A stretch of 64,000 bases of DNA from Archangium lipolyticum (GTDB lineage: Bacteria; Myxococcota; Myxococcia; Myxococcales; Myxococcaceae): assembly GCF_024623785.1 (NCBI RefSeq), contig NZ_JANKBZ010000026.1:1-64000 (forward strand), read 5' to 3'. Under the pieces are notes generated by a model, which saw only the letters and a list, made by a program, of their open reading frames with translations, did not search any database and was not told the origin of the DNA. The translations under genes and the position numbers were made by a program. Numbering within the stretch: the stretch's first letter is position 1; each line of letters starts with the position of its first letter. Shown piece after piece: positions 1-64,000 of the stretch.

Positions 1-774
1 GGGGATGCGCCGGTTGTAGGTGGAGGGCGGCGGCACCTCGGCCTTGCGCACCTTCTCCAGCACGCTGAAGTCGCTGTCGCCCACGAAGAGCCGCTCGCCG
101 GTGAGCATCTCGTAGAGACACACGCCGATGGCGAAGATGTCGGAGCGGCGGTCCAGCGGCATGCCGCGGATCTGCTCCGGGCTCATGTAGCCGAACTTGC
201 CCTTGAGGATGCCGGCCTGCGTCTTGGTCGCCTTGCCCGCCGCCTTGGCGATACCGAAGTCGATGACCTTGACCTCGCCCTCGAAGGAGATGAGGACGTT
301 CTGGGGCGAGATGTCGCGGTGGACGATGTTCAGGTCCCTGCCCAGGTTGTCCTTCTTACGGTGGGCGTAGTCGAGGCCCTCGCACATCTTGGCCACCACG
401 AAGGCCACCAGCGGCACGGGAGCGGGCTCACCCTTCTTCCGGCACCGGTCGAAGATGGCCCGCATGTCCTTGCCGGGGATGTACTCCATCGCGATGAAGT
501 AGCTGTTGGAGATCTGCCCCAGCTCGTAGATCTGCGCGACGTTGGCGTGGTTCAGCTGGACGCTGATCTTCGCCTCGTCGATGAACATCGAGATGAACTC
601 GTCGTCCTCGGCGATGTTGGGGAGGATGCGCTTGATGGCGACGAGGCGCTCGAAACCTCCCGCGCCGAACATCTTTCCGCGCCACACCTCCGCCATACCG
701 CCGATGTTGATGCGGTCGAGGAGGAGGTATTTCCCAAACGGAATGGGCTGCCGCTTCGGTTGAGTGGTCGTCAC
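1..774 (-). CDS. Ser/Thr protein kinase, N-terminal part (truncated by window edge)
   Basis: Hanks-type Ser/Thr kinase of the kind abundant in myxobacteria. The 258 visible codons start at a GTG at 774 and run off the window start, so the C-terminal lobe and any sensor domain are missing. Visible motifs in order: a glycine-loop region reading GGMAEVWRG, the VAIKRI lysine strand, the catalytic loop HRDISPQNVL, the DFGIAKA metal-binding motif and the SPEQIRG activation-segment motif. HRD and DFG are intact, so it should be active. No strong Shine-Dalgarno sequence precedes the GTG, but the protein begins a few residues before the kinase fold, as in many cytosolic myxobacterial kinases. The next gene downstream lies outside the window. 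Substrate unknown. Confidence 0.93.
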   Translation of the reverse strand, partial: MTTTQPKRQPIPFGKYLLLDRINIGGMAEVWRGKMFGAGGFERLVAIKRILPNIAEDDEFISMFIDEAKISVQLNHANVAQIYELGQISNSYFIAMEYIPGKDMRAIFDRCRKKGEPAPVPLVAFVVAKMCEGLDYAHRKKDNLGRDLNIVHRDISPQNVLISFEGEVKVIDFGIAKAAGKATKTQAGILKGKFGYMSPEQIRGMPLDRRSDIFAIGVCLYEMLTGERLFVGDSDFSVLEKVRKAEVPPPSTYNRRIP

Positions 775-859
775 GGGCGTACGTGGCTCGGTGTTTGGAG
801 GCCGAGCCTATCGACCGCCCCTCCATAGGGTCAACCATGGGGTCGTTCCCCGGGGGTCC

Positions 860-1651
860 TCAGGGGCTGGGGGCCGGAGCCAACTCCCCAGCGTCCGTAG
901 CCTGAGGAGCAACATCGGCGGCCGGTGCACCCGATGGCTCCCGGAAGGGCTCCGGCGCCTCCCCTTCCTCTGGCGGTATGGGTTGGACGATCGCCACGTG
1001 CGGCTCCCCCTCGCCGGACACCACCGAGGGAAGGCCGAAGCGCTCGCCCGCCGGCAAGCCGACCAGGGTGATCCAGGCCAGCTCGCCCCCGGGGGCCACG
1101 CAGTAGATGAACGTTCCCACCGCCAGACCCGGGGCCTCCCGGACGGGACCCTGGCACCCTTGACGAACCTGGAGAGACCAGGACGGCGCGCGAGTCCCCC
1201 GCACGAGGTAGGGAGGCTGGCCCATGTCGGCCACCAGGGGCCGCAGCACCTCCGGCTCCGAGGGCACGGTACGGCCATGGCTCAGGGCCTGGGCCTGCTC
1301 CTGGAGGTGACGCAGGGACAGGGTGGCCACGTCCTCGGAGCGCAGCGGGACCTGGCTCTCCATGAGCACCAGGTCGAGAAAGAGCGCGCCCACCAGGACG
1401 ATGGGCAACAGCCGGTAGCCCTTGAAGCCCTCGCCCCGTCCACGCAGGACGCCCCAGACGACCACCCCGAGCACCACCCCCGTGGCGGCCAGCACCACGG
1501 CGGGCCACACCAGCGGAGGGGGCGCGAGGAAGGCGGAGACCTCGGCGCTCCGGGCGCGCAGGGCGTCGCTCAGGTCTCCCCCGTAGAGCCACGCGAGGAC
1601 CAGCAGGCAGACGACGTTGGCGAGGAGCGTCCTGGTCTTGGGCAGCGTCAT
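860..1651 (-). CDS. Membrane protein of unknown function, last gene of ABC exporter operon
   Basis: A 263-residue protein with about three hydrophobic helices in the first 115 residues, followed by a soluble tail of about 150 residues ending in a Pro/Ala/Glu-rich segment. No family is recognised. Its ATG overlaps the TGA of the FtsX-type permease by four bases (1648-1651), so the two are translationally coupled and the start is well supported; a longer upstream reading of the same frame runs through the permease gene and is rejected. It is the last gene of the leftward operon 5230-860 and may be an accessory of the exporter. Function inferred only from context. Confidence 0.75.
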   Translation of the reverse strand: MTLPKTRTLLANVVCLLVLAWLYGGDLSDALRARSAEVSAFLAPPPLVWPAVVLAATGVVLGVVVWGVLRGRGEGFKGYRLLPIVLVGALFLDLVLMESQVPLRSEDVATLSLRHLQEQAQALSHGRTVPSEPEVLRPLVADMGQPPYLVRGTRAPSWSLQVRQGCQGPVREAPGLAVGTFIYCVAPGGELAWITLVGLPAGERFGLPSVVSGEGEPHVAIVQPIPPEEGEAPEPFREPSGAPAADVAPQATDAGELAPAPSP

Positions 1652-2931
1652 CCGGCGAGCGTGCGTGCGGGGTCGGTGGCGGCGGCGCGGTGACTGGGGA
1701 ACCAGGCGCCGGCCACCGCGGCCAGCAGGCCGAGCACCACGCCTCCGACCACCACCGGCCAGGGGAAGGAGAAGAAGCTGTCGGGCTTGAAGGGGAACTG
1801 CGGGAGGTAGGAGGACGCGAGCCGATCCACGAGCACCGCCAGCAGGAGCGCGGCGAGCGTGCCCAGCAGGCCTCCGGCCAGCCCCACCACGCCCGCCTCG
1901 GCGAGGACGATGTTGCGCACGTCCGAGCGCGAGGCCCCCACCGCTTGCATGACACCGATCTCCTTGGCCCGGGCGCGTACCGAGGCACTCAACGCGTGGG
2001 CGATGTTCACCGCCGCGAGCACGCAGATGAGGATGGACAGCAGCGCCAGCGCGGACGTGGTGAGGGCCACCGCCGCGCCCACGTTCTCCGCGAGCCGCCG
2101 CTCCTGGTCGTCGATCTCCAGGCCCATCTCCTTCACCGCCTCGATCAGGCCCGGCACGGCACCGGGGCTGGAGGCCACCAGGGTGACACCGGAGTACGTC
2201 TCCGTGTCCTGGCCCAGCTCGCGGTTGAGGCGGATGGCCGAGTCCAGGGGAATGGTGACGCCCGCGAGCAGCGCCCGGTCGGAGGCGCCCACCACCTGCA
2301 CCTGGGAGGAGATGACCGGGGCTCCCGGCAGTGGGGCGGACACGAAGGAGCGGTTGAAGTCCACCGGCAGGGTGAAGCCGACGAGCATGTCCGGCGCGAG
2401 CCTCGGCAGCTTGCGGGCCGGGGCGAAGGTGTTGTTGTAGATCTCCAACAGCCGCGTGGAGATGACGGCCGGGAGGGGCTGACCGGGCCCGGGGTCCACG
2501 AACTTGTTCATCCGCACATCGCCCTCGACGAGGCCGGGGTCCACCCCCATCGCGAGGACGTCCACGCCCATGCGCAGCTTGCGGCCGAAGAAGTCGCCGT
2601 CGTAGCGGCTCGCCGCGGGGGCGCGCACGTTCATCTTCCGGTACAGCTTCTCCACGTCGGGCAGTGCCTGGAGGCGCTCCACCATGACGGTGTCCAGCTT
2701 GCCACCCCCGAGGAACGAGCCGAGCGACACCGCCGGGGGCACCACGTCCACCAGCCGCGCGTCCGAGGGGAAGATGCGCTCGCGGATGACGCGGCCCACC
2801 CCCAGACCCAGGCCCAGGAAGAAGACGAGCGCCCCCACGCCCATGGCCACGCCGAAGGCGGAGAAGAACGCGCCCCGCCGCTCGCGCACGAGGCTCTGCC
2901 GTACCAGGTGGGACAGCGCCGCCAACCTCAT
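1648..2931 (-). CDS. FtsX-like ABC transporter permease (LolC/MacB type)
   Basis: Inner-membrane permease of 427 residues with the FtsX/MacB layout: one N-terminal helix (about residues 18-45), a large periplasmic domain (about 45-280), then three helices in the last 140 residues. The stretch after helix 2 contains ARAKEIGVMQAVGAS, the cytoplasmic coupling element typical of MacB/LolC/LolE proteins. It overlaps both neighbours by four bases, the ATPase upstream and the small membrane protein downstream, so the stoichiometry is probably coupled. This exporter class extracts lipoproteins or pushes substrates through mechanotransmission rather than pumping small solutes across the inner membrane. 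The lipoprotein at the head of the operon is a plausible partner or cargo. Confidence 0.88.
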   Translation of the reverse strand: MRLAALSHLVRQSLVRERRGAFFSAFGVAMGVGALVFFLGLGLGVGRVIRERIFPSDARLVDVVPPAVSLGSFLGGGKLDTVMVERLQALPDVEKLYRKMNVRAPAASRYDGDFFGRKLRMGVDVLAMGVDPGLVEGDVRMNKFVDPGPGQPLPAVISTRLLEIYNNTFAPARKLPRLAPDMLVGFTLPVDFNRSFVSAPLPGAPVISSQVQVVGASDRALLAGVTIPLDSAIRLNRELGQDTETYSGVTLVASSPGAVPGLIEAVKEMGLEIDDQERRLAENVGAAVALTTSALALLSILICVLAAVNIAHALSASVRARAKEIGVMQAVGASRSDVRNIVLAEAGVVGLAGGLLGTLAALLLAVLVDRLASSYLPQFPFKPDSFFSFPWPVVVGGVVLGLLAAVAGAWFPSHRAAATDPARTLAG

Positions 2932-3623
2932 GACGCACCTCCCGCGAGCGCCGCCTGGGGCTCCTCGACGAGCCGGCCCTCCTTGAGGCGGAGCACGCGC
3001 CTGGCCGCCGAGCTCATCCGCTCCTCGTGGGTGACGGCGAGCAGGGTGAGGCCCTCGCGGTGCAGCTCCTGGAAGAGCGAGATGACCCCAGCGCCCGTGG
3101 CGGCGTCGAGGTTGCCGGTGGGCTCGTCACACAGGAGGAGCCTGGGTCCGGTGAAGAGGGCACGGGCGATGGCCACGCGCTGGCGCTCGCCGCCGGAGAG
3201 CCGTATCGGAGCGCGATCCTTCTTGGCCAGCAGTCCCACCCTGTCGAGCAGGGCCTCGGCGCGCCTGCGGGCCTCGACGGTCACGGGGCCGAAGTGCGAG
3301 GGCATCAGCACGTTCTCCACCGCGGACAGGTTGGGGATGAGGTGGAAGGACTGGAAGACGAAGCCCACGTGCTGGTTGCGGAAGCGCGCGAGCTCCTTGT
3401 CCTCGAGGCCGGACAACTTCACGCCGGCCACCTCGGCCTCGCCCTGGTAGTGCACGTCCAGCCCGCCCAGCAGGTGCAGCAACGTGGACTTGCCACTGCC
3501 GGAAGGGCCGACGACCGCGACGAAGTCACCGTCCGCCACGTCGAGCGAGAGGCCATCGAGGACGCGCACCTCGGTGCCGTCCCCATCCCTGTACTGTTTG
3601 ACGATGTCGCGTGCGCGTATCAA
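2928..3623 (-). CDS. ABC transporter ATP-binding protein (LolD/MacB type)
   Basis: ATPase of 231 residues. Walker A is GPSGSGKST, the signature is LSGGERQRVAIARAL, Walker B is LLLCDEPTGNLD, and the H-loop is LAVTHEE. The TGNLD sequence after Walker B is characteristic of the LolD/MacB/FtsE class, which pairs with the FtsX-like permease encoded next. The start ATG at 3623 overlaps the stop of the upstream lipoprotein gene and the stop overlaps the permease start, giving a tightly coupled operon. A homodimer of this protein should energise the permease. Substrate cannot be read from the sequence. Confidence 0.93.
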   Translation of the reverse strand: MIRARDIVKQYRDGDGTEVRVLDGLSLDVADGDFVAVVGPSGSGKSTLLHLLGGLDVHYQGEAEVAGVKLSGLEDKELARFRNQHVGFVFQSFHLIPNLSAVENVLMPSHFGPVTVEARRRAEALLDRVGLLAKKDRAPIRLSGGERQRVAIARALFTGPRLLLCDEPTGNLDAATGAGVISLFQELHREGLTLLAVTHEERMSSAARRVLRLKEGRLVEEPQAALAGGAS

Positions 3624-5230
3624 TGGGGTGCCAACCAGAGGGTGAGCTCGGCTTGCAGGGCCTTCTCCTTCTCGGAGAGGCCCAGCGTCACCGCGCGTAG
3701 GTCATCCGTGGCGTCCAGCCAGCGCACCGTGGTCGCCTTGATGGCGAAGCCACCGATGCCCCAGGCCTCGGAGGGGAGCGCCTTCACCGCGTCGGCGAGG
3801 CGCCGCAGGTCCACCACCGCGCCCAGCACGGGACCCTGGAGCACACCGCGCAGGTCCTCGGCCACGGGGATGTTGCCGGCGGGGCCCTCGAGCTTCGTGA
3901 GCGCGGCCTCGAGGCGGGACTGGGGCGCGGCGAGCGTCAGCTTGTCCCCCACTGCGGCGAAGTGAGCGCCCTCCCCTTGCCGGTAGGACGTCAGGTAGAC
4001 GCGCTGGCCGGCGAGGTCCGCGGACTTCACCTCGGCGCCGAAACGCGGGGCGATGGCGGGCAGCTTCTCCAGGGTGGCGGGGAAGCTGGTGGTGTCCTTG
4101 GCCTCGCCCACCGCCACGAGGTGCACGTAGCGGAAGGGGTTGGTGCGCCGCGGATCCAACGAGGGCAGGCCCCCGGTGAGTTGCACGGTGGGAGCCAGGG
4201 CCACGCCCGCGACGAGGCCCGGCTTCAGCTTGTCGAGCACCTCGCCCTTGACGTCGAAGCCGCTCTCCTGCACCGCGCGGGTGACGTAGGAGCCGGCGAG
4301 GTAGGGCCAGATGCCGTTGAGCTGCGAGGGGTCTCCCCGGTAGCGCGCCACGAGGAAGCTGTCCTCCGGCAGATAACCGAGCAGCTCCGGGGCCTGCTGC
4401 GGGACGAGCGCGGAGAGCGAGGCCTGGGTGTCCGGCCACGGCGAGTCCATGCGCAGCGTCACGGCGCGCTCGCCGAGCGAGCCCGTCACGGTGACGGACT
4501 GGGTGGTGCCAGCCGGGACGAGGAAGCCGACGCCTCCGGGGAGGAAGGCGTAGAAGTCGCGCTCGGCGGGAAGCCGCTCGAGGGAGGCGGAGAGGAGCGG
4601 CTCCTGCGCGAGCGACTTGTCCGCGGGCAGCGTGGCGTAGCCGGAGAGCTGGGCCACCATGGGGCCCGCGCCCAGCAGGGCATAACCCTCGGAGAAGAGG
4701 AGGCCCAGGGAGGGCTGCTGCGCGCCGGGCCGGCTGAAGCTGACGAGGGTACCACCGGGGCTCTTCTGCTCGGCGCGCTGAGAGGCCCCGAGACGGTCAC
4801 GAGCGAGCTTGGAGAAGGTCTCGGTGAGGGTCTTCTCATCCTTCACGCCGAGCACGGAGAAGGCCTGGCCGCCGCTGAGCAGGGCCACACCGGCGCCGCG
4901 GGAGGGGTCGATGCCAGCGGCCTCCATGGCCTGACGGTTGCGCAGGTCCACCCCCACCTGACGCATGACGCTGGAGACATAGGCCTCGGCGGACTGGGCG
5001 TTCTGGAGCTGGGCGACGAAGTTGGCCAGCTTGAGGTTCTGGAAGCGGGCGAGCTTCTCACCGAGGGCGCCGAGATCGGGGACGACGAGGGCGGCCTGGG
5101 CAGCGCGAGGAAGGAAGCGGGCAGGGTCTCTCGTCTTGGTCCCGAGCGCGCCCTGCTTCTCGCCGCAACGGGAGCAGCCGGCGAACACGAGCAAGAGGAG
5201 CAGGAGCCAGGGTGAGGCGCGGCGGAGCAT
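3620..5230 (-). CDS. Large lipoprotein, first gene of ABC exporter operon
   Basis: A 536-residue protein starting at ATG 5230 with a short basic start, a Leu-rich hydrophobic core and a lipobox (VFAGC) followed by a second Cys. An in-frame extension up to 5425 is rejected because it would put 65 residues of repeat-derived sequence before the signal peptide. The body contains repeated alpha/beta segments in which acidic residues alternate with short hydrophobic strands, reminiscent of the DUF3352 group, but this is a weak impression. It heads the operon with the LolD-like ATPase and FtsX-like permease, with four-base overlaps throughout. It may be a periplasmic or outer-membrane partner of the exporter. 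Function unknown. Confidence 0.8.
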   Translation of the reverse strand: MLRRASPWLLLLLLVFAGCSRCGEKQGALGTKTRDPARFLPRAAQAALVVPDLGALGEKLARFQNLKLANFVAQLQNAQSAEAYVSSVMRQVGVDLRNRQAMEAAGIDPSRGAGVALLSGGQAFSVLGVKDEKTLTETFSKLARDRLGASQRAEQKSPGGTLVSFSRPGAQQPSLGLLFSEGYALLGAGPMVAQLSGYATLPADKSLAQEPLLSASLERLPAERDFYAFLPGGVGFLVPAGTTQSVTVTGSLGERAVTLRMDSPWPDTQASLSALVPQQAPELLGYLPEDSFLVARYRGDPSQLNGIWPYLAGSYVTRAVQESGFDVKGEVLDKLKPGLVAGVALAPTVQLTGGLPSLDPRRTNPFRYVHLVAVGEAKDTTSFPATLEKLPAIAPRFGAEVKSADLAGQRVYLTSYRQGEGAHFAAVGDKLTLAAPQSRLEAALTKLEGPAGNIPVAEDLRGVLQGPVLGAVVDLRRLADAVKALPSEAWGIGGFAIKATTVRWLDATDDLRAVTLGLSEKEKALQAELTLWLAPH

Positions 5231-5365
5231 AGGAGCGGGAGTGCAGACGGCCCGGGGCCCGGAGTCAAATTCATTCGTGCGGAGGGCACGGGCAACCCGT
5301 CCAGGGGCCGACCAAGCCGCCACCCCACGCCCTTCGGGAGGGGAAAAGGGAGTCCTCGGGTTCAG

Positions 5366-5399
5366 CCCTCTCCCTCTGGGAGAGGGACGGGGTGAGGGT
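5366..5399 (+). repeat. Dispersed palindromic repeat, copy 1
   Basis: A 34-base element built around the inverted repeat CTCTCCCTCTGGGAGAG, followed by GGACGGGGTGAGGG. The same sequence recurs at 50660-50693 in the same orientation and at 62838-62871 in the opposite orientation. All three copies lie between genes. This copy sits in the gap between the lipoprotein gene starting at 5230 and the stop at 5425. It resembles REP-like elements in size and placement. Confidence 0.85.
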
Positions 5400-5424
5400 C
5401 TGGCGGATCCAGGGTTGAACCCCA

Positions 5425-6483
5425 CTACTCGCCCTGAACATCCCGTCGCAGGTCCGGAGCCACGTCCTGTCCGGCCAGGGCGACCTGCACGGCGGCGCGC
5501 TCGTGCTCGGAACCCCGGGACATCTCCATGACGAACTCCTTGAGCGCGGCGTTCGGGCGGAGGTGCTTGCGGTGGAGGGAGAACCCCTTCACGAACCAGA
5601 GGGCCGCGTTGCTGGCGTCCCCCTGCTGACGAGCGACCTTCCCGAGCTGAGTCATGGCGCGAACCCGTGAGCCCTCGGGGAGACGGGGGAAGACGGCCTC
5701 GAGCCGATTCCGAGCCTCATCCAGACGGCCGTCGAGGCGGTCGAGCCAGGCCAACTCGAGCGAAGCATCCAGGAGCGGACTGGCCTCCAGCAGCCGGCGG
5801 GCCTCATCCCGCCTGCCCAGCTCGGCGAGAACGACGGCACGCTCCAGGCGCAGGTCCTCCCGGTCGGGAGTCTGCGCGATCAGCTCATCCAGGACGGCGA
5901 GGGCCTCCGCCCAGCGGGCGCGGTAGAGGAACGATTGCAGGAGGTACTCGCGCCGCCTGCGGGGCTCCAGGTCCGAGACGTAGCGGATGTCGAAGCGCCG
6001 CTCCGCGTAGTGGAAGGCGACGGAGTATCCCGCGCCACAAGCGATGCACACGGCGAGCCCATCACACGAGGCCGCGCACCCCATCACCAAGGTCAGCCCG
6101 GCCCCGCAGCATTCACAGGTGCGCGGCTCGTCGGAGACGAAGCGGGCCTCGGGCGGGTTGACATGGTCACGGACCATGGACGCTCGAAAACCATCATCGC
6201 GGCAGTCATAGGAGCGGCAGACGAGGGGACGCTTGTCCCAGGCTCCACAGGCGGTGGTCTTCTCGTCGAAGTAGAAGCAGTGGCCCGAGGGAGCCTTCTT
6301 GAGGACATCGAGGAAGGGAGGCTGGGGAAGGAGCCCCTCGTCGAGGTCCTCCTGGGCCATCATCACGAGGAAGTGGCGGCAGCACAGCTCGTTGCAGGCC
6401 ACCTGCTGCTTGAGCGCCATGCACGGCGTGCACGAGTTCGTGTACTCGCGCTTCGGCTTGTCTCCCATATAGCGGCGCAGCAT
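5425..6483 (-). CDS. YkgJ-like cysteine-cluster protein with C-terminal TPR region
   Basis: A 352-residue protein. The N-terminal 100 residues hold a cysteine cluster (CTPC, CNELCCRHF, then CGAWDKRP and CRSYDC), which matches the YkgJ/UPF0153 zinc- or iron-chelating family. Further paired cysteines follow at about residues 125-160 (CECCG, CIACG), suggesting a second metal site. The C-terminal half (about 190-330) is helical and Ala/Leu/Arg-rich with TPR-like periodicity. The start ATG at 6483 has AAGGGGA upstream; an alternative ATG lies five codons in. It is not in an obvious operon. Biochemical role unknown; a metal-dependent scaffold or modifying enzyme is possible. Confidence 0.82.
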   Translation of the reverse strand: MLRRYMGDKPKREYTNSCTPCMALKQQVACNELCCRHFLVMMAQEDLDEGLLPQPPFLDVLKKAPSGHCFYFDEKTTACGAWDKRPLVCRSYDCRDDGFRASMVRDHVNPPEARFVSDEPRTCECCGAGLTLVMGCAASCDGLAVCIACGAGYSVAFHYAERRFDIRYVSDLEPRRRREYLLQSFLYRARWAEALAVLDELIAQTPDREDLRLERAVVLAELGRRDEARRLLEASPLLDASLELAWLDRLDGRLDEARNRLEAVFPRLPEGSRVRAMTQLGKVARQQGDASNAALWFVKGFSLHRKHLRPNAALKEFVMEMSRGSEHERAAVQVALAGQDVAPDLRRDVQGE

Positions 6484-6546
6484 CGGGTCCCCTTCGACGA
6501 GACGGAAAGGCGCACAGCCTACCAGGAGAGCCCGCCGCGGGGAGGC

Positions 6547-7125
6547 TCACCAGATGTTATCGGTGAAGAGGCAGTGGAGGAGTTGCACCTTCCCGAAGTC
6601 GGTGTTGCCGACCTGGAGGTCCGGCACGGGGGTGAAAAGAATCTCGTTGGGCAACCGGACGGTCCCGAACGAGTCACGCACGAGCGCGTCCAGCTTCGCC
6701 TCGAGCGACTGGAACTCGGGAGGAAGCGGAGGGAACCAGGCATGAGATGTCGACCGTTCCTCGTCCAAATCCACCTCCTGAGAGGCGTGGAGGAGATGGA
6801 CAGGGGCCAGGAGGCTCGTGCTCACCACGACGGCTTTGTGCTCGCCCGTCGGCACCAGGGAGTCCGGTAGATAAACGCGGACACGGCGGCTCGGATCATA
6901 GGGAGGACCAGGCAAATCCCACAGGATGCACTCGGGAACCAGCTCGTGAACACGCTGGAGAAAGCTCTTCCAATTCCTCGTGTCTTCCAACGCTGCCCGG
7001 CGCACTGCATCCAACCGCCGATACTCCTCACTCTGCCTGTGTCTCGGGTCATCCCCATGAATCCCGGATGGGTAGTAGTGACGCACGAGCTTGATGAGGG
7101 CCTCCGCGGAAAAACGCTCGTCCAT
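6547..7125 (-). CDS. Hypothetical 192-residue protein, partner of lipoprotein (copy B)
   Basis: Soluble protein with no signal peptide and no recognised family. It is a paralogue of 7783-8361: the last 60 residues, from PLPPEFQSLE to the C-terminus, are identical, whereas the first 130 residues have diverged considerably although the framework (YYPxGIHGDDPRHR near residue 20, YDPSRR near 77) is kept. It lies 12 bases downstream of the lipoprotein gene and must be cotranscribed. The arrangement of a secreted lipoprotein followed by a cytosolic partner resembles effector/immunity pairs, but no catalytic motif is visible. Function not assigned. Confidence 0.8.
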   Translation of the reverse strand: MDERFSAEALIKLVRHYYPSGIHGDDPRHRQSEEYRRLDAVRRAALEDTRNWKSFLQRVHELVPECILWDLPGPPYDPSRRVRVYLPDSLVPTGEHKAVVVSTSLLAPVHLLHASQEVDLDEERSTSHAWFPPLPPEFQSLEAKLDALVRDSFGTVRLPNEILFTPVPDLQVGNTDFGKVQLLHCLFTDNIW

Positions 7126-7137
7126 GCCGTCTGACTC

Positions 7138-7608
7138 TCAATCCTCAGGGAAGGATTTTGGCTCGATTCCCTGCGTGATGAACTTCGTCACGGTGGCGCC
7201 CTTGATGGAAACCAATAGCACCCGCAGCATTTCCTCCCTGAAATGCTTGCAGGCGAGGGCCGAGATCGTCTCATTCCCGAGCAGAATCACCTGAGCAGCC
7301 TCGTCCGCGGCTTCTGATGACCGCTTCTGCGCAACAGTGTTGGAGATGGAGCGCTTTTTGTTGGTGATGGGAACTCCGACCTCGACATCACACCAGGCCT
7401 GCAACGGCCTGTACTCGGAAATCCGAGCCAACAAGATGTTCACCTGGGCCACCTTCCACCCTCCTGGCCCCGCTCCCTCCTTGGACACAACCTCGTGGAA
7501 CTCGAAAGCAGACGGTGGAATGTGTCCGCCGGAAGCCGTCGCGCACGCCTCCAGGAGGAGCGCCATTGCCCCGGCGAGAAGCAATCGTCCCAGGACCCTC
7601 CCCTGCAT
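7138..7608 (-). CDS. Small lipoprotein of duplicated cassette (copy B)
   Basis: A 156-residue lipoprotein: basic start, hydrophobic core, lipobox LLEAC at about residue 22. It is a paralogue of 8375-8845. The first 45 residues, through VVSKEG, are identical, then the sequences diverge, with conserved islands such as GGWK, WCDVEVG, TKF and the final KSFPED. Two further cysteines in the mature part (WCDVEV and ALACK/AIACR) are conserved in both copies and could form a disulphide. It is followed after 12 bases by the partner gene. Localisation to the cell envelope is predicted; function unknown. Confidence 0.82.
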   Translation of the reverse strand: MQGRVLGRLLLAGAMALLLEACATASGGHIPPSAFEFHEVVSKEGAGPGGWKVAQVNILLARISEYRPLQAWCDVEVGVPITNKKRSISNTVAQKRSSEAADEAAQVILLGNETISALACKHFREEMLRVLLVSIKGATVTKFITQGIEPKSFPED

Positions 7609-7693
7609 GGTGCCTCCGTGAGCCGGAACTCCCGGAAGCCAGTATGCGGAGAACCGCCGAGGCTTTGAAACGGCCCATGTCGTGCGGTGTCCC

Positions 7694-7728
7694 CTACCGT
7701 ACGCGCGTGCCGTGCGGCAGCGGGCCCG
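7694..7728 (-). pseudogene. 3' remnant of the coiled-coil protein gene at 8931-9740
   Basis: The last 35 bases of the upstream gene (encoding PHGTRVR and the stop) are repeated here at the right edge of copy B with a few substitutions. There is no start or upstream coding sequence. This is a duplication scar, not a gene. Confidence 0.8.
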
Positions 7729-7782
7729 TCGCGCGTCAGCAGCATCAGGTCCTCCTACCAGGAGAGCCCGCCGCGGGGAGGC

Positions 7783-8361
7783 TCACCAGATGTTATCGGT
7801 GAAGAGACAGTGGAGGAGTTGCACCTTTCCGAAGTCGGTGTTGCCGACCTGGAGGTCCGGCACGGGGGTGAAGAGAATCTCGTTGGGCAACCGGACGGTC
7901 CCGAACGAGTCACGCACGAGCGCGTCCAGCTTCGCCTCGAGCGACTGGAACTCGGGTGGCAAAGGGGCAAAGAAAGCACGGGACTCCGAGGTCTCCTCGC
8001 CCGTGCTGACGGTATGAGAAGCGTAGATGAGATGCACCGGAGCAAGGATGCTCGTGAGCACAGCGACATCCTTATGCTCGCCCTCCGACACCTGGGAAAG
8101 CGGCAGGTGGACGCGGAGGCGGCGACTCGGGTCGTAGAGAAGGCCCGGCAACTCCCACTGTCTGCATTCGGGAAGCTGCTCGCGAACACGCCGCCGGAAC
8201 TCCTTCCAAGCTCCGTCATCCTTCTGTGCCGCCAGACGCGCCGCGGTCAACCGTTTGTATTCTTCGCTCTCTCTGTGCCGGGGGTCATCTCCATGAATCC
8301 CCGCTGGGTAGTAACGGTGCACGAGATCGACGAGAGCCTTCGCGGAGAAACGCGCATCCAT
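7783..8361 (-). CDS. Hypothetical 192-residue protein, partner of lipoprotein (copy A)
   Basis: Paralogue of 6547-7125 with the same length and an identical 60-residue C-terminus. The N-terminal 130 residues differ at many positions, including charge changes, but keep the HYYP/RYYPxGIHGDDPRHR motif and a YDPSRR motif. No signal peptide or membrane segment is present, so it is expected in the cytosol. It lies 13 bases downstream of its lipoprotein gene. The identical C-termini suggest either recent gene conversion or a constrained shared function in this half, with the N-terminal half as the variable, possibly partner-specific part. No function can be assigned. Confidence 0.8.
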   Translation of the reverse strand: MDARFSAKALVDLVHRYYPAGIHGDDPRHRESEEYKRLTAARLAAQKDDGAWKEFRRRVREQLPECRQWELPGLLYDPSRRLRVHLPLSQVSEGEHKDVAVLTSILAPVHLIYASHTVSTGEETSESRAFFAPLPPEFQSLEAKLDALVRDSFGTVRLPNEILFTPVPDLQVGNTDFGKVQLLHCLFTDNIW

Positions 8362-8374
8362 ACCGTCCGACCTC

Positions 8375-8845
8375 TCAATCCTCTGGGAAGGATTTGGGCT
8401 TGATGCCCAGCGTCATGAACTTCGTCACCCTGACGCCCTTGATGCTCACATCCAGCAGACGCCTTGTTTCGTTTCTGAACTCCCGACAAGCAATGGCGGA
8501 GAACGTCACACTCCCGCGCAGGACGATTTGCGCCGCTTCGTCCGAGGCTTCCGCGGCCTGCGTCTGAGCAAGCGAATCCGAGATGGAGCGCTCCCAATTC
8601 GTGATGGGAATTCCCACCTCGACATCACACCAGGTATTCAAGGGCCTGAGCCTGGAGACACGAGCCAACAGGATGTTCACCTGGGCAATCTTCCACCCTC
8701 CCGCCTCCCGGCCCTCCTTGGACACAACCTCGTGGAACTCGAAAGCAGACGGTGGAATGTGCCCACCGGAAGCCGTCGCGCACGCCTCCAGGAGGAGCGC
8801 CATTGCCCCGGCGAGAAGCAATCGCCCCAGGACCCTCCCCTGCAT
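8375..8845 (-). CDS. Small lipoprotein of duplicated cassette (copy A)
   Basis: A 156-residue lipoprotein with lipobox LLEAC, whose first 45 residues are identical to its copy B paralogue (7138-7608). Divergence begins right after VVSKEG and continues through most of the mature protein; the final KSFPED is again identical. The conserved WCDVEVG and AIACR cysteines remain. It is the first gene of the two-gene cassette and sits 85 bases downstream of the coiled-coil gene of the PspA operon, so it could be transcribed from that operon or from its own promoter in the duplicated upstream segment. Confidence 0.82.
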   Translation of the reverse strand: MQGRVLGRLLLAGAMALLLEACATASGGHIPPSAFEFHEVVSKEGREAGGWKIAQVNILLARVSRLRPLNTWCDVEVGIPITNWERSISDSLAQTQAAEASDEAAQIVLRGSVTFSAIACREFRNETRRLLDVSIKGVRVTKFMTLGIKPKSFPED

Positions 8846-8930
8846 GGTGCCTCAGTGAGCCGGAACTCCCGGAAGCCAGTATGCGGAGAACCACCGAGGC
8901 CCTGAAACGGCTCACGCCGCGCGGTGTCCC

Positions 8931-9740
8931 CTACCGCACGCGCGTGCCGTGCGGCATCGGGCCCGAGGTCTCCTCGGTGAAGTCGAGGAAGCGCTCCATC
9001 TCGCGCACCGTCTCGTCCGTGGCGTGCGCCTCGGCGCTGAGCGCATCCAGCTGCCGGTTGACGGTCTCCGGATCTCGAATGGCGATGGACTGCTCGTGCG
9101 TCAGCCGCATCAAATCCTCGATGCTCGCCAGCTGGTGGCTCACCACCTCGCGGCTCTCACTCGCCTGCTCGAAGCGCGCCAGCCTCCGCTTCAGGATGTC
9201 CAGCCGCTTCTCCTTCACATCCTTCAGCCGCGGGTTCGCCTCCTGCGCCACCTCCGCCTCCAGCAGGCGGACCTCCTTCTCCAGCGACTGCCGCTCCGCC
9301 GAGTTGAGATAGTTGCGGTACTGGTTCAGCGTGGAGATGAGCCGCAGGAACGACGTCAGCAGCGTGTCCAGCCGCTGCTCGCTGCTCGCCGACAGCACCC
9401 GCCCGCCGGGCAGCTTCGCGTAGTTGGCGAGGATCTTCTCCTTCAGCCCCACCAGCACCTGGTAGTGCTCGCGCTGCGAGGGGGCCAGCTCCGCCAGCAG
9501 CGCCTCCATCTGCTGCCGCGCCGCCGCCTCTTCCTTCGCTCCCGGCTGGCTCGCGCGCACCGCGCGCCGGAAGCGCTTCGAGGAGAGAGCCACCCCCAGG
9601 TACACCCCCTCCACCCCGAGCGCCACCAACGACGGCAGCAGCTCTCCCGTCATGGCCGAGGACGCTCCAGCGGTCAGCAGTCCCACCAGGTTGGCGGGCA
9701 TCAAGAAGGCGGCCTTCAGGAAGTTCGGAGTGCGGGCCAC
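8931..9740 (-). CDS. Membrane-anchored coiled-coil protein of PspA operon
   Basis: A 269-residue protein with one or two hydrophobic segments in residues 8-52 followed by about 190 residues of heptad-rich, highly charged helix (Leu/Glu/Arg/Gln), ending in MPHGTRVR. No enzymatic motif is visible. It is the third gene of a leftward run: PspA homologue (10996-11730), substrate-binding-like protein (9781-10968) and this gene, with gaps of 27 and 40 bases. A membrane-tethered coiled coil encoded with PspA suggests a partner or regulator of the PspA scaffold. The last 35 bases were copied into the duplication downstream. Confidence 0.78.
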
Positions 9741-9780
9741 GGAAGTCCTCGCCAGGGGAGGCGCCTCGCGGACAGAGGGC

Positions 9781-10968
9781 TCAGGGCCCTCGCGCCTCCG
9801 ACACGTATTTCAGCGCTCCGAGGTCGCGGGTGTCCTCGGCCGGCGGAACCGCCGCCGTGCGCTTGATCTTCCGGTAGAGCGCCGAGGCACTCTGGAAAAG
9901 CTCGTCATAGGTGACGGGCGCCTCGCCGGAAAGCCCGAAGAAGGCCCGATTGTCCGCCAGTGTCGCCGGAGGCGCGCTGCGGATGGCCTCGGTGGGGTCT
10001 CCCAGGTAGGGCGCCACCTCTCCCAACAGCCGCGCGCCGGGCCCCGGCTCCTTCAGGACGGCGCCGCCCGTGTCCAGCAGCCCGCGGATGATCCGGCGCA
10101 CCGCGTCCGGATAGCGCGCGGCGTAGTCGCCCCGCGTCACCAGCACCGTGGCCACCAGATGCGGCGCATCCGCCGTGGTGGCCAGCACCGCGCCGCCCCT
10201 GTCCCGCGCCGCCAGCTCCACGTCACCCCACAGCCCCGCCACCGCGTCCGCCCGGCCCTCGCGCAACGCCCGGCCCGCGTCCAGCGTGGAGGGCAGATCC
10301 ACCCACCGCACGTCCGCCATGCGCAGGCCCGCGCGCGACAGCACCCACAGCGTGAAGTAGTACGAGGAGCTCGTGGGGTACACCCCCAGCCGCTTGCCTC
10401 GCAGCGAGGCCAGGTCGGGCACGCCCACCGCCGCCAGCGCCTCCTGCCCGCGGCTGCGTCCCAGCAACATCACCGTGCGTGGCGCCGCGTCCCGCAGCGA
10501 CGGCATCCACGCCGCCAGCCGGTCCACCGAGATGGCCGCCATGTCCACGCCACCGTTCTCGGCACCCACCGACAGCGCCTGCCGCAGCTCCTCCTCGGTG
10601 GGGAAGATGACGGCGCGCGCGTCCATGGCGTACGCCGTCTTCAACACGCCCTGCGCCGCGCCCGGCGGTGGCCCGGGGTTGTCCAGCGTCGAGGCCCCTC
10701 CGGTGGCCAGCAGCAGCGCCGCCGACGAGCCACGCGCGGTGAAGCCGATGAGCGTGGGCCTCAGCGGCACCGAGGCCACGTCCGCCACCGGTGCCGCCAC
10801 TCCCGCGGGGAAGTCTCCCGGAGACAGGCGCACGGCCTCCTTCGCCGCCGGGAAGAAGCGCGCCTGCAGCCGGTCCAGGTACCCCAGCCGCGAGGCCACC
10901 AGGTACCCCACCGCCAGGACACACAGGGCGATGAACGGGGTGAGGCCGGGTCCGCGTTGCACTGCCAT
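9781..10968 (-). CDS. Membrane-anchored periplasmic substrate-binding-like protein (NMT1/SsuA type)
   Basis: A 395-residue protein with a single N-terminal transmembrane helix (about residues 10-27) and a two-lobed periplasmic domain. Features such as DMAAISVDR near residue 150, [16 protein letters not shown] near 190 and [13 protein letters not shown] near 235 match the ABC nitrate/sulfonate/taurine or NMT1-like binding-protein fold. The first helix is not followed by a cleavage site or lipobox, so it probably stays anchored. No ABC permease or ATPase is nearby; instead it sits between pspA and a coiled-coil gene. It may serve as a ligand sensor for the PspA system rather than an importer component. 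This role is inference. Confidence 0.8.
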
Positions 10969-10995
10969 CAGAGCGGCCTCCTCCGTCCCACGGGA

Positions 10996-11730
10996 CTACT
11001 TGATCTCCACCTTCTTGCCGATCGTCTTCTCGGTGCCACCACCCACCTCGGACACCGGCGCGGGGCTGTCCAGGCCCATCTCCATCTTCATCTGCTTGAC
11101 CAGATCCATGGCCTGGAGGCGCTCGGCGTCCTCCTCGATCTGCACGGCCTGGTGGTCCACCGACTCGAGCGCCATCTGCATGCGCGCCTCGTTGACGGCG
11201 GCCTTCTCCTGGACCTTGCGCAGCATCTCGTCGTGCGTCTGGTCGATGCCGGCGACGGTGAAGGACTCCATCGCGTCGGCCACCTTGGACTGCCACTGGG
11301 CGCGGCGCGCATCGCGGATGGCGTTCATCGCCTCCTGCGTCTTCTTCTCCTTCTCGCGCATGAAGACCTTCTTCAGGTTCAGCGCCTTCTCGTACGCCTG
11401 CTTCGCCGTGGCCAGCTGCTGCTCGTTGCGCTCCAGCGCCGCCTTCTCCGTCTGCAGCTTGGTGGCGTACTGCGCCGCCAGGTCGTCACGTCCCGCCTGG
11501 ATGGCCGCCTTCACCTTGGCCGTCAGCTCCCGGATGTCCTGGTTGTACTTCGCGTTCTCCTTCTCCAGCAGCGTCACGTTCGCCCGCACCATGGCGATGG
11601 ACTCGTTCATCTTCGGAACCTGATCGTTCAGGTCACGAACGTTCTGCTCGAGAATGAGCTCAGGGTCCTCGATGGAGGAGACGAAGAAACCGAAGAAGCT
11701 CCGCATTGCCCTTCTGAACCGATGCCACAT
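10996..11730 (-). CDS. pspA: PspA/IM30 family membrane-stress protein
   Basis: A 244-residue protein that is almost entirely helical with long heptad repeats, consistent with the PspA/IM30/Vipp1 (bacterial ESCRT-III-like) family. The start, [15 protein letters not shown], would form the amphipathic membrane-binding helix, and [16 protein letters not shown] is the typical family continuation (DPExxLxQxxRDM). Family members polymerise on the cytosolic face of the inner membrane and repair or stabilise it. The C-terminus carries a Gly/Lys tail. A strong Shine-Dalgarno (GGGAGGAGGTAG) precedes the ATG. It heads the operon with the anchored binding protein and the coiled-coil protein. No sigma-54 promoter was recognised upstream. 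Confidence 0.92.
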
Positions 11731-11915
11731 GGCGGCTGACTACCTCCTCCCAAAACCGAGTCCCGACGACCTTACACCAACCCACCGTCTTTCCACGTAT
11801 GGCGTGTGCCTCGGATCTACGCTCGGCGAACGGCGGTGATTGCCAGCCGACGCCCGGAGGCCCCCCAGGCTCGCTCGGAGTGCGAGCAACCCCCACCCAC
11901 AAGGTGGCTACGGCC

Positions 11916-13247
11916 TCACCGGCGGGTCCGGGAGGCGATACGCCCGGCGTGCTGGCGGGCGCTGGAGGCCACGGAGGCCGCATCCAGGGTGCGCAGGACG
12001 CGGTCCTTGAGGACGAGCTTCCCGTCGATGACCACGTGCACCACGTCACGGGACTGGGCGGAGTAGACGAGCGGCGAGAGCACGTCCCGGGGATCTGACG
12101 GGGTGGTGTGGAGCTCGGAGAGGTCCACCACGGTGATGTCCGCGCGCTTGCCCTCCTCCAGCGAGCCCACCTCCGCCTCCAGGCCCAGCGCACGGGCGCC
12201 GCCGAGCGTGGCCATCTCCAGCACGCGCTCGGGAGGCATGCCCCGGGGCCCCACCCGTGGCTTGTGTAGCAGCGCCGCCAGCCGCATCTCCACGAACATG
12301 TCCAGGTTGTTGTTGCAGGGCGCGCCGTCCGCGCCGAGGCACACCGTCACCCCCGCGTCCAGCAGTTCGGGCACCGGGGCGATGCCCGAGGCCAGCTTGA
12401 GGTTGGAGCCGGGGCAGTGACACACCACCGTGCGCGAGTCCCGTAGCAGGCCCCGCTCCTCCTCGGTGGGCCACACGCAGTGGGCCAGCGTCACATGCGG
12501 GCCGGTGAGGCCCAGCTCGTGGAAGTACGCGATGTTGTCCCGGCCCACCCGCTCGCGCACCACGTCGCACTCGGTGCGGTTCTCGCTGGCGTGGGTGTGG
12601 ATGCGCACGCCCTTCTCCCGGGACAGGCGCGCCACCTCCTTGAGCAGCTTCTCCGTGCAGGAGAGCACGAAGCGCGGCGCGAAGGCGTAGCGCAGCCGGC
12701 CCCCGTGGGTGCCGTGCCAGCGCTCCAGCAGCGCCAGACTCTCCGCCAGCGAGGCCTCCGTGGACTCGTGCAGGCCGGTGGGCACGTCGGGCGCGTCCAT
12801 CATCGCCTTGCCGCCGGTGAGCCGGAAGCCGCAGTCCCGGGCGGACTCGAAGACGGCGTCGTAGTGGCGCACCGTGCCCATGTCGAGCGCGGCCGTGGCC
12901 CCGGAGCGGATGAGCTCCGCGAAGGTGAGGTCCGCCGAGGCCCTCAGGGAGTCCGCGTCGTGCCCGGCCTCGAAGGGCCAGATGCGCTCGCGCAGCCAGT
13001 CCAGCAGCTCCAGCCCGTCCGCGCGGTTGCGGAAGAGCGTCTGACAGGCGTGCAGGTGCCCATGGATGAAGCCGGGCAGCACCACCTTGCCGGTGACGTC
13101 CAGCACGCGCAGGCCCGCGCCTCGCGTGCGGATGTTCCGCCCCAACCGGGCGATCCGCCCATCCTGGATGAGGACATCGGCTTCCGCGAGCACCTCGCGC
13201 TCGCGGTTCATGGTCACGATCAGGCCGTTGGTCAGGAGCAGGTCCAC
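11916..13247 (-). CDS. Amidohydrolase (adenosine/SAH/5'-deoxyadenosine or triazine deaminase type)
   Basis: Metal-dependent hydrolase of 443 residues with the TIM-barrel amidohydrolase layout: an N-terminal beta-sandwich piece, the HGHLH metal motif, HTHASEN in mid-barrel, LAHCVW, and LGADGAPCNN with the catalytic Asp. The order and spacing, including DWLRERIWPFEA after the first motif, match the SsnA/TrzF/MtaD subgroup, which deaminates S-adenosylhomocysteine, methylthioadenosine, 5'-deoxyadenosine or related heterocycles. The GTG at 13247 was chosen because the family begins at this strand (DLLLTNGLIVT); in-frame TTG and GTG codons up to 13325 would add a poorly conserved 26 residues. Monocistronic and divergent from the amylase gene. 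Exact substrate unknown. Confidence 0.85.
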   Translation of the reverse strand: MDLLLTNGLIVTMNREREVLAEADVLIQDGRIARLGRNIRTRGAGLRVLDVTGKVVLPGFIHGHLHACQTLFRNRADGLELLDWLRERIWPFEAGHDADSLRASADLTFAELIRSGATAALDMGTVRHYDAVFESARDCGFRLTGGKAMMDAPDVPTGLHESTEASLAESLALLERWHGTHGGRLRYAFAPRFVLSCTEKLLKEVARLSREKGVRIHTHASENRTECDVVRERVGRDNIAYFHELGLTGPHVTLAHCVWPTEEERGLLRDSRTVVCHCPGSNLKLASGIAPVPELLDAGVTVCLGADGAPCNNNLDMFVEMRLAALLHKPRVGPRGMPPERVLEMATLGGARALGLEAEVGSLEEGKRADITVVDLSELHTTPSDPRDVLSPLVYSAQSRDVVHVVIDGKLVLKDRVLRTLDAASVASSARQHAGRIASRTRR

Positions 13248-13365
13248 GGTCCCCCGGGTCTTATCACGGACCGCCTCCCCCACCCGCCCGGGGCTTCGTT
13301 CTGCATCCGACAGGACATCTCCCAAAGGCCCGTCATATCCGTAAATAAATTACTTTCTGAAAAAC

Positions 13366-13371
13366 TTGACA
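13366..13371 (+). promoter_or_regulatory. Candidate -35 box for the alpha-amylase gene
   Basis: TTGACA occurs in an unusually AT-rich stretch (about 13338-13420) between the divergent amidohydrolase and amylase genes. No convincing -10 box lies 16-18 bases downstream, so the call is weak. Confidence 0.3.
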
Positions 13372-13434
13372 GACCGTTTCTCGCTCAGCAAAACGCACCC
13401 GCAGTAGTAAATCTTTACCCCGGGAGCAGTTTGC

Positions 13435-15039
13435 ATGAAGAGAGTCATCCCCTGTCTTGTCACGGTTGCATGTACCGCGGTGCTGACGGAGGCCACCCCG
13501 GTCCAGGCCGCCACGCAGCAAGCCCAGGCCAGCACCGCCATCCTCGTGCAGGGCTTCCACTGGAACTCAGCCAGTGCCGCGAACCCCAACTGGTACGGCA
13601 CCCTCTCCAGCAAGGCGTCGGACCTGGGCTCCATGGGCTTCACGCACGTGTGGTTCCCGCCACCGAGCGACTCGGCGGCCAAGGAAGGCTATCTGCCCCG
13701 GCAGCTCAACGTCCTCAACTCGAGCTATGGCAGCGAGACCGACCTGAAGAACGCCATCACCGCCTTCAACAACAGTGGGGTGAAGGCTGTCGCGGATGTC
13801 GTCATCAACCACCGGGTGGGCACCGCCAACTGGGCCGACTTCACCAACCCCAGCTGGGGCAGCTACGCGGTGACGTCCAACGATGAGTGGGGCCAGGGCA
13901 CGGGCGCCCCGGACTCGGGGGATGGCTACGGCGCCGCGCGTGACCTGGATCACAGCAACCAGGTGGTGCAGGGAGACATCAAGAACTGGCTGACCAGCCG
14001 GCTCAAGGGCGTGGGCTTCAGCGGCATCCGCTACGACTACTCCAAGGGCTACGCGCCGGGCTACGCGAAGATCTACCACGACGCCATGGCGCCGGACTTC
14101 TGCGTGGGCGAGGTGTGGACCGACCTCAACTACGGCAACGTGGACGCCCACCGGCAGCTGCTGATCAACTACGTCGATGGGACGGGCGGGGCGTGCGGCG
14201 TGTTCGACTTCACGACCAAGGGCCTGCTCAACCAGGCGCTGTCCGCCAACGAGTACGGACGGCTGAGGGACGGCGCGGGCAAGCCGGCGGGTGGTATCGG
14301 CTGGTGGGCGCAGAAGATGGTGACGTTCGTGGACAACCACGACACGGGGCCGAGCGAGAACTGCACCGTCGGGCAGCGCCACTGGCCGGTGCCCTGCGAC
14401 AAGGTGATGCAGGGCTACGCCTACGTGCTCACCCACCCCGGCATCCCCGCCGTGTACTACCCGCACATCTATAACTGGAACCTCAAGGCGGAGATCAAGG
14501 CGCTGATGGACGTGCGCAAGGCGCAGGGCATCACCTCGACGTCGGCGGTGTCCATCCAGCGGGCCGAGAACGGCCTGTACGCGGCCATCATCAACGGCAA
14601 CACGGCGATGAAGATCGGCGGCACGGACTGGAACCCTGGCACCGGCTGGACGATCGCCGCGTCCGGGAGCGGCTACGCGGTGTGGACGAAGGGCAGTGGT
14701 GGCGGGACGTGCACCACGGTGCCGGTGACCTTCAGCATCGCCAACGCCAACACCACCCTCGGCCAGAATCTCTACGTGGTGGGCAACCAGACAGTGCTGG
14801 GCAACTGGACCCCGGCCAATGGCTTCAAGCTGACCATCCAGGGCACCGGCGCCAACGCCACCTGGAGCGGCACGGCGAACCTCCCGCCCTCCACCGCCAC
14901 CCAGTACAAGTACGTGAAGTGGAATGGTTCCACCGCGGCCTGGGAGAGCAATCAGACCACCAGCAGTGGCAACCGCGAGTTCACCACTCCGGCCTGTGGC
15001 GGCACCGCCACGCGCAGCGACGGTAACTTCAAGTTCTGA
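13435..15039 (+). CDS. Secreted alpha-amylase (GH13) with C-terminal CBM20 starch-binding domain
   Basis: A 534-residue extracellular enzyme that hydrolyses alpha-1,4 glucans. Residues 1-26 form a signal peptide ending at VQAA. The GH13 barrel spans about 33-400: DVVINH (region I), GIRYDYSKGY with nucleophile Asp201 (region II), GEVWTD with acid/base Glu226 (region III) and FVDNHD with Asp303 (region IV). The GxRYDYxKGY form resembles plant-, archaeal- and maltotetraose-forming-type amylases. After a Ser/Gly linker, residues about 430-534 form a CBM20 domain with NxxLGxNLYVVGN and LGNW motifs. GGAG precedes the ATG by nine bases. It is monocistronic, followed by a hairpin at 15055. It fits a predatory or saprophytic lifestyle. 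Confidence 0.95.
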   Translation: MKRVIPCLVTVACTAVLTEATPVQAATQQAQASTAILVQGFHWNSASAANPNWYGTLSSKASDLGSMGFTHVWFPPPSDSAAKEGYLPRQLNVLNSSYGSETDLKNAITAFNNSGVKAVADVVINHRVGTANWADFTNPSWGSYAVTSNDEWGQGTGAPDSGDGYGAARDLDHSNQVVQGDIKNWLTSRLKGVGFSGIRYDYSKGYAPGYAKIYHDAMAPDFCVGEVWTDLNYGNVDAHRQLLINYVDGTGGACGVFDFTTKGLLNQALSANEYGRLRDGAGKPAGGIGWWAQKMVTFVDNHDTGPSENCTVGQRHWPVPCDKVMQGYAYVLTHPGIPAVYYPHIYNWNLKAEIKALMDVRKAQGITSTSAVSIQRAENGLYAAIINGNTAMKIGGTDWNPGTGWTIAASGSGYAVWTKGSGGGTCTTVPVTFSIANANTTLGQNLYVVGNQTVLGNWTPANGFKLTIQGTGANATWSGTANLPPSTATQYKYVKWNGSTAAWESNQTTSSGNREFTTPACGGTATRSDGNFKF

Positions 15040-15054
15040 ACCACCGACGTGCCC

Positions 15055-15082
15055 CACGGCCACTCGTCCCCGGGTGGCCGTG
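15055..15082 (+). terminator. Hairpin after amylase gene
   Basis: CACGGCCAC (15055-15063) pairs perfectly with GTGGCCGTG (15074-15082) around a 10-base loop, 16 bases after the amylase stop. There is no U-run, so it may act as a weak terminator or 3'-end stabiliser. Confidence 0.5.
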
Positions 15083-15195
15083 AGCTCCTCCGCGCGCTCC
15101 CTCCTATACGCCACCCGACACAGGCGCATGCGAGGGGGTGCCGCGCCGCGCCACCCTGCACCAGCATGGGCCGCGGCTCGTCACCGGAGGAGAGA

Positions 15196-16230
15196 ATGGA
15201 TTCGTCGCGCAGGGAGTTCTTGCAGCTGGCCGGGATGGCGGCGCTCGCCGCGGGAGCTGGAGTCGCGGAGGAGGCCGAGGCCCAGCAGGGCAGCGCCGCC
15301 CCGGCGCCGGATGCCATCCCCATGCGGCCGTTCGGAAAGACGGGCGTGAAGGTCTCGGCGCTCGGCATCGGCGGCTTCCACATCGGCGCACCGAAGGACG
15401 AGCAGGTCGGCATCCGCATCATCCAGGAGGCGCTCGACGCGGGCATCAACTTCCTGGACAACGCCTGGGACTACAACAAGGGCCGCTCCGAGGAGATCAT
15501 GGGCAAGGCCCTCCAGGGCGGCCGGCGCGACAAGGCGTTCCTGATGACCAAGGTCTGCACGCATGGCCGTGGCAAGGACGTGGCCATGAAGCAGCTGGAG
15601 GACTCGCTGCGGCGGCTCCAGACGGACCACCTGGACCTCTGGCAGATCCACGAGGTCGTCTACGCCAACGACCCGGAGCTCCACTTCAAGAAGGGCGGAG
15701 TGGTGGAGGCGCTGGAGCTGGCCAAGAAGCAGGGCAAGGTCCGCTTCGTGGGCTTCACCGGGCACAAGCACCCGGATCTGCACCTCGAGATGCTCAAGCA
15801 CGGCTTCCCGTTCGACGCGGTGCAGATGCCGCTCAACGTGTTCGACGGCACCTTCCGCAGCTTCGAGCAGCGCGTCCTCCCCGAGGTCCTCCGGCGGAAG
15901 ATGGCGCCCCTGGGGATGAAGAGCCTGAGCGGCAATGCCGAGCCGGTGAAGAAGGGCGTGGTGACCCCCCAGGAGGCCATCCGCTACGCCATGAGCCTGC
16001 CGGTGGCCGTCACCATCAGCGGAATCGACTCCCCCGAGGTGCTCCAGCAGAACCTGGCCATCGCGCGCGGCTTCAAGCCCATGACGAAGCAGGAGATGGC
16101 GGACCTGCGCAACCGGGTGGCGCCGCTCGCCGCCGACGGACGCTTCGAGCTGTTCAAGACGTCGATGCAGTACGACGGAAACGAGGGGCGGGAGCAGCAC
16201 GGCTTCCCACCCCAGGGCCAGCTCGGGTAG
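15196..16230 (+). CDS. Tat-exported aldo/keto reductase
   Basis: A 344-residue aldo/keto reductase. The start at 15196 has GGAGGAGAG upstream and opens with a twin-arginine signal (SRREFLQLAGMAAL), followed by an Ala-rich region, so the enzyme is exported folded with its cofactor; an in-frame upstream extension to 15049 is rejected. The AKR barrel begins at IPMRPFGKTGVKVSALGIGG. Catalytic elements include the Asp/Tyr pair in FLDNAWDYNKGRSEE, the Lys in FLMTKVCTH and the His of WQIHEVVY. The C-terminal NADP-binding pocket is present in shortened form (VTISGIDSPEVLQQN). Family members of this exported type are common in myxobacteria and their substrate is unknown. The stop is two bases from the convergent cytidine deaminase stop. 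Confidence 0.9.
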   Translation: MDSSRREFLQLAGMAALAAGAGVAEEAEAQQGSAAPAPDAIPMRPFGKTGVKVSALGIGGFHIGAPKDEQVGIRIIQEALDAGINFLDNAWDYNKGRSEEIMGKALQGGRRDKAFLMTKVCTHGRGKDVAMKQLEDSLRRLQTDHLDLWQIHEVVYANDPELHFKKGGVVEALELAKKQGKVRFVGFTGHKHPDLHLEMLKHGFPFDAVQMPLNVFDGTFRSFEQRVLPEVLRRKMAPLGMKSLSGNAEPVKKGVVTPQEAIRYAMSLPVAVTISGIDSPEVLQQNLAIARGFKPMTKQEMADLRNRVAPLAADGRFELFKTSMQYDGNEGREQHGFPPQGQLG

Positions 16231-16232
16231 CT

Positions 16233-16637
16233 TTAGAGGAAGTCGCTCGTGAAGGCGTGCGGCAGCAGCTCGCCCAGCGTGTAGCGCGCCTCGTCCCCCT
16301 TGAGGTTGCGGCTGCGCACCGGCATTTCCTTCGGGGCGAACTCCAGCATCACCTGCCGGCACATGCCACACGGTGGGCACGGGGTGGGCGTATCCACCAC
16401 GATGGCCACCGCCACCGGCCGGCTACGCCCCTGCGCCACACCGGCCGCCAACGCACCACGCTCGGCGCACACGGAGAGCCCATAGGAGGAGTTCTCCACG
16501 TTGCAGCCCGTCACCACCGAGCCGTCCGCGTAGAGCACCGCCGCCCCCACCGGAAACCGGGAGTACGGCGCGTGCGCGCGCTCGCGCACCTTCGTGGCCG
16601 CCTCGAACAGCTGCTCCCAGGGAATCTCCGCGCTCAT
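16233..16637 (-). CDS. cdd: Cytidine deaminase
   Basis: A 134-residue homotetrameric-type cytidine deaminase converting cytidine/deoxycytidine to uridine/deoxyuridine. Signature residues: CNVENSSYG for substrate binding, CAERGAL with the zinc Cys and catalytic Glu, and PCPPCGMCRQ with the other zinc cysteines. The length is normal for the family. The ATG at 16637 overlaps the stop of the PilZ gene, so it is the last gene of a leftward salvage operon made of deoA-type phosphorylase (17871-19175), purine nucleoside phosphorylase, PilZ protein and this enzyme. It feeds uridine and deoxyuridine to the pyrimidine phosphorylase of the same operon. Confidence 0.95.
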   Translation of the reverse strand: MSAEIPWEQLFEAATKVRERAHAPYSRFPVGAAVLYADGSVVTGCNVENSSYGLSVCAERGALAAGVAQGRSRPVAVAIVVDTPTPCPPCGMCRQVMLEFAPKEMPVRSRNLKGDEARYTLGELLPHAFTSDFL

Positions 16638-17014
16638 GCACCACCTCCTGGAGTGGACTCCGCCATTTCGAGGTCGTCGAGGTAGCGGGCAATGCGCATC
16701 TCCGTCTCCACCGGCAGCTCCAGGAAGCGCGCGTGCGCGGACGAGCCCTTCGAGCCATGCCCCACGTTCAGCACCTCGCCCCGGAGGTGGAACTCGTCGA
16801 TGGAACCAGGCAACGTGAAGCGGACCTCCACCTTCGAGCCCACCGGCAGGGCCGCGCCGAACCAGGCGAAGCCCCCGAGCGACAGGTTGCCCTCCCGGGA
16901 CTCGAACATGTCCGCCGTGTCCGCCCGCCTCACGAGGAAGCGCATGGACACGCGGGGAGATTCCCGCCGCTCGTCATCCGACACCCGGACTCTGTCATTG
17001 GACTGCTCGTTCAT
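16634..17014 (-). CDS. PilZ domain protein
   Basis: A 126-residue protein consisting of essentially one PilZ domain, a c-di-GMP-binding fold. The N-terminal RRESPRVSM segment matches the RxxxR binding motif, and GNLSLGGFAW matches the (D/N)xSxxG motif, with Asn in place of the usual Asp. It overlaps the purine nucleoside phosphorylase stop upstream and the cytidine deaminase start downstream by four bases each, so it is firmly embedded in the nucleoside operon. It may link second-messenger signalling to nucleoside use, or simply be a hitch-hiking gene. c-di-GMP binding is inferred. Confidence 0.87.
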   Translation of the reverse strand: MNEQSNDRVRVSDDERRESPRVSMRFLVRRADTADMFESREGNLSLGGFAWFGAALPVGSKVEVRFTLPGSIDEFHLRGEVLNVGHGSKGSSAHARFLELPVETEMRIARYLDDLEMAESTPGGGA

Positions 17015-17856
17015 GTGTTGCTCGCTCCGGCGCGGGCCACCGTGGGAAGAAAGTCCTCGAGGAGCCGGGTGAAGAGATCCTTCACCCGGTGGGCCGTCTC
17101 GGCCACTTCTTCATGCGTCAGGGGCTTGCCGCCGATACCCGCCGCCAGGTTGGTGATGCAGCTCACGCCCGCCACGCGCACTCCCATGTGGTTGGCGGCG
17201 ATGACCTCGGGCACGGTACTCATGCCCACCGCGTCCGCGCCCAGGTGGCGCAGCATGCGGATCTCGGCCGGCGTCTCGTAGGCCGGGCCGGCGAGGATGG
17301 CGTAGACCCCCTGCTTGAGCTCCACGCCCATGCGCCGCCCCGACTCGCGCAGCTGGGACTGGAGGACCACCGGGTAGGCCGTGGTCATGTCCGGGAAGCG
17401 GGGCCCCAGCCGATCGTCGTTGGGTCCGGTCAGCGGGTTGTATCCCGAGAGGTTGAGGTGGTCGGTGATGACCATCAGGTCCCCCGGCCTGAAGTCCAGG
17501 TTCACCCCGCCCGCGGCGTTGGTCACCACCAGCGTGTGGATGCCGAGCGCGCACAGCACCCGGGCGGGAAAGGCTACCTGGGCCGGGGTATAGCCCTCGT
17601 AGGCGTGCACGCGGCCCTGCATGGCGACGATCGGCTCACCGCGCACGCGGCCCAGCACGAGCCGGCCCGCGTGGCCCGGCACCGACGAGTGGGGGAAGTG
17701 CGGGAGGTCCACGTACGGGAGGACCACCTTGTCCTCGAGGCCATCGGCGAATCCACCCAGCCCGCTGCCGAGGATGATGCCCACCTTGGGCGAGAGGCCG
17801 CCGGCCCGCGCCCGGATGGCCCCTACCGTCTCCTGCACCTGTTCGTAGAGCCCCAT
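17011..17856 (-). CDS. Purine nucleoside phosphorylase (trimeric PNP type)
   Basis: A 281-residue enzyme that cleaves purine (deoxy)nucleosides with phosphate to base and (deoxy)ribose-1-phosphate. Motifs of the trimeric PNP/MTAP family: GSGLGGFAD phosphate loop, HAYEGYTP, TNAAGGVN, GPAYETPAE and VGMSTVPEV. ATG 17856 was chosen because it has CCGGAG upstream and starts just before the conserved fold; the frame runs on further upstream only through the neighbouring gene. It lies 14 bases after the pyrimidine phosphorylase stop and overlaps the PilZ start, so it belongs to the leftward salvage operon. Confidence 0.93.
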   Translation of the reverse strand: MGLYEQVQETVGAIRARAGGLSPKVGIILGSGLGGFADGLEDKVVLPYVDLPHFPHSSVPGHAGRLVLGRVRGEPIVAMQGRVHAYEGYTPAQVAFPARVLCALGIHTLVVTNAAGGVNLDFRPGDLMVITDHLNLSGYNPLTGPNDDRLGPRFPDMTTAYPVVLQSQLRESGRRMGVELKQGVYAILAGPAYETPAEIRMLRHLGADAVGMSTVPEVIAANHMGVRVAGVSCITNLAAGIGGKPLTHEEVAETAHRVKDLFTRLLEDFLPTVARAGASNT

Positions 17857-17870
17857 CGTCGCTCCGGATC

Positions 17871-19175
17871 CTACTCCAACCGCTCCACCACCAGCGGCCG
17901 GGGCGCGGGGGCCTGGGGCCCGAAGTGATAGGCCGCGAGCAGTCGCTCCTTCACCTCCTTCACCGGGCCCTCCTCGTTGAAGTGGATGCGCACGAGCGGC
18001 TCTCCCGCCTTCACGGGCTCGCCCACCTTGCGCAGCAGGGTGAAGCCCACGGCCGGATCGATGATGCTGTCCACCCGCTGGCGCCCCGCCCCGAGCACCA
18101 CCGCCGCCATGCCCACCGCCTCCGTGTCGATGGCGGTGACGAAGCCCCCCTGCGACGCCAACACGTCCACGGTGGAGCGCGCCCGGGGCAGCAGTCCGTA
18201 GTCGTCGATGGCCCGAGGGTCTCCCCCCTGCGCCTGGACGATCTCCTTGAGCTTGCGCACCGCGCTCCCATCCTGGATGGCCCGCGCCAGCTTTTGACGC
18301 GCCTCGTCGATGGAGGCCGCCTTGCGCCCCAGCACCAGCATCTCCGCGGTGAGGGCCAGCGTCACCTCCGTGTAGTCCTCCGGCGCCCGGCCGCGCAGCA
18401 TCTCCACGGCCTCCACCACCTCCAGCGCGTTGCCCACCGCGCGGCCCAGCGGCTGATCCATGTCCGTGAGCAGCGCCGTCACCTTGCGGCCCATCTCCGC
18501 GCCAATGCCAATCATCGTCCGGGCCAGGGTGCGCGCGTCCTCCACCTTCTTCATGAAGGCCCCGCTGCCCACCTTCACGTCCAGCACCAGCGCGTCGATG
18601 CCCTCCGCCAGCTTCTTGCTCATGATGGAGCTGGCGATGAGCGGGATGCAGTCCACCGTGGCCGTCACGTCCCGCAGCGCGTAGAGCTTCTTGTCCGCCG
18701 GCGCGATGGAGGCCGTCTGGCTGATGAGGCAGCACCCCACCTCACGCACCAGCCGGCGGTACTCGGACACCGGCACGTCCATCCGGAAGCCGGGAATGGA
18801 CTCCAGCTTGTCCACCGTCCCGCCCGTATGCCCCAGGCCCCGGCCCGAAATCATCGGCACCGGCACCCCGCAGGCCGCAGCCAGGGGCGCCAGGCTCAGG
18901 GACACCTTGTCCCCCACCCCACCCGTGGAGTGCTTGTCCACCTTCACACCCGGTGTGTCCGACAGGTCCACCACCTCGCCGGACTCGAGCATCGCCCGCG
19001 CCCAGGCGCCGAGCTCCACCGCGTCCAGTCCCCGGAAGAAGACCGCCATGCAGAGGGCGGACATCTGGTAGTCCGGTACCGCCCCCGAGGTGTACGCCTC
19101 GATGAACGCCCGGATGTCCTCGGGCGCCAGCCGCTTTCCATCCCGCTTGGCCTTGATGAGCTCGTAGGGTCTCAC
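17871..19175 (-). CDS. Pyrimidine-nucleoside/thymidine phosphorylase
   Basis: A 434-residue phosphorylase that converts thymidine, deoxyuridine or uridine to base plus (deoxy)ribose-1-phosphate. The diagnostic DKHSTGGVGDKVSL and GRGLGHTGGTVDKLE motifs are present, as are the VLDVKVGSGAFMK phosphate-site loop and the C-terminal domain. Length matches DeoA/Pdp. The GTG at 19175 places the start at RPYELIKAKRDG, the usual family N-terminus; in-frame GTG and ATG codons up to 19238 give an extra 21 residues without family similarity, so the exact start is uncertain. It is first in the leftward salvage operon and divergent from the nucleoside ABC importer 86 bases away, so the two may share control. 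Confidence 0.93.
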   Translation of the reverse strand: MRPYELIKAKRDGKRLAPEDIRAFIEAYTSGAVPDYQMSALCMAVFFRGLDAVELGAWARAMLESGEVVDLSDTPGVKVDKHSTGGVGDKVSLSLAPLAAACGVPVPMISGRGLGHTGGTVDKLESIPGFRMDVPVSEYRRLVREVGCCLISQTASIAPADKKLYALRDVTATVDCIPLIASSIMSKKLAEGIDALVLDVKVGSGAFMKKVEDARTLARTMIGIGAEMGRKVTALLTDMDQPLGRAVGNALEVVEAVEMLRGRAPEDYTEVTLALTAEMLVLGRKAASIDEARQKLARAIQDGSAVRKLKEIVQAQGGDPRAIDDYGLLPRARSTVDVLASQGGFVTAIDTEAVGMAAVVLGAGRQRVDSIIDPAVGFTLLRKVGEPVKAGEPLVRIHFNEEGPVKEVKERLLAAYHFGPQAPAPRPLVVERLE

Positions 19176-19261
19176 GGCCACAGGCCATAGCAGGAGGCGG
19201 CCGGGCATGCACCGGGAGAAAGGCACGCCGTCACCCACCTCCCATCTGATAAGGGTGGACT

Positions 19262-20788
19262 GTGTTGATCTCCCTCCAGCACATCCACAAGCGCTTCGGC
19301 GCCGTGACGGCCCTGGACGACGTGTCCCTGGACATCGGCGCCGGGGAGGTACTCGCCCTGGTCGGCGAGAACGGCGCCGGTAAGTCCACCCTGATGAACG
19401 TACTCTACGGGCTCTACCAGGCCGACTCCGGTGACATCCTCGTCAAAGGACAGCCGGTGCGCCTGCGCAGCCCCAGGGACGCCATCGCCCTGGGCATCGG
19501 CATGGTGCACCAGCACTTCATGCTCGTCCCCACCCTGACGGTGGCGGAGAACGTGGTGCTCGGCCGCGAGCCCTCGCGCTGGGGACGGATGGACATGGAC
19601 CGCGCCTGCGCGGAGGTGGCCGCCACCTGCGAGCGCTTCGGCTTCAAGCTGGATCCGCGCGCCCGGGTGGACACCCTCACGGTGGGCTCGCAGCAGAAGG
19701 TGGAGATCGTCAAGGCGCTCCACCGGGGCGCCCAGGTGCTCATCCTCGACGAGCCCACCGCCGTGCTCACCCCCCAGGAGGCGGATGACCTCTTCCGGGT
19801 GGCGCGCGGTCTGGCGGCGGGCGGGCGCACGGTGGTCTTCATCAGCCACAAGCTGCGCGAGGTGCTGAGCGTGGCCGAGCGGGTGGCGGTGATGCGGCGC
19901 GGCAAGCTCGTGGCCGAGGTGCGCGCCGCCAACACCAACAGCCAGGAGCTGGCCGCCCTGATGGTGGGCGAGTCGCGCGTCCCGCCCACCGAGGCCCAGG
20001 CGTACCACCCGCCCCAGGGAGAGAAGTTGCTGGAGGCCAGGGAGCTCCAGGCACGAGGGGCCGACGGGCGGCAGGCGCTGCGCGGGGTGTCCCTGGAGGT
20101 GCACGCGGGGGAGATCGTGGGCATCGCCGGGGTGGACGGAAACGGCCAGCGCGAGCTCGCCGAGGTGCTCACGGGCCTGCGCCACCTGGACGAGGGGAGC
20201 GGCAACCTGTTGGGCGCGCCGCTCACGGGACTGACGCCCGCCGGGGCCCGGCACCGGGGCGTGGGGCACATCCCCGAGGACCGGCTGTGGCGCGCGGTGG
20301 TGAAGGCCATGACGGTGGAGGAGAACGTGGCCCTGGGGAGGCAGGACCGGGCCCCCTTCGCCCAGGGGCTCCGGGTGGACTTCGAGGGCCGGCGCGAGCG
20401 GACCCAGGCGCTGCTGAAGGCCTATGACGTGCGGCCCCCGGACCCGGAGGTGCCGCTGCAGGCGCTGTCCGGTGGCAACCAGCAGAAGGTGGTGGTGGCG
20501 CGCGAGCTGGACGCGGCGCCGAAGCTGCTGGTGGTGGTGCAGCCCACGCGCGGCCTGGACATCGGCGCCGTGGCACAGGTGCAGGCGAAGCTGCGCGAGG
20601 CGCGCGACCGGGGCGCGGGGGTCCTGCTCGTTTCGTTGGATCTGGAGGAGGTCCTGGCCCTGTCCGACCGCATCTACGTCTTCTTCGAGGGGCGCATCAC
20701 CGGCACCTTCACCCGCCCCGAGTTCGATGAGCGGGAGATCGGCCGCCGCATGCTCGGCGGAAACGGCCAGGAGGTGGCCCATGGGTGA
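19262..20788 (+). CDS. Nucleoside-type ABC importer ATPase with two ATP-binding domains
   Basis: A 508-residue double ATPase of the sugar/nucleoside (RbsA/NupO) class. Domain 1: Walker A GENGAGKST, signature-equivalent LTVGSQQKVEI, Walker B LILDEPTAVLT. Domain 2: the Walker A equivalent GVDGNGQRE lacks the catalytic Lys/Ser, as is usual in this class, with signature LSGGNQQKV and QPTRGLDIGA. VHQHFMLVPTLTVAENV after Q-loop 1 is typical of the BmpA-dependent nucleoside importers. Start is GTG 19262. The stop overlaps the start of the first permease by eight bases. Together with the two permeases it should form an inner-membrane nucleoside importer, next to the salvage enzymes that would use its cargo. 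Confidence 0.92.
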   Translation: MLISLQHIHKRFGAVTALDDVSLDIGAGEVLALVGENGAGKSTLMNVLYGLYQADSGDILVKGQPVRLRSPRDAIALGIGMVHQHFMLVPTLTVAENVVLGREPSRWGRMDMDRACAEVAATCERFGFKLDPRARVDTLTVGSQQKVEIVKALHRGAQVLILDEPTAVLTPQEADDLFRVARGLAAGGRTVVFISHKLREVLSVAERVAVMRRGKLVAEVRAANTNSQELAALMVGESRVPPTEAQAYHPPQGEKLLEARELQARGADGRQALRGVSLEVHAGEIVGIAGVDGNGQRELAEVLTGLRHLDEGSGNLLGAPLTGLTPAGARHRGVGHIPEDRLWRAVVKAMTVEENVALGRQDRAPFAQGLRVDFEGRRERTQALLKAYDVRPPDPEVPLQALSGGNQQKVVVARELDAAPKLLVVVQPTRGLDIGAVAQVQAKLREARDRGAGVLLVSLDLEEVLALSDRIYVFFEGRITGTFTRPEFDEREIGRRMLGGNGQEVAHG

Positions 20789-21917
20789 CCGGCTGCGCGC
20801 GGTGCTCCCCTCCGTCCTCTCCGTGCTCCTGGCCCTGGCGGTGTGCTGGGTGTTCATCGCCCTCACGCGCGACGCGGAGACGGCCACCGGGGCCTACCTC
20901 CACATGCTCCGCGGCGGCCTGGGTGACTGGTCGGCGTACCTCGATGGGGGCCGCGTCACCCTGCTGACCCGGCCCCTGGGCGAGGCCGCCATCAAGGCCG
21001 CCCTGCTCCTCTTCACCGGGCTGTCCGTGGCGGTGGCCTTCAAGGTGGGCCTCTTCAACATCGGCGCCCAGGGGCAGATGCTGGTGGGCGCGCTCGCGGC
21101 GGCGGTGGTGGGCGCGCAACTGACGCTGCCCTCCGCGCTGCACATCCCGGCGGCGCTGCTCGCGGCCGGCCTGGCCGGTGGCCTGTGGGCCCTCATCGCG
21201 GCGGTGCTCAAGCTCACCCGCGGCGTCCACGAGGTCATCTCCACCATCATGCTCAACTGGGTGGCGGTGAGCCTGGTGGACAACTGGCTGGCGGTGGGCC
21301 CCCTGCGGGCCGGAGCCGGCACCAACCTCTCCACCACGGGCACCGAGCAGATCGCCCCCACCGCCCAGCTTCCCCGGCTGATGGAGGACCTGTCCCGCCT
21401 GCACCTGGGCTTCCCGCTGGCGCTGGCGGTGGCACTGGCCGTCTGGGTGTGGCTCGCGCGGCTGCGCCAGGGCTTCGAGACACGCGCGGTGGGTCTGGGG
21501 GCCGAGGCGGCCCGGGCCGCGGGGATTCCCGTGGGCCGCCGCACCCTCGAGGCCATGGGACTGGCGGGCGCGCTCGCGGGCCTGGCCGGCGCGGTGCTGG
21601 TGCTGGGCACCGAGTTCCGGTACCCGGGCTCGCTGGGCGCCCCCTACGGCTTCGACGGCATCGCCATCTCGCTCATCGGTGGCAACCACCCGCTGGGCGT
21701 GGCGCTGTCCGCCCTCTTCTTCGGAGTGCTGCGCGCGGGCGGCACGCGCATGCAGCTGCTGGGCGTGCACAAGAGCTACCCCGAGCTCATCCAGGGTCTG
21801 GCCCTGCTCTTCGTGGCGGGCCGGCTGATATGGCTCGCCCTGCTGCGCCGGCGGCGGCTGGCGCCCCCGGCTCCCCACAAACAGCCGGAGCCCAGCCCGG
21901 AGGTGCCCCGTGCTTGA
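20781..21917 (+). CDS. Nucleoside-type ABC importer permease 1
   Basis: A 378-residue membrane protein with about eight to ten helices, in the BPD_transp_2 family (NupP/YufP type). Characteristic segments: GLFNIGAQGQMLVGALAAA, VHEVISTIMLNW and the cytoplasmic coupling region RAVGLGAEAARAAGI. The ATG at 20781 overlaps the ATPase stop (ATGGGTGA), which fixes the start; a much longer in-frame reading upstream lies inside the ATPase gene. Its stop overlaps the second permease start by eight bases. It pairs with that permease to form the heterodimeric channel. Confidence 0.9.
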   Translation: MGDRLRAVLPSVLSVLLALAVCWVFIALTRDAETATGAYLHMLRGGLGDWSAYLDGGRVTLLTRPLGEAAIKAALLLFTGLSVAVAFKVGLFNIGAQGQMLVGALAAAVVGAQLTLPSALHIPAALLAAGLAGGLWALIAAVLKLTRGVHEVISTIMLNWVAVSLVDNWLAVGPLRAGAGTNLSTTGTEQIAPTAQLPRLMEDLSRLHLGFPLALAVALAVWVWLARLRQGFETRAVGLGAEAARAAGIPVGRRTLEAMGLAGALAGLAGAVLVLGTEFRYPGSLGAPYGFDGIAISLIGGNHPLGVALSALFFGVLRAGGTRMQLLGVHKSYPELIQGLALLFVAGRLIWLALLRRRRLAPPAPHKQPEPSPEVPRA

Positions 21918-22839
21918 AATCATCGAAGCCCTCCTGGCCTCGACGCTCGAGTACTTCCCCGCGCTCCTCTTCGGCGCCCTGGGGGCCACGCTCTCCGAGC
22001 GCTCCGGCGTGGTGAACGTGGGCGTGGAGGGGATGATGCGCGCGGGCGCCTTCTGCGCGGCCGTGGCGGCCATCACCGTCCCCACCCCCGTGGGCGTACT
22101 GGCCGGCATGGCCGCCGGTGGCGCCCTGGCCGCCGTGCACGGCTACCTGAGCATCCGCTGGCGCTCGGACCAGGTGGTGTCCGGAATGGCCCTCAACCTC
22201 GTGGCGCTCGCGGGCGGCACCTACCTCCTCGAGGCCCTCTTCGGGCCCAACGGCACGACCCCCATCCAGCAGCTCACCCGCTGGCACCTGCCCTTCCTGT
22301 CCCAGGTGCCCCTGCTGCGCGCCTTCTCCGGCCACTCGGCCCTCACGTGGCTCGCCCTGACGCTGCCCTTCGCCTTCCACCTGATGCTGTACCACACGCC
22401 GCTGGGCCTGCGGCTGCGCGCCGTGGGCGACAAGCCCCACGCGGTGGCCACCCTCGGGCTGTCCGTGCCGGGGCTGCGCTGGTTGGCCGTGGTGGGCGGC
22501 GGAATGTTCGCCGGGCTGGGCGGAGCCGCCCTCTCCACCGCCGTGCTGGACCGCTTCGAGCAGCACACCCCGGCCGGCCTCGGCTTCATGGCCCTGGCCG
22601 CCACGGTGTTCGGCCGGTGGACGCCCCTGGGCGCCTTCTTCGCCTCGCTCTTCTTCGCCGCCGGCAACGCACTGCGCATCGGCCTGGCCTCCAGCGCCCC
22701 GGGCCTCGCCGAGGTGGTACCCCAGGGCTTCCTCCTCGCCCTTCCCTACCTCCTGACGCTGGTGCTGCTCGCCTTCCAGGGCAAGCGCACCCACTCCCCC
22801 GCCGCCCTCGGCACCCCCTACGAGCAGGAGTCCCGCTGA
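21910..22839 (+). CDS. Nucleoside-type ABC importer permease 2
   Basis: A 309-residue permease of the same family (NupQ/YufQ type), starting at GTG 21910 inside the previous gene's 3' end. It shows the family's SERSGVVNVGVEGMM near the N-terminus, SDQVVSGMALNL in the middle and RAVGDKPHAVATLG as coupling element, followed by GGMFAGLGGA. It is the last gene of the importer operon and is followed by a palindrome at 22862-22881 and a 410-base gap. No BmpA-like binding-protein gene occurs in the window, so the importer must use one encoded elsewhere. Confidence 0.9.
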   Translation: MLEIIEALLASTLEYFPALLFGALGATLSERSGVVNVGVEGMMRAGAFCAAVAAITVPTPVGVLAGMAAGGALAAVHGYLSIRWRSDQVVSGMALNLVALAGGTYLLEALFGPNGTTPIQQLTRWHLPFLSQVPLLRAFSGHSALTWLALTLPFAFHLMLYHTPLGLRLRAVGDKPHAVATLGLSVPGLRWLAVVGGGMFAGLGGAALSTAVLDRFEQHTPAGLGFMALAATVFGRWTPLGAFFASLFFAAGNALRIGLASSAPGLAEVVPQGFLLALPYLLTLVLLAFQGKRTHSPAALGTPYEQESR

Positions 22840-23249
22840 GGACGGGACACGGCTCCCCGGTCCGGGTCCCACGGGACCCGGGTCACCCGAGCCTGGGAGT
22901 CAGCCCTCACCCACCCCCCTTCTCATGGGCTTGGATGGGTAGGTCGGGCGTTACGACGCGCGACGCCTCAAGCGCGTGAATTTCCAATCAAAGGCATCCA
23001 ACCGTCTTCCGCCAGACGTACGAGGCGTGGAGACAATCCAGACGGCACGCGCATCGCATGAAATGTGTGGCACGCCAGGGGGGTGAGTTCGCGGCGAGGC
23101 CGAGGGGAGTCGTGAAGGGCCCTCGGCACGGCGACTGGCGTTGGGACGCTGGGTGGCGGGGACGGGGACGGAGGAGAGAGGTCGGCGTCCTGGGACGAGG
23201 GAGGGGGCCCGACGTGAAACCAGACACACACGAGACACGAGGTGACGCG
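22840..23249. other. Gene-free interval between nucleoside importer and HATPase-like gene
   Basis: A 410-base stretch holding one clear palindrome (22862-22881) just after the importer stop. The rest shows no coding potential that I trust, no tRNA and no repeat. The promoter for the gene at 23250 should lie in its right part. Confidence 0.6.
22862..22881 (+). terminator. Perfect palindrome after nucleoside importer operon
   Basis: CCGGGTCCC (22862-22870) and GGGACCCGG (22873-22881) form a perfect inverted repeat 22 bases after the last importer stop. There is no U-run. It could be a factor-dependent terminator, an mRNA 3'-end hairpin or a protein-binding site. Confidence 0.45.
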
Positions 23250-23810
23250 ATGAGCGCGGTGGCGATGGCCCATGGGCCGCGGCGGATGATGGCGACGAAC
23301 GGCGAGAGCCACGGTCATCTCAGCGCGGCGGGCGCGCTGAACGGCACCGACGTGCAGCACCTGGATGTCTGCGCGCTGACGCGGCACGCGGTGGCCCTGC
23401 TCCAGGCCACCGGGCACGTGGAGACCCGCGAGGTGCAGTTGGAGCTGCCGGAGGAGCCGGTGTTCGCGCGGGTGAGCCGGCAGCGGCTGGAGCAGGTGCT
23501 GCTCCACCTCATCGCCGACGCCGTGGATGCACGCAGGAGCGGTGCGGACAACGCCCGCGCCGTCCGGCTGACGGTGGAGCCGCAGGACGACTTCGGGGAC
23601 TACGGCCCCACCTTCCGCGTGCACTACCCGGCGAGGGAGCTGCCGGGGCCCGAGGCGACCGCACTCGCGCGGGAGGCTCCCCAGGCGGGCCTGAAGATGG
23701 CGCGCGAGCTGGTGGAGACCCTGGGCGGATGCTTCAGGGTGAGGAGCGTGGGGCTGACGAGCACCACCGTCACGGTGGAGCTGCCGGACCCGGGCACCGC
23801 GAGCTGGTAG
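23250..23810 (+). CDS. Stand-alone, degenerate histidine-kinase-like ATPase domain
   Basis: A 186-residue cytosolic protein. Residues about 78-96 (RLEQVLLHLIADAVDARR) match the N-box helix of GHKL ATPases, but the key Asn is replaced by Asp90. The C-terminal LKMARELVETLGGCFRV segment matches the helix and strand that follow the G2 box, yet the expected DxGxG and GxGL glycine boxes are absent (HYPARELPG instead). There is no phospho-acceptor domain. It therefore looks like a pseudo-ATPase or an anti-sigma/phosphotransfer relative. ATG 23250 is preceded by GAGGTGA; an upstream in-frame extension to 23058 is rejected. Convergent with the outer-membrane protein gene downstream. Confidence 0.7.
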   Translation: MSAVAMAHGPRRMMATNGESHGHLSAAGALNGTDVQHLDVCALTRHAVALLQATGHVETREVQLELPEEPVFARVSRQRLEQVLLHLIADAVDARRSGADNARAVRLTVEPQDDFGDYGPTFRVHYPARELPGPEATALAREAPQAGLKMARELVETLGGCFRVRSVGLTSTTVTVELPDPGTASW

Positions 23811-23834
23811 CGCTCGCGGGCCCGGAGATGACGG

Positions 23835-24506
23835 CTACAGCCGGTAGGCGATGCCGAACATCGCCTCCATGGTGAAGCGGGCCCGGCCCCGGTAGCGGAA
23901 GTCGTCGTAGGGGAAGATGGACGGCCCCATCCGCACGTTGAAGGTGACGGCGAGGTTGCGGTCGACGAAGTACTCCAGCCCGACGCCCGCGAGGATGGGG
24001 ACGACGGCGCCGCCACCCGAGCCGAAGATGACGTAGAACGGAATGTCCAGGCCCGCGTTGAGCATGAGCGCGCTGCCCACGGGGATGCCCAGGGTGAAGG
24101 CGATGGGCAGCGACAGGCCCACGTCGGTGTAGCGCTCGTAGAAGTAGAAGAAGGGACCGGGGGCGAAGCTCACGCCCAGGTTCACCCGCGACGACTCCAG
24201 CAGCATCAGCCGCAACCAGGCCTGCAGCTTCAGCCCCGGCACCACACTGGTGACGATGCCCTCGCGGCCGTAGTTGAAGCTGAGCTTGCCGCCGATGTCG
24301 AACTTGTTCGTGGCCCCGTGCAGCAGGCCCAGCGACAGGCCCGGCCAGCCCACCTGGCCCACCAGCGCGGTGCCATTGCCCAACGTCTGGCCCGACAGCA
24401 CGGACCAGCCCTGCCCACGGCCGTACGACACACCCTCCTGCGCCACCGCGGCGCTCGAGACACACAGCAGGCCCAACAACACACCCATCGAAATACCGCG
24501 TTTCAC
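23835..24506 (-). CDS. Outer-membrane beta-barrel-type protein
   Basis: A 223-residue protein with a signal peptide (cleavage after about AVAQ) and a mature part of alternating hydrophobic and polar residues with many Gly/Tyr/Phe turns, ending in the aromatic-rich strand FGIAYRL, as expected of an 8-12-stranded outer-membrane barrel. No specific family is recognised. It is the downstream partner of the phosphosugar mutase gene, with a start-stop overlap of four bases at 24503-24506, in the order barrel gene first, then mutase. Function unknown. Confidence 0.75.
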   Translation of the reverse strand: MKRGISMGVLLGLLCVSSAAVAQEGVSYGRGQGWSVLSGQTLGNGTALVGQVGWPGLSLGLLHGATNKFDIGGKLSFNYGREGIVTSVVPGLKLQAWLRLMLLESSRVNLGVSFAPGPFFYFYERYTDVGLSLPIAFTLGIPVGSALMLNAGLDIPFYVIFGSGGGAVVPILAGVGLEYFVDRNLAVTFNVRMGPSIFPYDDFRYRGRARFTMEAMFGIAYRL

Positions 24507-26239
24507 GCACCCACCTCCGGCTGCCCCCGCTCGCGCGCCAGCGCGATGAAGGCGTCGATGAACTGTCGGAGCCGGGACTCTCCCCGGGCGCGCGCGGCTT
24601 CCACCGGCTCGCCGGAGCCCAGGGTCTCCTTCAGCTCGAAGTAGTATTTGATCTTCGGCTCCGTCCCGGACGGACGCGCCGTCACCCGGCCACCGCCCTC
24701 CAGCTCGAAGGCGAGCACGTTGGATGGAGGCAGCTTCTCGCCCTTCTTGTAGTCGAGCACGGAGCGCACCGGGAGCTCACCCACGCGCGTGGGAGGAGAG
24801 CGGCGGAAGCCCTCCATGATGCGCGAGATGACCTGGGCCCCCTCGGCGCCCGGGAAGGTGAAGTTGCGCTGGGCGCTGACGTAGAGGCCGAAGCGGCGTT
24901 GGATCTCCTCCAGGTAGCCGGGCACCGTCGTCCCGCGCGACTCGCACCACGCGGCCAGGTCCGCGAACACCAGCGCCGCGCCAATGCCGTCCTTGTCCCG
25001 CGTCACGGTGCCCACCGTGTAGCCGAGCGCCTCCTCGTAGCCGAAGACGAACTGCGTGCCCTCGGCCTTCTCGCGCTCCAGGGCCCGGTTGGCGATCCAC
25101 TTGAAGCCGGTGAGCACCTCGTCGTACGCGACACCCAGCTCCTGGGCGATGGCGCCGAGCTGCGTCGAGGACACGATGGTGGTGATGACGTTCGGCCGGC
25201 CCCGCCGCGTGGGCCCCTGCACCAGGACGTAGTGGCCCAGCAGCACGCCCACCTCGTTGCCGGTGAGCATGCGCAGCTTGCCCGCCCCGTCTCGCACCAT
25301 CACCGCCAGCCGGTCCGCGTCCGGGTCATTGGCCAGCACCAGCTCCGCCTTCACCCGCTCGGCGGTGGCCGTGGACAGGTCCATGGCCCCGGGCTCCTCG
25401 GGGTTGGGGAAGCGCACGGTGGGGAAGGCGCCGTCCGGCTGCTGCTGCTCGGCCACCACGTGGAAGTTCGTGAAGCCCGCCCGCTTCATGGCCCGCTCCA
25501 TCCACACGCCACCCACGCCATGCATGGCCGTGTAGACGATAGAGAGCGACTCGGAGCCGCGCCCGTGCACGCGCAGCTTGAGGATGGCGTCCAGGTACGC
25601 GTCCCCCAGCGAGTCCGGCACGTCCCGCCACAGCCCGCGCGCGTGCGCCTCCGAGGCGGACAGCAGCTCCACCTGGTTGGCGGGCTCCACCTTCGAGATG
25701 AACGAGGCGATGCCCTTGTCTTGAGGCGGAATGATTTGAGCGCCGTTGCCCCAGTACACCTTGTAGCCGTTGTACTCGGGCGGGTTGTGGCTGGCCGTCA
25801 CCATCACCGCCGCCGCGGCGTTGAGGTGCAGACAGGCGAAGGCGGTGAGCGGCGTGGGCGCCAGCTGGGGGAAGACGTGCGCGGGGATGCCCTCGGCGGC
25901 GAACACACAGGCGGTGTCCTCGGCGAGCTCGGCGCTCAGCCGGCGGCCATCGCGGCCCACCACCACGCCCCGGGTGGTGACGTCCGGAACGGTGGCCTTG
26001 AGGTAGCGCGCCAGGCCCGCCGTGGTGCGCCGCACCACCGCGCGGTTCATCCGGTTGGGCCCCGCGCCCAGCACGCCGCGCAGGCCCGCGGTGCCGAACT
26101 CCAGGTCGCCCGCGAAGCGGTCCGCCACGTCCGCCCAGTCACCGCGCGCGAGCACGCCCCGCAGCTCCTCCACGGTGGCCGGGTCCGGGTCCGCCCGCAG
26201 CCACGCCTCCGCCTTCTCCTTCAATCCCGTCACGTCCAT
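24503..26239 (-). CDS. Phosphosugar mutase (PGM2-like; candidate phosphopentomutase)
   Basis: A 578-residue alpha-D-phosphohexomutase-superfamily enzyme. It has the FGTAGLRG N-terminal motif, catalytic serine loop TASHNPPEYNGYKVYW, metal loop NDPDADRLA, sugar-binding GYEEALGY and phosphate-binding RPSGTEPKIKYY. Its length and GTAGLRG motif match the PgcA/PGM2 subgroup, in which PGM2 acts on (deoxy)ribose-1-phosphate. ATG 26239 has GGAGG at the right distance; an upstream in-frame extension to 26374 is rejected. The reading frame overlaps the barrel-protein gene by four bases, and deoC lies two genes away. The usual phosphopentomutase deoB is not seen, so this enzyme could bridge the nucleoside phosphorylases and DeoC. 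The pentomutase role is inferred. Confidence 0.9.
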   Translation of the reverse strand: MDVTGLKEKAEAWLRADPDPATVEELRGVLARGDWADVADRFAGDLEFGTAGLRGVLGAGPNRMNRAVVRRTTAGLARYLKATVPDVTTRGVVVGRDGRRLSAELAEDTACVFAAEGIPAHVFPQLAPTPLTAFACLHLNAAAAVMVTASHNPPEYNGYKVYWGNGAQIIPPQDKGIASFISKVEPANQVELLSASEAHARGLWRDVPDSLGDAYLDAILKLRVHGRGSESLSIVYTAMHGVGGVWMERAMKRAGFTNFHVVAEQQQPDGAFPTVRFPNPEEPGAMDLSTATAERVKAELVLANDPDADRLAVMVRDGAGKLRMLTGNEVGVLLGHYVLVQGPTRRGRPNVITTIVSSTQLGAIAQELGVAYDEVLTGFKWIANRALEREKAEGTQFVFGYEEALGYTVGTVTRDKDGIGAALVFADLAAWCESRGTTVPGYLEEIQRRFGLYVSAQRNFTFPGAEGAQVISRIMEGFRRSPPTRVGELPVRSVLDYKKGEKLPPSNVLAFELEGGGRVTARPSGTEPKIKYYFELKETLGSGEPVEAARARGESRLRQFIDAFIALARERGQPEVGA

Positions 26240-26324
26240 GTGCACCCCTCCATAAGGCCGGTCACGCGTGGTTCCGTGTGCCGCCTTCCCCGTCTGTTCA
26301 GCGATGGTCAGACCCGGCGTGGCT

Positions 26325-26717
26325 TCAGGTGTAATCGGTGAGCTTGCGTCGGGTAGGACCCCCTTTGGGGGCATCCTTCTGACCCTGGCAGTTCACGCAG
26401 AACTCCACGTAGGGCATGGCCTCCATGCGGCCGGGGGGAATCTCGTCTCCGCACTCCTCGCACTCGCCGAAGGAGTCCGGGTCATCGCGCAGCTTGCCCA
26501 GCGCCTTCATCACGCGCTGCAACATGCCATCCAGGTTCCGGTTCCGGCTGGAGGCGATGGCCTGCATCATCTCGTTGAGCGGCTGCTCGTCCTCGTCCCC
26601 GCCCACGCGCGACTCGTCCGTGCGGTTGGGTTCGATCTTCGCTGGCGCCCTGCCCGTCAGCTCCGCGTGGAGCGCCAGCAGCTTCTGCTTGAACTTCTCG
26701 CGCTGTGCCTCGGTCAC
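26325..26717 (-). CDS. DksA/TraR-type zinc-finger protein
   Basis: A 130-residue protein with an N-terminal charged helical hairpin and a C-terminal four-cysteine zinc finger CEEC-x17-CVNC that matches the DksA/TraR fold. GRMEAMPYVEFC is the typical inter-cysteine segment. Such proteins bind the RNA polymerase secondary channel and modulate transcription. The GTG start at 26717 is supported by GGAGAGGG upstream; a longer frame to 27293 overlaps deoC and is rejected. It lies 20 bases downstream of deoC in the same direction, so the two are probably cotranscribed. Confidence 0.9.
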   Translation of the reverse strand: MTEAQREKFKQKLLALHAELTGRAPAKIEPNRTDESRVGGDEDEQPLNEMMQAIASSRNRNLDGMLQRVMKALGKLRDDPDSFGECEECGDEIPPGRMEAMPYVEFCVNCQGQKDAPKGGPTRRKLTDYT

Positions 26718-26737
26718 GAGCCCTCTCCACCCGGTGG

Positions 26738-27550
26738 CTAGTACTTCGCGGTGGACCTCTCGCCCGACACAATGGCCACGGACGCCGAGGCTCCCAGGCG
26801 GTTGGCCCCCGCCTGAATCATCTTCAGGGCGTCCTCCGCCGAGCGGATGCCGCCGGAGGCCTTCACCCCCACGTCCTCGCCCACCACCTGGCGCATGAGC
26901 GCCACGTCCTCCACGCTGGCCCCACCGGTGCTGAAGCCCGTGGACGTCTTCACGAACGCCGCGCCCGCCGCCTTGGACAACACACAGGCGGCGATCTTCT
27001 CGTCCCGGGAGAGCAGGCTCGTCTCGAGGATGACCTTCACCGGGTAGGGCCGGCTGGCCTCCACCACCTGGGAGATGTCCTCCAGCACGAGCGTGTAGTC
27101 CCGGGCCTTGAGGGCGCCGACATGGACGACCATGTCGATTTCCCGAGCCCCGGCGGCGATGGCCTCGCGGGCCTCGAAGGCCTTGGCGCTGGAGAGGGCC
27201 GCGCCCAGCGGGAAGCCCACCACGGCGATGGGCACCGAGCGCGAGCCGGCCAGGATGGCCGCCACCATGGCCACGTGGGACGAGTTCACGCACACCGTAG
27301 CGAAGCCGTGCTCCACCGCCTCGCGCGCCACCCGGGCCACGTCCTCGCGGGTGGCCTCGGGCTTGAGGAGCGTGTGGTCGATGTACGGCGCCAGGTCGGC
27401 GTTGCTCCGGATGGACTCGGGTGCGACGCGGGCGGTACGAACGGAGGGAGCCTCCCGAGCCTGCCTGCCCGCCTGGGAAGCCGGCGGGTTGCGGCGGACG
27501 TGGTCGGCGATCTCCTCGACGAGACGCTGGATGTCTTGAGCCTCGGCCAT
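26738..27550 (-). CDS. deoC: Deoxyribose-phosphate aldolase
   Basis: A 270-residue class I aldolase that cleaves deoxyribose-5-phosphate to acetaldehyde and glyceraldehyde-3-phosphate. The core begins at LAPYIDHTLLKPEAT; the Schiff-base lysine is in FVKTSTGFSTGGA and the second lysine in GVKASGGIR. Compared with the usual 215-250 residues it has an N-terminal extension of about 45 residues, low in complexity and Arg-rich. ATG 27550 was chosen as the first Met before this extension; a further in-frame extension to 27751 is unlikely. It completes a deoxynucleoside degradation route with the phosphorylases at 17011-19175 and the mutase at 24503-26239. Confidence 0.93.
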   Translation of the reverse strand: MAEAQDIQRLVEEIADHVRRNPPASQAGRQAREAPSVRTARVAPESIRSNADLAPYIDHTLLKPEATREDVARVAREAVEHGFATVCVNSSHVAMVAAILAGSRSVPIAVVGFPLGAALSSAKAFEAREAIAAGAREIDMVVHVGALKARDYTLVLEDISQVVEASRPYPVKVILETSLLSRDEKIAACVLSKAAGAAFVKTSTGFSTGGASVEDVALMRQVVGEDVGVKASGGIRSAEDALKMIQAGANRLGASASVAIVSGERSTAKY

Positions 27551-27653
27551 GGGGCGCGGTCTAACCCAGTCCGAGCCGCTCGGGAAGCGCCGAGACGGCC
27601 ACGTGCAGGTCACGCAACGGATGTCCTCCCCATGGGGTAGAGTCCCGCCCACC

Positions 27654-28901
27654 ATGGCCTTCGTGAGGCTCCTCCTCGCTCTCGTCGTCCTGCTCGGCGC
27701 CCTGCCGGGCCTGGCGGCCACCACCTCCGCGCCTCGAACCGGTCCCCTCACCGTCTATTTCTTCGACGTGGGCCAGGGGGACGCGGCGCTCGTCGTCTCC
27801 CCCACCGGAAAGACGGTCCTCATCGACGGCGGCACGCCCGAGTCCGATGACAGGCTGGTGGCCCGCGTGCGCGAGCTCGTCCAGGGGCCGCTGGACCTGG
27901 TCATCCTCACCCACCCCCACCTGGACCACCTGGGAGGCATGGCCAAGGTCATCCAGGCGGTGGGGGCGAAGCGCTACATGGACCCGGACTTCGTCCACCC
28001 GAGCGAGGCCTACGTCAAGCTGCTGAAGGTGGTGGAAGAGGAGGTGGGCAAGAGGGAGAAAAGGGAGAAGAGGGAGAAGGAGGGCAAGGTGATGAAGCCC
28101 GAGCCCAACCCGAACGCGCCCGAGACGCTCCTCACCATCGGCCTGGGCGAGGGCGCGACGCTCACCATCCTCTCGCCGCGCGCGCCGCAGGAGCCGTTCC
28201 TCACGCATACGCGCTCGGACGTCAACGCCAACTCCATCGTCGCCAAGCTGACGTACGGGAAGACGGCCTTCCTCTTCGTGGGGGACGCGGAGCCGGAGAC
28301 GGAGGAGGACCTGCTGCGCAAGCCCATCGACTTCACCTCCACGGTGCTGAAGGTGGCGCACCACGGAGGGCGCTACTCGTCCACGGCGCCCTTCCTCGCG
28401 GCGGTGAAGCCCCAGGCGGCCGTCATCTCCTGCGGCGCGGGCAACGACTACGGGCACCCCGCCAACGAGACCCTCCAGCGGCTCGGTGCCACGGGCGCGC
28501 ACATCTTCCGCACGGACCTCCAGGGCGAGGTGGTCGCGGTGAGCAACGGCACCACCGTCACCCTCACCCCGAGCAAGGGGAAGGTCTCGCCCACCGTCGT
28601 CCCCGGCCGGGTGGAAGGCCCCGTCGCCACCGGCCCCATGCCCACCAAAGCCTCGCGCGCCCCCGGGGCCCTCCAGCCCCAGGTGGTCCCCGCCCGGGGC
28701 ACCCTCCCGGAGCGCTCGACCACGGTCGCGGCCTCGGCCCGGAGCTCGGGGCCGGGCTACGTGAGCCTCAAGGGCAGCAAGGTGTTCCACCGCGAGGACT
28801 GCTCCACGCTCAAGCGCGCGAAGACGAAGGAGCGCAAGGAGTACTCGACCCGCGAAGAAGCCATGCGTGAGCGCCGCGCCGCCGAGGATTGCGACCCATG
28901 A
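27654..28901 (+). CDS. Secreted ComEC-like metallo-beta-lactamase-fold hydrolase with Ada-like C-terminal motif (active-site intact)
   Basis: A 415-residue exported protein. Residues 1-22 form a signal peptide. The metallo-beta-lactamase domain resembles the C-terminal hydrolase domain of ComEC: FFDVGQGDAALV, VLIDGG, then THPHLDHLGG (His87, His89, Asp91, His92), FVGDAEPE and VAHHGGRYSS. All expected metal ligands are present. After a Pro/Thr-rich linker, the last 45 residues (SKVFHREDCSTLKR...AAEDCDP) resemble the small Ada-like metal-binding or staple domain often attached to secreted nucleases. Family members are thought to degrade nucleic acids or nucleotides outside the cell. Its stop overlaps the start of a paralogue by four bases. 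Confidence 0.87.
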   Translation: MAFVRLLLALVVLLGALPGLAATTSAPRTGPLTVYFFDVGQGDAALVVSPTGKTVLIDGGTPESDDRLVARVRELVQGPLDLVILTHPHLDHLGGMAKVIQAVGAKRYMDPDFVHPSEAYVKLLKVVEEEVGKREKREKREKEGKVMKPEPNPNAPETLLTIGLGEGATLTILSPRAPQEPFLTHTRSDVNANSIVAKLTYGKTAFLFVGDAEPETEEDLLRKPIDFTSTVLKVAHHGGRYSSTAPFLAAVKPQAAVISCGAGNDYGHPANETLQRLGATGAHIFRTDLQGEVVAVSNGTTVTLTPSKGKVSPTVVPGRVEGPVATGPMPTKASRAPGALQPQVVPARGTLPERSTTVAASARSSGPGYVSLKGSKVFHREDCSTLKRAKTKERKEYSTREEAMRERRAAEDCDP

Positions 28902-30229
28902 GCCGATACGTCCGTACCCTGGCGGCCCTGCTCGGGGTGCTGCTCGCGAGCGCCTGCGAGCAGCCGTCCGCTCCTTCCGCCGGAGCGAAGCCCCCGCCCC
29001 CCGTGGCCCGGCGCTACTTCGGCAGGCCCGCCGACGGAAAGCTGCACGTCTACTTCTTCGACGTGGGCCATGGAGACGCCACCCTCATCGTCTCGCCCAC
29101 CGGGCGCACGGTGCTCGTCGACGCCGGCCCCGCCACCGCCGGCACGCACCTGGCCAACCGGCTGCCCGAGCTGCTCACCGACAAGCTGGACCTGGTCGTC
29201 CTCACCCACCCACGCTCGGAGCACTACAAGGGGCTCGCGGCGGCCGTGAGCGCGGTGGGGGCGCGCAAGCTGCTCGAGCCCCAGCTGCCCAACACCCCCT
29301 CGGACTACGACGCGCTGCTCACCTCGCTGGCGGGCAACGGGGTGGAGGTCTTCTCGCCCTCTCCGCCCTCCTCCGACGAGCCCCTGCGCCTGCCACTCGG
29401 GGGTGACACGGAGCTGACCGTCCTCTGGCCCCGCGCGCCCACCGAGCCGCTGCTCGTCGGGGAGCACGCCCAGGAGATCAACTCCATCGTCCTGCGGCTC
29501 ACCTACAAGGACACCGCCGTCCTGCTGATGGGCGATGCGCGGGAGCAGACCGAGCGCCACCTGATCGAACGCAAGGCTCCGCTGCGCGCCACGCTGCTGA
29601 AGGTGGGCGCACATGGCGACGGCGCGGCCTCCAGCGCGCCCTTCCTCGATGCGGTGCACCCCGGGGCGGCCATCATCTCCGCGAACGTGAACTCACGGGG
29701 CACCCCGGCGAAGGCGATGCTGGATCGGATGGTGGTCCAGAAGATCCGCGTCTTCCGCACCGACCGGGATGGAGAGGTCCACGCCATCAGTGACGGCCAG
29801 CGCTTCACCCTCACCACGCAGCGGCATCCCGCGGGTACGCCCGCGGGCGCCAGCGAGGCCTTCGCGGGTCTCGATGACTCCGCGCCGGTGCCGCAGCCCG
29901 CCCTGGTGGCCCTGAAGCCCGCGACGGCGAAGGGCAAGGAGGCCGAGGCTCCACGCACGGCCGTGGAGCTCGTCAGGGGCAAGGGCAGCGTGGACATCGA
30001 CCTGGACGATGGCTCCACACCGGCCCCGAAGCCGGTCCGGAATGAGCGCCCCGTCCCGGCGAAGAAGAGCGGGAAGACGCAGTACGTCGCCAGCCGCAAC
30101 CGCAAGCTCTTCCACCTGCCGGAATGCCGCTCCGCCAAACGCATCAAGGAGAAGAACCTGGTCTCCTTCCCCTCCCGGGAGGAGGCCCTCGCCCAGCACT
30201 ACGAGCCAGCCAAGGACTGCAATCCCTGA
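28898..30229 (+). CDS. Lipoprotein paralogue of the metallo-beta-lactamase-fold protein (active-site degenerate)
   Basis: A 443-residue lipoprotein (Cys20 after LLASA) with the same domain order as the preceding gene, including the C-terminal Ada-like module (KLFHLPECRSAK...AKDCNP). The metal motif has decayed: THPRSEHYKG has Arg106 for the second His and Glu108 for Asp, and the later HHGG becomes AHGD. FMGDA-type Asp (LLMGDARE) and DVGHGDATL remain. It is therefore probably not a hydrolase, but could bind DNA or the active paralogue. ATG 28898 overlaps the upstream stop (ATGA); an ATG three codons upstream is possible. It is followed after 18 bases by a DUF3006-type gene. Confidence 0.85.
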   Translation: MSRYVRTLAALLGVLLASACEQPSAPSAGAKPPPPVARRYFGRPADGKLHVYFFDVGHGDATLIVSPTGRTVLVDAGPATAGTHLANRLPELLTDKLDLVVLTHPRSEHYKGLAAAVSAVGARKLLEPQLPNTPSDYDALLTSLAGNGVEVFSPSPPSSDEPLRLPLGGDTELTVLWPRAPTEPLLVGEHAQEINSIVLRLTYKDTAVLLMGDAREQTERHLIERKAPLRATLLKVGAHGDGAASSAPFLDAVHPGAAIISANVNSRGTPAKAMLDRMVVQKIRVFRTDRDGEVHAISDGQRFTLTTQRHPAGTPAGASEAFAGLDDSAPVPQPALVALKPATAKGKEAEAPRTAVELVRGKGSVDIDLDDGSTPAPKPVRNERPVPAKKSGKTQYVASRNRKLFHLPECRSAKRIKEKNLVSFPSREEALAQHYEPAKDCNP

Positions 30230-30247
30230 GGAGGAGCATCCCGCGCC

Positions 30248-30487
30248 ATGCCCAAGGTCACCCTGGACCGATTCGAGGAAGAGCTCGCCGTGCTCATCGT
30301 GGACGGACGCGAGGTGACGCGCCCGCGCGAGGAGCTGCCGCCCGACGCCCGTGAAGGCGACGTGCTGGACCTGGACACGCTGAAGGTGGATCCAGCAGCC
30401 ACGGAGCGCCTGCGCAACGAGGTGCGCCAGGCCCGCAAGCGCGCCACGAAGAAGAAGACGCCGCCGCCCGGGAATTTCGACCTGTAG
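30248..30487 (+). CDS. DUF3006-type small protein
   Basis: A 79-residue protein starting VTLDRFEEELAVLIVDG, with PREELPPDAREGDVLDLD in the middle and a Lys/Arg-rich C-terminus. This matches DUF3006, a small beta domain that is frequently encoded beside ComEC-like metallo-beta-lactamase proteins, which is also the context here. It forms the third gene of the operon starting at 27654. There is no signal peptide, so it should stay in the cytosol, unlike its two exported neighbours. Molecular role unknown. Confidence 0.85.
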   Translation: MPKVTLDRFEEELAVLIVDGREVTRPREELPPDAREGDVLDLDTLKVDPAATERLRNEVRQARKRATKKKTPPPGNFDL

Positions 30488-30512
30488 CCCGGGGTCGCGG
30501 AGGGTGTTGCGC

Positions 30513-31367
30513 CTATCGCGGCTCCGCCGCCACGGAGGCTCTCACCGCGTCGGCAACCTGCCTCGGGTCCTGCAGCTGGAGCCCATGGCCGACACCCGTG
30601 AGGCGAATCGTGGTGACGTCCCCCAGGGCTCGCGCTGCCAGGTCGATGTCTTCCCGCGTCAGCAGCCCACCCGCGGCCGGGTCCGCCTGGAGCAACACGA
30701 GCCGGCACCGCAGTCTCGCGAGAAGAGACGCGCCCTCCAGGGCGGCATAGGTGTCGTCGAAACGGTCGAGGATCGCGTCCAGGAAGTCGCCATCATGGCA
30801 AGCCAGGGACCGGCTCAGCTCGAGGATGTAGGGGTGACCCGGGCCGAAGAGTTCCCTGAAGCGGACGCTCCGGTTCGGCTCCGGCCGGATTTCGAGCTCG
30901 AGCAGCCGTTCCGCGACCTGCTCCGGGGAGAGCCCCCTGCCCGTGAGCGCTCTCCAGGCAAGCGTGAGCTCTCGCGACTTCGCCTGATGTGCGCGCATAC
31001 GTTCCCGGTCCAGCGGCGCATCTCCATTGATGACACCGGTGACCAGGCTCGGAGAATCCGCCGCGAGCACCAGGCTCACATGCGCGCCATGAGAGTGTCC
31101 GAACAGCCACGCCGGGCCGACGGCGACGTGGTCCAGGACTCTCTTCACGAACTCCGCGGTGTCCTGGAGGCGATAGGCCCCCGGCGTGTGGCGCGACTCA
31201 CCATGCCCCGGAAGATCGATGAGCACGAGTCGATGGTCGTCCTGGAGCAGCGGAACCATGGAGGAGAACCACTGCCGTCGACCGGAACCTCCATGCAACA
31301 GGACGATGGGCTGTCCCTGTCCCACGACCTCGAAAGCAATGCCGTCACTGGTCCTGTTCGTTCCCAC
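30513..31367 (-). CDS. Alpha/beta hydrolase
   Basis: A 284-residue hydrolase of the alpha/beta fold. Oxyanion-hole strand LLHGGSGRRQWF, LIDLPGHGES, nucleophile elbow GHSHGAH, and the C-terminal TGVGHGLQLQDP with the catalytic His. The acid is probably the Asp in LLQADPAAG. GTG 31367 was chosen because AGGAG lies 11 bases upstream; the longest frame extends to 31640 but without translation signals, so the true N-terminus could be a few residues longer. It is convergent with the DUF3006 operon. Substrate cannot be predicted. Confidence 0.85.
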   Translation of the reverse strand: MGTNRTSDGIAFEVVGQGQPIVLLHGGSGRRQWFSSMVPLLQDDHRLVLIDLPGHGESRHTPGAYRLQDTAEFVKRVLDHVAVGPAWLFGHSHGAHVSLVLAADSPSLVTGVINGDAPLDRERMRAHQAKSRELTLAWRALTGRGLSPEQVAERLLELEIRPEPNRSVRFRELFGPGHPYILELSRSLACHDGDFLDAILDRFDDTYAALEGASLLARLRCRLVLLQADPAAGGLLTREDIDLAARALGDVTTIRLTGVGHGLQLQDPRQVADAVRASVAAEPR

Positions 31368-31519
31368 CGTTTCTTCATCTCCTACGGAAGCCACATGGAG
31401 GCAACTGAAGCCCGAGAGGGCTGACAGGATAACATCCGGGCATCTTCGAGCCCCTCGCCGATTGTGCACGGTCGTGGCGTGGACGTGACAAACACCTGCC
31501 ACGCCCACGCCGTGCCCGC

Positions 31520-32467
31520 TCAGCGCATGAACCGGGTCAGCACGGCGAAGTCGTCCTGCCCGTGTCCCGCCTGGACGGCCTTCTGGAAGAGCCGGTCGAA
31601 GGCCTCCGGCACCTCGCGGTGCAGGCCGCGCGCCCTGCACAGCTCCAGCAGGTGCCGCAGCGCCCCGTGGTGGATTTCGAGCGTCGCGAGCGTCGTCGCA
31701 TCGCCGCCGAATCGGCCCTGCTGCACGCGCGTCAGCACATCCATCACCGCGCCCTCCACCACGGGGGTGGTGGCCTTCACGTACCCCATGAAGGTCTCCA
31801 GCGGCACCTGCTCCGCCTCACAGACGGCCACGCCCTGGAGCGTCCCGAACAGCGCGCCCCACATATAGATGAGCAGCGCACTGTCCAACGCGGAGGCCAG
31901 CCCCACGTCGCTGCCCACGTACTGGGTATTGCCTCCGAGCACGAGGAGCACGGGCCTGCACAGCTCGAACAGCTCGGCGGGGCCCGAGTACAACACGGTG
32001 CACCCCGGCTGCCCGATGAAGTCCGGCGTCGCCATGATGGCCCCATCCAGGTATCGGACGTCGTGCTGCCGGGCCCACGCGGCCTGCTCCCGCGCCTGGC
32101 CTGGTGAGCCGGACGTCAGTTGCACCAGCAGCTTCCCGCGCAGCGCCCGCGTCACCTCGTCCGGCCGGAGCAGCCCGTCGCTCGTGCCGTAGTCATTCAC
32201 GTTCACCACGACGATGTCCGCGGCCGCCACCGCGTCCCGTACCGTCGCCGCGATACGGGCCCCCTGAGCGGCCAAAGGCTCGCACTTCGCCCGCGTGCGA
32301 TTCCAGATGTCGACACCGTACCCCTGCTTCAGAAAGGCACTCACGAGCGCGGAGCCCATACGGCCCACGCCCAGCACCGCGATGGCTGGCTTCTCCTTCA
32401 CGGTGGCCAGTCCCATTCCCATCGTCCCGCCAGTGACGACTGCCTTCTTGCCTGCGTACCCGCTCAT
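31520..32467 (-). CDS. Imine-reductase-like NAD(P)-dependent oxidoreductase with an N-terminal short-chain-dehydrogenase remnant
   Basis: A 315-residue protein. Residues 27-315 form a 6-phosphogluconate/hydroxyisobutyrate dehydrogenase-type fold of the imine-reductase kind: AVLGVGRMGSAL, WNRTRAKCEPLAAQGA, LTSGSPGQARE, YLDGAIMATP, and the C-terminal AVQAGHGQDDFA. Unusually, residues 1-23 (GKKAVVTGGTMGMGLATV) are the beta1-turn-alpha start of a short-chain dehydrogenase, complete with TGxxxGxG, joined directly to the second Rossmann strand. AAGGAG lies at the right distance from ATG 32467, so this chimeric start is likely the one used. The AraC-type gene at 32635 diverges from it and probably regulates it. 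Confidence 0.85.
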   Translation of the reverse strand: MSGYAGKKAVVTGGTMGMGLATVKEKPAIAVLGVGRMGSALVSAFLKQGYGVDIWNRTRAKCEPLAAQGARIAATVRDAVAAADIVVVNVNDYGTSDGLLRPDEVTRALRGKLLVQLTSGSPGQAREQAAWARQHDVRYLDGAIMATPDFIGQPGCTVLYSGPAELFELCRPVLLVLGGNTQYVGSDVGLASALDSALLIYMWGALFGTLQGVAVCEAEQVPLETFMGYVKATTPVVEGAVMDVLTRVQQGRFGGDATTLATLEIHHGALRHLLELCRARGLHREVPEAFDRLFQKAVQAGHGQDDFAVLTRFMR

Positions 32468-32523
32468 GGACTTCTCCTTGGTGACGCGGCAATGAATAGG
32501 GAGGAGGCCCCCTCGCGGTCGCA

Positions 32524-32556
32524 CACGTTCGGACGCGCGGAGAGCACGTTCGGACG
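32524..32556. promoter_or_regulatory. Tandem operator: two CACGTTCGGACG repeats 21 bases apart
   Basis: The 12-base sequence CACGTTCGGACG occurs at 32524-32535 and again, without mismatch, at 32545-32556. The start-to-start distance of 21 bases is two helical turns, the same arrangement as AraC half-sites. It lies between the divergent imine-reductase-like gene and the AraC-family gene, so it is the likely operator of this regulator. Confidence 0.7.
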
Positions 32557-32634
32557 GTGGCGAGGACGGGCTCCCGGCGCTATGTCCCGGGTGGGCGGCG
32601 TGGCGCGGGTGGCCACGGGTGTGGAGGAGCAGGC

Positions 32635-33483
32635 ATGGACAGGCAGAAGCAGGCGGTGGACTTCGGCGGCCCCCTGACGTTACCCGGCGGCGCGCCACGT
32701 CCAAGGATCGGTCTGCGGGTGGACCTCCAGACGGCCGCGCCCGGGTTGATGACGCTGGAGTCGCTGCCCGACCACCGCCTCAAGGTCCACGCCGGTCCGC
32801 CCGTCCGGGGAGCGTGCAGCTTCCAGCGCTTCGTCTATACGCATGGGGACGTGGACCTCATCCCGGCTGGCGTATCGGACTCATGGGAGAACGATGATGA
32901 GAGCTCCGCGGTCGTCGTGAGGCTCTCCCCGTCACTCCTGAGGCGCGCCGCGGAGGACATGGGGCTGGACCCCGACCGCGCGGGGCTGGAGCCCCGGCAC
33001 CAGTTCAGGGACCCGCAGATCGAGCACATCGCCTGGGCGCTCGAAGCGGACCGCCGGGCCGGCCATCCGGGCGGGCTGCTCTACACGGAGAGTCTGGGCC
33101 TGGCGCTGTCGGTCCACCTGCTGGGCCACTACCCGGCGCCGCTCGGGCGCGGGCGCGGGCTGTCGAAGCCGCAGTTGCGCCGCGTGACGGAGTACATCGA
33201 GGACCACCTGGACCAGAACCTCTCCCTGACCCGGCTGGCCGTGGTCGCCGGCGTCAGCGCGTCGCACCTGAAGACGCTGTTCAAGCGCTCGACGGGGCTG
33301 CCGGTGCACGAGTACGTCGTGCAGCGCCGGGTGGAGCGAGCCAGGACGCTGCTGCAACGGGGCGGGCTGTCCGTGGGGGAGGTAGCGCTCGAAGCGGGCT
33401 TCTCGCACCAGAGCCATCTGGCGCGGTGCATGCGGCGCGTGCTCGGGGTGACGCCCACGGAGGTCGTGCGCGGCTCACGGTGA
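32635..33483 (+). CDS. AraC-family transcriptional regulator
   Basis: A 282-residue regulator with an N-terminal ligand-type domain and a C-terminal double helix-turn-helix: NLSLTRLAVVAGVSASHLKTLFKRSTG for the first, SVGEVALEAGFSHQSHLARCMRRVLGVTP for the second. The latter ends with the AraC-typical GxTPxE motif. ATG 32635 has GGAGGAG upstream; an in-frame extension to 32557 would cover that signal. It diverges from the imine-reductase-like gene, with exact 12-base direct repeats in the gap. Inducer unknown. Confidence 0.93.
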   Translation: MDRQKQAVDFGGPLTLPGGAPRPRIGLRVDLQTAAPGLMTLESLPDHRLKVHAGPPVRGACSFQRFVYTHGDVDLIPAGVSDSWENDDESSAVVVRLSPSLLRRAAEDMGLDPDRAGLEPRHQFRDPQIEHIAWALEADRRAGHPGGLLYTESLGLALSVHLLGHYPAPLGRGRGLSKPQLRRVTEYIEDHLDQNLSLTRLAVVAGVSASHLKTLFKRSTGLPVHEYVVQRRVERARTLLQRGGLSVGEVALEAGFSHQSHLARCMRRVLGVTPTEVVRGSR

Positions 33484-33531
33484 GCCTCGGAACCGTCCCC
33501 GCGGCCCGAAGCGGCTCCCCGGTGCGTGCTC

Positions 33532-34725
33532 TCAAACCACCTCGGGAGGACGCGCGCGCGGCAGCAGCACCACGAGCAGCGCCGCGCTCAGCCCGGCGAG
33601 CACTCCCGCGGTGATGAAGGCGGTGGTGCTCCCCAGCTTCGTCCACAACGCGCCGAAGAGCAGCCCCGCGGCGAGCGACGCGCCCCCAACCAGGCCGTTG
33701 TACAGGCCGAAGGCGCGCCCGCGAGCCTCCGCCGGTACCAGCGCGGTGAGCAGCGACTTCTCCGCCCCCTCCGCCATCGCGTGGTACAGCCCGTAGATGG
33801 CGATGACGATCATCGTGAGCGTCACCCCCCGGGCCCACGCCAGCGCGAGGTAGCTCAGCGCATAGAGGGACCAGCCCGTGAGCACGAGCCGCGAGGCCCC
33901 GAGCCGATCCGCGAGCCGGCCCGCCGGGAACGACACGGCCGACTTCACCGCCTGCAGCAGCAGCCACGCCAGGGGCAGGAACTCGGGCTTCGCGCCCTCC
34001 TCGGTCAGCTTCAGCAGGAGGAAGGCATCCGTCGAGTTGGCCACGCCGAACAGGGTGACGGGCACGAGGTAGTACGCGAGCCGCCGGGGCACCGGTGCGA
34101 GCGCGCGGGTAGCGCCCGGAGCCGAAGCTTGGGGAACCGGGCGCTCGGGCTCGCGCACGAGCAGCAGGGCCAGCACCCCGAGCAGCCCCGGCACCGCGGC
34201 GATGAAGAACACCTGCTCCACGCGCAGGCCCACGGCCACCAGCAACAGGGCGGCGAGTGAACCCACGGCGGCGCCCGCATGGTCCATGCCCCGGTGGAAG
34301 CCGAAGGCCCGGCCGCGCGAGCCCGCGTCCACGGAGTGGGCGATGAGCGCGTCACGCGGGCTGGAGCGCACCCCCTTGCCCACCCGGTCCAGCGCGCGAA
34401 TGGCGATGGGGTGCCAGGCCGCGGTGACGACGGCCATCAACGGGCGCATCAGGCTGGACAGGCCATAGCCCAGCAACACCAGGGGCTTGAGGCGCCGGGC
34501 CCGGTCCGCCCATACCCCGGACTGGTACTTGAGGAGGGCGGAGACCAGGTCCGCCAGCCCCTCCATCGTCCCGAGCAGCAGGGGCGCCGCCGGCAACCTC
34601 GCGGCGAGGAAGGCCGGCAGCAGCGGGAAGATCATGTCGCTGCTGACGTCCGTGAGCAGGCTCACCACGCCGAGCACCACCACGGTGCGCGGCAGGCGGC
34701 CCGCGTGAGGAGGAGGGGCGTCCAC
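33532..34725 (-). CDS. MFS transporter
   Basis: A 397-residue inner-membrane protein with about twelve helices. The loop between helices 2 and 3 reads SGVWADRARRLKPL and the loop 8/9 region reads GRLADRLGASRLVL, both versions of the MFS motif GxxxDRxxRR. DALIAHSV...RGRAFGFHRGMDHAGA is typical of a group of uncharacterised myxobacterial and proteobacterial MFS proteins. GTG 34725 has GAGGAGGG at a good distance; a GTG at 34743 would extend it by six residues. It is 20 bases downstream of the AgmX-like gene in the same direction and may be cotranscribed with it. Substrate unknown. Confidence 0.88.
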   Translation of the reverse strand: MDAPPPHAGRLPRTVVVLGVVSLLTDVSSDMIFPLLPAFLAARLPAAPLLLGTMEGLADLVSALLKYQSGVWADRARRLKPLVLLGYGLSSLMRPLMAVVTAAWHPIAIRALDRVGKGVRSSPRDALIAHSVDAGSRGRAFGFHRGMDHAGAAVGSLAALLLVAVGLRVEQVFFIAAVPGLLGVLALLLVREPERPVPQASAPGATRALAPVPRRLAYYLVPVTLFGVANSTDAFLLLKLTEEGAKPEFLPLAWLLLQAVKSAVSFPAGRLADRLGASRLVLTGWSLYALSYLALAWARGVTLTMIVIAIYGLYHAMAEGAEKSLLTALVPAEARGRAFGLYNGLVGGASLAAGLLFGALWTKLGSTTAFITAGVLAGLSAALLVVLLPRARPPEVV

Positions 34726-34745
34726 GTCCTGCCCTCCTCGCACTC

Positions 34746-36404
34746 CTACATGGACTTCGTGAGGACGAGCGGAATCTCGACCTCGACGTCATCCCCCGCG
34801 AAGGCGGGGAACACCATGCGCCGGGCCCGGACCTTGATGCAGTCCCCCATGGGCGAGCCGTCGATGTCCTTGCGGTCGAACGACACCTTCTTCACCGTGC
34901 CGGACTTGCCCACGGTGGCGGTGAGCAGCAGCTTGCCGTCGCGCAGCCGCGGGTTCTTGCGCAGCGCCTGCTCGATGCAGGACTTGAAGGCGGACTGCGA
35001 CTGCGCCACCACGCGGGCGATCTCCTCCTGGGGCGGGCCCCCCTGCTCGGACGAGTCCGCGGCGGCCACCTCGGTGTCCTCGGCCACTTCGGGGGCCACG
35101 TCCTTCTTGTCGCCCTCGGCGTAGAGGGCGGCCACGTCCTTCTGCTCCTCACCCAGCGGCTGGATGGCGGCCTCCTCCTGCGCCTCCGGCTTCGGCTCGC
35201 TGGGGCGCGCCGCCTTGGGCTCGGGCTTCGGCTCGGGCGTGGGCGCCGGAGGCGGCGGCGGGGGCGGCCTGGTCCGGCCGAGCATGAGATCCCTCAGCTC
35301 GCCCATGCCCTCGGCCGAGAAGACGGACACGGGCTGCTGCACCGCGTTGCCCCGCGCGTCCACACGGGTGACACGCAGGGGCACCACCTGCAGCTCGGTC
35401 AGCGCGTACAGCAGGCCCACTGGCACCGCCAGCAACAGGAAGATGAAGAGGGCGATCTTCCAGGGCGGGTTGCGCCGGTCCACCCCCGCCTTCTTCACGA
35501 AGTACTGGGTGTTCTCCGCCTTCGCGCGCGACTTCTCGGGCTCCTTGCCCAGCGAGGCGAGCGGATCCTCCTGCCGCCCTCCTTCGAGTCCGCCCATCCC
35601 CTCCAGGCCCACCTCGGCCTGCTGCTCGGACTGGGGCAGGTCCAGGTCGGAGAACAACTCACCCAGGGGCGCCGAGTTGGCCTCATTGCCACCGGAGGCC
35701 ACCGGCTCGGGCTCGGGCATCCACGGGGTGGAGGCCTCTTCCTGGGGAGCGGGGGCGGCCTTGCGCGCCGCGCGCGGCTCGGGCTTGGGCTGCCACGTCG
35801 TCTGCGAGGGCGCGGGCGGCTCGGGCTGCCACGAGGTGGCGGAAGGCTCCGGCATCGCCTCGGGCTCCGCCATCATCACCGGGGGCGGCAGGGGGCGCGC
35901 CGGGGCGGGAGGAGGCGCGGGCTGCGGGGCGGCGGGGGCGAAGAGGTCGGCCAGCTCGGGGATGTCCTGGCCCCGCTTCCAGTCCGGCATTCCCTGCTGC
36001 CAGAAGTAGCTGCGCGCGGAAATGGAGCCCGCGGCCACCAGCTCGCGCAACGCCCCCTCGTCCAGGGGGCCCTCCTGCTTGCTCTTCACCATCACGAACC
36101 AGGGCGAGCGGGTGTCGCGCAGGGGCATGGTCCGCGTGGGCTCGTCCTCCCAGGACACCGTGGAGGGCGTGGCGGCGGCGACGGAGGCCGCTGCCTCCTC
36201 CTCGGCGAGCGAGCGATCCTGCTCCCGCAGGCGCTCCACGTCCGCCAGGGACACGACGCGCGTGCTCTCCTCCACCTCGGCGGGTGGGCCCTCCACCGAG
36301 ATGACGTTCTGGCAGTTCTTACAGCGGACCTTGACGGTCTTTCCCCGGACCTTGTCGTCCGAAATGGAGTACCGCCGCTGACACTTGTTGCAGGAGAAGT
36401 TCAA
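34746..36404 (-). CDS. AgmX/GltJ-like protein: zinc ribbon, GYF-like domain, transmembrane helix, TonB-like C-terminus
   Basis: A 552-residue protein. Start is TTG 36404, placing the zinc ribbon CxxC-x19-CxxC (Cys5, 8, 28, 31) at the very N-terminus as in relatives. A GYF-type domain follows at about 101-155 (WFVMVKSKQEGPLDEGALRELV), then a long Pro/Glu/Ala linker, one transmembrane helix (about 315-340), a periplasmic Pro/Glu-rich spacer and a TonB/AgmX-PglI-like C-terminal domain (EQALRKNPRLRDGKLLL). The same architecture occurs in GltJ (AgmX) of the Myxococcus gliding machinery, whose cytosolic domains bind the MglA switch. The gene is not beside other glt genes, so it is probably a paralogue rather than GltJ itself. 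Confidence 0.83.
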   Translation of the reverse strand: MNFSCNKCQRRYSISDDKVRGKTVKVRCKNCQNVISVEGPPAEVEESTRVVSLADVERLREQDRSLAEEEAAASVAAATPSTVSWEDEPTRTMPLRDTRSPWFVMVKSKQEGPLDEGALRELVAAGSISARSYFWQQGMPDWKRGQDIPELADLFAPAAPQPAPPPAPARPLPPPVMMAEPEAMPEPSATSWQPEPPAPSQTTWQPKPEPRAARKAAPAPQEEASTPWMPEPEPVASGGNEANSAPLGELFSDLDLPQSEQQAEVGLEGMGGLEGGRQEDPLASLGKEPEKSRAKAENTQYFVKKAGVDRRNPPWKIALFIFLLLAVPVGLLYALTELQVVPLRVTRVDARGNAVQQPVSVFSAEGMGELRDLMLGRTRPPPPPPPAPTPEPKPEPKAARPSEPKPEAQEEAAIQPLGEEQKDVAALYAEGDKKDVAPEVAEDTEVAAADSSEQGGPPQEEIARVVAQSQSAFKSCIEQALRKNPRLRDGKLLLTATVGKSGTVKKVSFDRKDIDGSPMGDCIKVRARRMVFPAFAGDDVEVEIPLVLTKSM

Positions 36405-36548
36405 GGGGGCTGTTCCCGCGCGCGCACACAAGGCGAGCGGCCGGAATGCTAGCGCCCTGGCGATGGAGTGCAAACCATCGGGTTGACTCCGCCTGCCGGC
36501 CCAACTAAGAGCCGCCTCCCCCTACCCTCTTGACACAGAAGGTGGCGC

Positions 36549-36839
36549 ATGCCCGCGAAGGACCTCGGGACCAAGTACGTCTGCTTCAAGTGCTCCACGA
36601 AGTTCTACGATATGAAGAAGCCGGACCCCCTGTGCCCGAAGTGCGGCGCGGATCAGCGGGAGAGCCCGGCCCTCAAGCCACCCTCCGAGGGACGGCGTAG
36701 CCGCCTGTCCTCCATTCCCAAGGTCATCGAGCCCATCGAGCCCGAGGCGGAGCCCGAGGCCGAGGAATCCGACGAGGAGCTGGGCGAGTTCGGCGAGGAG
36801 GAGGCCGAGATCCCCGGCGAAGAGGACGAGGAGATCTGA
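36549..36839 (+). CDS. FYDLN-type (TIGR02300-like) acidic protein
   Basis: A 96-residue protein. The N-terminal KYVCFKCSTKFYDMKKPDP and CPKCGAD form a zinc ribbon with the FYDxxK motif of the FYDLN_acid/TIGR02300 family. The C-terminal 45 residues are almost entirely Glu/Asp/Pro. The family is conserved in proteobacteria but without known function. ATG 36549 is in good context, and a terminator-like hairpin follows the stop. Divergent from the AgmX-like gene. Confidence 0.88.
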   Translation: MPAKDLGTKYVCFKCSTKFYDMKKPDPLCPKCGADQRESPALKPPSEGRRSRLSSIPKVIEPIEPEAEPEAEESDEELGEFGEEEAEIPGEEDEEI

Positions 36840-36849
36840 GCCTCGAACA

Positions 36850-36879
36850 GAGGGGGCGCCGCCAGACGGCGGTGCCCTC
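36850..36879 (+). terminator. Terminator hairpin after FYDLN gene, possibly bidirectional
   Basis: GAGGG(G)GCGCCGCC (36850-36863) pairs with GGCGGTGCCCTC (36868-36879) around an AGAC loop, followed by TCGCCGTTTT. It lies between the convergent FYDLN gene and the small gene at 36889-37053. Confidence 0.75.
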
Positions 36880-36888
36880 TCGCCGTTT

Positions 36889-37053
36889 TCAGCGGCCCGC
36901 CGCTCCGCCCAGCAGCAGGAGCGCGCGGCGCAGTTGCTCGTAGCCCAGGGTCCCCATGGCCTGCATGCCCACCGGACGCCGGGGGCCCTGGCCCTTGCCC
37001 AACGTCGTGGAGCTCATCCCTCCCCGCGTGCCGGGTCGCTTCTTCTGCTGCAT
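36889..37053 (-). CDS. Small basic protein, 54 residues, unrecognised
   Basis: A short reading frame starting at ATG 37053 with AGGGGGA upstream, encoding a Lys/Arg/Gly-rich N-terminal part and a more hydrophobic C-terminal helix (ALLLLGGAAG). An upstream ATG at 37101 would add 16 residues. It ends just before the hairpin shared with the convergent FYDLN gene. Codon positions keep the regional GC bias, but the short length leaves doubt that it is expressed. Confidence 0.4.
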   Translation of the reverse strand: MQQKKRPGTRGGMSSTTLGKGQGPRRPVGMQAMGTLGYEQLRRALLLLGGAAGR

Positions 37054-37161
37054 GGGTCGTCCCCCTGTTTCCATGGGTTCAACCTGTAGCAAGTTTTCCA
37101 CCAGGGCCGCAACTTTTCGCCCGGACTCTCTTTTCTGGGGCTTGGAAACCGAGACCCAGAG

Positions 37162-37986
37162 TCAGGGCGGATGGGACTCCAGGAGTGAAGCGGCATCTGG
37201 CGCGGACAGGCCGCGCACCTCGCCCACGGCCCAGGTGTAGTCGAGGCGGACGGTCTGCCCGGCCCGCACGGACACGGTGCGGGAGACCCCCGGCAGGCGG
37301 GGGTGCCAGAGGATGACGGAGTGGGTTCCCGCGGGCACCTCCAGGCGGAAGTGGCCGGAGGCGTCGGTGGTGGTGAACCAGGGGTGCTCGAAGGTGCGCA
37401 CGGCGGCGCTCATCCAGGGGTGGAGGTCGCACCGCACCTGGAGGATGCCCGGCGCGGTGGGCAACTGCCGGCGCACGCGGGAGCCCTCGAGGGGCAGGGC
37501 CACGTTGAGGACGGGCTGCTGCGAGCCCGCCAGGGCGTTGACGTTGTGCAGGAGGGGGTCCAGGTTGCGCACCTCCAGCGAGGTGCCCGCGCGGGCGGCG
37601 AGCACCGGCGGCTCGAAGGCGCACCGTCTCTGGTCCAGAAGGGCCGACGGTGCGTCCGGGTCTGGCTCCGGCCCCACGGTGCCATCGGCGAGCGCCACCA
37701 CCACGTAGGACAAGGCGCCGCGCGGGTCCACGACGAGGGAGCGGTCTGGCATCGTCGCCCCACACAGGGCGGCCACGGAGGGGCTGGTGGGGAGGGCGGG
37801 AAGGGCCGGCACGGGACCCGAGAGGCGGATCTCCCCCTCGATGACGCCCGGAGGACCGGAGGGCGGGCGGGCGCTCGGGGCATTGCTCGGGGCCTTCGAG
37901 GAGGTGGGCGTACAGGCGACCTGCTGACAGCCCGGAGACAGGGCGAGGAGCGGGAGGACGAGCGAGGGGAGGACGGTACGGCGCAC
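37162..37986 (-). CDS. Cupredoxin-like lipoprotein
   Basis: A 274-residue lipoprotein with lipobox LSPGC (Cys20) and a low-complexity linker. The mature domain contains His147 (LLHNV), Cys186, His189 and Met192 (RCDLHPWM) in the order His...Cys-x2-His-x2-Met expected of a type 1 copper site. The preceding strand, LEVRNLDPLLHNV, matches the usual cupredoxin lead-in. The C-terminal part (TTDASGHFRLEVPAGTHSV) looks like a carboxypeptidase-regulatory-type beta domain. It may carry electrons in the periplasm or bind copper; the redox role is inferred. No electron-transfer partner is adjacent. Confidence 0.8.
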   Translation of the reverse strand: MRRTVLPSLVLPLLALSPGCQQVACTPTSSKAPSNAPSARPPSGPPGVIEGEIRLSGPVPALPALPTSPSVAALCGATMPDRSLVVDPRGALSYVVVALADGTVGPEPDPDAPSALLDQRRCAFEPPVLAARAGTSLEVRNLDPLLHNVNALAGSQQPVLNVALPLEGSRVRRQLPTAPGILQVRCDLHPWMSAAVRTFEHPWFTTTDASGHFRLEVPAGTHSVILWHPRLPGVSRTVSVRAGQTVRLDYTWAVGEVRGLSAPDAASLLESHPP

Positions 37987-38146
37987 GGCGCCCGTCTAAC
38001 TTGGACCGTGGAGATATTTCAAACCCCGCCTGCCCGTCCGCGATGCAAGGGATGACACTGGGTCCATTTGGACGTTGGACCGTGCAAATCCTTGTTGGTA
38101 GAAGGGCGCGGGCTCCGCGGTAGGGCCCCCATTGGAGGCAGCGAAT

Positions 38147-38872
38147 TTGCGGGAGAAACTGAAGGCGCTGGCGGAGCTGCAGAAGGTGGACCTCGAGGTC
38201 GCCTCGCTCCGGAAGGCCGCGGACGTGCATCCCCGGCAGTTGGCGGAACTGGAGCGGGACCTGGGTGCCGCGCGCAGCGCCATCGAGGCGGAACGCAACC
38301 GGGTGGCCGACATCGAGCGGCAGAAGACGTCACTCGAGCAGAACATCACGGACGAGAAGGACAAGGTGAAGAAGTGGGAGGCGCGGCTGGCCGAGCAGCG
38401 CTCCACCCGCGAATACTCCGCCCTCGCCCGGGAAATCGACATCGCCAAGAAGGCCAACCAGACGATGTCGGACGAGCTGGTGGAGCTGTCCAAGACACTC
38501 GCGGCGGCTCGCGAGGCGGTGAAGGCGAAGGAGGCCGAGTTCGCCACGCGCCAGGAGCAGCTCACCAGCCGGATGACGGAGCTGAGGGGCAAGCAGAGCC
38601 AGGCCGAGGGCCAGGTGAAGGCGCTGGAGGGCAAGCGCACCCAGGTGGCCGCCGCCGTGGACTCCACCCTGCTGCGCCGCTACGAGACGGTGCGCAAGAA
38701 GAAGCTGCCGGCGATGGTGGGCGTGGTGGCTGGAACCTGCCAGGGCTGCAACATGAACGTGCCCCCGCAGCTCTACAACCAGCTGCGCGTGTCGCTGGGG
38801 ACGGACGTGTGCCCGTCCTGCAACCGCATCATCTACGCCATCGAGGCGCTCGAAACGCCGGCGGCGAAGTAG
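38147..38872 (+). CDS. Coiled-coil protein with C-terminal zinc ribbon (CT398-like)
   Basis: A 241-residue protein. Residues 1-170 are a long antiparallel coiled coil; residues about 200-235 form a C4 zinc ribbon (CQGCNMNVPP...CPSCNRIIY) of the PF02591 type. Family members interact with sigma-54/flagellar or RNA-related partners in a few cases, but the general role is unclear. TTG 38147 was chosen because GGAGG lies eight bases upstream and the family starts at this helix; an in-frame TTG at 38132 lies on the wrong side of that signal. It is 12 bases upstream of the RNase H-like gene, so they are cotranscribed. Confidence 0.87.
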   Translation: MREKLKALAELQKVDLEVASLRKAADVHPRQLAELERDLGAARSAIEAERNRVADIERQKTSLEQNITDEKDKVKKWEARLAEQRSTREYSALAREIDIAKKANQTMSDELVELSKTLAAAREAVKAKEAEFATRQEQLTSRMTELRGKQSQAEGQVKALEGKRTQVAAAVDSTLLRRYETVRKKKLPAMVGVVAGTCQGCNMNVPPQLYNQLRVSLGTDVCPSCNRIIYAIEALETPAAK

Positions 38873-38884
38873 TCCCCGCGCGAC

Positions 38885-39493
38885 ATGGCCCCGCCGAACC
38901 TCGTCGACATCCTCCGCCACATCGCGCGTGAGGAGCCGCTCACGGGGACGGTGCGGGCCTTCCCCGGCCTCACCCGCGAGGACGTGGGGCGTCTGTTGGA
39001 GACCGCCGCCGAGCGGCTCGCCCCCGCTGCGCCCCGGCCGGCCCCCACGCCCCCTCCCCTCGAAGAACCCGCGAGACAGGCGGAGACGCCCGCGCGCATG
39101 CGGCTCTTCTCGGATGGAGCGGCTCGGGGCAACCCCGGGCCCGCTGGCGCCGGCGCGGTGCTGATGGACACCGAGGGACGGGTGGTGGCCCGGCTCGGCA
39201 GGTTCCTCGGCATCCAGACGAACAACTACGCCGAGTACATGGGGCTGCTGCTGGGCTTGAAGCATGCCCGGAGCCTGGGCGTGAAGGAGCTTGAGGTCCT
39301 GGCCGACAGCGAGCTGCTCATCCGCCAGCTCCAGGGGCGCTACCAGGTGAAGAGCCCCACCCTCCGCCCGCTCTACGAGGAGGCGGCCGGACTGTTGAAG
39401 GAGTTCTCCCAGGTGAAGCTCGTCCACGTGCCGCGCGAGAAGAACAAGGCGGCCGATGAGATGAGCAACCGGGCCATCGATGAACGGATGTGA
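38885..39493 (+). CDS. RNase HI-like protein
   Basis: A 202-residue protein. After an N-terminal helical region of about 70 residues ending in a Pro-rich linker, the RNase H fold carries FSDGAARGNPGPAGAG (first Asp), NNYAEY (Glu), ADSELLIRQL (Asp) and KAADEMSN (last Asp), so all four metal ligands are present. This type is often annotated as ribonuclease HI or reverse-transcriptase-like protein and cleaves RNA in RNA/DNA hybrids. The N-terminal extension resembles a small protein-interaction domain. It is cotranscribed with the zinc-ribbon gene and followed 57 bases later by rnpB. Confidence 0.9.
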   Translation: MAPPNLVDILRHIAREEPLTGTVRAFPGLTREDVGRLLETAAERLAPAAPRPAPTPPPLEEPARQAETPARMRLFSDGAARGNPGPAGAGAVLMDTEGRVVARLGRFLGIQTNNYAEYMGLLLGLKHARSLGVKELEVLADSELLIRQLQGRYQVKSPTLRPLYEEAAGLLKEFSQVKLVHVPREKNKAADEMSNRAIDERM

Positions 39494-39513
39494 GCCCCGG
39501 CGCCTCGTCCGGA

Positions 39514-39543
39514 GTGACCTCGGCCCCCCGTCCGTTGTATGAG
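39514..39543 (+). promoter_or_regulatory. Candidate sigma-70 promoter of rnpB
   Basis: GTGACC (39514-39519) and TATGAG (39538-39543) are separated by 18 bases. Transcription would begin near 39550, which agrees with the 5' end of the RNA as set by the P1 helix. Confidence 0.5.
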
Positions 39544-39550
39544 GCATGGG

Positions 39551-39942
<392 letters not shown>

Positions 39943-39958
39943 TTTTTTTTCCCTGGGC

Positions 39959-40516
39959 CTACCGCTGCTCCACGGGCACCTGCACGAGCAGGATGCGGTT
40001 GCGCCCGTCGTTGCGCACCGCGTCCGGGTTCTTGAGCTGCAGGCGCGCGTCCGTCTCCGGGTGCCAGAAGCCCATCCACAGGTTGAGGGCACGGGAGGAG
40101 GCGCCGGAGGGGAGCAGGATGTTGAACTCGTCCTTCACGGTCTCGCCGGGCTTCCACTGCGTGGTGGGATAGAGGCCCCCGGCCGGCTTGTGGTCGGCGT
40201 TGAGGCGCTCCATGCGGCCCTCGGCGTCCTCGACGTGGACGAAGATCATGTAGTCCTCCTCCAGGGGCTTGAGCACCTTGAAGTAGGCGGTGACGCGGGC
40301 GGCCTCGCCGGGAGCGATGCGGCCCGGCTGCACGGTGGCGCCCACCAGCTCCACCTTGTCCTCGAAGTTGGCGCTGCTCTTGACCGAGAGCGGAGGCACC
40401 TGGGTCACGACGGCCTGGCGCCGCTCGTTGGGATTGGAGCCACCGGGCGCCTCGACGATGCAGGCACCGAGGAGGGACGCGGGGACGAGGAGGGCGAGGA
40501 GCAGGGGACGGCGCAT
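39959..40516 (-). CDS. Lipoprotein of unknown function
   Basis: A 185-residue lipoprotein with a clean lipobox LLGAC. The mature part is rich in beta strands and includes VELVGATVQPGRIAPGEAA and YMIFVHVEDAEG, similar to immunoglobulin-like domains found in glycosyltransferase-associated or membrane-protein periplasmic regions. No ligand or enzyme motif. It is convergent with rnpB and stands alone. Function unknown. Confidence 0.8.
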   Translation of the reverse strand: MRRPLLLALLVPASLLGACIVEAPGGSNPNERRQAVVTQVPPLSVKSSANFEDKVELVGATVQPGRIAPGEAARVTAYFKVLKPLEEDYMIFVHVEDAEGRMERLNADHKPAGGLYPTTQWKPGETVKDEFNILLPSGASSRALNLWMGFWHPETDARLQLKNPDAVRNDGRNRILLVQVPVEQR

Positions 40517-40560
40517 GGCGCCCCGGTTCTACCGGCTTCCCGGCACGGCATCCAGCACGG

Positions 40561-41184
40561 TCACCCGTGCGAACGGCCAGCGAGCAGGGCCGCCGCGGCG
40601 TCCCACGCCTCCTGATTGTCGGGCCCACGGGGAGGGAGATGCTCCCGCGCGGTCTGCCGGTCGGTATCGAGCACCTCTGGATCCGCGCCGGCCCCCAGCA
40701 AGAGCTCGATCATGGGGATGTCGAGCCGGCTGGCCGCTCGCCCGAGTGCGGTCATCCCACTCATCCCGCCAGCATCGTCGAGGGACTGGGTGGCTCCGCA
40801 GCGCAGGAGCAGGGCCGCCATCTCGAGAGCCCCCTGCTCCACGCACACGCGGAGGGGCGAGTCGCCCTCGCCGCCCCTGAAGTTGGGGTCCGCCCCCGCG
40901 GCGAGGAGTATCCGTGCCGCCTCCGGTTGCTTGCGAAAGAGGGCCAAGAGCAACGGTGTCGCATCGCGGTCGGCGTCCAATCCGTCGACGTGGGCCCCAT
41001 GCCTGAGGAGAAGGATCAGCGCTTCGATCGGTCCCCCGTCCTCGAGCTCATTGACGGCGGCATGTAGCGGGAGCCACCTCGGCCCGTCAGCCTTGACGGC
41101 ATTCGGATCCGCACCGCCGTCCAACAGGGCCGCCAATCGCGCCAGGTCGTACGTCTCGATGGCTTCGAACAGTTCTGTCGACAT
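40561..41184 (-). CDS. Ankyrin-repeat protein, candidate immunity protein
   Basis: A 207-residue cytosolic protein made of about five ankyrin repeats; consensus pieces include LLDGGADPNAV, TPLLLALFRKQPEAARILLAAGADPN and GMTALGRAA. Its ATG (41184) is three bases after the stop of the toxin-like lipoprotein gene. In myxobacterial and other polymorphic-toxin loci, ankyrin proteins are one of the common immunity families. This context makes it the likely antidote of the neighbouring lipoprotein. The immunity role is inferred. Confidence 0.85.
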   Translation of the reverse strand: MSTELFEAIETYDLARLAALLDGGADPNAVKADGPRWLPLHAAVNELEDGGPIEALILLLRHGAHVDGLDADRDATPLLLALFRKQPEAARILLAAGADPNFRGGEGDSPLRVCVEQGALEMAALLLRCGATQSLDDAGGMSGMTALGRAASRLDIPMIELLLGAGADPEVLDTDRQTAREHLPPRGPDNQEAWDAAAALLAGRSHG

Positions 41185-41187
41185 GAC

Positions 41188-42021
41188 TCAAAGGTCCGCC
41201 ATGGGGTGACCGGGAGCGCAGTTCACCGCCTCCAGTGTCAGACAGTGCGTAAGCCCCTTCTCGTAATCCTCCCAGGCGCTCTGGTGCCGGGCGTCGGGCA
41301 AGCCGCCGAAACACTCTTCCTGGATGAACTGGCGGATGTTCATGCAGTTGCGCAACGCCTGGATGCGCAGCCGGATCGCGGAGCATGGCATCCTGGCGAG
41401 CCGCTTGGGGTTGGTCTTGCTACTGCCGCAGCTCTCTCCCGGAATGGAACCACATATCCGATTCTTCTCGGCCTGAAGGTGGTCGAGGACCGTGTCATCA
41501 CACGTCTGATTCGGATGGCGCCGCGAGGCCGTCCGCGCGGGCACCCCAGGTCTGGAATCGGGTGAAGCTCCAGTGTTCGAGCCCGCCATGATGTTCCGGC
41601 GCTCCTGGATGAGCCGCTCACGCTCTAACTGGGGGAGTTGCCAGAACCGGTCGTACTCTTGCTGGCTACTCCACGGCAGGAGGGTCACCGGGTCGAGCGT
41701 GTTCTTCCAGTCCCTGGGGAAGGTGTCGCCCCCCAGGTCGCTCGGCCACAGAAGTATCGCCGCAATCGCCACGGGGATGTTCAACAGACGAGCGGCGGCT
41801 CCCGTGGGGATGCGCACGCCAGGGTCAGGCGCCGCGGGTGCTAGCGGCGCCGGGGGGTGCGCGAGAGGTAATGCCGAAGGGAGATTCGCGGGCTGGGAAC
41901 TGGGTATGGACACCTGCCCGCTCCTGACGGCGTACTCGTCCGGGGAAGTTGTCGTAGCGCACCCGGAGAGCAGAACCAGGAGCATGAACCCCCCCAGACG
42001 CTGACTCATGTCAGTCGGCAT
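41188..42021 (-). CDS. Lipoprotein with Cys/His-rich C-terminal domain, candidate polymorphic toxin
   Basis: A 277-residue lipoprotein: signal peptide, lipobox LLSGC, Pro/Ala-rich linker, a hydrophobic segment (LNIPVAIAAILLWPS) near residue 120, then a C-terminal domain of about 100 residues with spaced cysteines and a histidine (CDDTV, RICGS, PCSAI, NCMNI, ECFGG, ARHQS, HCLTL). This spacing, with CFxG followed by His and Cys, resembles the predicted novel toxin 16 domain from memory. ATG 42021 has GGGAG nine bases upstream; an inner ATG at 42009 is possible. Lipoprotein toxins in Myxococcus (SitA) are passed between kin by outer-membrane exchange. The ankyrin gene follows at once. Confidence 0.75.
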   Translation of the reverse strand: MPTDMSQRLGGFMLLVLLSGCATTTSPDEYAVRSGQVSIPSSQPANLPSALPLAHPPAPLAPAAPDPGVRIPTGAAARLLNIPVAIAAILLWPSDLGGDTFPRDWKNTLDPVTLLPWSSQQEYDRFWQLPQLERERLIQERRNIMAGSNTGASPDSRPGVPARTASRRHPNQTCDDTVLDHLQAEKNRICGSIPGESCGSSKTNPKRLARMPCSAIRLRIQALRNCMNIRQFIQEECFGGLPDARHQSAWEDYEKGLTHCLTLEAVNCAPGHPMADL

Positions 42022-42115
42022 GGGAACAAGCTCCCGTTTCAACCCTACGTTCCTGGCCATTTCAGGACAAGAGGGCTGGGACTCACGAAGCATCTTGAGG
42101 TATGCGGTGCGCGCC

Positions 42116-43696
42116 ATGAAGACGCCCACCGCCCTCCCCTTCGTCCTCGCGCAGGCGCCCTCGCCGCAGCCCACGCCTCCGCCCCAGCAGCCGACGCAGC
42201 CCGGGGTACCGGAGACGGGCACGCCTCCGACAGCACCCGAGGCCGGTGGCCCCTATGGGCAGATCATTGGCGTCACCGCGCTGGTGCTGCTCGCGGCGTT
42301 GATGGTGGCCGCGGCACGCAAGCTCTTCTTCAAGCGCCGCCCCGAGCTGCCCGGCAAACCGCCGGCCGGCCCCCCCACCAAGGAGAAGCCCGCCCTCCCC
42401 GAGGAGCGTCCGGAGCTGCGCGTGGAGCTGCCGCCCACCGAGGCGGAGCTCGCCATGCGCCGCGAGGCGGAGGAGATCCACGCCCGCGCCGAGGCGCTCG
42501 CCCGCCAGCGCGAGGAGGCCACCCGCGCCGCGAAGACGGCCACGGATGCCACCGAGCGCGCCCGGCTGGAGGCCGAGGCCCGTGCCCTCAAGGAGCGCGA
42601 GGAGGAGGAGAAGCGCGCCGAGTACCGCGCGAAGAAGGCCGCCGAGGACGAGGCGAAGGAGCGGCGCAAGCGCGAGCGCGAGGAGGCCGAGCGCCTCGTG
42701 GCCGAGCAGAAGGCCCGTGAGGCGGCGGCCGCCGAGGAGGCCCGTCGCGCCGAGGAGGCGGCGGCACGCGCCAAGATCGAAGCCGAGGCCGGCCGGACGC
42801 TGGCGCAGGGCCTGGACAAGACGCGCAGCCAGGGCTTCATGGCGCGGCTCAACGGCCTCTTCGGCTCGAACCGCAAGGTGGACGAGTCCATCCTGGCGGA
42901 GATGGAGGAGATCCTCTTCACCGCGGACATCGGCGTGCGCACCGCGTCCAACCTGGTGGAGGTGGCGCGCGACAAGCTCAAGCGCAACGAGCTGAGCGAC
43001 GCCGACCGCATCAAGGGCCTCATCCGCGAGGAGGTGACGCGCATCGTGGACCTGCCGGTGCCTCGCACGCTGGAGGGCGGAGGCCCTCCGCACGTGGTGA
43101 TGGTGGTGGGCGTCAACGGCGCGGGCAAGACGACCACCATCGGCAAGCTGGCGGCGAAGCTCACCGGCCAGGGCAAGAAGGTGATGCTGGCCGCGGGCGA
43201 CACCTTCCGCGCCGCCGCCACCGAGCAGCTCGACGTCTGGGCGGATCGCGCGAAGGCGGAGCTGGTGAAGGGGGCCGAGGGCGCCGACCCCAGCTCGGTC
43301 ATCTTCGAGGCCATCAAGAAGGCGAAGGACTCGGGCGCCGACGTGGTCATCGCGGACACGGCGGGCCGGCTCCACACCAAGGTGAACCTGATGGACGAGC
43401 TCAAGAAGGTGAAGCGCGTCATCGACAAGGCGCTTCCCGGGGCTCCCCACGAGGTGCTGCTGGTGCTGGACTCCACCAACGGGCAGAACGCCATCCAGCA
43501 GGCCAAGCAGTTCCACGAGGCGGTGGGCGTCACCGCCATCGCGCTCACCAAGCTCGACGGCACCGCCAAGGGCGGCGTCATCATCGGCATCTGCGACGAG
43601 CTGAAGCTCCCCGTGGTGTGGGTGGGCGTCGGCGAGAAGGTCGCCGACCTGCGCCGCTTCGAGCCCCGCGAGTTCGTCCAGGCGCTGTTCGACTAG
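42116..43696 (+). CDS. ftsY: Signal recognition particle receptor FtsY with N-terminal membrane anchor
   Basis: A 526-residue SRP receptor that docks ribosome-SRP complexes at the inner membrane. A Pro-rich start precedes a transmembrane helix (about residues 49-70, IIGVTALVLLAALMVAAA), then a highly charged Ala/Glu/Arg coiled coil (about 95-235). The NG domain follows: GVNGAGKTTTIGKLA (G1), DTFRAAATEQL, DTAGRLHTK (G3) and TKLDGTAKGG (G4). Possession of a true membrane anchor, instead of an amphipathic region, is seen in several deltaproteobacteria. ATG 42116 is the first start in the frame with a family-like N-terminus. It diverges from the toxin lipoprotein. Confidence 0.95.
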   Translation: MKTPTALPFVLAQAPSPQPTPPPQQPTQPGVPETGTPPTAPEAGGPYGQIIGVTALVLLAALMVAAARKLFFKRRPELPGKPPAGPPTKEKPALPEERPELRVELPPTEAELAMRREAEEIHARAEALARQREEATRAAKTATDATERARLEAEARALKEREEEEKRAEYRAKKAAEDEAKERRKREREEAERLVAEQKAREAAAAEEARRAEEAAARAKIEAEAGRTLAQGLDKTRSQGFMARLNGLFGSNRKVDESILAEMEEILFTADIGVRTASNLVEVARDKLKRNELSDADRIKGLIREEVTRIVDLPVPRTLEGGGPPHVVMVVGVNGAGKTTTIGKLAAKLTGQGKKVMLAAGDTFRAAATEQLDVWADRAKAELVKGAEGADPSSVIFEAIKKAKDSGADVVIADTAGRLHTKVNLMDELKKVKRVIDKALPGAPHEVLLVLDSTNGQNAIQQAKQFHEAVGVTAIALTKLDGTAKGGVIIGICDELKLPVVWVGVGEKVADLRRFEPREFVQALFD

Positions 43697-43702
43697 GCGG
43701 GC

Positions 43703-45475
43703 CTACTCCTCCCCGAGCAGGCCCGGCAGCAGCTCCTCCATGAGCTTCAGCGTCTCCGGGTCCAACGCCTTGCCATCCGCGCCGGCGCCCAGCAGGGCGC
43801 CCATGTTCGGCTTGCCGAGATCCTCGTCGCCGTGGGTCTCCTTCCACCACCGCACGCGCAGGCGCTCGAGCTCCTTGGCGTGCGGGGGGCTCGCCTTGGC
43901 CAGCTCGCGGGTGAGGCAGTCCGTGCACGTCCACTTGAAGCGGTACGTGTCCACGTAGGAGCGCAGGCCCTTGAAGAAGGCCTCGTCCCCGATGAGCTTG
44001 CGCGAGAAGTGGTGCAGCAGCGGCGCCTTGCCGTAGACGATCGCGCCGTACTGTAGCGAGTCCTGGAAGTCGTGGGTGGGCCGGTCCGCCGGGGCGTCCT
44101 TGCCGCCCGAGAGCCGGAGCATGTGGTAGGCGGAGACGAGCGCCTCCTGCCGCATCTGATCGGCCATCTCGCGCCCGTACTTCCACTCCATGTAGAGCAG
44201 CGCCGTGTATTGGGCGAGCGACTCGTCCACCACCGGCGAGTGGATGGGGTCCGAGCCCACCAGCCCCGCGAAGTACTGGTGCGCCACCTCGTGGGCCACG
44301 GTGAACTCGAGCGTGCGCTCCAGCGTCTTGCCGAGCTGCGCGAGCGGCGCGGTGTCCCCGCCCATGGCCTGGAGGAGCTGCTGCATCTGCTCCATGCCCG
44401 GCATGCCCTCGAGGGCACTGTTGGGGTCCGCCACGCCGCGGTAGAGCGACGTGCCCACGGTGATGAGGCCGGGGAACTCCATGCCTCCGGCGCCGCCCGA
44501 CAGCGGGGCCTCCACCACGCGGAAGTACTTGAACGGCAGGGGCCCCAGGCGCCGCTCCATCTCCGTCAGGGAGTCACTGGCGTACTGCAGCACGCGCTTG
44601 CCCACCACGGCGTCGCGGGCGGCGAAGTGGCTCTCCACGGTGACACCCTTCACCGTCGTGGTGAGGCTCTGGTAGCCGCGCGAGGCGAACACGGGAAAGT
44701 CGCGCACCGCGCCCGCGGCGAAGCTGAAGCGCACGCGGCCATCGCGCTGGGGCACCTCGCCCATGGGGACGCCGGTGACGTGTACCTTCCAGCCCGCCGG
44801 GACGATGACGTTGGCGAGCACGTTCGAGGGATCGTACAGCGCCAGGTCGCCGACGCCCGAGGGCCCGGTCCAGGGGTCGCCGCTCGCGTCCTGGGGAGGC
44901 ACCAGCGGCACCACGCCCACCAGGCTCATGAAGTCATCCGCCGCGGAGAAGGCGCCATAGTCCCCTCCTCCCCCGCCCGAGGCGCCGAGCGCGCCCAGCA
45001 ACGAGTTGGCGCTGGGGCTCGCGCGAGGCACCTGGGCCTCCAGGTCGAGCTCCACCACCACCGAGCCGCCCGGGGCGACGGGAGTGGCCAGCGGCACGAA
45101 GTAGAGGCTGTTGTCCTCGAGGTGCTGGGGCTTCGCGGGCTTCCCGTTCGCCTTCACGTCCGAGAGCGTCACCCGGGGATCGAAGGCGTTGGGGGTGACG
45201 CGCAGGTGGACCCCCTCCATCGGGCGGTTGCGCACGCGCAGTTCCACCCGCAGGTGGCCCGTCACCCGCCGCGTCTTCGGATCCAACTCCAGCTGCACCT
45301 GGTAGCGCGGCAGCTCCTCCAGTGGCCCGAGCGCCTGCGCGGCGCGGGCCTTCTCCTCGGGCCGCAGGTGCTGCAGGGAGAACTGCACCTCCGGGGGAAC
45401 GAAGTCTCCGGCGGGAGCGGCCCCGGGGACGAGCAGCAGGGCGAGCAGCGGCCAGCGGCGCAGGGATGCGGACAT
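43703..45475 (-). CDS. Secreted M1-family zinc metallopeptidase
   Basis: A 590-residue exported peptidase. A signal peptide ends at about AAPAG. The N-terminal beta domain is followed by the substrate-binding GGMEFPGLI (in place of GAMEN) and the zinc motif HEVAHQYF with the third ligand Glu in VVDESLAQY, 18 residues on. The C-terminal helical region is short. The Gly-rich insertion near residue 155 (SGGGGGDYG) is unusual. It should act in the periplasm or outside, removing N-terminal residues from peptides. It is convergent with ftsY (six-base gap) and diverges from the small lipoprotein gene by 18 bases, so their promoters overlap. Confidence 0.9.
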   Translation of the reverse strand: MSASLRRWPLLALLLVPGAAPAGDFVPPEVQFSLQHLRPEEKARAAQALGPLEELPRYQVQLELDPKTRRVTGHLRVELRVRNRPMEGVHLRVTPNAFDPRVTLSDVKANGKPAKPQHLEDNSLYFVPLATPVAPGGSVVVELDLEAQVPRASPSANSLLGALGASGGGGGDYGAFSAADDFMSLVGVVPLVPPQDASGDPWTGPSGVGDLALYDPSNVLANVIVPAGWKVHVTGVPMGEVPQRDGRVRFSFAAGAVRDFPVFASRGYQSLTTTVKGVTVESHFAARDAVVGKRVLQYASDSLTEMERRLGPLPFKYFRVVEAPLSGGAGGMEFPGLITVGTSLYRGVADPNSALEGMPGMEQMQQLLQAMGGDTAPLAQLGKTLERTLEFTVAHEVAHQYFAGLVGSDPIHSPVVDESLAQYTALLYMEWKYGREMADQMRQEALVSAYHMLRLSGGKDAPADRPTHDFQDSLQYGAIVYGKAPLLHHFSRKLIGDEAFFKGLRSYVDTYRFKWTCTDCLTRELAKASPPHAKELERLRVRWWKETHGDEDLGKPNMGALLGAGADGKALDPETLKLMEELLPGLLGEE

Positions 45476-45493
45476 GGGGATATGTTACCGGCG

Positions 45494-46078
45494 ATGACCC
45501 TTCGAAAGCTCGCCCTGGCCGCCGTGGCCACCACCGCGCTGTCGTGCGTGAAGCAGCTCGCACCCACGCCCCCGGGACAGCCCCGGCCCTACCCGCTGCT
45601 GAAGGAGACGGAGGAGCGGGAAACTTCCGAGCTCACTGTGAAGCGCGAGGACGTGGAGATCGACACGCGCGAATTCGAGCGGACGCCTCGGGTGGTGGCC
45701 ACCGGAGAGACGCCGCTGGTGCAGCTGTCCGGGGCACGAGCCCGGCTCTACGGGGACGCGGCGGGCACCAAGGGCTTCAAGGTGGACAACTTCATCCTCC
45801 TCGAGGTGCTGGATGCCTCGGGCCGGGTGCTCAACCGGAGCGCGGTGGGCTTCTCCGAGAACGTGCACATGGGCCGCGAGGTGGTGGACAGCGTCGGCCC
45901 GCGCTCCTTCCACTTCGAGCCGGGCCAGGTGGACCTCACGACCCGGCTCCCGGAGAGCGAGCCCTTCCAGGTGCGCGCGACGGTGCTGGACTACTCGGGC
46001 GTGGGCCGGGTGACGGATGTCTTCCTGGTGCTCGAGCCGGGAGGCGAGCGCCAGGAAGACGACCTGCGGGGCCAGTGA
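45494..46078 (+). CDS. Lipoprotein of unknown function
   Basis: A 194-residue lipoprotein with Cys18 after TTALS. The mature part contains a charged spacer followed by a beta-rich domain with LLEVLDASGRVLNRSAVGF and VRATVLDYSGVGRVTDVFL, suggestive of an immunoglobulin-like fold. No enzyme motif. An ATG four codons upstream (45482) is also possible. It diverges from the M1 peptidase gene. Function unknown. Confidence 0.75.
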   Translation: MTLRKLALAAVATTALSCVKQLAPTPPGQPRPYPLLKETEERETSELTVKREDVEIDTREFERTPRVVATGETPLVQLSGARARLYGDAAGTKGFKVDNFILLEVLDASGRVLNRSAVGFSENVHMGREVVDSVGPRSFHFEPGQVDLTTRLPESEPFQVRATVLDYSGVGRVTDVFLVLEPGGERQEDDLRGQ

Positions 46079-46088
46079 CCCCGGCGGC

Positions 46089-47054
46089 TCAGAACCGCAC
46101 CAGGCCTCCGCTGGCGCTGGCACCCGAGGGGCCGTTGATGACGGCGTCACAACTGGGGGCGGGAGCGCAGACGTCGGCCGCATTCAGCGGCCTGGGCTGC
46201 GTGGCGACCACGGTGCCCACGGCGGCGCCGACGACCACGGCGCCCACGCCGGCCCAGAAGTACCAGCGCTTGGTGAGCGGCGTGTCGGTGGAGACCTCCG
46301 GCACCTCCTGGGTCAGCGGCGAGGTCTCCGTGGGGCCCGGCGTGAGGACCGGGTTGCGCGGCTCGTCGGCGGCGACGAGCGGACGCAGGTTGACCTCGAC
46401 GTTGTACTCCTTGCCGGCGCGCACGGCGATGCGCTGCGTCTCGGGGCGGTAGCCGTCGCGCTGGACGACGATCTCATGGGAGCCCGCCGAGAGCATGATG
46501 CCCTCGAGCGGCGCCACGCCCTTGTCCTCGCCATCGATGAGGACGCGGGCCCCCTCGACGTCCGCCTTCACGGAGACGAAGCCCGTGACGGCCTCGAGCA
46601 TCACGCTCACCTCGGTGAGCTCCCCCTCCTTGGCGGTGATGCGCCGGGAGAAGTCGCGGTAGCCGCTGCGCCGCACGGCGACGGTGTGCTCGCCGGGGGT
46701 CACCTCGATGGGGCCCTTGGGGATGGCGCCGATCTCCTTGTCATCGAGGAACAGGCGCGCGCCCCGGACGACGCCGGTCATCTTCACGGCCAGCTCGGTC
46801 TTCCGGATGAGGGGCGCGAGGATCTCCGAGTCCTGGACGGGAGCCGGCGCCGGTTCCGCGACCGGCTGCGACTTCGCGCCCTTCTTCGGGGGCTTCGCGG
46901 CCTTGGGCGGCCGGGTCTTCTTGGCCTTCCCCTTGCCCTTGGAGGGCTGGAGGGGCGCCAACGGGGCGAGATCATCGCTCAAGTCCTGCGCGAGCGCAGG
47001 AGGGGCGGCGAAGCAGAGGACCAACGCGATCAGGAAGGCGCGACGCAGGACCAT
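46089..47054 (-). CDS. PEGA-domain protein with C-terminal transmembrane helix
   Basis: A 321-residue protein with a signal peptide (cleavage after ALAQ), a Lys/Pro-rich linker and two or three consecutive PEGA-type beta domains: GARLFLDDKEIGAIPKGPIEVTPGEH, then GARVLIDGEDKGVAPLEGIMLSAGSHEI. A hydrophobic helix (FWAGVGAVVVGAAVGTVVA) lies near the C-terminus. PEGA proteins are common in myxobacterial envelopes and often sit beside kinases; none is adjacent here. ATG 47054 was chosen for the signal peptide; an upstream in-frame extension is rejected. Ligand unknown. Confidence 0.85.
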   Translation of the reverse strand: MVLRRAFLIALVLCFAAPPALAQDLSDDLAPLAPLQPSKGKGKAKKTRPPKAAKPPKKGAKSQPVAEPAPAPVQDSEILAPLIRKTELAVKMTGVVRGARLFLDDKEIGAIPKGPIEVTPGEHTVAVRRSGYRDFSRRITAKEGELTEVSVMLEAVTGFVSVKADVEGARVLIDGEDKGVAPLEGIMLSAGSHEIVVQRDGYRPETQRIAVRAGKEYNVEVNLRPLVAADEPRNPVLTPGPTETSPLTQEVPEVSTDTPLTKRWYFWAGVGAVVVGAAVGTVVATQPRPLNAADVCAPAPSCDAVINGPSGASASGGLVRF

Positions 47055-47137
47055 GAGGGTCCAAAGGTTAAAGAGTCGCGGGGTATGGGTCAAACAGGAG
47101 TCCACCCGAGGAGCCCGTTGGGGGAAGATCGCCTCCC

Positions 47138-47677
47138 ATGTCACGAAAGATTGCCTGGATCGCAGCGGGTGGCCTCGCCGCCACCCTCACGGCCTGTCCG
47201 GCCCGGACGCCCCCCCTCCCCAACAGCCCCGCTCCCATACATGTGCCCCCGGGGTGCGAGAAGAACCAGACGGGCGAGTACCACCACGCGGACAACCCCG
47301 CGTTCCGCTACTTCGGCGAGGACGACGGCGGCACGCTGACGCTGGGGGTGGCGCGCGCACGCGAGGGCCTGGAGGGCCCCGGGGACGCGGGGACGACGGT
47401 CAACATCGTGCTGCAACGCACGCCGGACGGCTTCGTGGGGGAGACCCGGTCCACGACGTTCACCCCCTCGGGCACGGCGTGTCCGGTGCGCTTCCCCACC
47501 GAGGCGACGGCCTGTGACGACAAGGGCCTGACCCTGCGCTCGGTGGCGGCGACGTCGATCGACGAGAACTGCCGCCCGGCCCCCACCGGCCCCAAGCCCC
47601 AGTGGAAGGAGCAGCGGCTGGTGAGGGGAGTGCCGGACACGGGCGCGCCCGATGCGGGCACGCCCGACGCGGGCTGA
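47138..47677 (+). CDS. Lipoprotein with Asp/Ala/Gly/Pro repeat tail
   Basis: A 179-residue lipoprotein (lipobox ATLTAC, then Pro-rich). The mature domain has four scattered cysteines (GCEK, ACPV, ACDD, NCRP), suggesting two disulphides. The C-terminus ends in a short repeat (DTGAPDAGTPDAG) of a kind common in myxobacterial envelope proteins. No family recognised. Convergent with the GT2 glycosyltransferase gene four bases away. Confidence 0.78.
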   Translation: MSRKIAWIAAGGLAATLTACPARTPPLPNSPAPIHVPPGCEKNQTGEYHHADNPAFRYFGEDDGGTLTLGVARAREGLEGPGDAGTTVNIVLQRTPDGFVGETRSTTFTPSGTACPVRFPTEATACDDKGLTLRSVAATSIDENCRPAPTGPKPQWKEQRLVRGVPDTGAPDAGTPDAG

Positions 47678-47681
47678 GCGG

Positions 47682-49199
47682 CTAGGCGGCGCGGCGGGTC
47701 TGCTCCTCGGCCACCTTCACGGGGGCGGGAGCGGACTCGCTGAACTTCAGGCGGCCCTGCAGCAGGCTGGACACGCCCACGTACAGGAAGCCACCGAGGA
47801 ACAGCATGATGAAGGGCACCGAGGTGTAGATGCGCTTCTCGATGGCGAACCACAGCGCGCCGGCGAAGTAGAGCGCGAAGGACAGCTCGATGATGGGCAT
47901 CAGCGTCTTGTCACCGCGGTAGCTCTTCTTCACGGCGGCGACCTTCTTGCCCTCGGCGCCGGTCTTCGGAGTACGGGTGAAGCCGGACTGCTGGCCCAGC
48001 AGCGCCTCGAGCACCGCACGGGCGTTGTTGATGGCCAGACCGATGCCCAGGCTCATCAGGAAGGGCAGGTACTTGACGCGCTCCCAGCCCTTGGCACCGC
48101 GCTCGCGCTGGGCGGCCACGTAGAAGGCGCAGACGCTGGCGGTGGCGCTCAGGAAGAAGGGCAGGTCCAGGAAGAGCGTGCCGTAGAGGCCGTGCTGGAA
48201 GCGCACCACCATGGACAGCGGCATGAGCGCGCTGAGCACCACCATCAACAGGTAGGCCATGTTGTTGGTGAGGTGGAAGAAGGCCTCGCGCTTGACGGCG
48301 AAGGGCAGGTCGCTCTTGAGGATCATCGGCAGCAGCTTGCGCGCCGTCTGGATGGAGCCCTTGGCCCAGCGGTGCTGCTGGCTCTTGAAGGCGTTCATCT
48401 CCACGGGCACCTCGGCCGGGGAGATGACCTCGGGCAGGAAGATGAACTGCCAGCCCTTCACCTGGGCGCGGTAGCTCAGGTCCAGGTCCTCGGTGAGCGT
48501 GTCGTGCTGCCAGCCGCCCGCGTCCGAGATGGTGACGCGCCGCCAGATGCCGGCCGTCCCGTTGAAGTTGAAGAAGCAGCCCGAGCGGTTGCGCGCGGTG
48601 TGCTCGATGATGAAGTGGCCGTCGAGGAAGATGCTCTGGGCCTGGGTGAGGATGGAGAACTCGCGGTTGAGGTGGCCCCAGCGCACCTGCACCATGCCCA
48701 CCTTGGAGTCGGCGAAGAAGGGCACCGTGCGCAGCAGGAAGTCCGGGCTGGGCACGAAGTCCGCGTCGAACACCGCCACGAACTCGCCCTTGGCCGTCAG
48801 CAGGCCGTTCTCCAGCGCGCCCGCCTTGAAGCCCTGGCGGTTCTCGCGGTGGATGTAGACGATGTCGTGGCCCTGCTGCCGGTGGCGCTCCACGCACGCG
48901 CGGGCGATGCCACACGTCTCGTCCGTGGAGTCATCCAGGACCTGGATCTCCAGCAGCTCGCGCGGGTAGTCGATGCGGCACACCGACTCCACCAGGCGCT
49001 CGACCACGTACATCTCGTTGAAGATGGGCAGCTGGATGGTGACCCGCGGCAACGCCGGCAGCACGCCCTTGGGCGTGGGCAGCTTGAACTTGTGGCGGTA
49101 GTACAGGAACGCCATCCGGTAGCGGTGTGATCCGTAGACCGCCAGCACGCAGAGGACGCTGAAGTACACGCCCAAGAAAAGGATCTCGACGGTGGTCAT
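47682..49199 (-). CDS. Processive family 2 glycosyltransferase (cellulose/glucomannan synthase-like)
   Basis: A 505-residue membrane glycosyltransferase. An N-terminal helix is followed by a cytosolic GT-A domain with [22 protein letters not shown] (DxD), TEDLDLSYR (catalytic TED) and QQHRWAKGS (QxxRW), the full set for a processive beta-glycan synthase. Four or more helices follow. This class makes beta-mannan, glucomannan or cellulose-like polymers and extrudes them. No BcsB or outer-membrane exporter is adjacent. The gene has a good promoter at 49368-49396 and a 5' leader of about 160 bases carrying a 31-base palindrome. A Shine-Dalgarno AGGTCAG precedes the ATG. Confidence 0.9.
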
Positions 49200-49320
49200 C
49201 TGACCTGGCCCCTACCGCGGGTGAAGTCGCCGCGGTCTTTACCCTGCTCGGCGGAGATGAAAGACCGACCCTCGCCGACCGCCGCATCCGGTTCAGCGGA
49301 GCCCCCCCGCCTTGTATGTG

Positions 49321-49351
49321 CCCGGAATGACAAGGTTTTGTCTATTCCGGG
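49321..49351. promoter_or_regulatory. 31-base inverted repeat in the leader of the GT2 gene
   Basis: CCCGGAAT (49321-49328) pairs with ATTCCGGG (49344-49351), and the inner GACAA pairs with TTGTC; the arms are about 13 bases with a one-base bulge. It starts about ten bases after the predicted transcription start of the glycosyltransferase gene. It could be an operator or an mRNA hairpin; without a U-run it is unlikely to be a simple terminator of ddl. Confidence 0.65.
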
Positions 49352-49367
49352 CAGTAACGAGCGCCGG

Positions 49368-49396
49368 ACAATAGGGACGCGTCAAGTGACTGTCAA
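49368..49396 (-). promoter_or_regulatory. Sigma-70-type promoter for the GT2 gene
   Basis: On the minus strand TTGACA (49391-49396) and TATTGT (49368-49373) are separated by exactly 17 bases. Transcription would start near 49361, giving a leader of about 160 bases to the glycosyltransferase start. The region is more AT-rich than its surroundings. Confidence 0.7.
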
Positions 49397-49482
49397 ATAG
49401 ATACCCGGACCGGGACGTGCAGTGGAGCCCGGAGAGGGCGCGCAACCCCGCGACCTCTCAACGCCTTTCACGCGTTGGCGCC

Positions 49483-50457
49483 TCAGCCGGCCACGCGCTG
49501 GGCCACGGCGGGCGCGGGGACTGCAAGGGGCGCATCGGCCACATCCGCTTCGTCTCGGGCGGCGAGAGAAAGGATGCGCTCCACCAGCGCGGGGAAGTCG
49601 AGTCCGCGCGCGGCGGCGATTTTCGGCAGCAGGCTGACGGGGGTGAGGCCCGGGAGGGTGTTCACCTCGAGGATGACGTCGTTCTCATCCTCCGAGCAGA
49701 TGAGATCCACCCGGCCGTAGCCGCGGCAGCCCAGGGCGCGGTAGGCGGCGAGCGCGAGGGACTCCACGTTGGCCAGGCGCGTGGGGGACAGGCGCGCGGG
49801 GAGGAAGTAGCGCGAGCCGCCCTTGTACTTGGCGTCATAGTCGAGACTCTCGCGCGGGGAGACGACCTCGCAGTTGCCGAGCACCTGCTCGTCGAGGATG
49901 CCGACGGTCACCTCGCGGCCGTGGGCCATGCGCTCCACGAGGGCCTCGCCCCCGAAGCGGCAGGCCAGGGCCACGGCGGAGGCGAGCGCCTCGGGCTGGC
50001 GCACCACGGAGAGGCCCACCGACGAGCCGCCACACGCGGGCTTCACCACACAGGGAAAACCCAGGTCACCGTGGAGCTCCAGGGCGCGAGGGGCATCGGC
50101 GCGGCCCACGCGGTAGCCCTGGGGCGTGGGGAGGTTGTGGAGCCGGAAGAGCTTCTTGGCCATGGGCTTGTTCATGGCGAGCGCGGAGGCCAGCACGCCC
50201 GAGCCCGTATAAGGAAGACCCATCAGCTCCAACAGACCTTGCACCTTGCCGTCCTCGCCCATGCGGCCGTGGAGGGCGAGGAAGGCGACATCGAGCTCGG
50301 CCGAGCGAAGGGCGCGGTCCAGACCGGGGCCGGCGAAGATGCGGCTGACCGAGTGACCCCGGGACTCCAGGGCCGCCACCACGGCCTCACCGGTCTTCAA
50401 CGAAATCTCCCGCTCCTCACCCCAACCACCCATCAGCACACCGACGCGCTTGCCCAT
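49483..50457 (-). CDS. ddl: D-alanine--D-alanine ligase
   Basis: A 324-residue ATP-grasp ligase that makes the D-Ala-D-Ala dipeptide for peptidoglycan. Motifs: LMGGWGEEREISLKTG, LHGRMGEDG, YTGSGVLASALAMNK, CVVKPACGGSSVG, YDAKYKGG (omega loop) and GRVDLICSED with EVNTLPG. The length is normal apart from a C-terminal Ala-rich tail. ATG 50457 has AAGGAGGAA at the right distance. Normally ddl sits in the dcw cluster; here it stands alone, so the cell may have a second copy. Confidence 0.94.
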   Translation of the reverse strand: MGKRVGVLMGGWGEEREISLKTGEAVVAALESRGHSVSRIFAGPGLDRALRSAELDVAFLALHGRMGEDGKVQGLLELMGLPYTGSGVLASALAMNKPMAKKLFRLHNLPTPQGYRVGRADAPRALELHGDLGFPCVVKPACGGSSVGLSVVRQPEALASAVALACRFGGEALVERMAHGREVTVGILDEQVLGNCEVVSPRESLDYDAKYKGGSRYFLPARLSPTRLANVESLALAAYRALGCRGYGRVDLICSEDENDVILEVNTLPGLTPVSLLPKIAAARGLDFPALVERILSLAARDEADVADAPLAVPAPAVAQRVAG

Positions 50458-50659
50458 GACTTTGAATTCCTCCTTGTCAGGGGTCTAGAGCACACGGGAT
50501 GCCAACCGGGGAGGTGCAGCCGAGATGGAATCCTGCCCACCGGCCCGCTTCAGAACCCCGTCTTTCCAGCACATCGGGACAAGGAGCGTGTGGTGCCACA
50601 CGGAGCGAGCGTGTCCATCAAACCACGCCGTGGCCGAGTGGCCGCGCCGCGCCCACCTC

Positions 50660-50693
50660 CCCTCTCCCTCTGGGAGAGGGACGGGGTGAGGGT
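50660..50693 (+). repeat. Dispersed palindromic repeat, copy 2
   Basis: Same 34-base element as 5366-5399, same orientation, in the gap between ddl and the RNase Z-like gene. Together with copy 3 the identity extends further, to about 43 bases, including CCTC on the left and TATCCGC on the right. Confidence 0.85.
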
Positions 50694-50718
50694 ATCCGCG
50701 CCCGGCTTCCCCACTCCG

Positions 50719-51567
50719 TCACCCGAACCAGCGGCCCGAAGCGGGAGCGAAGATCCGGAGCCGGTCGCGCAGCCGTGCGGGGGCGCGAGCCTGGATGGTG
50801 GAATGAACCTCCTCCGGACCATAGGCCTGACTGAAGTGCATCAACACGAGAGCCTCGTTCTGGAAGAGCTCGGCGCGCGCGAAGATCTCATCGAGGTGGA
50901 TGTGTGAGCGCTCCTGAGCATCCTGCACGGTGCGCTTCGAATCGATGAAGGTGCACTCGAGAATCAGCACCCGGCTGTCGAGCAGCGAGGGAGCGGTCTC
51001 CAGCACGCGCGAGAGGGTATCGGTGGCATAGGCCAGCTCGAGGTGTTCGACCTCGTCGAAGAGGTCCTCGCCCGCCTTGCGCCTGCGAGCGATCTCCTGG
51101 GGAGGCAGCGACTGATGCTCGGGCCTGAGCTTCGAGACGCGGCGGAGGAACTGGTAGCAGAGCGAGGGGACGGTGTGGTGCGTGCGGAAGGCGCGAACCC
51201 ACAACCCATGTCCCAGGTGGTGCGTATCACCCGGGCGCATCGGGACGGTCTCGACATCGGTCTCGGTGCGGTGCAGCCGGCCTTGAACGGAGAGGGCCTC
51301 GCGCACGGGGGCTTCGATCTCCGCGGGCAGGAAGACCTGGGGAGGCGCCTTGCCGATGAGGGTGCGGATGCCGAGCAACGAGCCGAGCGCGCTGGCGTGA
51401 TCGGAGTGGCCGTGGCTCAAGAAGATGCGATCGGTCCCGGCGAAGGAGCGGATGGGAACACCGGCATCGAGCACGACCCCCAGCTCTGGCACCTGGAGCG
51501 AGGTGTAGACGCCTCCGACCGAAATGCCTCGAACCGTATAGGGACCCGCGCTGACCTCGGTGAGCAT
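50719..51567 (-). CDS. RNase Z-like metallo-beta-lactamase-fold protein
   Basis: A 282-residue protein with the metallo-beta-lactamase motif SHGHSDHASAL, followed by FRTHHTVPSLCYQF, AYATDT, LECTF and a final LMHFSQAYG. The arrangement matches the RNase Z/plant nuclear RNase Z group, which trims tRNA 3' ends, rather than a beta-lactamase. The canonical exosite and the HEAT/HTS motif of classical RNase Z are not clear, so a related phosphodiesterase is possible. It stands alone between ddl and gspC. Confidence 0.82.
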   Translation of the reverse strand: MLTEVSAGPYTVRGISVGGVYTSLQVPELGVVLDAGVPIRSFAGTDRIFLSHGHSDHASALGSLLGIRTLIGKAPPQVFLPAEIEAPVREALSVQGRLHRTETDVETVPMRPGDTHHLGHGLWVRAFRTHHTVPSLCYQFLRRVSKLRPEHQSLPPQEIARRRKAGEDLFDEVEHLELAYATDTLSRVLETAPSLLDSRVLILECTFIDSKRTVQDAQERSHIHLDEIFARAELFQNEALVLMHFSQAYGPEEVHSTIQARAPARLRDRLRIFAPASGRWFG

Positions 51568-51757
51568 CCGGAGAGGCTAGCGGAAGGGGACGCGCTGTCA
51601 CGTCCCGCGAGACACCTCTGACAGCTTGTCGTGCCATGGGCGCGGTCCACGCGGTGGACAGAGACCGTCTTCCCTCTGAAGAGGCCCATGGCGCGGCCGT
51701 TGGTCCCGGCCTTGCTCAGGGAACCGGGCATCCACGACACCTCACAGGAGACGTCCG

Positions 51758-52639
51758 ATGTCCACCCTCGTCCGCCCCTCGTTCCGCGCACTCACCCTGC
51801 TCTGCTCGGCCTGCCTGGGCCTGACGGCCGCGCACGCCGTGAACTCGGTGGTGGAGGTATGGCTCCTGCCATTCCCCTCCTTCGAGCAGACGGCACCGCC
51901 CCCGCCGAAGAAGGAGGAGCTGCCCACCCCGCTCGCCCTGGCGCCGCTCGCCCGGTACACAGGCTTGCCAGACAAGCTGCGTGATCAGGTCATCCCCACG
52001 GACACGGGAGACGGGCCCATGCCGACCGTGCTGGAGCTGAAGCTGCTGGGAACGATGATGGCGTCCCCTCCGGCCATCTCCCTCGCGTCCGTGTACGAGG
52101 GACCCGCGCGCCGCACGCGCTCGGTATGGACGGGTGGGGAGGTCCTCGGAGCGGAGGTGATCGCCATCGAGCGCACACGGGTGCTCATCCTGAACGCGGG
52201 GCGGCTGGAGTACATCGGCTCCGACTCCGGAAAGGACACCGGGAGCACGGAACCGCGTGCCTCCAGTCCTCCGGCCCCGGCGGAAGCGACGTCCGGCATC
52301 GCCATCCGGCAGGTGGGGCCACAGGTCTACGAGCTCTCACGCCAGGAAGTGGACACCCTGCTCGCCAACCCCAGCGACCTGCTGATGCAGGCGCGCATCG
52401 CCCCCGCCTTCAGGGACGGCAAGCCGCAAGGATTCAAGATGTTCGCCATCCGGCCCGGCTCGCTCTACGTCCGGCTGGGCCTCCAGAACGGGGACACACT
52501 GCGGCGCATCAACGGGCTCTCACTCGAGAGCGTGGAGCAGGGGCTCGAGGCCTTCCACCAGCTGCGCGATGCCTCGCGCATCGAGCTGGAAGTGGAGCGC
52601 AACGGACAACCCGTCCGCTACACCTATTCGATGCGTTAG
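51758..52639 (+). CDS. GspC-like protein, orphan type II secretion component
   Basis: A 293-residue inner-membrane protein: one N-terminal hydrophobic segment (about 9-29), a Pro-rich linker, a homology-region domain ([24 protein letters not shown]...[13 protein letters not shown]) and a C-terminal PDZ-type domain ([32 protein letters not shown]). This is the layout of GspC, which links the inner-membrane platform to the secretin. No other gsp gene is present in the window, so it may be a second copy or serve another envelope complex. Its stop overlaps the convergent oxyR stop by four bases. Confidence 0.83.
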
Positions 52640-53565
52640 GAACGCTTCGCCGGATTCTTGAGCCCGGGCCACACGGAGCGGAGCGTGCCGGCGAGTTCCC
52701 GGAGCGCATCGGCCCGGGGGTAGCCCGGCCGCCAGACGAGGACGAGGGTGCGGCTCGGCACCGGGTCCGAGAAGGGACGCACCACGAGCTGGCCCAGCCG
52801 GTTCTCGATGGGCACCGAGAGCGAGGGCAACAGCGTGATGCCGCTGACACCCGCCATCACCATCTGAGCCAGGGTGGTGAGGCTGGTGGCGCGGAAGTCC
52901 ACCTCGCGAGCCCCCACCCGCGTGCACAGGGCGAGCGCCTGTCCCCGGAAGCAATGGCCATCCTCCAGCAGGAGCACGTTCTCCTCGTCCAGGTCCCGGA
53001 GCTGCACCTGCTTCTTCTTCGCCAACGGGTGCCCCGGGGGCGCGGCGACGACGAACGGGTCCTCCGCGATGACGGCGTGCTCCAGATCACCCAGGTCGGC
53101 CTCGAGCGCCAACAACGCCGCGTCCAGCCGCCCCTCTCCCAGGGCCCGCACGAGCAACTCCGTCTTCTCCTCGCGCAGCCGGAGCTGGAGCCGGGGGTAT
53201 TGCTTCGTCAGCGCGGGCACCACCTCGGGCAGCACATAGGGCGCGATGGTGGGGATGACCCCCAGGTGCAGACTGCCCGCGAAGGGGTCGGACAGCCGGG
53301 CCGCCGCGGACAGGATGTCTCCCGCCTCGGTGAGCACCCGGCGCGCCCTCGCCACCAGGTCCTCCCCGGCGGCGGTCAGCATCACCCTGCGCTTGTCCCG
53401 CTCGAAGAGCTTCACCCCCAACACGTCCTCGAGCTGCTGGATCTGCGCACTCAGGGCCGGCTGGGAGACGTGGCAGTGCTCGGCCGCCCGCCGGAAACCG
53501 AGCAGGTCCGCGACGGCGACCACGTACTCCAACTGCCTCAGGGAGATGTCGTTGATGGAAGGCAT
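52636..53565 (-). CDS. oxyR: OxyR-type peroxide-sensing LysR regulator
   Basis: A 309-residue LysR-type activator. The N-terminal HTH ([27 protein letters not shown]) is followed by a regulatory domain with [12 protein letters not shown], in which Cys205 and Cys214 have the same nine-residue spacing as the redox cysteines of E. coli OxyR. ATG 53565 was chosen because the longer frame (to 53604) would run through the binding site at 53581-53617. It diverges from the catalase-ankyrin operon that it should activate under peroxide stress. Confidence 0.92.
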
Positions 53566-53580
53566 GGGTCTGGAGAACCG

Positions 53581-53617
53581 ATAGCCCCAGCCTATCAATC
53601 CCATCGGAACGATGTCT
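53581..53617. promoter_or_regulatory. OxyR-binding site between oxyR and catalase
   Basis: The sequence reads ATAG-N7-CTAT-N7-ATCG-N7-GTCT, which compares with the OxyR consensus ATAG-N7-CTAT-N7-ATAG-N7-CTAT. Two elements are perfect, the third has one mismatch, the fourth two, and all spacings are exact. It lies 75 bases upstream of the catalase start and 15 bases upstream of oxyR. Confidence 0.75.
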
Positions 53618-53691
53618 TGGGCAACTCAGCACGAACTCTCTACTTTTCTCCTCGTCACGAACGCCGTGACACCACCCAGGAGAGAGTTCAC

Positions 53692-55164
53692 GTGTCCAAT
53701 CGTCCCCATCTGACCACCGAGGCCGGCGCTCCCGTCGCCAACAACCAGCACTCGCAGACGGCCGGCGCCACGGGCCCGGTGCTGCTGCAGGACCACCACC
53801 TCCTGGAGAAGCTCGCCCGCTTCAACCGCGAGCGCATCCCGGAGCGCGTGGTGCACGCGGTGGGCTCGGGCGCCTACGGCTACTTCGAGGTCACCAACCC
53901 CGACATCTCGCGCTTCACGCGCATGAAGCTCTTCAACGCCCAGGGCAAGCGCACCGAGGTCTTCCTGCGCTTCTCCACCGTGGCCGGCTCCAAGGGCGCC
54001 CCCGACACCGCTCGCGACCCGCGCGGCTTCGCGGTCCGCTTCTACACCGAGGACGGCAACTGGGACCTGGTGGGCAACAACACCCCCGTCTTCTTCCTGC
54101 GCGACGGCATCAAGTTCCCGGACTTCATCCACTCGCAGAAGTACGACCCGTTCACCAACTGCCAGGAGCCCGACAACCAGTGGGACTTCTTCTCGCACTC
54201 GCCCGAGGCCACGCACCAGTTCACCTGGCTCTTCGGTGACCGCGGCATCCCCGCGACGCTGCGGCACATGGATGGCTTCGGCTCGCACACCTTCCAGTGG
54301 GTGAACGCCCAGGGCGAGCGCTTCTGGGTGAAGTTCCACTTCAAGACCAACCAGGGCATCCGCACCCTCTCCTCCGAGGAGGCCGCGGCCATCGGCGGGA
54401 GGGATCCGCAGTACCACCAGCGCGACCTCTACGCGGCGCTCGAGCGCGGCGACTTCCCCTCGTGGACGCTCAAGGTTCAGGTCATGCCCGAGGCCGACGC
54501 GCCCACCTACCGCTTCAACCCCTTCGACCTCACCAAGGTGTGGCCCTACAAGGACTACCCCCTCATCGAGGTGGGCCAGCTGGTGCTCAACCGGGCTCCG
54601 GACAACTACTTCGCCGACGTGGAGCAGGCGGCGCTCGACCCGTCCAACTTCGTGCCGGGCATCGGCCCCTCGCCAGACCGCATGCTCCAGGCGCGCCTCT
54701 TCGCCTACGGCGACGCGCACCGCTACCGGCTCGGCATCAACCACACCCGGCTGCCGGTGAACTCGCCCAGGGGCGTGCAGGGCGGCGCGCGCAACTACGG
54801 CCGTGACGGCGCCATGAGCTTCGACGGCAACGGTGGGCGCGCCAAGAACTACGAGCCGAACAGCTTCGACGGCCCCGCGCAGACGAACGAGGACCCGGGC
54901 CTCGGCGTCTCCCTTAGTGGCTCCACGGGCACCTACGTCCCCGTGCGGCACGCCGAGGACAACGACTTCGTGCAGGCCGGCGCCCTGTACCGGGTGATGA
55001 GCGAGGAGGAGCGCGTGCGGCTGGTGAACAACATCGCGGGCAGCCTCTCACAGGTGAGCCGCGAGGACATCATCGCGCGCAGCATCGCCCACTTCCGCAA
55101 CGCCGACGAGGAGTACGGCTCGCGCATCGCGAAGGCCGTCCACGAGCGCCGCCGCTCGCGCTGA
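53692..55164 (+). CDS. Monofunctional haem catalase (small-subunit, clade 3 type)
   Basis: A 490-residue catalase that dismutates hydrogen peroxide. The distal-side [17 protein letters not shown] carries the catalytic His, [16 protein letters not shown] and [15 protein letters not shown] are typical, and [14 protein letters not shown] holds the proximal Tyr haem ligand. Length fits the small-subunit class. GTG 53692 is the start, with AGGAGA upstream; the same frame continues upstream only as a shadow of oxyR. It is controlled by the OxyR site at 53581-53617 and cotranscribed with the ankyrin gene 36 bases downstream. Confidence 0.95.
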
Positions 55165-55200
55165 ACCCACTTCCCTCCCCCACTCTTCGAGGACTTTCCC

Positions 55201-55752
55201 ATGAAGGCACAGACCCCTGATTCGCGACCGATGGTGACGGACAACGACGTGTTGGAGCTGGCGCGCACGGCCTTCCAGCACGCGAGGGCCGGGGAGACGG
55301 CCCTCCTGGGGAGGCTCCTCGAGGCGGGGCTGCCCGCCAACCTCACCAACGAGCGGGGAGACACCCTGCTGATGCTCTCGAGCTACCTCGGCCACGAGGA
55401 GACCACCCGGCTCCTCCTGAAGCACGGGGCCGATCCGGAGCGGCTCAACGATCGTGGCCAGACGCCGCTGGCCGGTGCCGCCTTCAAGGGCAACCTCGAC
55501 ATCGCACGGCTGCTGCTGGACCACGGCGCGCGCGTCGACGGTACGGGGCCGGACGGCAAGACGGCCCTCATGTTCGCGGCGATGTTCGACCGGAAGAACG
55601 TGCTCGAGCTGCTGGTCGCGTACGGCGCGGATCCGGAGCGCAAGGACGCCGACGGGCGCACGGCACTCGATTACGCCCGTGCCATGGGCGCCCGGGGCAC
55701 CGCGGAGCGGCTCGAGAAATTGCAGGGGACGCGCGAGCAACGCGCGTCCTGA
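55201..55752 (+). CDS. Ankyrin-repeat protein linked to catalase (AnkB-like)
   Basis: A 183-residue protein with about four ankyrin repeats (GDTLLMLSSYLGHEETTRLLLKHGADPERL, GQTPLAGAAFKGNLDIARLLLDHGA, GKTALMFAAMFDRKNVLELLVAYGADPE). No signal peptide. It follows catalase after 36 bases and is ended by a hairpin. In Pseudomonas an ankyrin protein, AnkB, is encoded behind katB and is needed for full catalase activity; this arrangement looks equivalent. The role here is inferred from gene order. Confidence 0.87.
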   Translation: MKAQTPDSRPMVTDNDVLELARTAFQHARAGETALLGRLLEAGLPANLTNERGDTLLMLSSYLGHEETTRLLLKHGADPERLNDRGQTPLAGAAFKGNLDIARLLLDHGARVDGTGPDGKTALMFAAMFDRKNVLELLVAYGADPERKDADGRTALDYARAMGARGTAERLEKLQGTREQRAS

Positions 55753-55766
55753 CAAAGCCTCACACG

Positions 55767-55791
55767 GGCCACCGTGCGCCGTACGGTGGCC
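55767..55791 (+). terminator. Terminator-like hairpin after catalase-ankyrin operon
   Basis: GGCCACCGT (55767-55775) pairs perfectly with ACGGTGGCC (55783-55791) around a seven-base loop, 15 bases after the ankyrin stop. No U-run follows. Confidence 0.6.
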
Positions 55792-55848
55792 AGACAGTCG
55801 CCGGAACCCGGCTTGACAAAAAACGCGTGCACACGCACCTTGCGTGAC

Positions 55849-55926
55849 GTGAGCTTCGTTTCCGCCATCACCACCACGACCACCACCGCCACTCTCTTCG
55901 GCGGGAGTGGATTCGTGCGCGCGTGA
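55849..55926 (+). CDS. Threonine-rich leader peptide of the ThrRS-like gene
   Basis: A 25-codon reading frame from GTG 55849 to TGA 55924-55926. Codons 8-13 (55870-55887) are six consecutive Thr codons (five ACC, one ACG), and codon 15 (ACT) is a seventh Thr. It ends 107 bases before a threonyl-tRNA synthetase-like gene, with alternative hairpins and a U-run between. This is the arrangement of amino-acid attenuation leaders such as thrL. No Shine-Dalgarno sequence is visible; a TTGACA at 55813-55818 would place the transcription start at or next to the GTG, so a leaderless start is possible. Too short for routine gene callers. Confidence 0.7.
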   Translation: MSFVSAITTTTTTATLFGGSGFVRA

Positions 55927-55939
55927 TGAGCTGACGAAC

Positions 55940-56015
55940 GCACGGTTCCCTGCCCCGCCTCTCCGGCCGGGGCGTCCGTGCAAGCGCTCAGTGCTCCGAC
56001 CGGAAGGCCTCTTTT
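55940..56015 (+). promoter_or_regulatory. Candidate transcription attenuator of the ThrRS-like gene
   Basis: Two mutually exclusive structures: an upstream hairpin with GCACGG (55940-55945)/CCGTGC (55976-55981) and GCCCCG (55952-55957)/CGGGGC (55968-55973), and a downstream one with GCCTCTCCGG (55957-55966)/CCGGAAGGC (56000-56008) followed by CTCTTTT (56009-56015). The 5' arm of the second lies in the loop of the first. A Shine-Dalgarno GGAG for the synthetase gene follows at 56024. Confidence 0.55.
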
Positions 56016-56033
56016 CCTGATTCGGAGTCTGAA

Positions 56034-57239
56034 ATGCTCGAAGAACACGATCACCGCTCCCTCGGCCAGCGCCTGGACCTCTTCCACATGCAGGAGGAGG
56101 CGCCCGGCATGGTCTTCTGGCACCCGCGCGGCTACCTGCTGTACCGCCTCATCGAGAACCGCGTCCGGCAACAGATGCAACGCGATGGCTTCCTCGAGGT
56201 GAGGACGCCTCAAATCCTCGCCCAGCCCCTCTGGGAGCGCAGCGGCCACTGGGACAACTTCCGCGAGAACATGTTCCTGCTCGCCGAGGACGGCGGGCGG
56301 CACATGGCGGTCAAGCCAGTGAACTGCCCCGGTCACATCCAGCTCGTCCAGCGCATGTCCCCCAGCTACCGGGACCTGCCCGTGAAGCTGGGGGAGTTCG
56401 GGCTCGTGCACCGCAACGAGCCGGGTGGAGCGCTCCACGGCCTGTTCCGCCTGCGCCAGTTCACGCAGGATGACGGCCACGTCTTCTGTGCCGAGGAGCA
56501 GATGCGAGAGGAGGTCTCCCGCTTCTGCCGCTCGCTCCACGCCTTCTACGCCGACTTCGGCTTCGAGGACGTGGAGGTGGCCTTCTCCAGCCGTCCCGCC
56601 CAGCGCGCCGGAAGTGACGAGATGTGGGATCTCGCCGAGTCGCTCCTGCTCGAATCCGCGAAACAGGCGGGGCTCGAGTGCGTCATGCAGCCCGGCCAGG
56701 GGGCCTTCTACGCGCCCAAGCTGGAGTTCGTCCTGAAGGACCGGCTTGGCCGCAGCTGGCAGTGCGGGACGATCCAACTCGACCTGGTGCTGCCGGAGCG
56801 GTTCGACATCCACTACGTGGACGCCTCGGGACAGAAGCGCCGGCCGATGATGCTCCACCGAGCGATTCTCGGAAGCCTGGAGCGCTTCATGGGCATGCTG
56901 CTGGAGCACCACGGAGGCGCCCTGCCCGCGTGGCTCGCACCGGAGCAGGTCGTCGTGGCGTCCGTGGCCGAGGCGGCCGCGGGCTACGCCGAGCGCTTCG
57001 CCGCGAAGCTGCGCGAGGTGGGCTGCCGCGCGAGCGTGGATGCGCGGGGTGAGTCGCTTTCACGGAAGATCGTCGACTCACACCAGGCTGGAGTGCCGTG
57101 GCTGGTGGTGGTGGGTAACCGGGAGGTGGAGAAGAACGCCGTCCGGCTGCGGCGGAGGGACGGCGAGCAGCGCGACCTGCCCTGGGACGAGGCGGTGGCG
57201 GCGCTCGTCGCTGAGTGCCGGCCGGCAGCCGCGGCGTGA
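56034..57239 (+). CDS. Threonyl-tRNA synthetase paralogue lacking TGS and editing domains
   Basis: A 401-residue class II synthetase. It begins directly at the catalytic core (DHRSLGQRLDLFHMQEEAPG), so the roughly 240-residue N-terminal TGS and N2 editing domains of standard ThrRS are missing. The zinc ligands are kept (Cys in NCPGH, His in DDGHVFC, His in LHRAILGS), as are motif 2 (VHRNEPGGALHGLFRLRQF), motif 3 (HRAILGSLERFMG) and the C-terminal anticodon-binding domain (VVVASV...VDARGESLSRKI). It should charge tRNA-Thr but not clear Ser-tRNA-Thr in cis. ATG 56034 has GGAG seven bases upstream. It is preceded by a Thr-codon leader peptide and followed by a long hairpin. Editing-deficient second ThrRS enzymes are known in cyanobacteria. 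Confidence 0.9.
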   Translation: MLEEHDHRSLGQRLDLFHMQEEAPGMVFWHPRGYLLYRLIENRVRQQMQRDGFLEVRTPQILAQPLWERSGHWDNFRENMFLLAEDGGRHMAVKPVNCPGHIQLVQRMSPSYRDLPVKLGEFGLVHRNEPGGALHGLFRLRQFTQDDGHVFCAEEQMREEVSRFCRSLHAFYADFGFEDVEVAFSSRPAQRAGSDEMWDLAESLLLESAKQAGLECVMQPGQGAFYAPKLEFVLKDRLGRSWQCGTIQLDLVLPERFDIHYVDASGQKRRPMMLHRAILGSLERFMGMLLEHHGGALPAWLAPEQVVVASVAEAAAGYAERFAAKLREVGCRASVDARGESLSRKIVDSHQAGVPWLVVVGNREVEKNAVRLRRRDGEQRDLPWDEAVAALVAECRPAAAA

Positions 57240-57245
57240 GTGAAG

Positions 57246-57303
57246 ACGGTGGAGGCGCCCACGCGCCCGTGTCGTGTCGGGCGTGTCACGACGCCTCCAC
57301 CGT
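57246..57303 (+). terminator. Long hairpin after ThrRS-like gene
   Basis: ACGGTGGAGGCG (57246-57257) pairs perfectly with CGCCTCCACCGT (57292-57303). The intervening 34 bases contain a further GCGCCCG/CGGGCGT pairing. It begins six bases after the stop; only a weak pyrimidine-rich run follows. Confidence 0.65.
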
Positions 57304-57398
57304 GGGTTCACATTCTTCGTCCACCCCGTTCGCGGCTTGACGGGCCGCGCTCATGAACCTGGAGCCCCCACGTGCGGGTGTGGTTGGCTGCGCCGCCT

Positions 57399-58349
57399 AT
57401 GCCTGAGCGTGTAAGCAAGATCGCAATCATCGGAGCCGGTTCAGTAGGGGCCACCATCGCCTATGCCAGCATGATCCGGGGGGTGGCCAAGCAGCTCGCC
57501 CTCTACGACATCAGCCGGGACAAGGTGAACGCGGAGGTGCTGGACCTGAACCATGGGCTTCAATTCGTCCCCATGGCCACGCTGGAGGGATCGGACGACA
57601 TCGGCGTGTGCGCGGGAGCGGATGTGATCGTCATCACCGCGGGGGCCAAGCAGAAGCCCGGTCAGACGCGGATGGAGCTGGCGGGTGCGAACGTGGAGCT
57701 GTGCCGCACGCTCGTGCCGAAGCTGCTGTCGGTGGCCCCCAACGCGCTGCTGCTCGTGGTGACCAACCCGGTGGATGTGCTGACGTACGTGGTGCAGAAG
57801 CTGAGCGGCCTGCCGTCGAAGCGGGTCTTCGGCAGTGGGACGGTGCTGGACTCCTCGCGCTTCCGCTTCCTGATCGCGCGCCAGCTGAACGTGGCGGTGC
57901 AGAACGTGCACGCCTTCATCGCCGGCGAGCACGGAGATTCGGAGCTCCCGCTGTGGAGCTCGGCCACGGTGGGCGGCGTGCCGCTGCTCCAGTGGTCGGC
58001 CCCGGGACACGCGAAGCTGACGGAGGAGGACCGCACCCACATCTTCGACAACGTGCGCAATGCCGCGTACCACATCATCCGGGGCAAGGGCGCCACCAAC
58101 TACGCCATCGGTCTGGCCACGGCGCAAATCCTGGAGGCGGTGCTGTACGACGAGCAACGCGTGCTGCCCGTGAGCTCCCGGTTGGACGGGTACCTCGGCA
58201 TCAGCGACGTGTGCATGAGCGTGCCGAGCATCGTCAACCGCACCGGCGTGGAGACGGCCCTGGAGATACCCATGAGCGAATCGGAGCGCGAGGGCCTGCG
58301 CCGGAGCGCGGATACCATCCGCCACGCCATCCGCACGCTGGGGTTCTGA
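57399..58349 (+). CDS. ldh: L-lactate dehydrogenase
   Basis: A 316-residue NAD-dependent enzyme interconverting lactate and pyruvate. Motifs: NAD loop IGAGSVGATIA, AGAKQKPGQTRMEL with Gln at the specificity position (Arg would indicate malate dehydrogenase), VTNPVDVLTYV and the catalytic His in GEHGDSELPLW. ATG 57399 starts the conserved fold within eleven residues; an in-frame start at 57372 is less likely. It stands alone and is convergent with an unknown gene. A lactate dehydrogenase in an aerobic myxobacterium may support micro-oxic life in soil or use of prey lactate. Confidence 0.92.
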   Translation: MPERVSKIAIIGAGSVGATIAYASMIRGVAKQLALYDISRDKVNAEVLDLNHGLQFVPMATLEGSDDIGVCAGADVIVITAGAKQKPGQTRMELAGANVELCRTLVPKLLSVAPNALLLVVTNPVDVLTYVVQKLSGLPSKRVFGSGTVLDSSRFRFLIARQLNVAVQNVHAFIAGEHGDSELPLWSSATVGGVPLLQWSAPGHAKLTEEDRTHIFDNVRNAAYHIIRGKGATNYAIGLATAQILEAVLYDEQRVLPVSSRLDGYLGISDVCMSVPSIVNRTGVETALEIPMSESEREGLRRSADTIRHAIRTLGF

Positions 58350-58352
58350 GGC

Positions 58353-59075
58353 TCACCCGCCCAGCAGGCGCTGGTACTCCTTTTGACTCAGCCGGCGCAG
58401 CATACAGGCGTAGCGATCCCGCCGTCCCCAGGCGGCCTTGAGTTCCCCCTTCCGGCCGCCCAGGTTGAGGACATGTTTCCTCAAGACGATGTCATATGCG
58501 TCGCGCCTCTCCTGGATGGAGGCCGGCACGGGCGCGAACCGCACGAGGTGCCAGCTGCCGTTGATCTTCCGGACGTCGTGCCACTCGTCGAGCTCCCGGC
58601 CCGGGAACCTCGGCACCCAGGGCTTGCGCTCGTAGGCCCGGAGCAGACCGGTGCGCGGGCAGACGTACAGACGACCCCATCTGGAGCCCGGCTCGAGCTC
58701 GACCGGTCTGCCGTAGGAGTCGATCGCCTCGTAGATCCCGCCGTCGCTCTCCCGGACCTGCCGGTACACGAACTGGTCGAGGTGCTCGAGGATGTGTTTC
58801 TTGACGGCGCTGTCGAGGGAGACGTGCTCGCAGATCTCCGAGTACACGTCATTCCACGGACGGCCGACGCACGAGCGAAGGAAACGACGAAGCGGCGCCA
58901 GGTTCTCGTTGAGGTACTTGTAGCCGTAGCCCCGGCCCATGCCCTCGCGCTTCGGGGCCTCCTCGAAATCGCCCCGGTCAATCTTCAAGCGGCCTCGCGG
59001 GTAGTGGCTCCCATTGCGCTTCGGAATGCGCATCCGCGGCCGCTCGACGATGACCTTGAACATGTCCTCGCGCAT
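58353..59075 (-). CDS. Conserved-looking protein of unknown function
   Basis: A 240-residue soluble protein, rich in Arg, Lys and Trp, with no recognised domain. The N-terminal part reads RMRIPKRNGSHYPRGRLK, followed by NENLAPLRRFLRSCVGRPWNDVYSEI, HLDQFVYRQV, WGRLYVCPRTG and WHDVRKINGSWHLVRFAP. The high content of aromatic and basic residues could fit RNA or DNA binding. ATG 59075 has GGGAGG close upstream; ATG 59063 is an alternative. A longer frame to 59822 is a shadow of the gene downstream. Function unknown. Confidence 0.7.
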   Translation of the reverse strand: MREDMFKVIVERPRMRIPKRNGSHYPRGRLKIDRGDFEEAPKREGMGRGYGYKYLNENLAPLRRFLRSCVGRPWNDVYSEICEHVSLDSAVKKHILEHLDQFVYRQVRESDGGIYEAIDSYGRPVELEPGSRWGRLYVCPRTGLLRAYERKPWVPRFPGRELDEWHDVRKINGSWHLVRFAPVPASIQERRDAYDIVLRKHVLNLGGRKGELKAAWGRRDRYACMLRRLSQKEYQRLLGG

Positions 59076-59195
59076 GAAACCTCCCGTGAGCACGCCGCCA
59101 GGGACGATCGCGCGGCCTGGGCCTGACAAGCGCCCCCTCGCGGTCGGACACGGGCGGGTGCTAATCAAGTCCCCTCCTCCCAGGAGCCCTTCCTC

Positions 59196-59984
59196 GTGAC
59201 GACCCGATGCACCGTGTTCGCGCGGCTCTGCTTCCTCGTACCCCTCACCGTGCTCGCCTGCGCGGGAGAGCGCCTCCCCTCGAAGCACGCGCCAACGTCT
59301 GGATTCGAGGTCGTCCACAGCTGGCCACATGACCCCCAGGCCTTCACGCAGGGACTCGTCTACCGGGATGGCAGGCTGTACGAGAGCACGGGCATCCGAG
59401 GGGAGTCCGACGTCCGCGAGGTGGAGCTCGACACGGGCCGCGTCCTGCGTGCACACGCGCTCGCGCGGCAGTATTTCGGCGAGGGGCTCGCGCTCCTCGA
59501 TGGCAGGCTCTACCAACTCACCTGGGATTCGCGTGTGGGCTTCATCTACGACGCCGCGACGTTCCAGGAGTTGGGCCGGTTCAGCTACTCCACCGAGGGC
59601 TGGGGGCTCACCGACGACGGCACCTCCCTCATCCTGAGCGACGGCACCAGCACGCTGCGCTTCCTGGACCCCGCCACGTTCGAGGTGCGGCGCACCGTCA
59701 AGGTGACCGACGGCGGCGCCGAGGTCTGGCAGCTCAACGAGCTGGAGTACGTGAACGGCGAGGTCTACGCGAACGTGTGGAAGCGCGACGTCATCGCCCA
59801 GATCGACCCGGCCACGGGACACGTGACCGGGTGGATCGATCTCACGGGGCTCCTCCCGCCAGAAGACCAGGTCGGGCGCGAGGACGTGTTGAACGGCATT
59901 GCCTACGACGCGGCCAACGACCGGCTCCTCGTCACCGGGAAGCGCTGGCCGAAGCTGTTCCAGATTCGCGTCGTGCCCCGGTAG
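59196..59984 (+). CDS. Glutaminyl-peptide cyclotransferase (beta-propeller type), lipoprotein
   Basis: A 262-residue protein that should cyclise N-terminal Gln to pyroglutamate. Signal peptide with lipobox VLACA; the mature five-bladed propeller contains WPHDPQAFTQGL, YESTGIRGES, EGLALLDGRLYQLTW, TEGWGLTDDG, LNELEYVNGEVYANVWK and LNGIAYD, which are the hallmark repeats of the plant/bacterial glutamine cyclotransferase family. Start is GTG 59196, with AGGAG upstream. It is anchored in the envelope and probably modifies secreted proteins. Convergent with the M24 peptidase gene. Confidence 0.93.
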   Translation: MTTRCTVFARLCFLVPLTVLACAGERLPSKHAPTSGFEVVHSWPHDPQAFTQGLVYRDGRLYESTGIRGESDVREVELDTGRVLRAHALARQYFGEGLALLDGRLYQLTWDSRVGFIYDAATFQELGRFSYSTEGWGLTDDGTSLILSDGTSTLRFLDPATFEVRRTVKVTDGGAEVWQLNELEYVNGEVYANVWKRDVIAQIDPATGHVTGWIDLTGLLPPEDQVGREDVLNGIAYDAANDRLLVTGKRWPKLFQIRVVPR

Positions 59985-60002
59985 GACGCCCCGGCGGCGG
60001 GT

Positions 60003-61319
60003 CTACGGGGCCGGTGCCGGCGAGGGGATGAGGAGGAGCTCCTCCTGCGGTGGAATGAGGTACTCCGCGCCCTTCTCCGTCACCACCGCCATCTCCTCGA
60101 CGGAGAGCGTCTTCGTCTCGCCGGGAGTCGCGAGCTTCCAGGCGAAGAAGCCATCGAAGGCGAAGACCTGCCCGGGACGGATGGGCCTCAAGGCCCACCC
60201 CTCGGGCGGCTTGCCCATCTGCGCCCCCGAGAGCGCCGGGCCCACGTCGTGCGCCCAGTAGCCCACCGGATGCCCCGTCCCCCAGGGCACCGGCTCCGAG
60301 CCCACCTCGCGCATCCAGTCCCGCTGGGCCTTGTCCACGTCGTAGCCACGCACTCCCGGCTTCAACGCCGCGAGCGCCACCCGGCTCCCCTTCTTGGACT
60401 TCTCCCACTTCTCCAGCGCCTCCTTCGGAGGCTGCTTCTCGCCCGGGGCGAGCACGTAGGCGAAGCGCTGGATGTCCGTCACCCACATGCCCTCGACTTG
60501 GATGCCGAAGTCCGTCTGGATGAAGTCGCCCGGCTGGATGACCCGGTCCGTGGCGTGCGAGTGGCCCCGGTCCGGGCCGGAGTTCACGTTGGGGTTCTGG
60601 TCCGGCTGCCAGCCGTCCTCCACGCCCAGCTCCGCCATGCGCTTCTTGAGGAAGCGCGCCACGTCCGAGTCCCGCGTCTTCCCCGGCACCACCGTGCGGT
60701 AGGCCTCCTCCTGGAGCGAGGCCGTCAGCGCCGCCGCCTTGCGCATGATCTCCACCTCCTCGGGCAGCTTCACGGACAACCACTCGAAGACGAGCTCCTC
60801 GGAGGAGGTGAGGCGGCCGCGCAGCGCGGCGGGCAGTGCCTCCACGAGCCGCTCGCGCTGCGTGGCCGACAGCCCGTCCGCCACCGTCAACTTGCGCGAG
60901 GAGTTCACCGCGATGCGCCGCGGCTTCGCCTCGGAGAGCCGCGCCGCGACCCGGGTGTAGAGGTCCACGCCCCGCTCCAGGGAGACCACCTCGTCGTGGG
61001 TGCCCACGTCCTGGAGCGCCCGGGCCTCGCCCGAGGGAGACAGCGCGATGGAGCGCACTCCCCCCTTCTGCTTCAGGAAGAGGAACGCGGCCGGCGAGCC
61101 CGCGTTCTCACAGCCGATGTGCGCGGCCAGGGGATCGTTGTCGTTCTCCCGGCACAGCACGACCCAGGCGTCCACCTGGGCGCGCTCCATCGCGGCCGGG
61201 AGCAGTTGCTGGATGCGGGCCTTGCGGATTCGCTGCCAGGCCCGTTGAGGCGATGGCTCGGCGGCGTTCGCGGGAAGGGTCGTCAGAAGAAGGAGGGCCG
61301 GAAGCAGGGCACGACGCAT
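60003..61319 (-). CDS. Secreted M24-family metallopeptidase (Xaa-Pro aminopeptidase-like)
   Basis: A 438-residue exported protein with a signal peptide (cleavage after about PANA), a creatinase-like N-terminal domain and a pita-bread C-terminal domain. Metal ligands visible: Asp in IQTDFG, Asp in WVTDIQRF, His in TGHPVGYWAHDVG and Glu in SVEEMAVV. The usual EPG glutamate is replaced by FAFDGFF, i.e. Asp at or near the position, so metal binding may be altered. ATG 61319 is chosen for the signal peptide. The gene lies 48 bases downstream of thioredoxin in the same direction. Confidence 0.87.
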   Translation of the reverse strand: MRRALLPALLLLTTLPANAAEPSPQRAWQRIRKARIQQLLPAAMERAQVDAWVVLCRENDNDPLAAHIGCENAGSPAAFLFLKQKGGVRSIALSPSGEARALQDVGTHDEVVSLERGVDLYTRVAARLSEAKPRRIAVNSSRKLTVADGLSATQRERLVEALPAALRGRLTSSEELVFEWLSVKLPEEVEIMRKAAALTASLQEEAYRTVVPGKTRDSDVARFLKKRMAELGVEDGWQPDQNPNVNSGPDRGHSHATDRVIQPGDFIQTDFGIQVEGMWVTDIQRFAYVLAPGEKQPPKEALEKWEKSKKGSRVALAALKPGVRGYDVDKAQRDWMREVGSEPVPWGTGHPVGYWAHDVGPALSGAQMGKPPEGWALRPIRPGQVFAFDGFFAWKLATPGETKTLSVEEMAVVTEKGAEYLIPPQEELLLIPSPAPAP

Positions 61320-61367
61320 CAGGATGGGGGCCTCGGTGGAAGAAAGAGGCCCGCATCCTCCCACAGC

Positions 61368-61694
61368 TCAGACCACCTGTTGGAACGCGTTCTCCAGGCG
61401 CGCTCGCGGCACCGCCCCGACGATCTGTCCCACCACCTTGCCCTGCTTGAAGAAGAGCAGGGTGGGCACAGACCGGATGCCGTACTGCTGCGCCGTCGCC
61501 TGGTTGTCGTCGATGTCGAGCTTGGCCACCTTCACGCGGCCCTTGTACTCGGTGGCGAGCGCCTCCACCGTCGGTGAGATGGCCCGGCACGGTGCGCACC
61601 AGGACGCCGTGAAGTCGACCAGCACGGGCTCCTCCGCCTCCAGCACCTCGCGGCGGAAGTCCGAGTCGTTCAAGTGGATGATGTCCTTGGCCAT
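61368..61694 (-). CDS. Thioredoxin
   Basis: A 108-residue thioredoxin with active site WCAPC instead of the canonical WCGPC, the buried Asp (VLVDFTASWC), cis-Pro (IRSVPTLLFF) and GxxGxxxR region. No signal peptide, so it is cytosolic. ATG 61694 starts the family-length protein; an in-frame extension to 61763 is rejected. The Gly-to-Ala change in the active site is tolerated in several bacterial thioredoxins. It probably forms an operon with the M24 peptidase. Confidence 0.94.
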   Translation of the reverse strand: MAKDIIHLNDSDFRREVLEAEEPVLVDFTASWCAPCRAISPTVEALATEYKGRVKVAKLDIDDNQATAQQYGIRSVPTLLFFKQGKVVGQIVGAVPRARLENAFQQVV

Positions 61695-61832
61695 GGTGTG
61701 CTCCTCGTCTCCTGGGGGTCGGGGGTGCGGCCTCCGTGACCGCCGCCCGGCCTCACACGGCAAGACTTAACGGCGGCACCCCATGCGGACGAGAGCCCGG
61801 GGCGCAATGGATTGTTCCGCGAAGAGCCCCAT

Positions 61833-62789
61833 TCAGCGCGTGCGCCGCTCGGTGCGTCCTGGCACCGGAGCGGGCGCGGCGCTCTCCTCCCAGGGCAGCG
61901 CGGCGCTGCGCTGGGCGAGCATCTCGAGGAAGGCTCGCACCTTGGGGGGAAGCTGCCGGCTGCTCGGAAAGACGGCGTAGATGGGGAGGCCCGGCGGGGA
62001 CACCTCCTCCAACACCGGGACGAGCACGCCGGCACGCACGTCGTCCGCCACGAGCACCGTGGGCAGGCGCACCAGGCCCAGCCCGGCACGGGCCGCCGCG
62101 TGGCCGGCGCGCACGCTCGGCACCTGCAAACGGCCGTGCACCGGCACCGTGCGCGCGCCGCGTGGGCCCGCGAAGAACCACACCTCGTCCGTCCCCGGGT
62201 CCGCGACCAGCACGCACTCGTGGTCCTCGAGGTCATCCGGGGTTCGGGGCGTTCCACGCCGGCTGAGATAGGCCGGGCTCGCGTAGTAGCCGGTACGCAC
62301 GTGGCCCAGCCGACGCGCCACCAGAGAGGAGTCCGTCAGCGGCCCCGTACGCAGGGACAGGTCGTACTCCTCGGCCACGAGGTCCACGTGCGCCTGCGCC
62401 AGTGACACCTCCACGCGCACCTGCGGATGGCGCAGGAGGAACTCCGCGATGACCGGCGCGAGGAGCTCGCCCAGCAGCGAGAACGTGGCCACTCGCAGTG
62501 TTCCCCGGGGCGTGCCTCGTGATTCGCTCAACGCACGGTTCACCTCTCGTGCTTCGGCGACGAGCCGCGCACAGTGCGCGTGGTACTCGCGCCCTGATTC
62601 GGTGAGCCGCACCCGCCGCGTGTTGCGCTCCAGCAGCCTCGTGCCCAGCCTCTCTTCCAGGGCCGACAGGCGCCGGCTCACCGTGGACTTGCGCAGTCCC
62701 AGTCGTGTCGCCGCCGCGGTGATTCCTCCCGCGCTCACCACCTCGGCGAAGACGAGCATGTCATCGAGTAGTGGGGGCGTGGGGGACAT
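61833..62789 (-). CDS. LysR-family transcriptional regulator
   Basis: A 318-residue regulator. The N-terminal winged HTH reads GGITAAATRLGLRKSTVSRRLSALEERLGTRLLERNTR, typical of the LysR subgroup related to DsdC/AaeR-type proteins that bind ring compounds. The effector domain includes GTLRVATFSLLGE and LVARRLGHVRTGYYASPAYL. The last 25 residues are Pro/Arg-rich and poorly conserved. The divergent partner usually controlled by such a regulator is not present; copy 3 of the palindromic repeat lies just upstream. Targets unknown. Confidence 0.9.
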   Translation of the reverse strand: MSPTPPLLDDMLVFAEVVSAGGITAAATRLGLRKSTVSRRLSALEERLGTRLLERNTRRVRLTESGREYHAHCARLVAEAREVNRALSESRGTPRGTLRVATFSLLGELLAPVIAEFLLRHPQVRVEVSLAQAHVDLVAEEYDLSLRTGPLTDSSLVARRLGHVRTGYYASPAYLSRRGTPRTPDDLEDHECVLVADPGTDEVWFFAGPRGARTVPVHGRLQVPSVRAGHAAARAGLGLVRLPTVLVADDVRAGVLVPVLEEVSPPGLPIYAVFPSSRQLPPKVRAFLEMLAQRSAALPWEESAAPAPVPGRTERRTR

Positions 62790-62837
62790 GGACGGGGAAC
62801 CTATGGGTTCTGCTCGGGTTCAACCTGGGAGGCGGAT

Positions 62838-62871
62838 ACCCTCACCCCGTCCCTCTCCCAGAGGGAGAGGG
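62838..62871 (-). repeat. Dispersed palindromic repeat, copy 3
   Basis: The 34-base element in reverse orientation between the LysR gene and the protease gene. It shares about 43 bases with copy 2. Confidence 0.85.
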
Positions 62872-62883
62872 GAGATGGGGGAA

Positions 62884-64000
62884 TCAGCGGGTCTCGGTGC
62901 TGGCCTTCGCTGGCGCGCGCGCTCCGCCGTTCACCACTCCGTTCAGGTACGTCAGCGCCATCTTCAACTGATGGTCCGCCAGCTTCGCCGCTACCTCCCA
63001 GTCCTTCATCTCGGGCAGCGACTTCGGCTTCGGCGTCCCCACGGGCTCGCTCACCACCGCCGGCTCCGCCTTGAAGTGCCTCTCCAGGTCCTTCTCCCTG
63101 GGCTGGTCCTTCTCCCCCTTCCCTCCCGGCTTTTCCGGCACCTGGTAGTCCGGGGTGATTCCCTTCTCCTGGATGCTCCGCCCCTTCGGCGTGTAGTAGC
63201 GCGCGATCGTCAGCTTCAGTCCCGAGCCGTCCTCCAGCTCGATCACCGTCTGCACGCTCCCCTTCCCGAACGTCTGTGTCCCCAGGATCGTCGCGCGCCC
63301 GTGGTCCTGCAGCGCCCCCGCCACGATCTCCGATGCCGACGCGCTCCCCGCGTTCACCAGCACCACCAGCGGGTAGTCCGGCTCCGTGTCCCGATCCTTG
63401 CTCCGCTCCTCGCTCCCCCCAGCCCCGTTGCGCCCCCGCGTGCTCACGATGGGCAGGTTCCCCGGCAGCCACAGGTCGCTCACCGCCACCGCCTGGTCCA
63501 GCAGCCCTCCCGGGTTGTTGCGCAGGTCCAACACCACCCCGCGCAACGGCTTGCCCCCATTCAGCCCTCGCAGCCGCTCCAGCTCCTTGCGCAGGTACTG
63601 CGCCGTGCGGTCCTGGAAGTTCTTCACCTTCAGGTGCGCGATGCCCCCGTGCAGCGCCCCCTCCACCGAGATGATGCGCACGTGGTCCCGGATGATGGCC
63701 AGCTCGCGCGGCGCGCTGAAGCCCTCGCGCATGATCGTCATCAGCACCCGCTTCCCCGCCGGACCCCTCATCCGCTGCAGCACATCCGCCAGGTCCATCC
63801 CCTGCGTGCTCTCGCCGTCGATGGCGACGATCTCATCCCCCGCCCGGATGCCCGCGCGCGCCGCTGGTGCGTCGTCGATGGGCGCCACCACCACGATGCC
63901 ATCCCCCTTGCGCGCCACGTCGATGCCCAGCCCTCCGAACTCGCCGGAGGTGTCGATCTTCATCTCCTTGAAGACCTCGGGCGGCATGTAGAGGGTGTGC
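62884..64000 (-). CDS. S41 C-terminal processing protease, C-terminal part (truncated by window edge)
   Basis: The last 372 codons of a periplasmic S41/CtpA-type protease; the N-terminus lies beyond 64000. Visible order: end of the N-terminal cap (TLYMPPEVFKEM), PDZ domain (FGGLGIDVARKGDGIVVVAPIDDAPAARAGIRAGDEIVAI), then the catalytic fold with LRNNPGGLLDQAV, VLVNAGSASASEIVAGAL (nucleophile Ser) and TFGKGSVQTV (general-base Lys), so it should be active. The C-terminal 100 residues are Lys/Pro/Glu-rich. Such enzymes cut periplasmic proteins from the C-terminus. Confidence 0.93.
   Translation of the reverse strand, partial: HTLYMPPEVFKEMKIDTSGEFGGLGIDVARKGDGIVVVAPIDDAPAARAGIRAGDEIVAIDGESTQGMDLADVLQRMRGPAGKRVLMTIMREGFSAPRELAIIRDHVRIISVEGALHGGIAHLKVKNFQDRTAQYLRKELERLRGLNGGKPLRGVVLDLRNNPGGLLDQAVAVSDLWLPGNLPIVSTRGRNGAGGSEERSKDRDTEPDYPLVVLVNAGSASASEIVAGALQDHGRATILGTQTFGKGSVQTVIELEDGSGLKLTIARYYTPKGRSIQEKGITPDYQVPEKPGGKGEKDQPREKDLERHFKAEPAVVSEPVGTPKPKSLPEMKDWEVAAKLADHQLKMALTYLNGVVNGGARAPAKASTETR

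Follow-up and report, generated by a model that had tools for sequence, protein, structure and literature searches.

The 64,000-nucleotide stretch of Archangium lipolyticum DNA analysed here (the window) contains a short open reading frame (ORF) rich in Thr codons, followed by a chain of alternative RNA helices and by the gene for a short threonyl-tRNA synthetase (ThrRS). The reading that we favour, and to which we assign a probability of about 0.6, is that this region acts as a ribosome-mediated attenuator: it would sense charged Thr-tRNA and thereby set the translation of a spare ThrRS. A first-pass annotation of this DNA had already proposed that an editing-less ThrRS is controlled by ribosomes stalling at the Thr codons, and conservation in 67/67 orthologous loci of the order supports this proposal at the level of sequence. 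The positions of the features are given in Table 1.

Table 1. Features of the leader region and of the short ThrRS gene (positions in the window)
Feature	Position	Strand	Remarks
-35 element TTGACA	55813..55818	+	TTGAC in 67/67 orthologous leaders, 35-39 nt upstream of the leader start codon
-10-like hexamer CACCTT	55836..55841	+	17-bp spacer from the -35 element
Thr leader peptide ORF VSFVSAITTTTTTATLFGGSGFVRA	55849..55926	+	25 codons; GTG start at 55849, stop TGA at 55924-55926
Thr codon run	55870..55893	+	six consecutive ACN codons (55870-55887), one Ala codon, seventh Thr codon (55891-55893)
0:A hairpin	55880..55910	+	Thr codons paired with GGCGGGAGTGG; proposed protector; mean z -1.96 (23 representatives)
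Segment A	55900..55923	+	makes up the 3' half of the leader ORF; can pair with C (A:C mean -31 kcal/mol, z -2.7)
Segment C	55939..55959	+	block in the alignment of 67 leaders; pairs with A or D
Segment D	55960..55981	+	C:D mean -26.6 kcal/mol, z -3.1
Segment E	55989..56005	+	anti-Shine-Dalgarno, alternative partner of D; E:F mean z -3.1
Segment F	56021..56032	+	contains the Shine-Dalgarno GGAG (56024-56027), invariant in 67/67
Short ThrRS	56034..57239	+	401 aa; catalytic core and anticodon-binding domain only

The presence of a Thr-codon leader in front of the short ThrRS gene is confirmed, and it is far above chance. The 25-codon frame with six Thr codons and a seventh, as originally annotated, is present in the window, and the check suggested at that time, a search for Thr-codon runs upstream of orthologous short ThrRS genes, found them in 67/67 loci of the order. 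The leader ORF is open in all these orthologues, has a length of 21-28 codons with 6-10 Thr codons each, and its start, frame and stop are kept. In the leader alignment, 62, 66 and 67 of the 67 rows have Thr at codon columns 7, 8 and 13, respectively, and at column 10 Thr is found in 31 of the 32 rows having letters there. The third base of the Thr codons varies at columns 7, 8 and 10 and is constant at column 13 (pooled over the leaders: C 321, G 125, T 76). At these core positions the amino acid Thr is preserved, and the third-base changes are mostly synonymous. An explanation by chance, or by a role of the Thr run in RNA pairing only, is extremely improbable: although the Thr codons take part in the 0:A hairpin and GC-rich DNA often contains ACC repeats, all six frames of the 64-kb window together hold 4 distinct runs with at least 6 Thr in 10 codons (leader run included), as against 67/67 of the upstream regions, and neither the conserved start, frame and stop nor the mostly synonymous third bases fit such an origin.

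The gene behind the leader encodes a threonyl-tRNA synthetase, as judged by the cut-off of the NCBIfam thrS profile and by key residues. The profile matches only from its position 170 on (463.9 bits; cut-off 383.65 bits) and the only Pfam matches are tRNA-synt_2b and HGTP_anticodon, from which it follows that the TGS and editing domains are absent; the TGS and N2 domains of an editing-competent enzyme are thus not found. These domain matches, together with the GGAG in front of the start codon, agree with the initial description of a Shine-Dalgarno sequence followed by a ThrRS paralogue without TGS and editing domains. The enzyme may, as was also supposed there, be fast and of low fidelity. The Zn ligands and the motif 2 and 3 Arg residues (E. 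coli numbering) and the equivalent of Gln484 are present in 67/67 short orthologues. A full-length ThrRS of 643 aa, 44% identical to the short enzyme, is encoded elsewhere in the same 12.6-Mb genome and is one of four tRNA_SAD matches in it. The short ThrRS of the window shares 49-53% identity with eight full-length proteobacterial ThrRS and 43-46% with 19 housekeeping ones. In a midpoint-rooted tree of 43 sequences, with long branches for F_L169, S_L069 and S_L070 and a caution from the program that sequences may be joined falsely, the short ThrRS constitute one group (100/100) that lies apart from both the host housekeeping and the full-length proteobacterial enzymes.

A short ThrRS orthologue occurs in 67 of the 145 genomes of the order (E 1.9e-149 or better), and all 67 loci were retrieved; two of them, L069 and L070, are truncated at contig ends (357 and 366 aa). 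In locus L006 (G046) the short ThrRS frame is broken by a TAG after 348 codons and the leader is intact. A phylum-wide search of 195 genomes yielded one further short ThrRS outside the order (locus L169 of genome G162, 56% identity). Its leader, VRRAPHGATTTTTVKSGAVVVCAR, has five Thr codons and, judged by eye, a TTGACA upstream at similar distance. A short ORF rich in codons for the amino acid that would be sensed is therefore found before the matching gene in 67/67 loci and at one distant locus. For comparison, 21 other thrS loci (L002 and L151-L170) were inspected, comprising 19 full-length housekeeping genes, the short gene L169, and L168 (G012), a 427-aa open frame with no ATG upstream that we classed neither as short nor as full-length. 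When 350 bases upstream of each (149 bases only for L167) were searched for a Thr run (5 Thr in 10 codons), none was detected at the 19 housekeeping loci or at L168; L169 was the only one of the 21 to have one. Among 80 named loci, a short gene together with a Thr run was found only in A. violaceum and M. xanthus, two further apparently short loci being cut by contig starts.

The leader and the gene stay paired while their neighbours change, since the neighbours seen in the window are rare at other loci: within flanks of ~1.5-2 kb (shorter at contig ends), the ankyrin neighbour stands beside the short ThrRS gene in 10/67 loci and the dehydrogenase neighbour in 5/67. Just upstream of the leader region in the window, positions 52636-55752 hold a minus-strand LysR-type regulator-like gene, a catalase-like frame and a small ankyrin-repeat-like gene, named from their translations alone. 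A covariance model was built on the stretch downstream of the leader ORF from 28 of the 67 leaders (under 92% identity). It matched 67 of the 195 genomes once each, and 66 of these matches are at short ThrRS genes; the remaining one (G022, E 0.004) is probably due to chance. The model missed G162 and also G122, whose leader (L070) was read directly. Apart from the weak G022 match, no other leader copies were detected in the 195 genomes with strict filters and 20 candidates scored per genome.

The alignment of the 67 leaders contains five blocks, A, C, D, E and F. Neighbouring blocks are complementary to each other, and A is complementary also to the Thr codons that precede it. As read from these complementarities, the conserved element is a relay of the helices 0:A, A:C, C:D, D:E and E:F, of which the last member is the Shine-Dalgarno sequence of the ThrRS gene. 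The alternative hairpins claimed in the first-pass annotation exist in the leader, and the complementarity between neighbouring segments is conserved in the orthologues, D:E being the weakest of the relay. From this arrangement we infer the following order of events, response to Thr shortage and benefit. With enough Thr-tRNA, the ribosome would reach the stop codon and cover A, and C:D would form; E would then be free to pair with F, and the Shine-Dalgarno sequence would be closed (OFF). If the leader is unread, 0:A would form, with the same outcome (OFF). A ribosome stalled on the Thr codons would cover 0 and leave A free, A:C would form, and the D segment thereby released would pair with E, opening the Shine-Dalgarno sequence (ON). 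The benefit would be extra Thr-tRNA synthesis when the housekeeping ThrRS cannot keep up.

The helices were analysed by strand shuffling, partner swapping and structure sampling in 23 representatives of the 67 leaders (under 88% identity). All five helices exceed helices with one shuffled strand on average, with mean z values of -1.96 (0:A), -2.71 (A:C), -3.13 (C:D), -1.42 (D:E) and -3.11 (E:F); for D:E the excess over shuffled E is mild, and 4/23 representatives are below z -2. When partners were swapped between species, 0/2000 permutations were as good as the cognate combination for each of A:C, C:D and E:F, so that these three hold up against swapping as well as shuffling; 0:A passes the shuffle test, and D:E fails the swap test (1911/2000 permutations as good). 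Since some of the pairs intended as controls score moderately (A:F 44, O:E 76 and C:E 97 of 2000), the swap test is not perfectly clean. Duplex prediction gives D:E in 22/23 representatives; in the 23rd (L069) it is seen only by eye. One E:F pair is U-A in 40 sequences and A-U in 19. At column 221 of E, 28 sequences have a C that is unable to pair with the Shine-Dalgarno A, and D pairs there in 67/67. A first model, in which the stop-codon region would pair with the anti-Shine-Dalgarno segment (B:E) as the ON helix, was rejected; the energies were small, and 703/2000 (B:E) and 229/2000 (B:E1) permutations were as good in the swap test.

Base pairs were also counted over the alignment. The OFF helices are paired in 87.2% of cells, and 68 cells have changed on both sides; shuffles gave 23.4 such cells, and versions in which the helices were slid gave no more than 28. 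The number of OFF pairs with a both-side change is not above shuffles (189/500 shuffles as high), and neither are further pair types (491/500 as high). For the ON helices, 91.4% of cells are paired and 18 have changed on both sides, compared with 6.3 in shuffles. The proportion of paired cells in slid versions is 31-56%; the ON helices slid by +1, however, have 25 both-side cells, above the 18 of the true version, and this control slightly lowers our confidence in the attenuator reading.

For the 192-nt leader the calculated folding energy is -89 kcal/mol (z -4.87), and 0/200 shuffles were as stable. In equilibrium folding the Shine-Dalgarno sequence is mostly closed in 67/67 leaders in each of three ribosome states, with a mean unpaired probability of at most 0.43. 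Masking a ribosome at the middle Thr codon gave a cost of opening the Shine-Dalgarno sequence of 6.0 kcal/mol, versus 8.9 kcal/mol with the ribosome at the stop codon and 9.1 kcal/mol with no ribosome, and the cost was lower in the stalled state in 22/23 representatives and 62/67 leaders overall. Yet the same fall (-3.2 kcal/mol) was obtained with segment A shuffled, and the difference between the untranslated and the stalled state is likewise independent of A; shuffling the 3' part of E gave a somewhat weaker fall (-2.2, 15/23, p 0.04). In structures sampled for the 23 representatives, A:C has a mean of 0.4 pairs without a ribosome and 4.4-5.1 pairs with a ribosome on the Thr codons, D:E rises little in the latter state (from 0.3 to 0.9-1.2 pairs), and E:F persists (11.8-11.9 vs 13.6-14.8 pairs). 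Masked equilibrium folding was accordingly discarded as proof of the switch, because the trend in 22/23 is equalled by the control with shuffled A. As this trend survives the shuffling of A and the site stays largely closed whatever the ribosome state, it is conservation, and not the predicted energies, that supports the relay. The RNA folding that had been suggested as a check therefore bears out a strong and stable fold of the leader but does not by itself demonstrate a ribosome-dependent switch.

The first-pass annotation had placed the control at an intrinsic terminator, formed by the second hairpin and CTCTTTT. These letters are indeed present at 56009-56015, but they sit in the loop of the Shine-Dalgarno hairpin and are not conserved. 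A run of 5 T after the C:D hairpin occurs in 0/67 leaders; the longest run there is four T in 12/67 and at most two in 34/67, and at least 5 T within some 8 bases after this hairpin are present in 11/67. A terminator scan of 55760-56060 gave no site near 56015, and the two sites that it did give are both near the leader start (55839-55853 on the plus strand and 55836-55823 on the minus strand). In the more distant genome G138 (L069) the C:D hairpin is followed by GTTTCGCTTTTCT, which seems the most terminator-like tail among the leaders read by eye. The last alternative helix covers the Shine-Dalgarno sequence of the ThrRS gene, as in translational attenuators, and an intrinsic terminator with a U tract in front of the structural gene, as in transcriptional ones, was not found. 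With no conserved U tract, no terminator at the site and a relay that ends at the Shine-Dalgarno sequence, control by an intrinsic terminator, as originally claimed, is not upheld, and control is probably translational.

Transcriptional attenuation, in which the last hairpin and the U-rich stretch 56009-56015, or Rho, would stop the transcript in the absence of a ribosome stalled at the Thr codons, is in our view unlikely. A Thr leader with alternating helices is typical of transcriptional attenuators, CTCTTTT does occur in the window, four-T runs or at least 5 T in some 8 bases follow the C:D hairpin in the 12 and 11 leaders mentioned above, and a Rho-dependent version would leave no sequence mark. 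It is the absence of a 5-T run from all 67 leaders, with a longest run of at most two in half of the orthologues (34/67), the empty result of the terminator scan at the proposed site, and the conservation of a last helix covering the Shine-Dalgarno sequence just before the ATG that argue for the translational mode. Control at that same place would also be expected from autoregulation. In E. coli, ThrRS binds a tRNA-like operator in the leader of its own gene, thrS, and the short ThrRS, which retains its anticodon-binding domain, might do likewise, the Thr codons then being incidental. We regard this as very unlikely, because autoregulation has no need of a Thr-codon ORF with free third bases in 67/67 leaders. 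A general Rfam search moreover had no operator-like family among its matches; it detected no thr leader, T-box or other known leader family, and its four matches are far under the gathering scores, with E up to 5.

The region upstream of the leader ORF bears on how the leader peptide would be made. The -10-like hexamer is mostly CAnnTT among the 67 leaders (A2 in 66/67, T6 in 48/67); it is weak compared with TATAAT, and a promoter scan gave no call at this hexamer. The leader start codon (GTG in 57 leaders, ATG in 10) lies 7 nt past the -10 hexamer in 59/67 and 6-10 nt past it in 67/67, and it is preceded by an SD-like sequence in 0/67. Because the spacings of the -35 and -10 elements place the expected transcription start at the leader start codon, the leader mRNA is probably leaderless. 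From this promoter spacing we infer that transcription would start at, or within ~1 base of, the leader GTG, the leader peptide being read from a leaderless mRNA.

Why a cell would keep such a spare enzyme is a separate matter. One answer, which concerns purpose and can therefore be combined with the attenuator reading, is that the spare enzyme protects the cell against compounds that inhibit ThrRS, such as borrelidin or obafluorin: inhibition of the housekeeping ThrRS would leave tRNA-Thr uncharged, the ribosome would stall, and a less sensitive spare enzyme would be made, as with trpRS1 of Streptomyces and indolmycin. PMC11252418 names positions Tyr462, Gly463, Gln484 and Leu489 of E. coli ThrRS, and describes changes of Gly463 to Ala or Ser that give obafluorin and borrelidin resistance. 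We compared the equivalents of these four residues in an alignment from which L168 was omitted and in which L169 was kept apart from the 19 housekeeping rows. The logic of such protection would work, and the window ThrRS does have Ala at the Gly463 position (residue 227); this Ala, however, is shared only with its closest relative, L005 (2/67), the other 65 short ThrRS having Gly. The residue at this position cannot therefore be the general reason for the spare ThrRS and was rejected as such, and we consider protection a doubtful purpose. At the Leu489 position, 19/19 full-length myxobacterial ThrRS (L002, L151-L167 and L170) have Ala, as against Leu in 66 of the short ones and Met in 1.

Myxobacteria develop on starvation. 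In its fullest form, the attenuator reading would have a leaderless, purely translational Thr-tRNA sensor with a five-helix relay turn on an editing-less ThrRS in Thr shortage, the cell tolerating or making use of Ser put in place of Thr, which trans-editing by the full-length ThrRS might hold in check, and thereby keeping translation going; we put this complete version forward only tentatively. If true, myxobacteria would control a tRNA synthetase through an attenuator specific to Thr, one that is apparently translational and works from a leaderless peptide. The leader and the short ThrRS would allow a direct test of why bacteria keep a non-proofreading ThrRS, including whether this enzyme is made exactly when Ser mischarging is likeliest, and the leader could be used in Myxococcus as a small natural readout of how well Thr-tRNA is charged.

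Several known systems share parts of this design. The enterobacterial thrL leader likewise combines a short leader peptide containing a Thr run with alternating hairpins, but its targets are biosynthesis genes, it responds to Ile as well, and it has a Shine-Dalgarno sequence and a U-tract terminator. Bacillus subtilis also has two ThrRS genes, and T-box control places a ThrRS gene under the control of tRNA charging; this occurs through direct tRNA binding and antitermination, whereas the myxobacterial leader has no Rfam T-box match. The closest precedent is trpRS1 of Streptomyces coelicolor, which, by the title of Vecchione and Sello 2010, is reportedly an auxiliary aminoacyl-tRNA synthetase gene under ribosome-mediated attenuation. 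It differs in that it concerns Trp, is transcriptional according to that title and encodes an antibiotic-resistant enzyme, whereas the last helix of the Thr leader closes a Shine-Dalgarno sequence. The novelty claimed for the Thr attenuator has to be narrowed accordingly: no report of a Thr version, of a myxobacterial case or of a relay of this kind was found in the open-licence literature searched, but trpRS1, by title, and a predicted hisS leader (PMC2965389) precede it as attenuators of synthetase genes. The latter is a predicted His leader peptide in front of hisS paralogues of bacilli; it resembles the Thr leader as an amino-acid leader peptide before duplicated synthetase genes, and differs in amino acid and phylum (His, Firmicutes) and in having been found through a search for premature terminators, hence being transcriptional. 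A leaderless leader peptide is known from the trpL attenuator of Sinorhizobium meliloti, whose RNA 5' end is the ATG of the leader ORF (PMC7298713); this is a Trp system with a transcriptional terminator and biosynthesis genes. Finally, Anabaena also makes, under stress, a second, editing-defective ThrRS, T2, beside a full-length one; according to PMC4787780, T2 is a protein of ~75 kDa with a degenerate editing domain that is induced by low zinc, whereas the myxobacterial short ThrRS is without the N-terminal domains.
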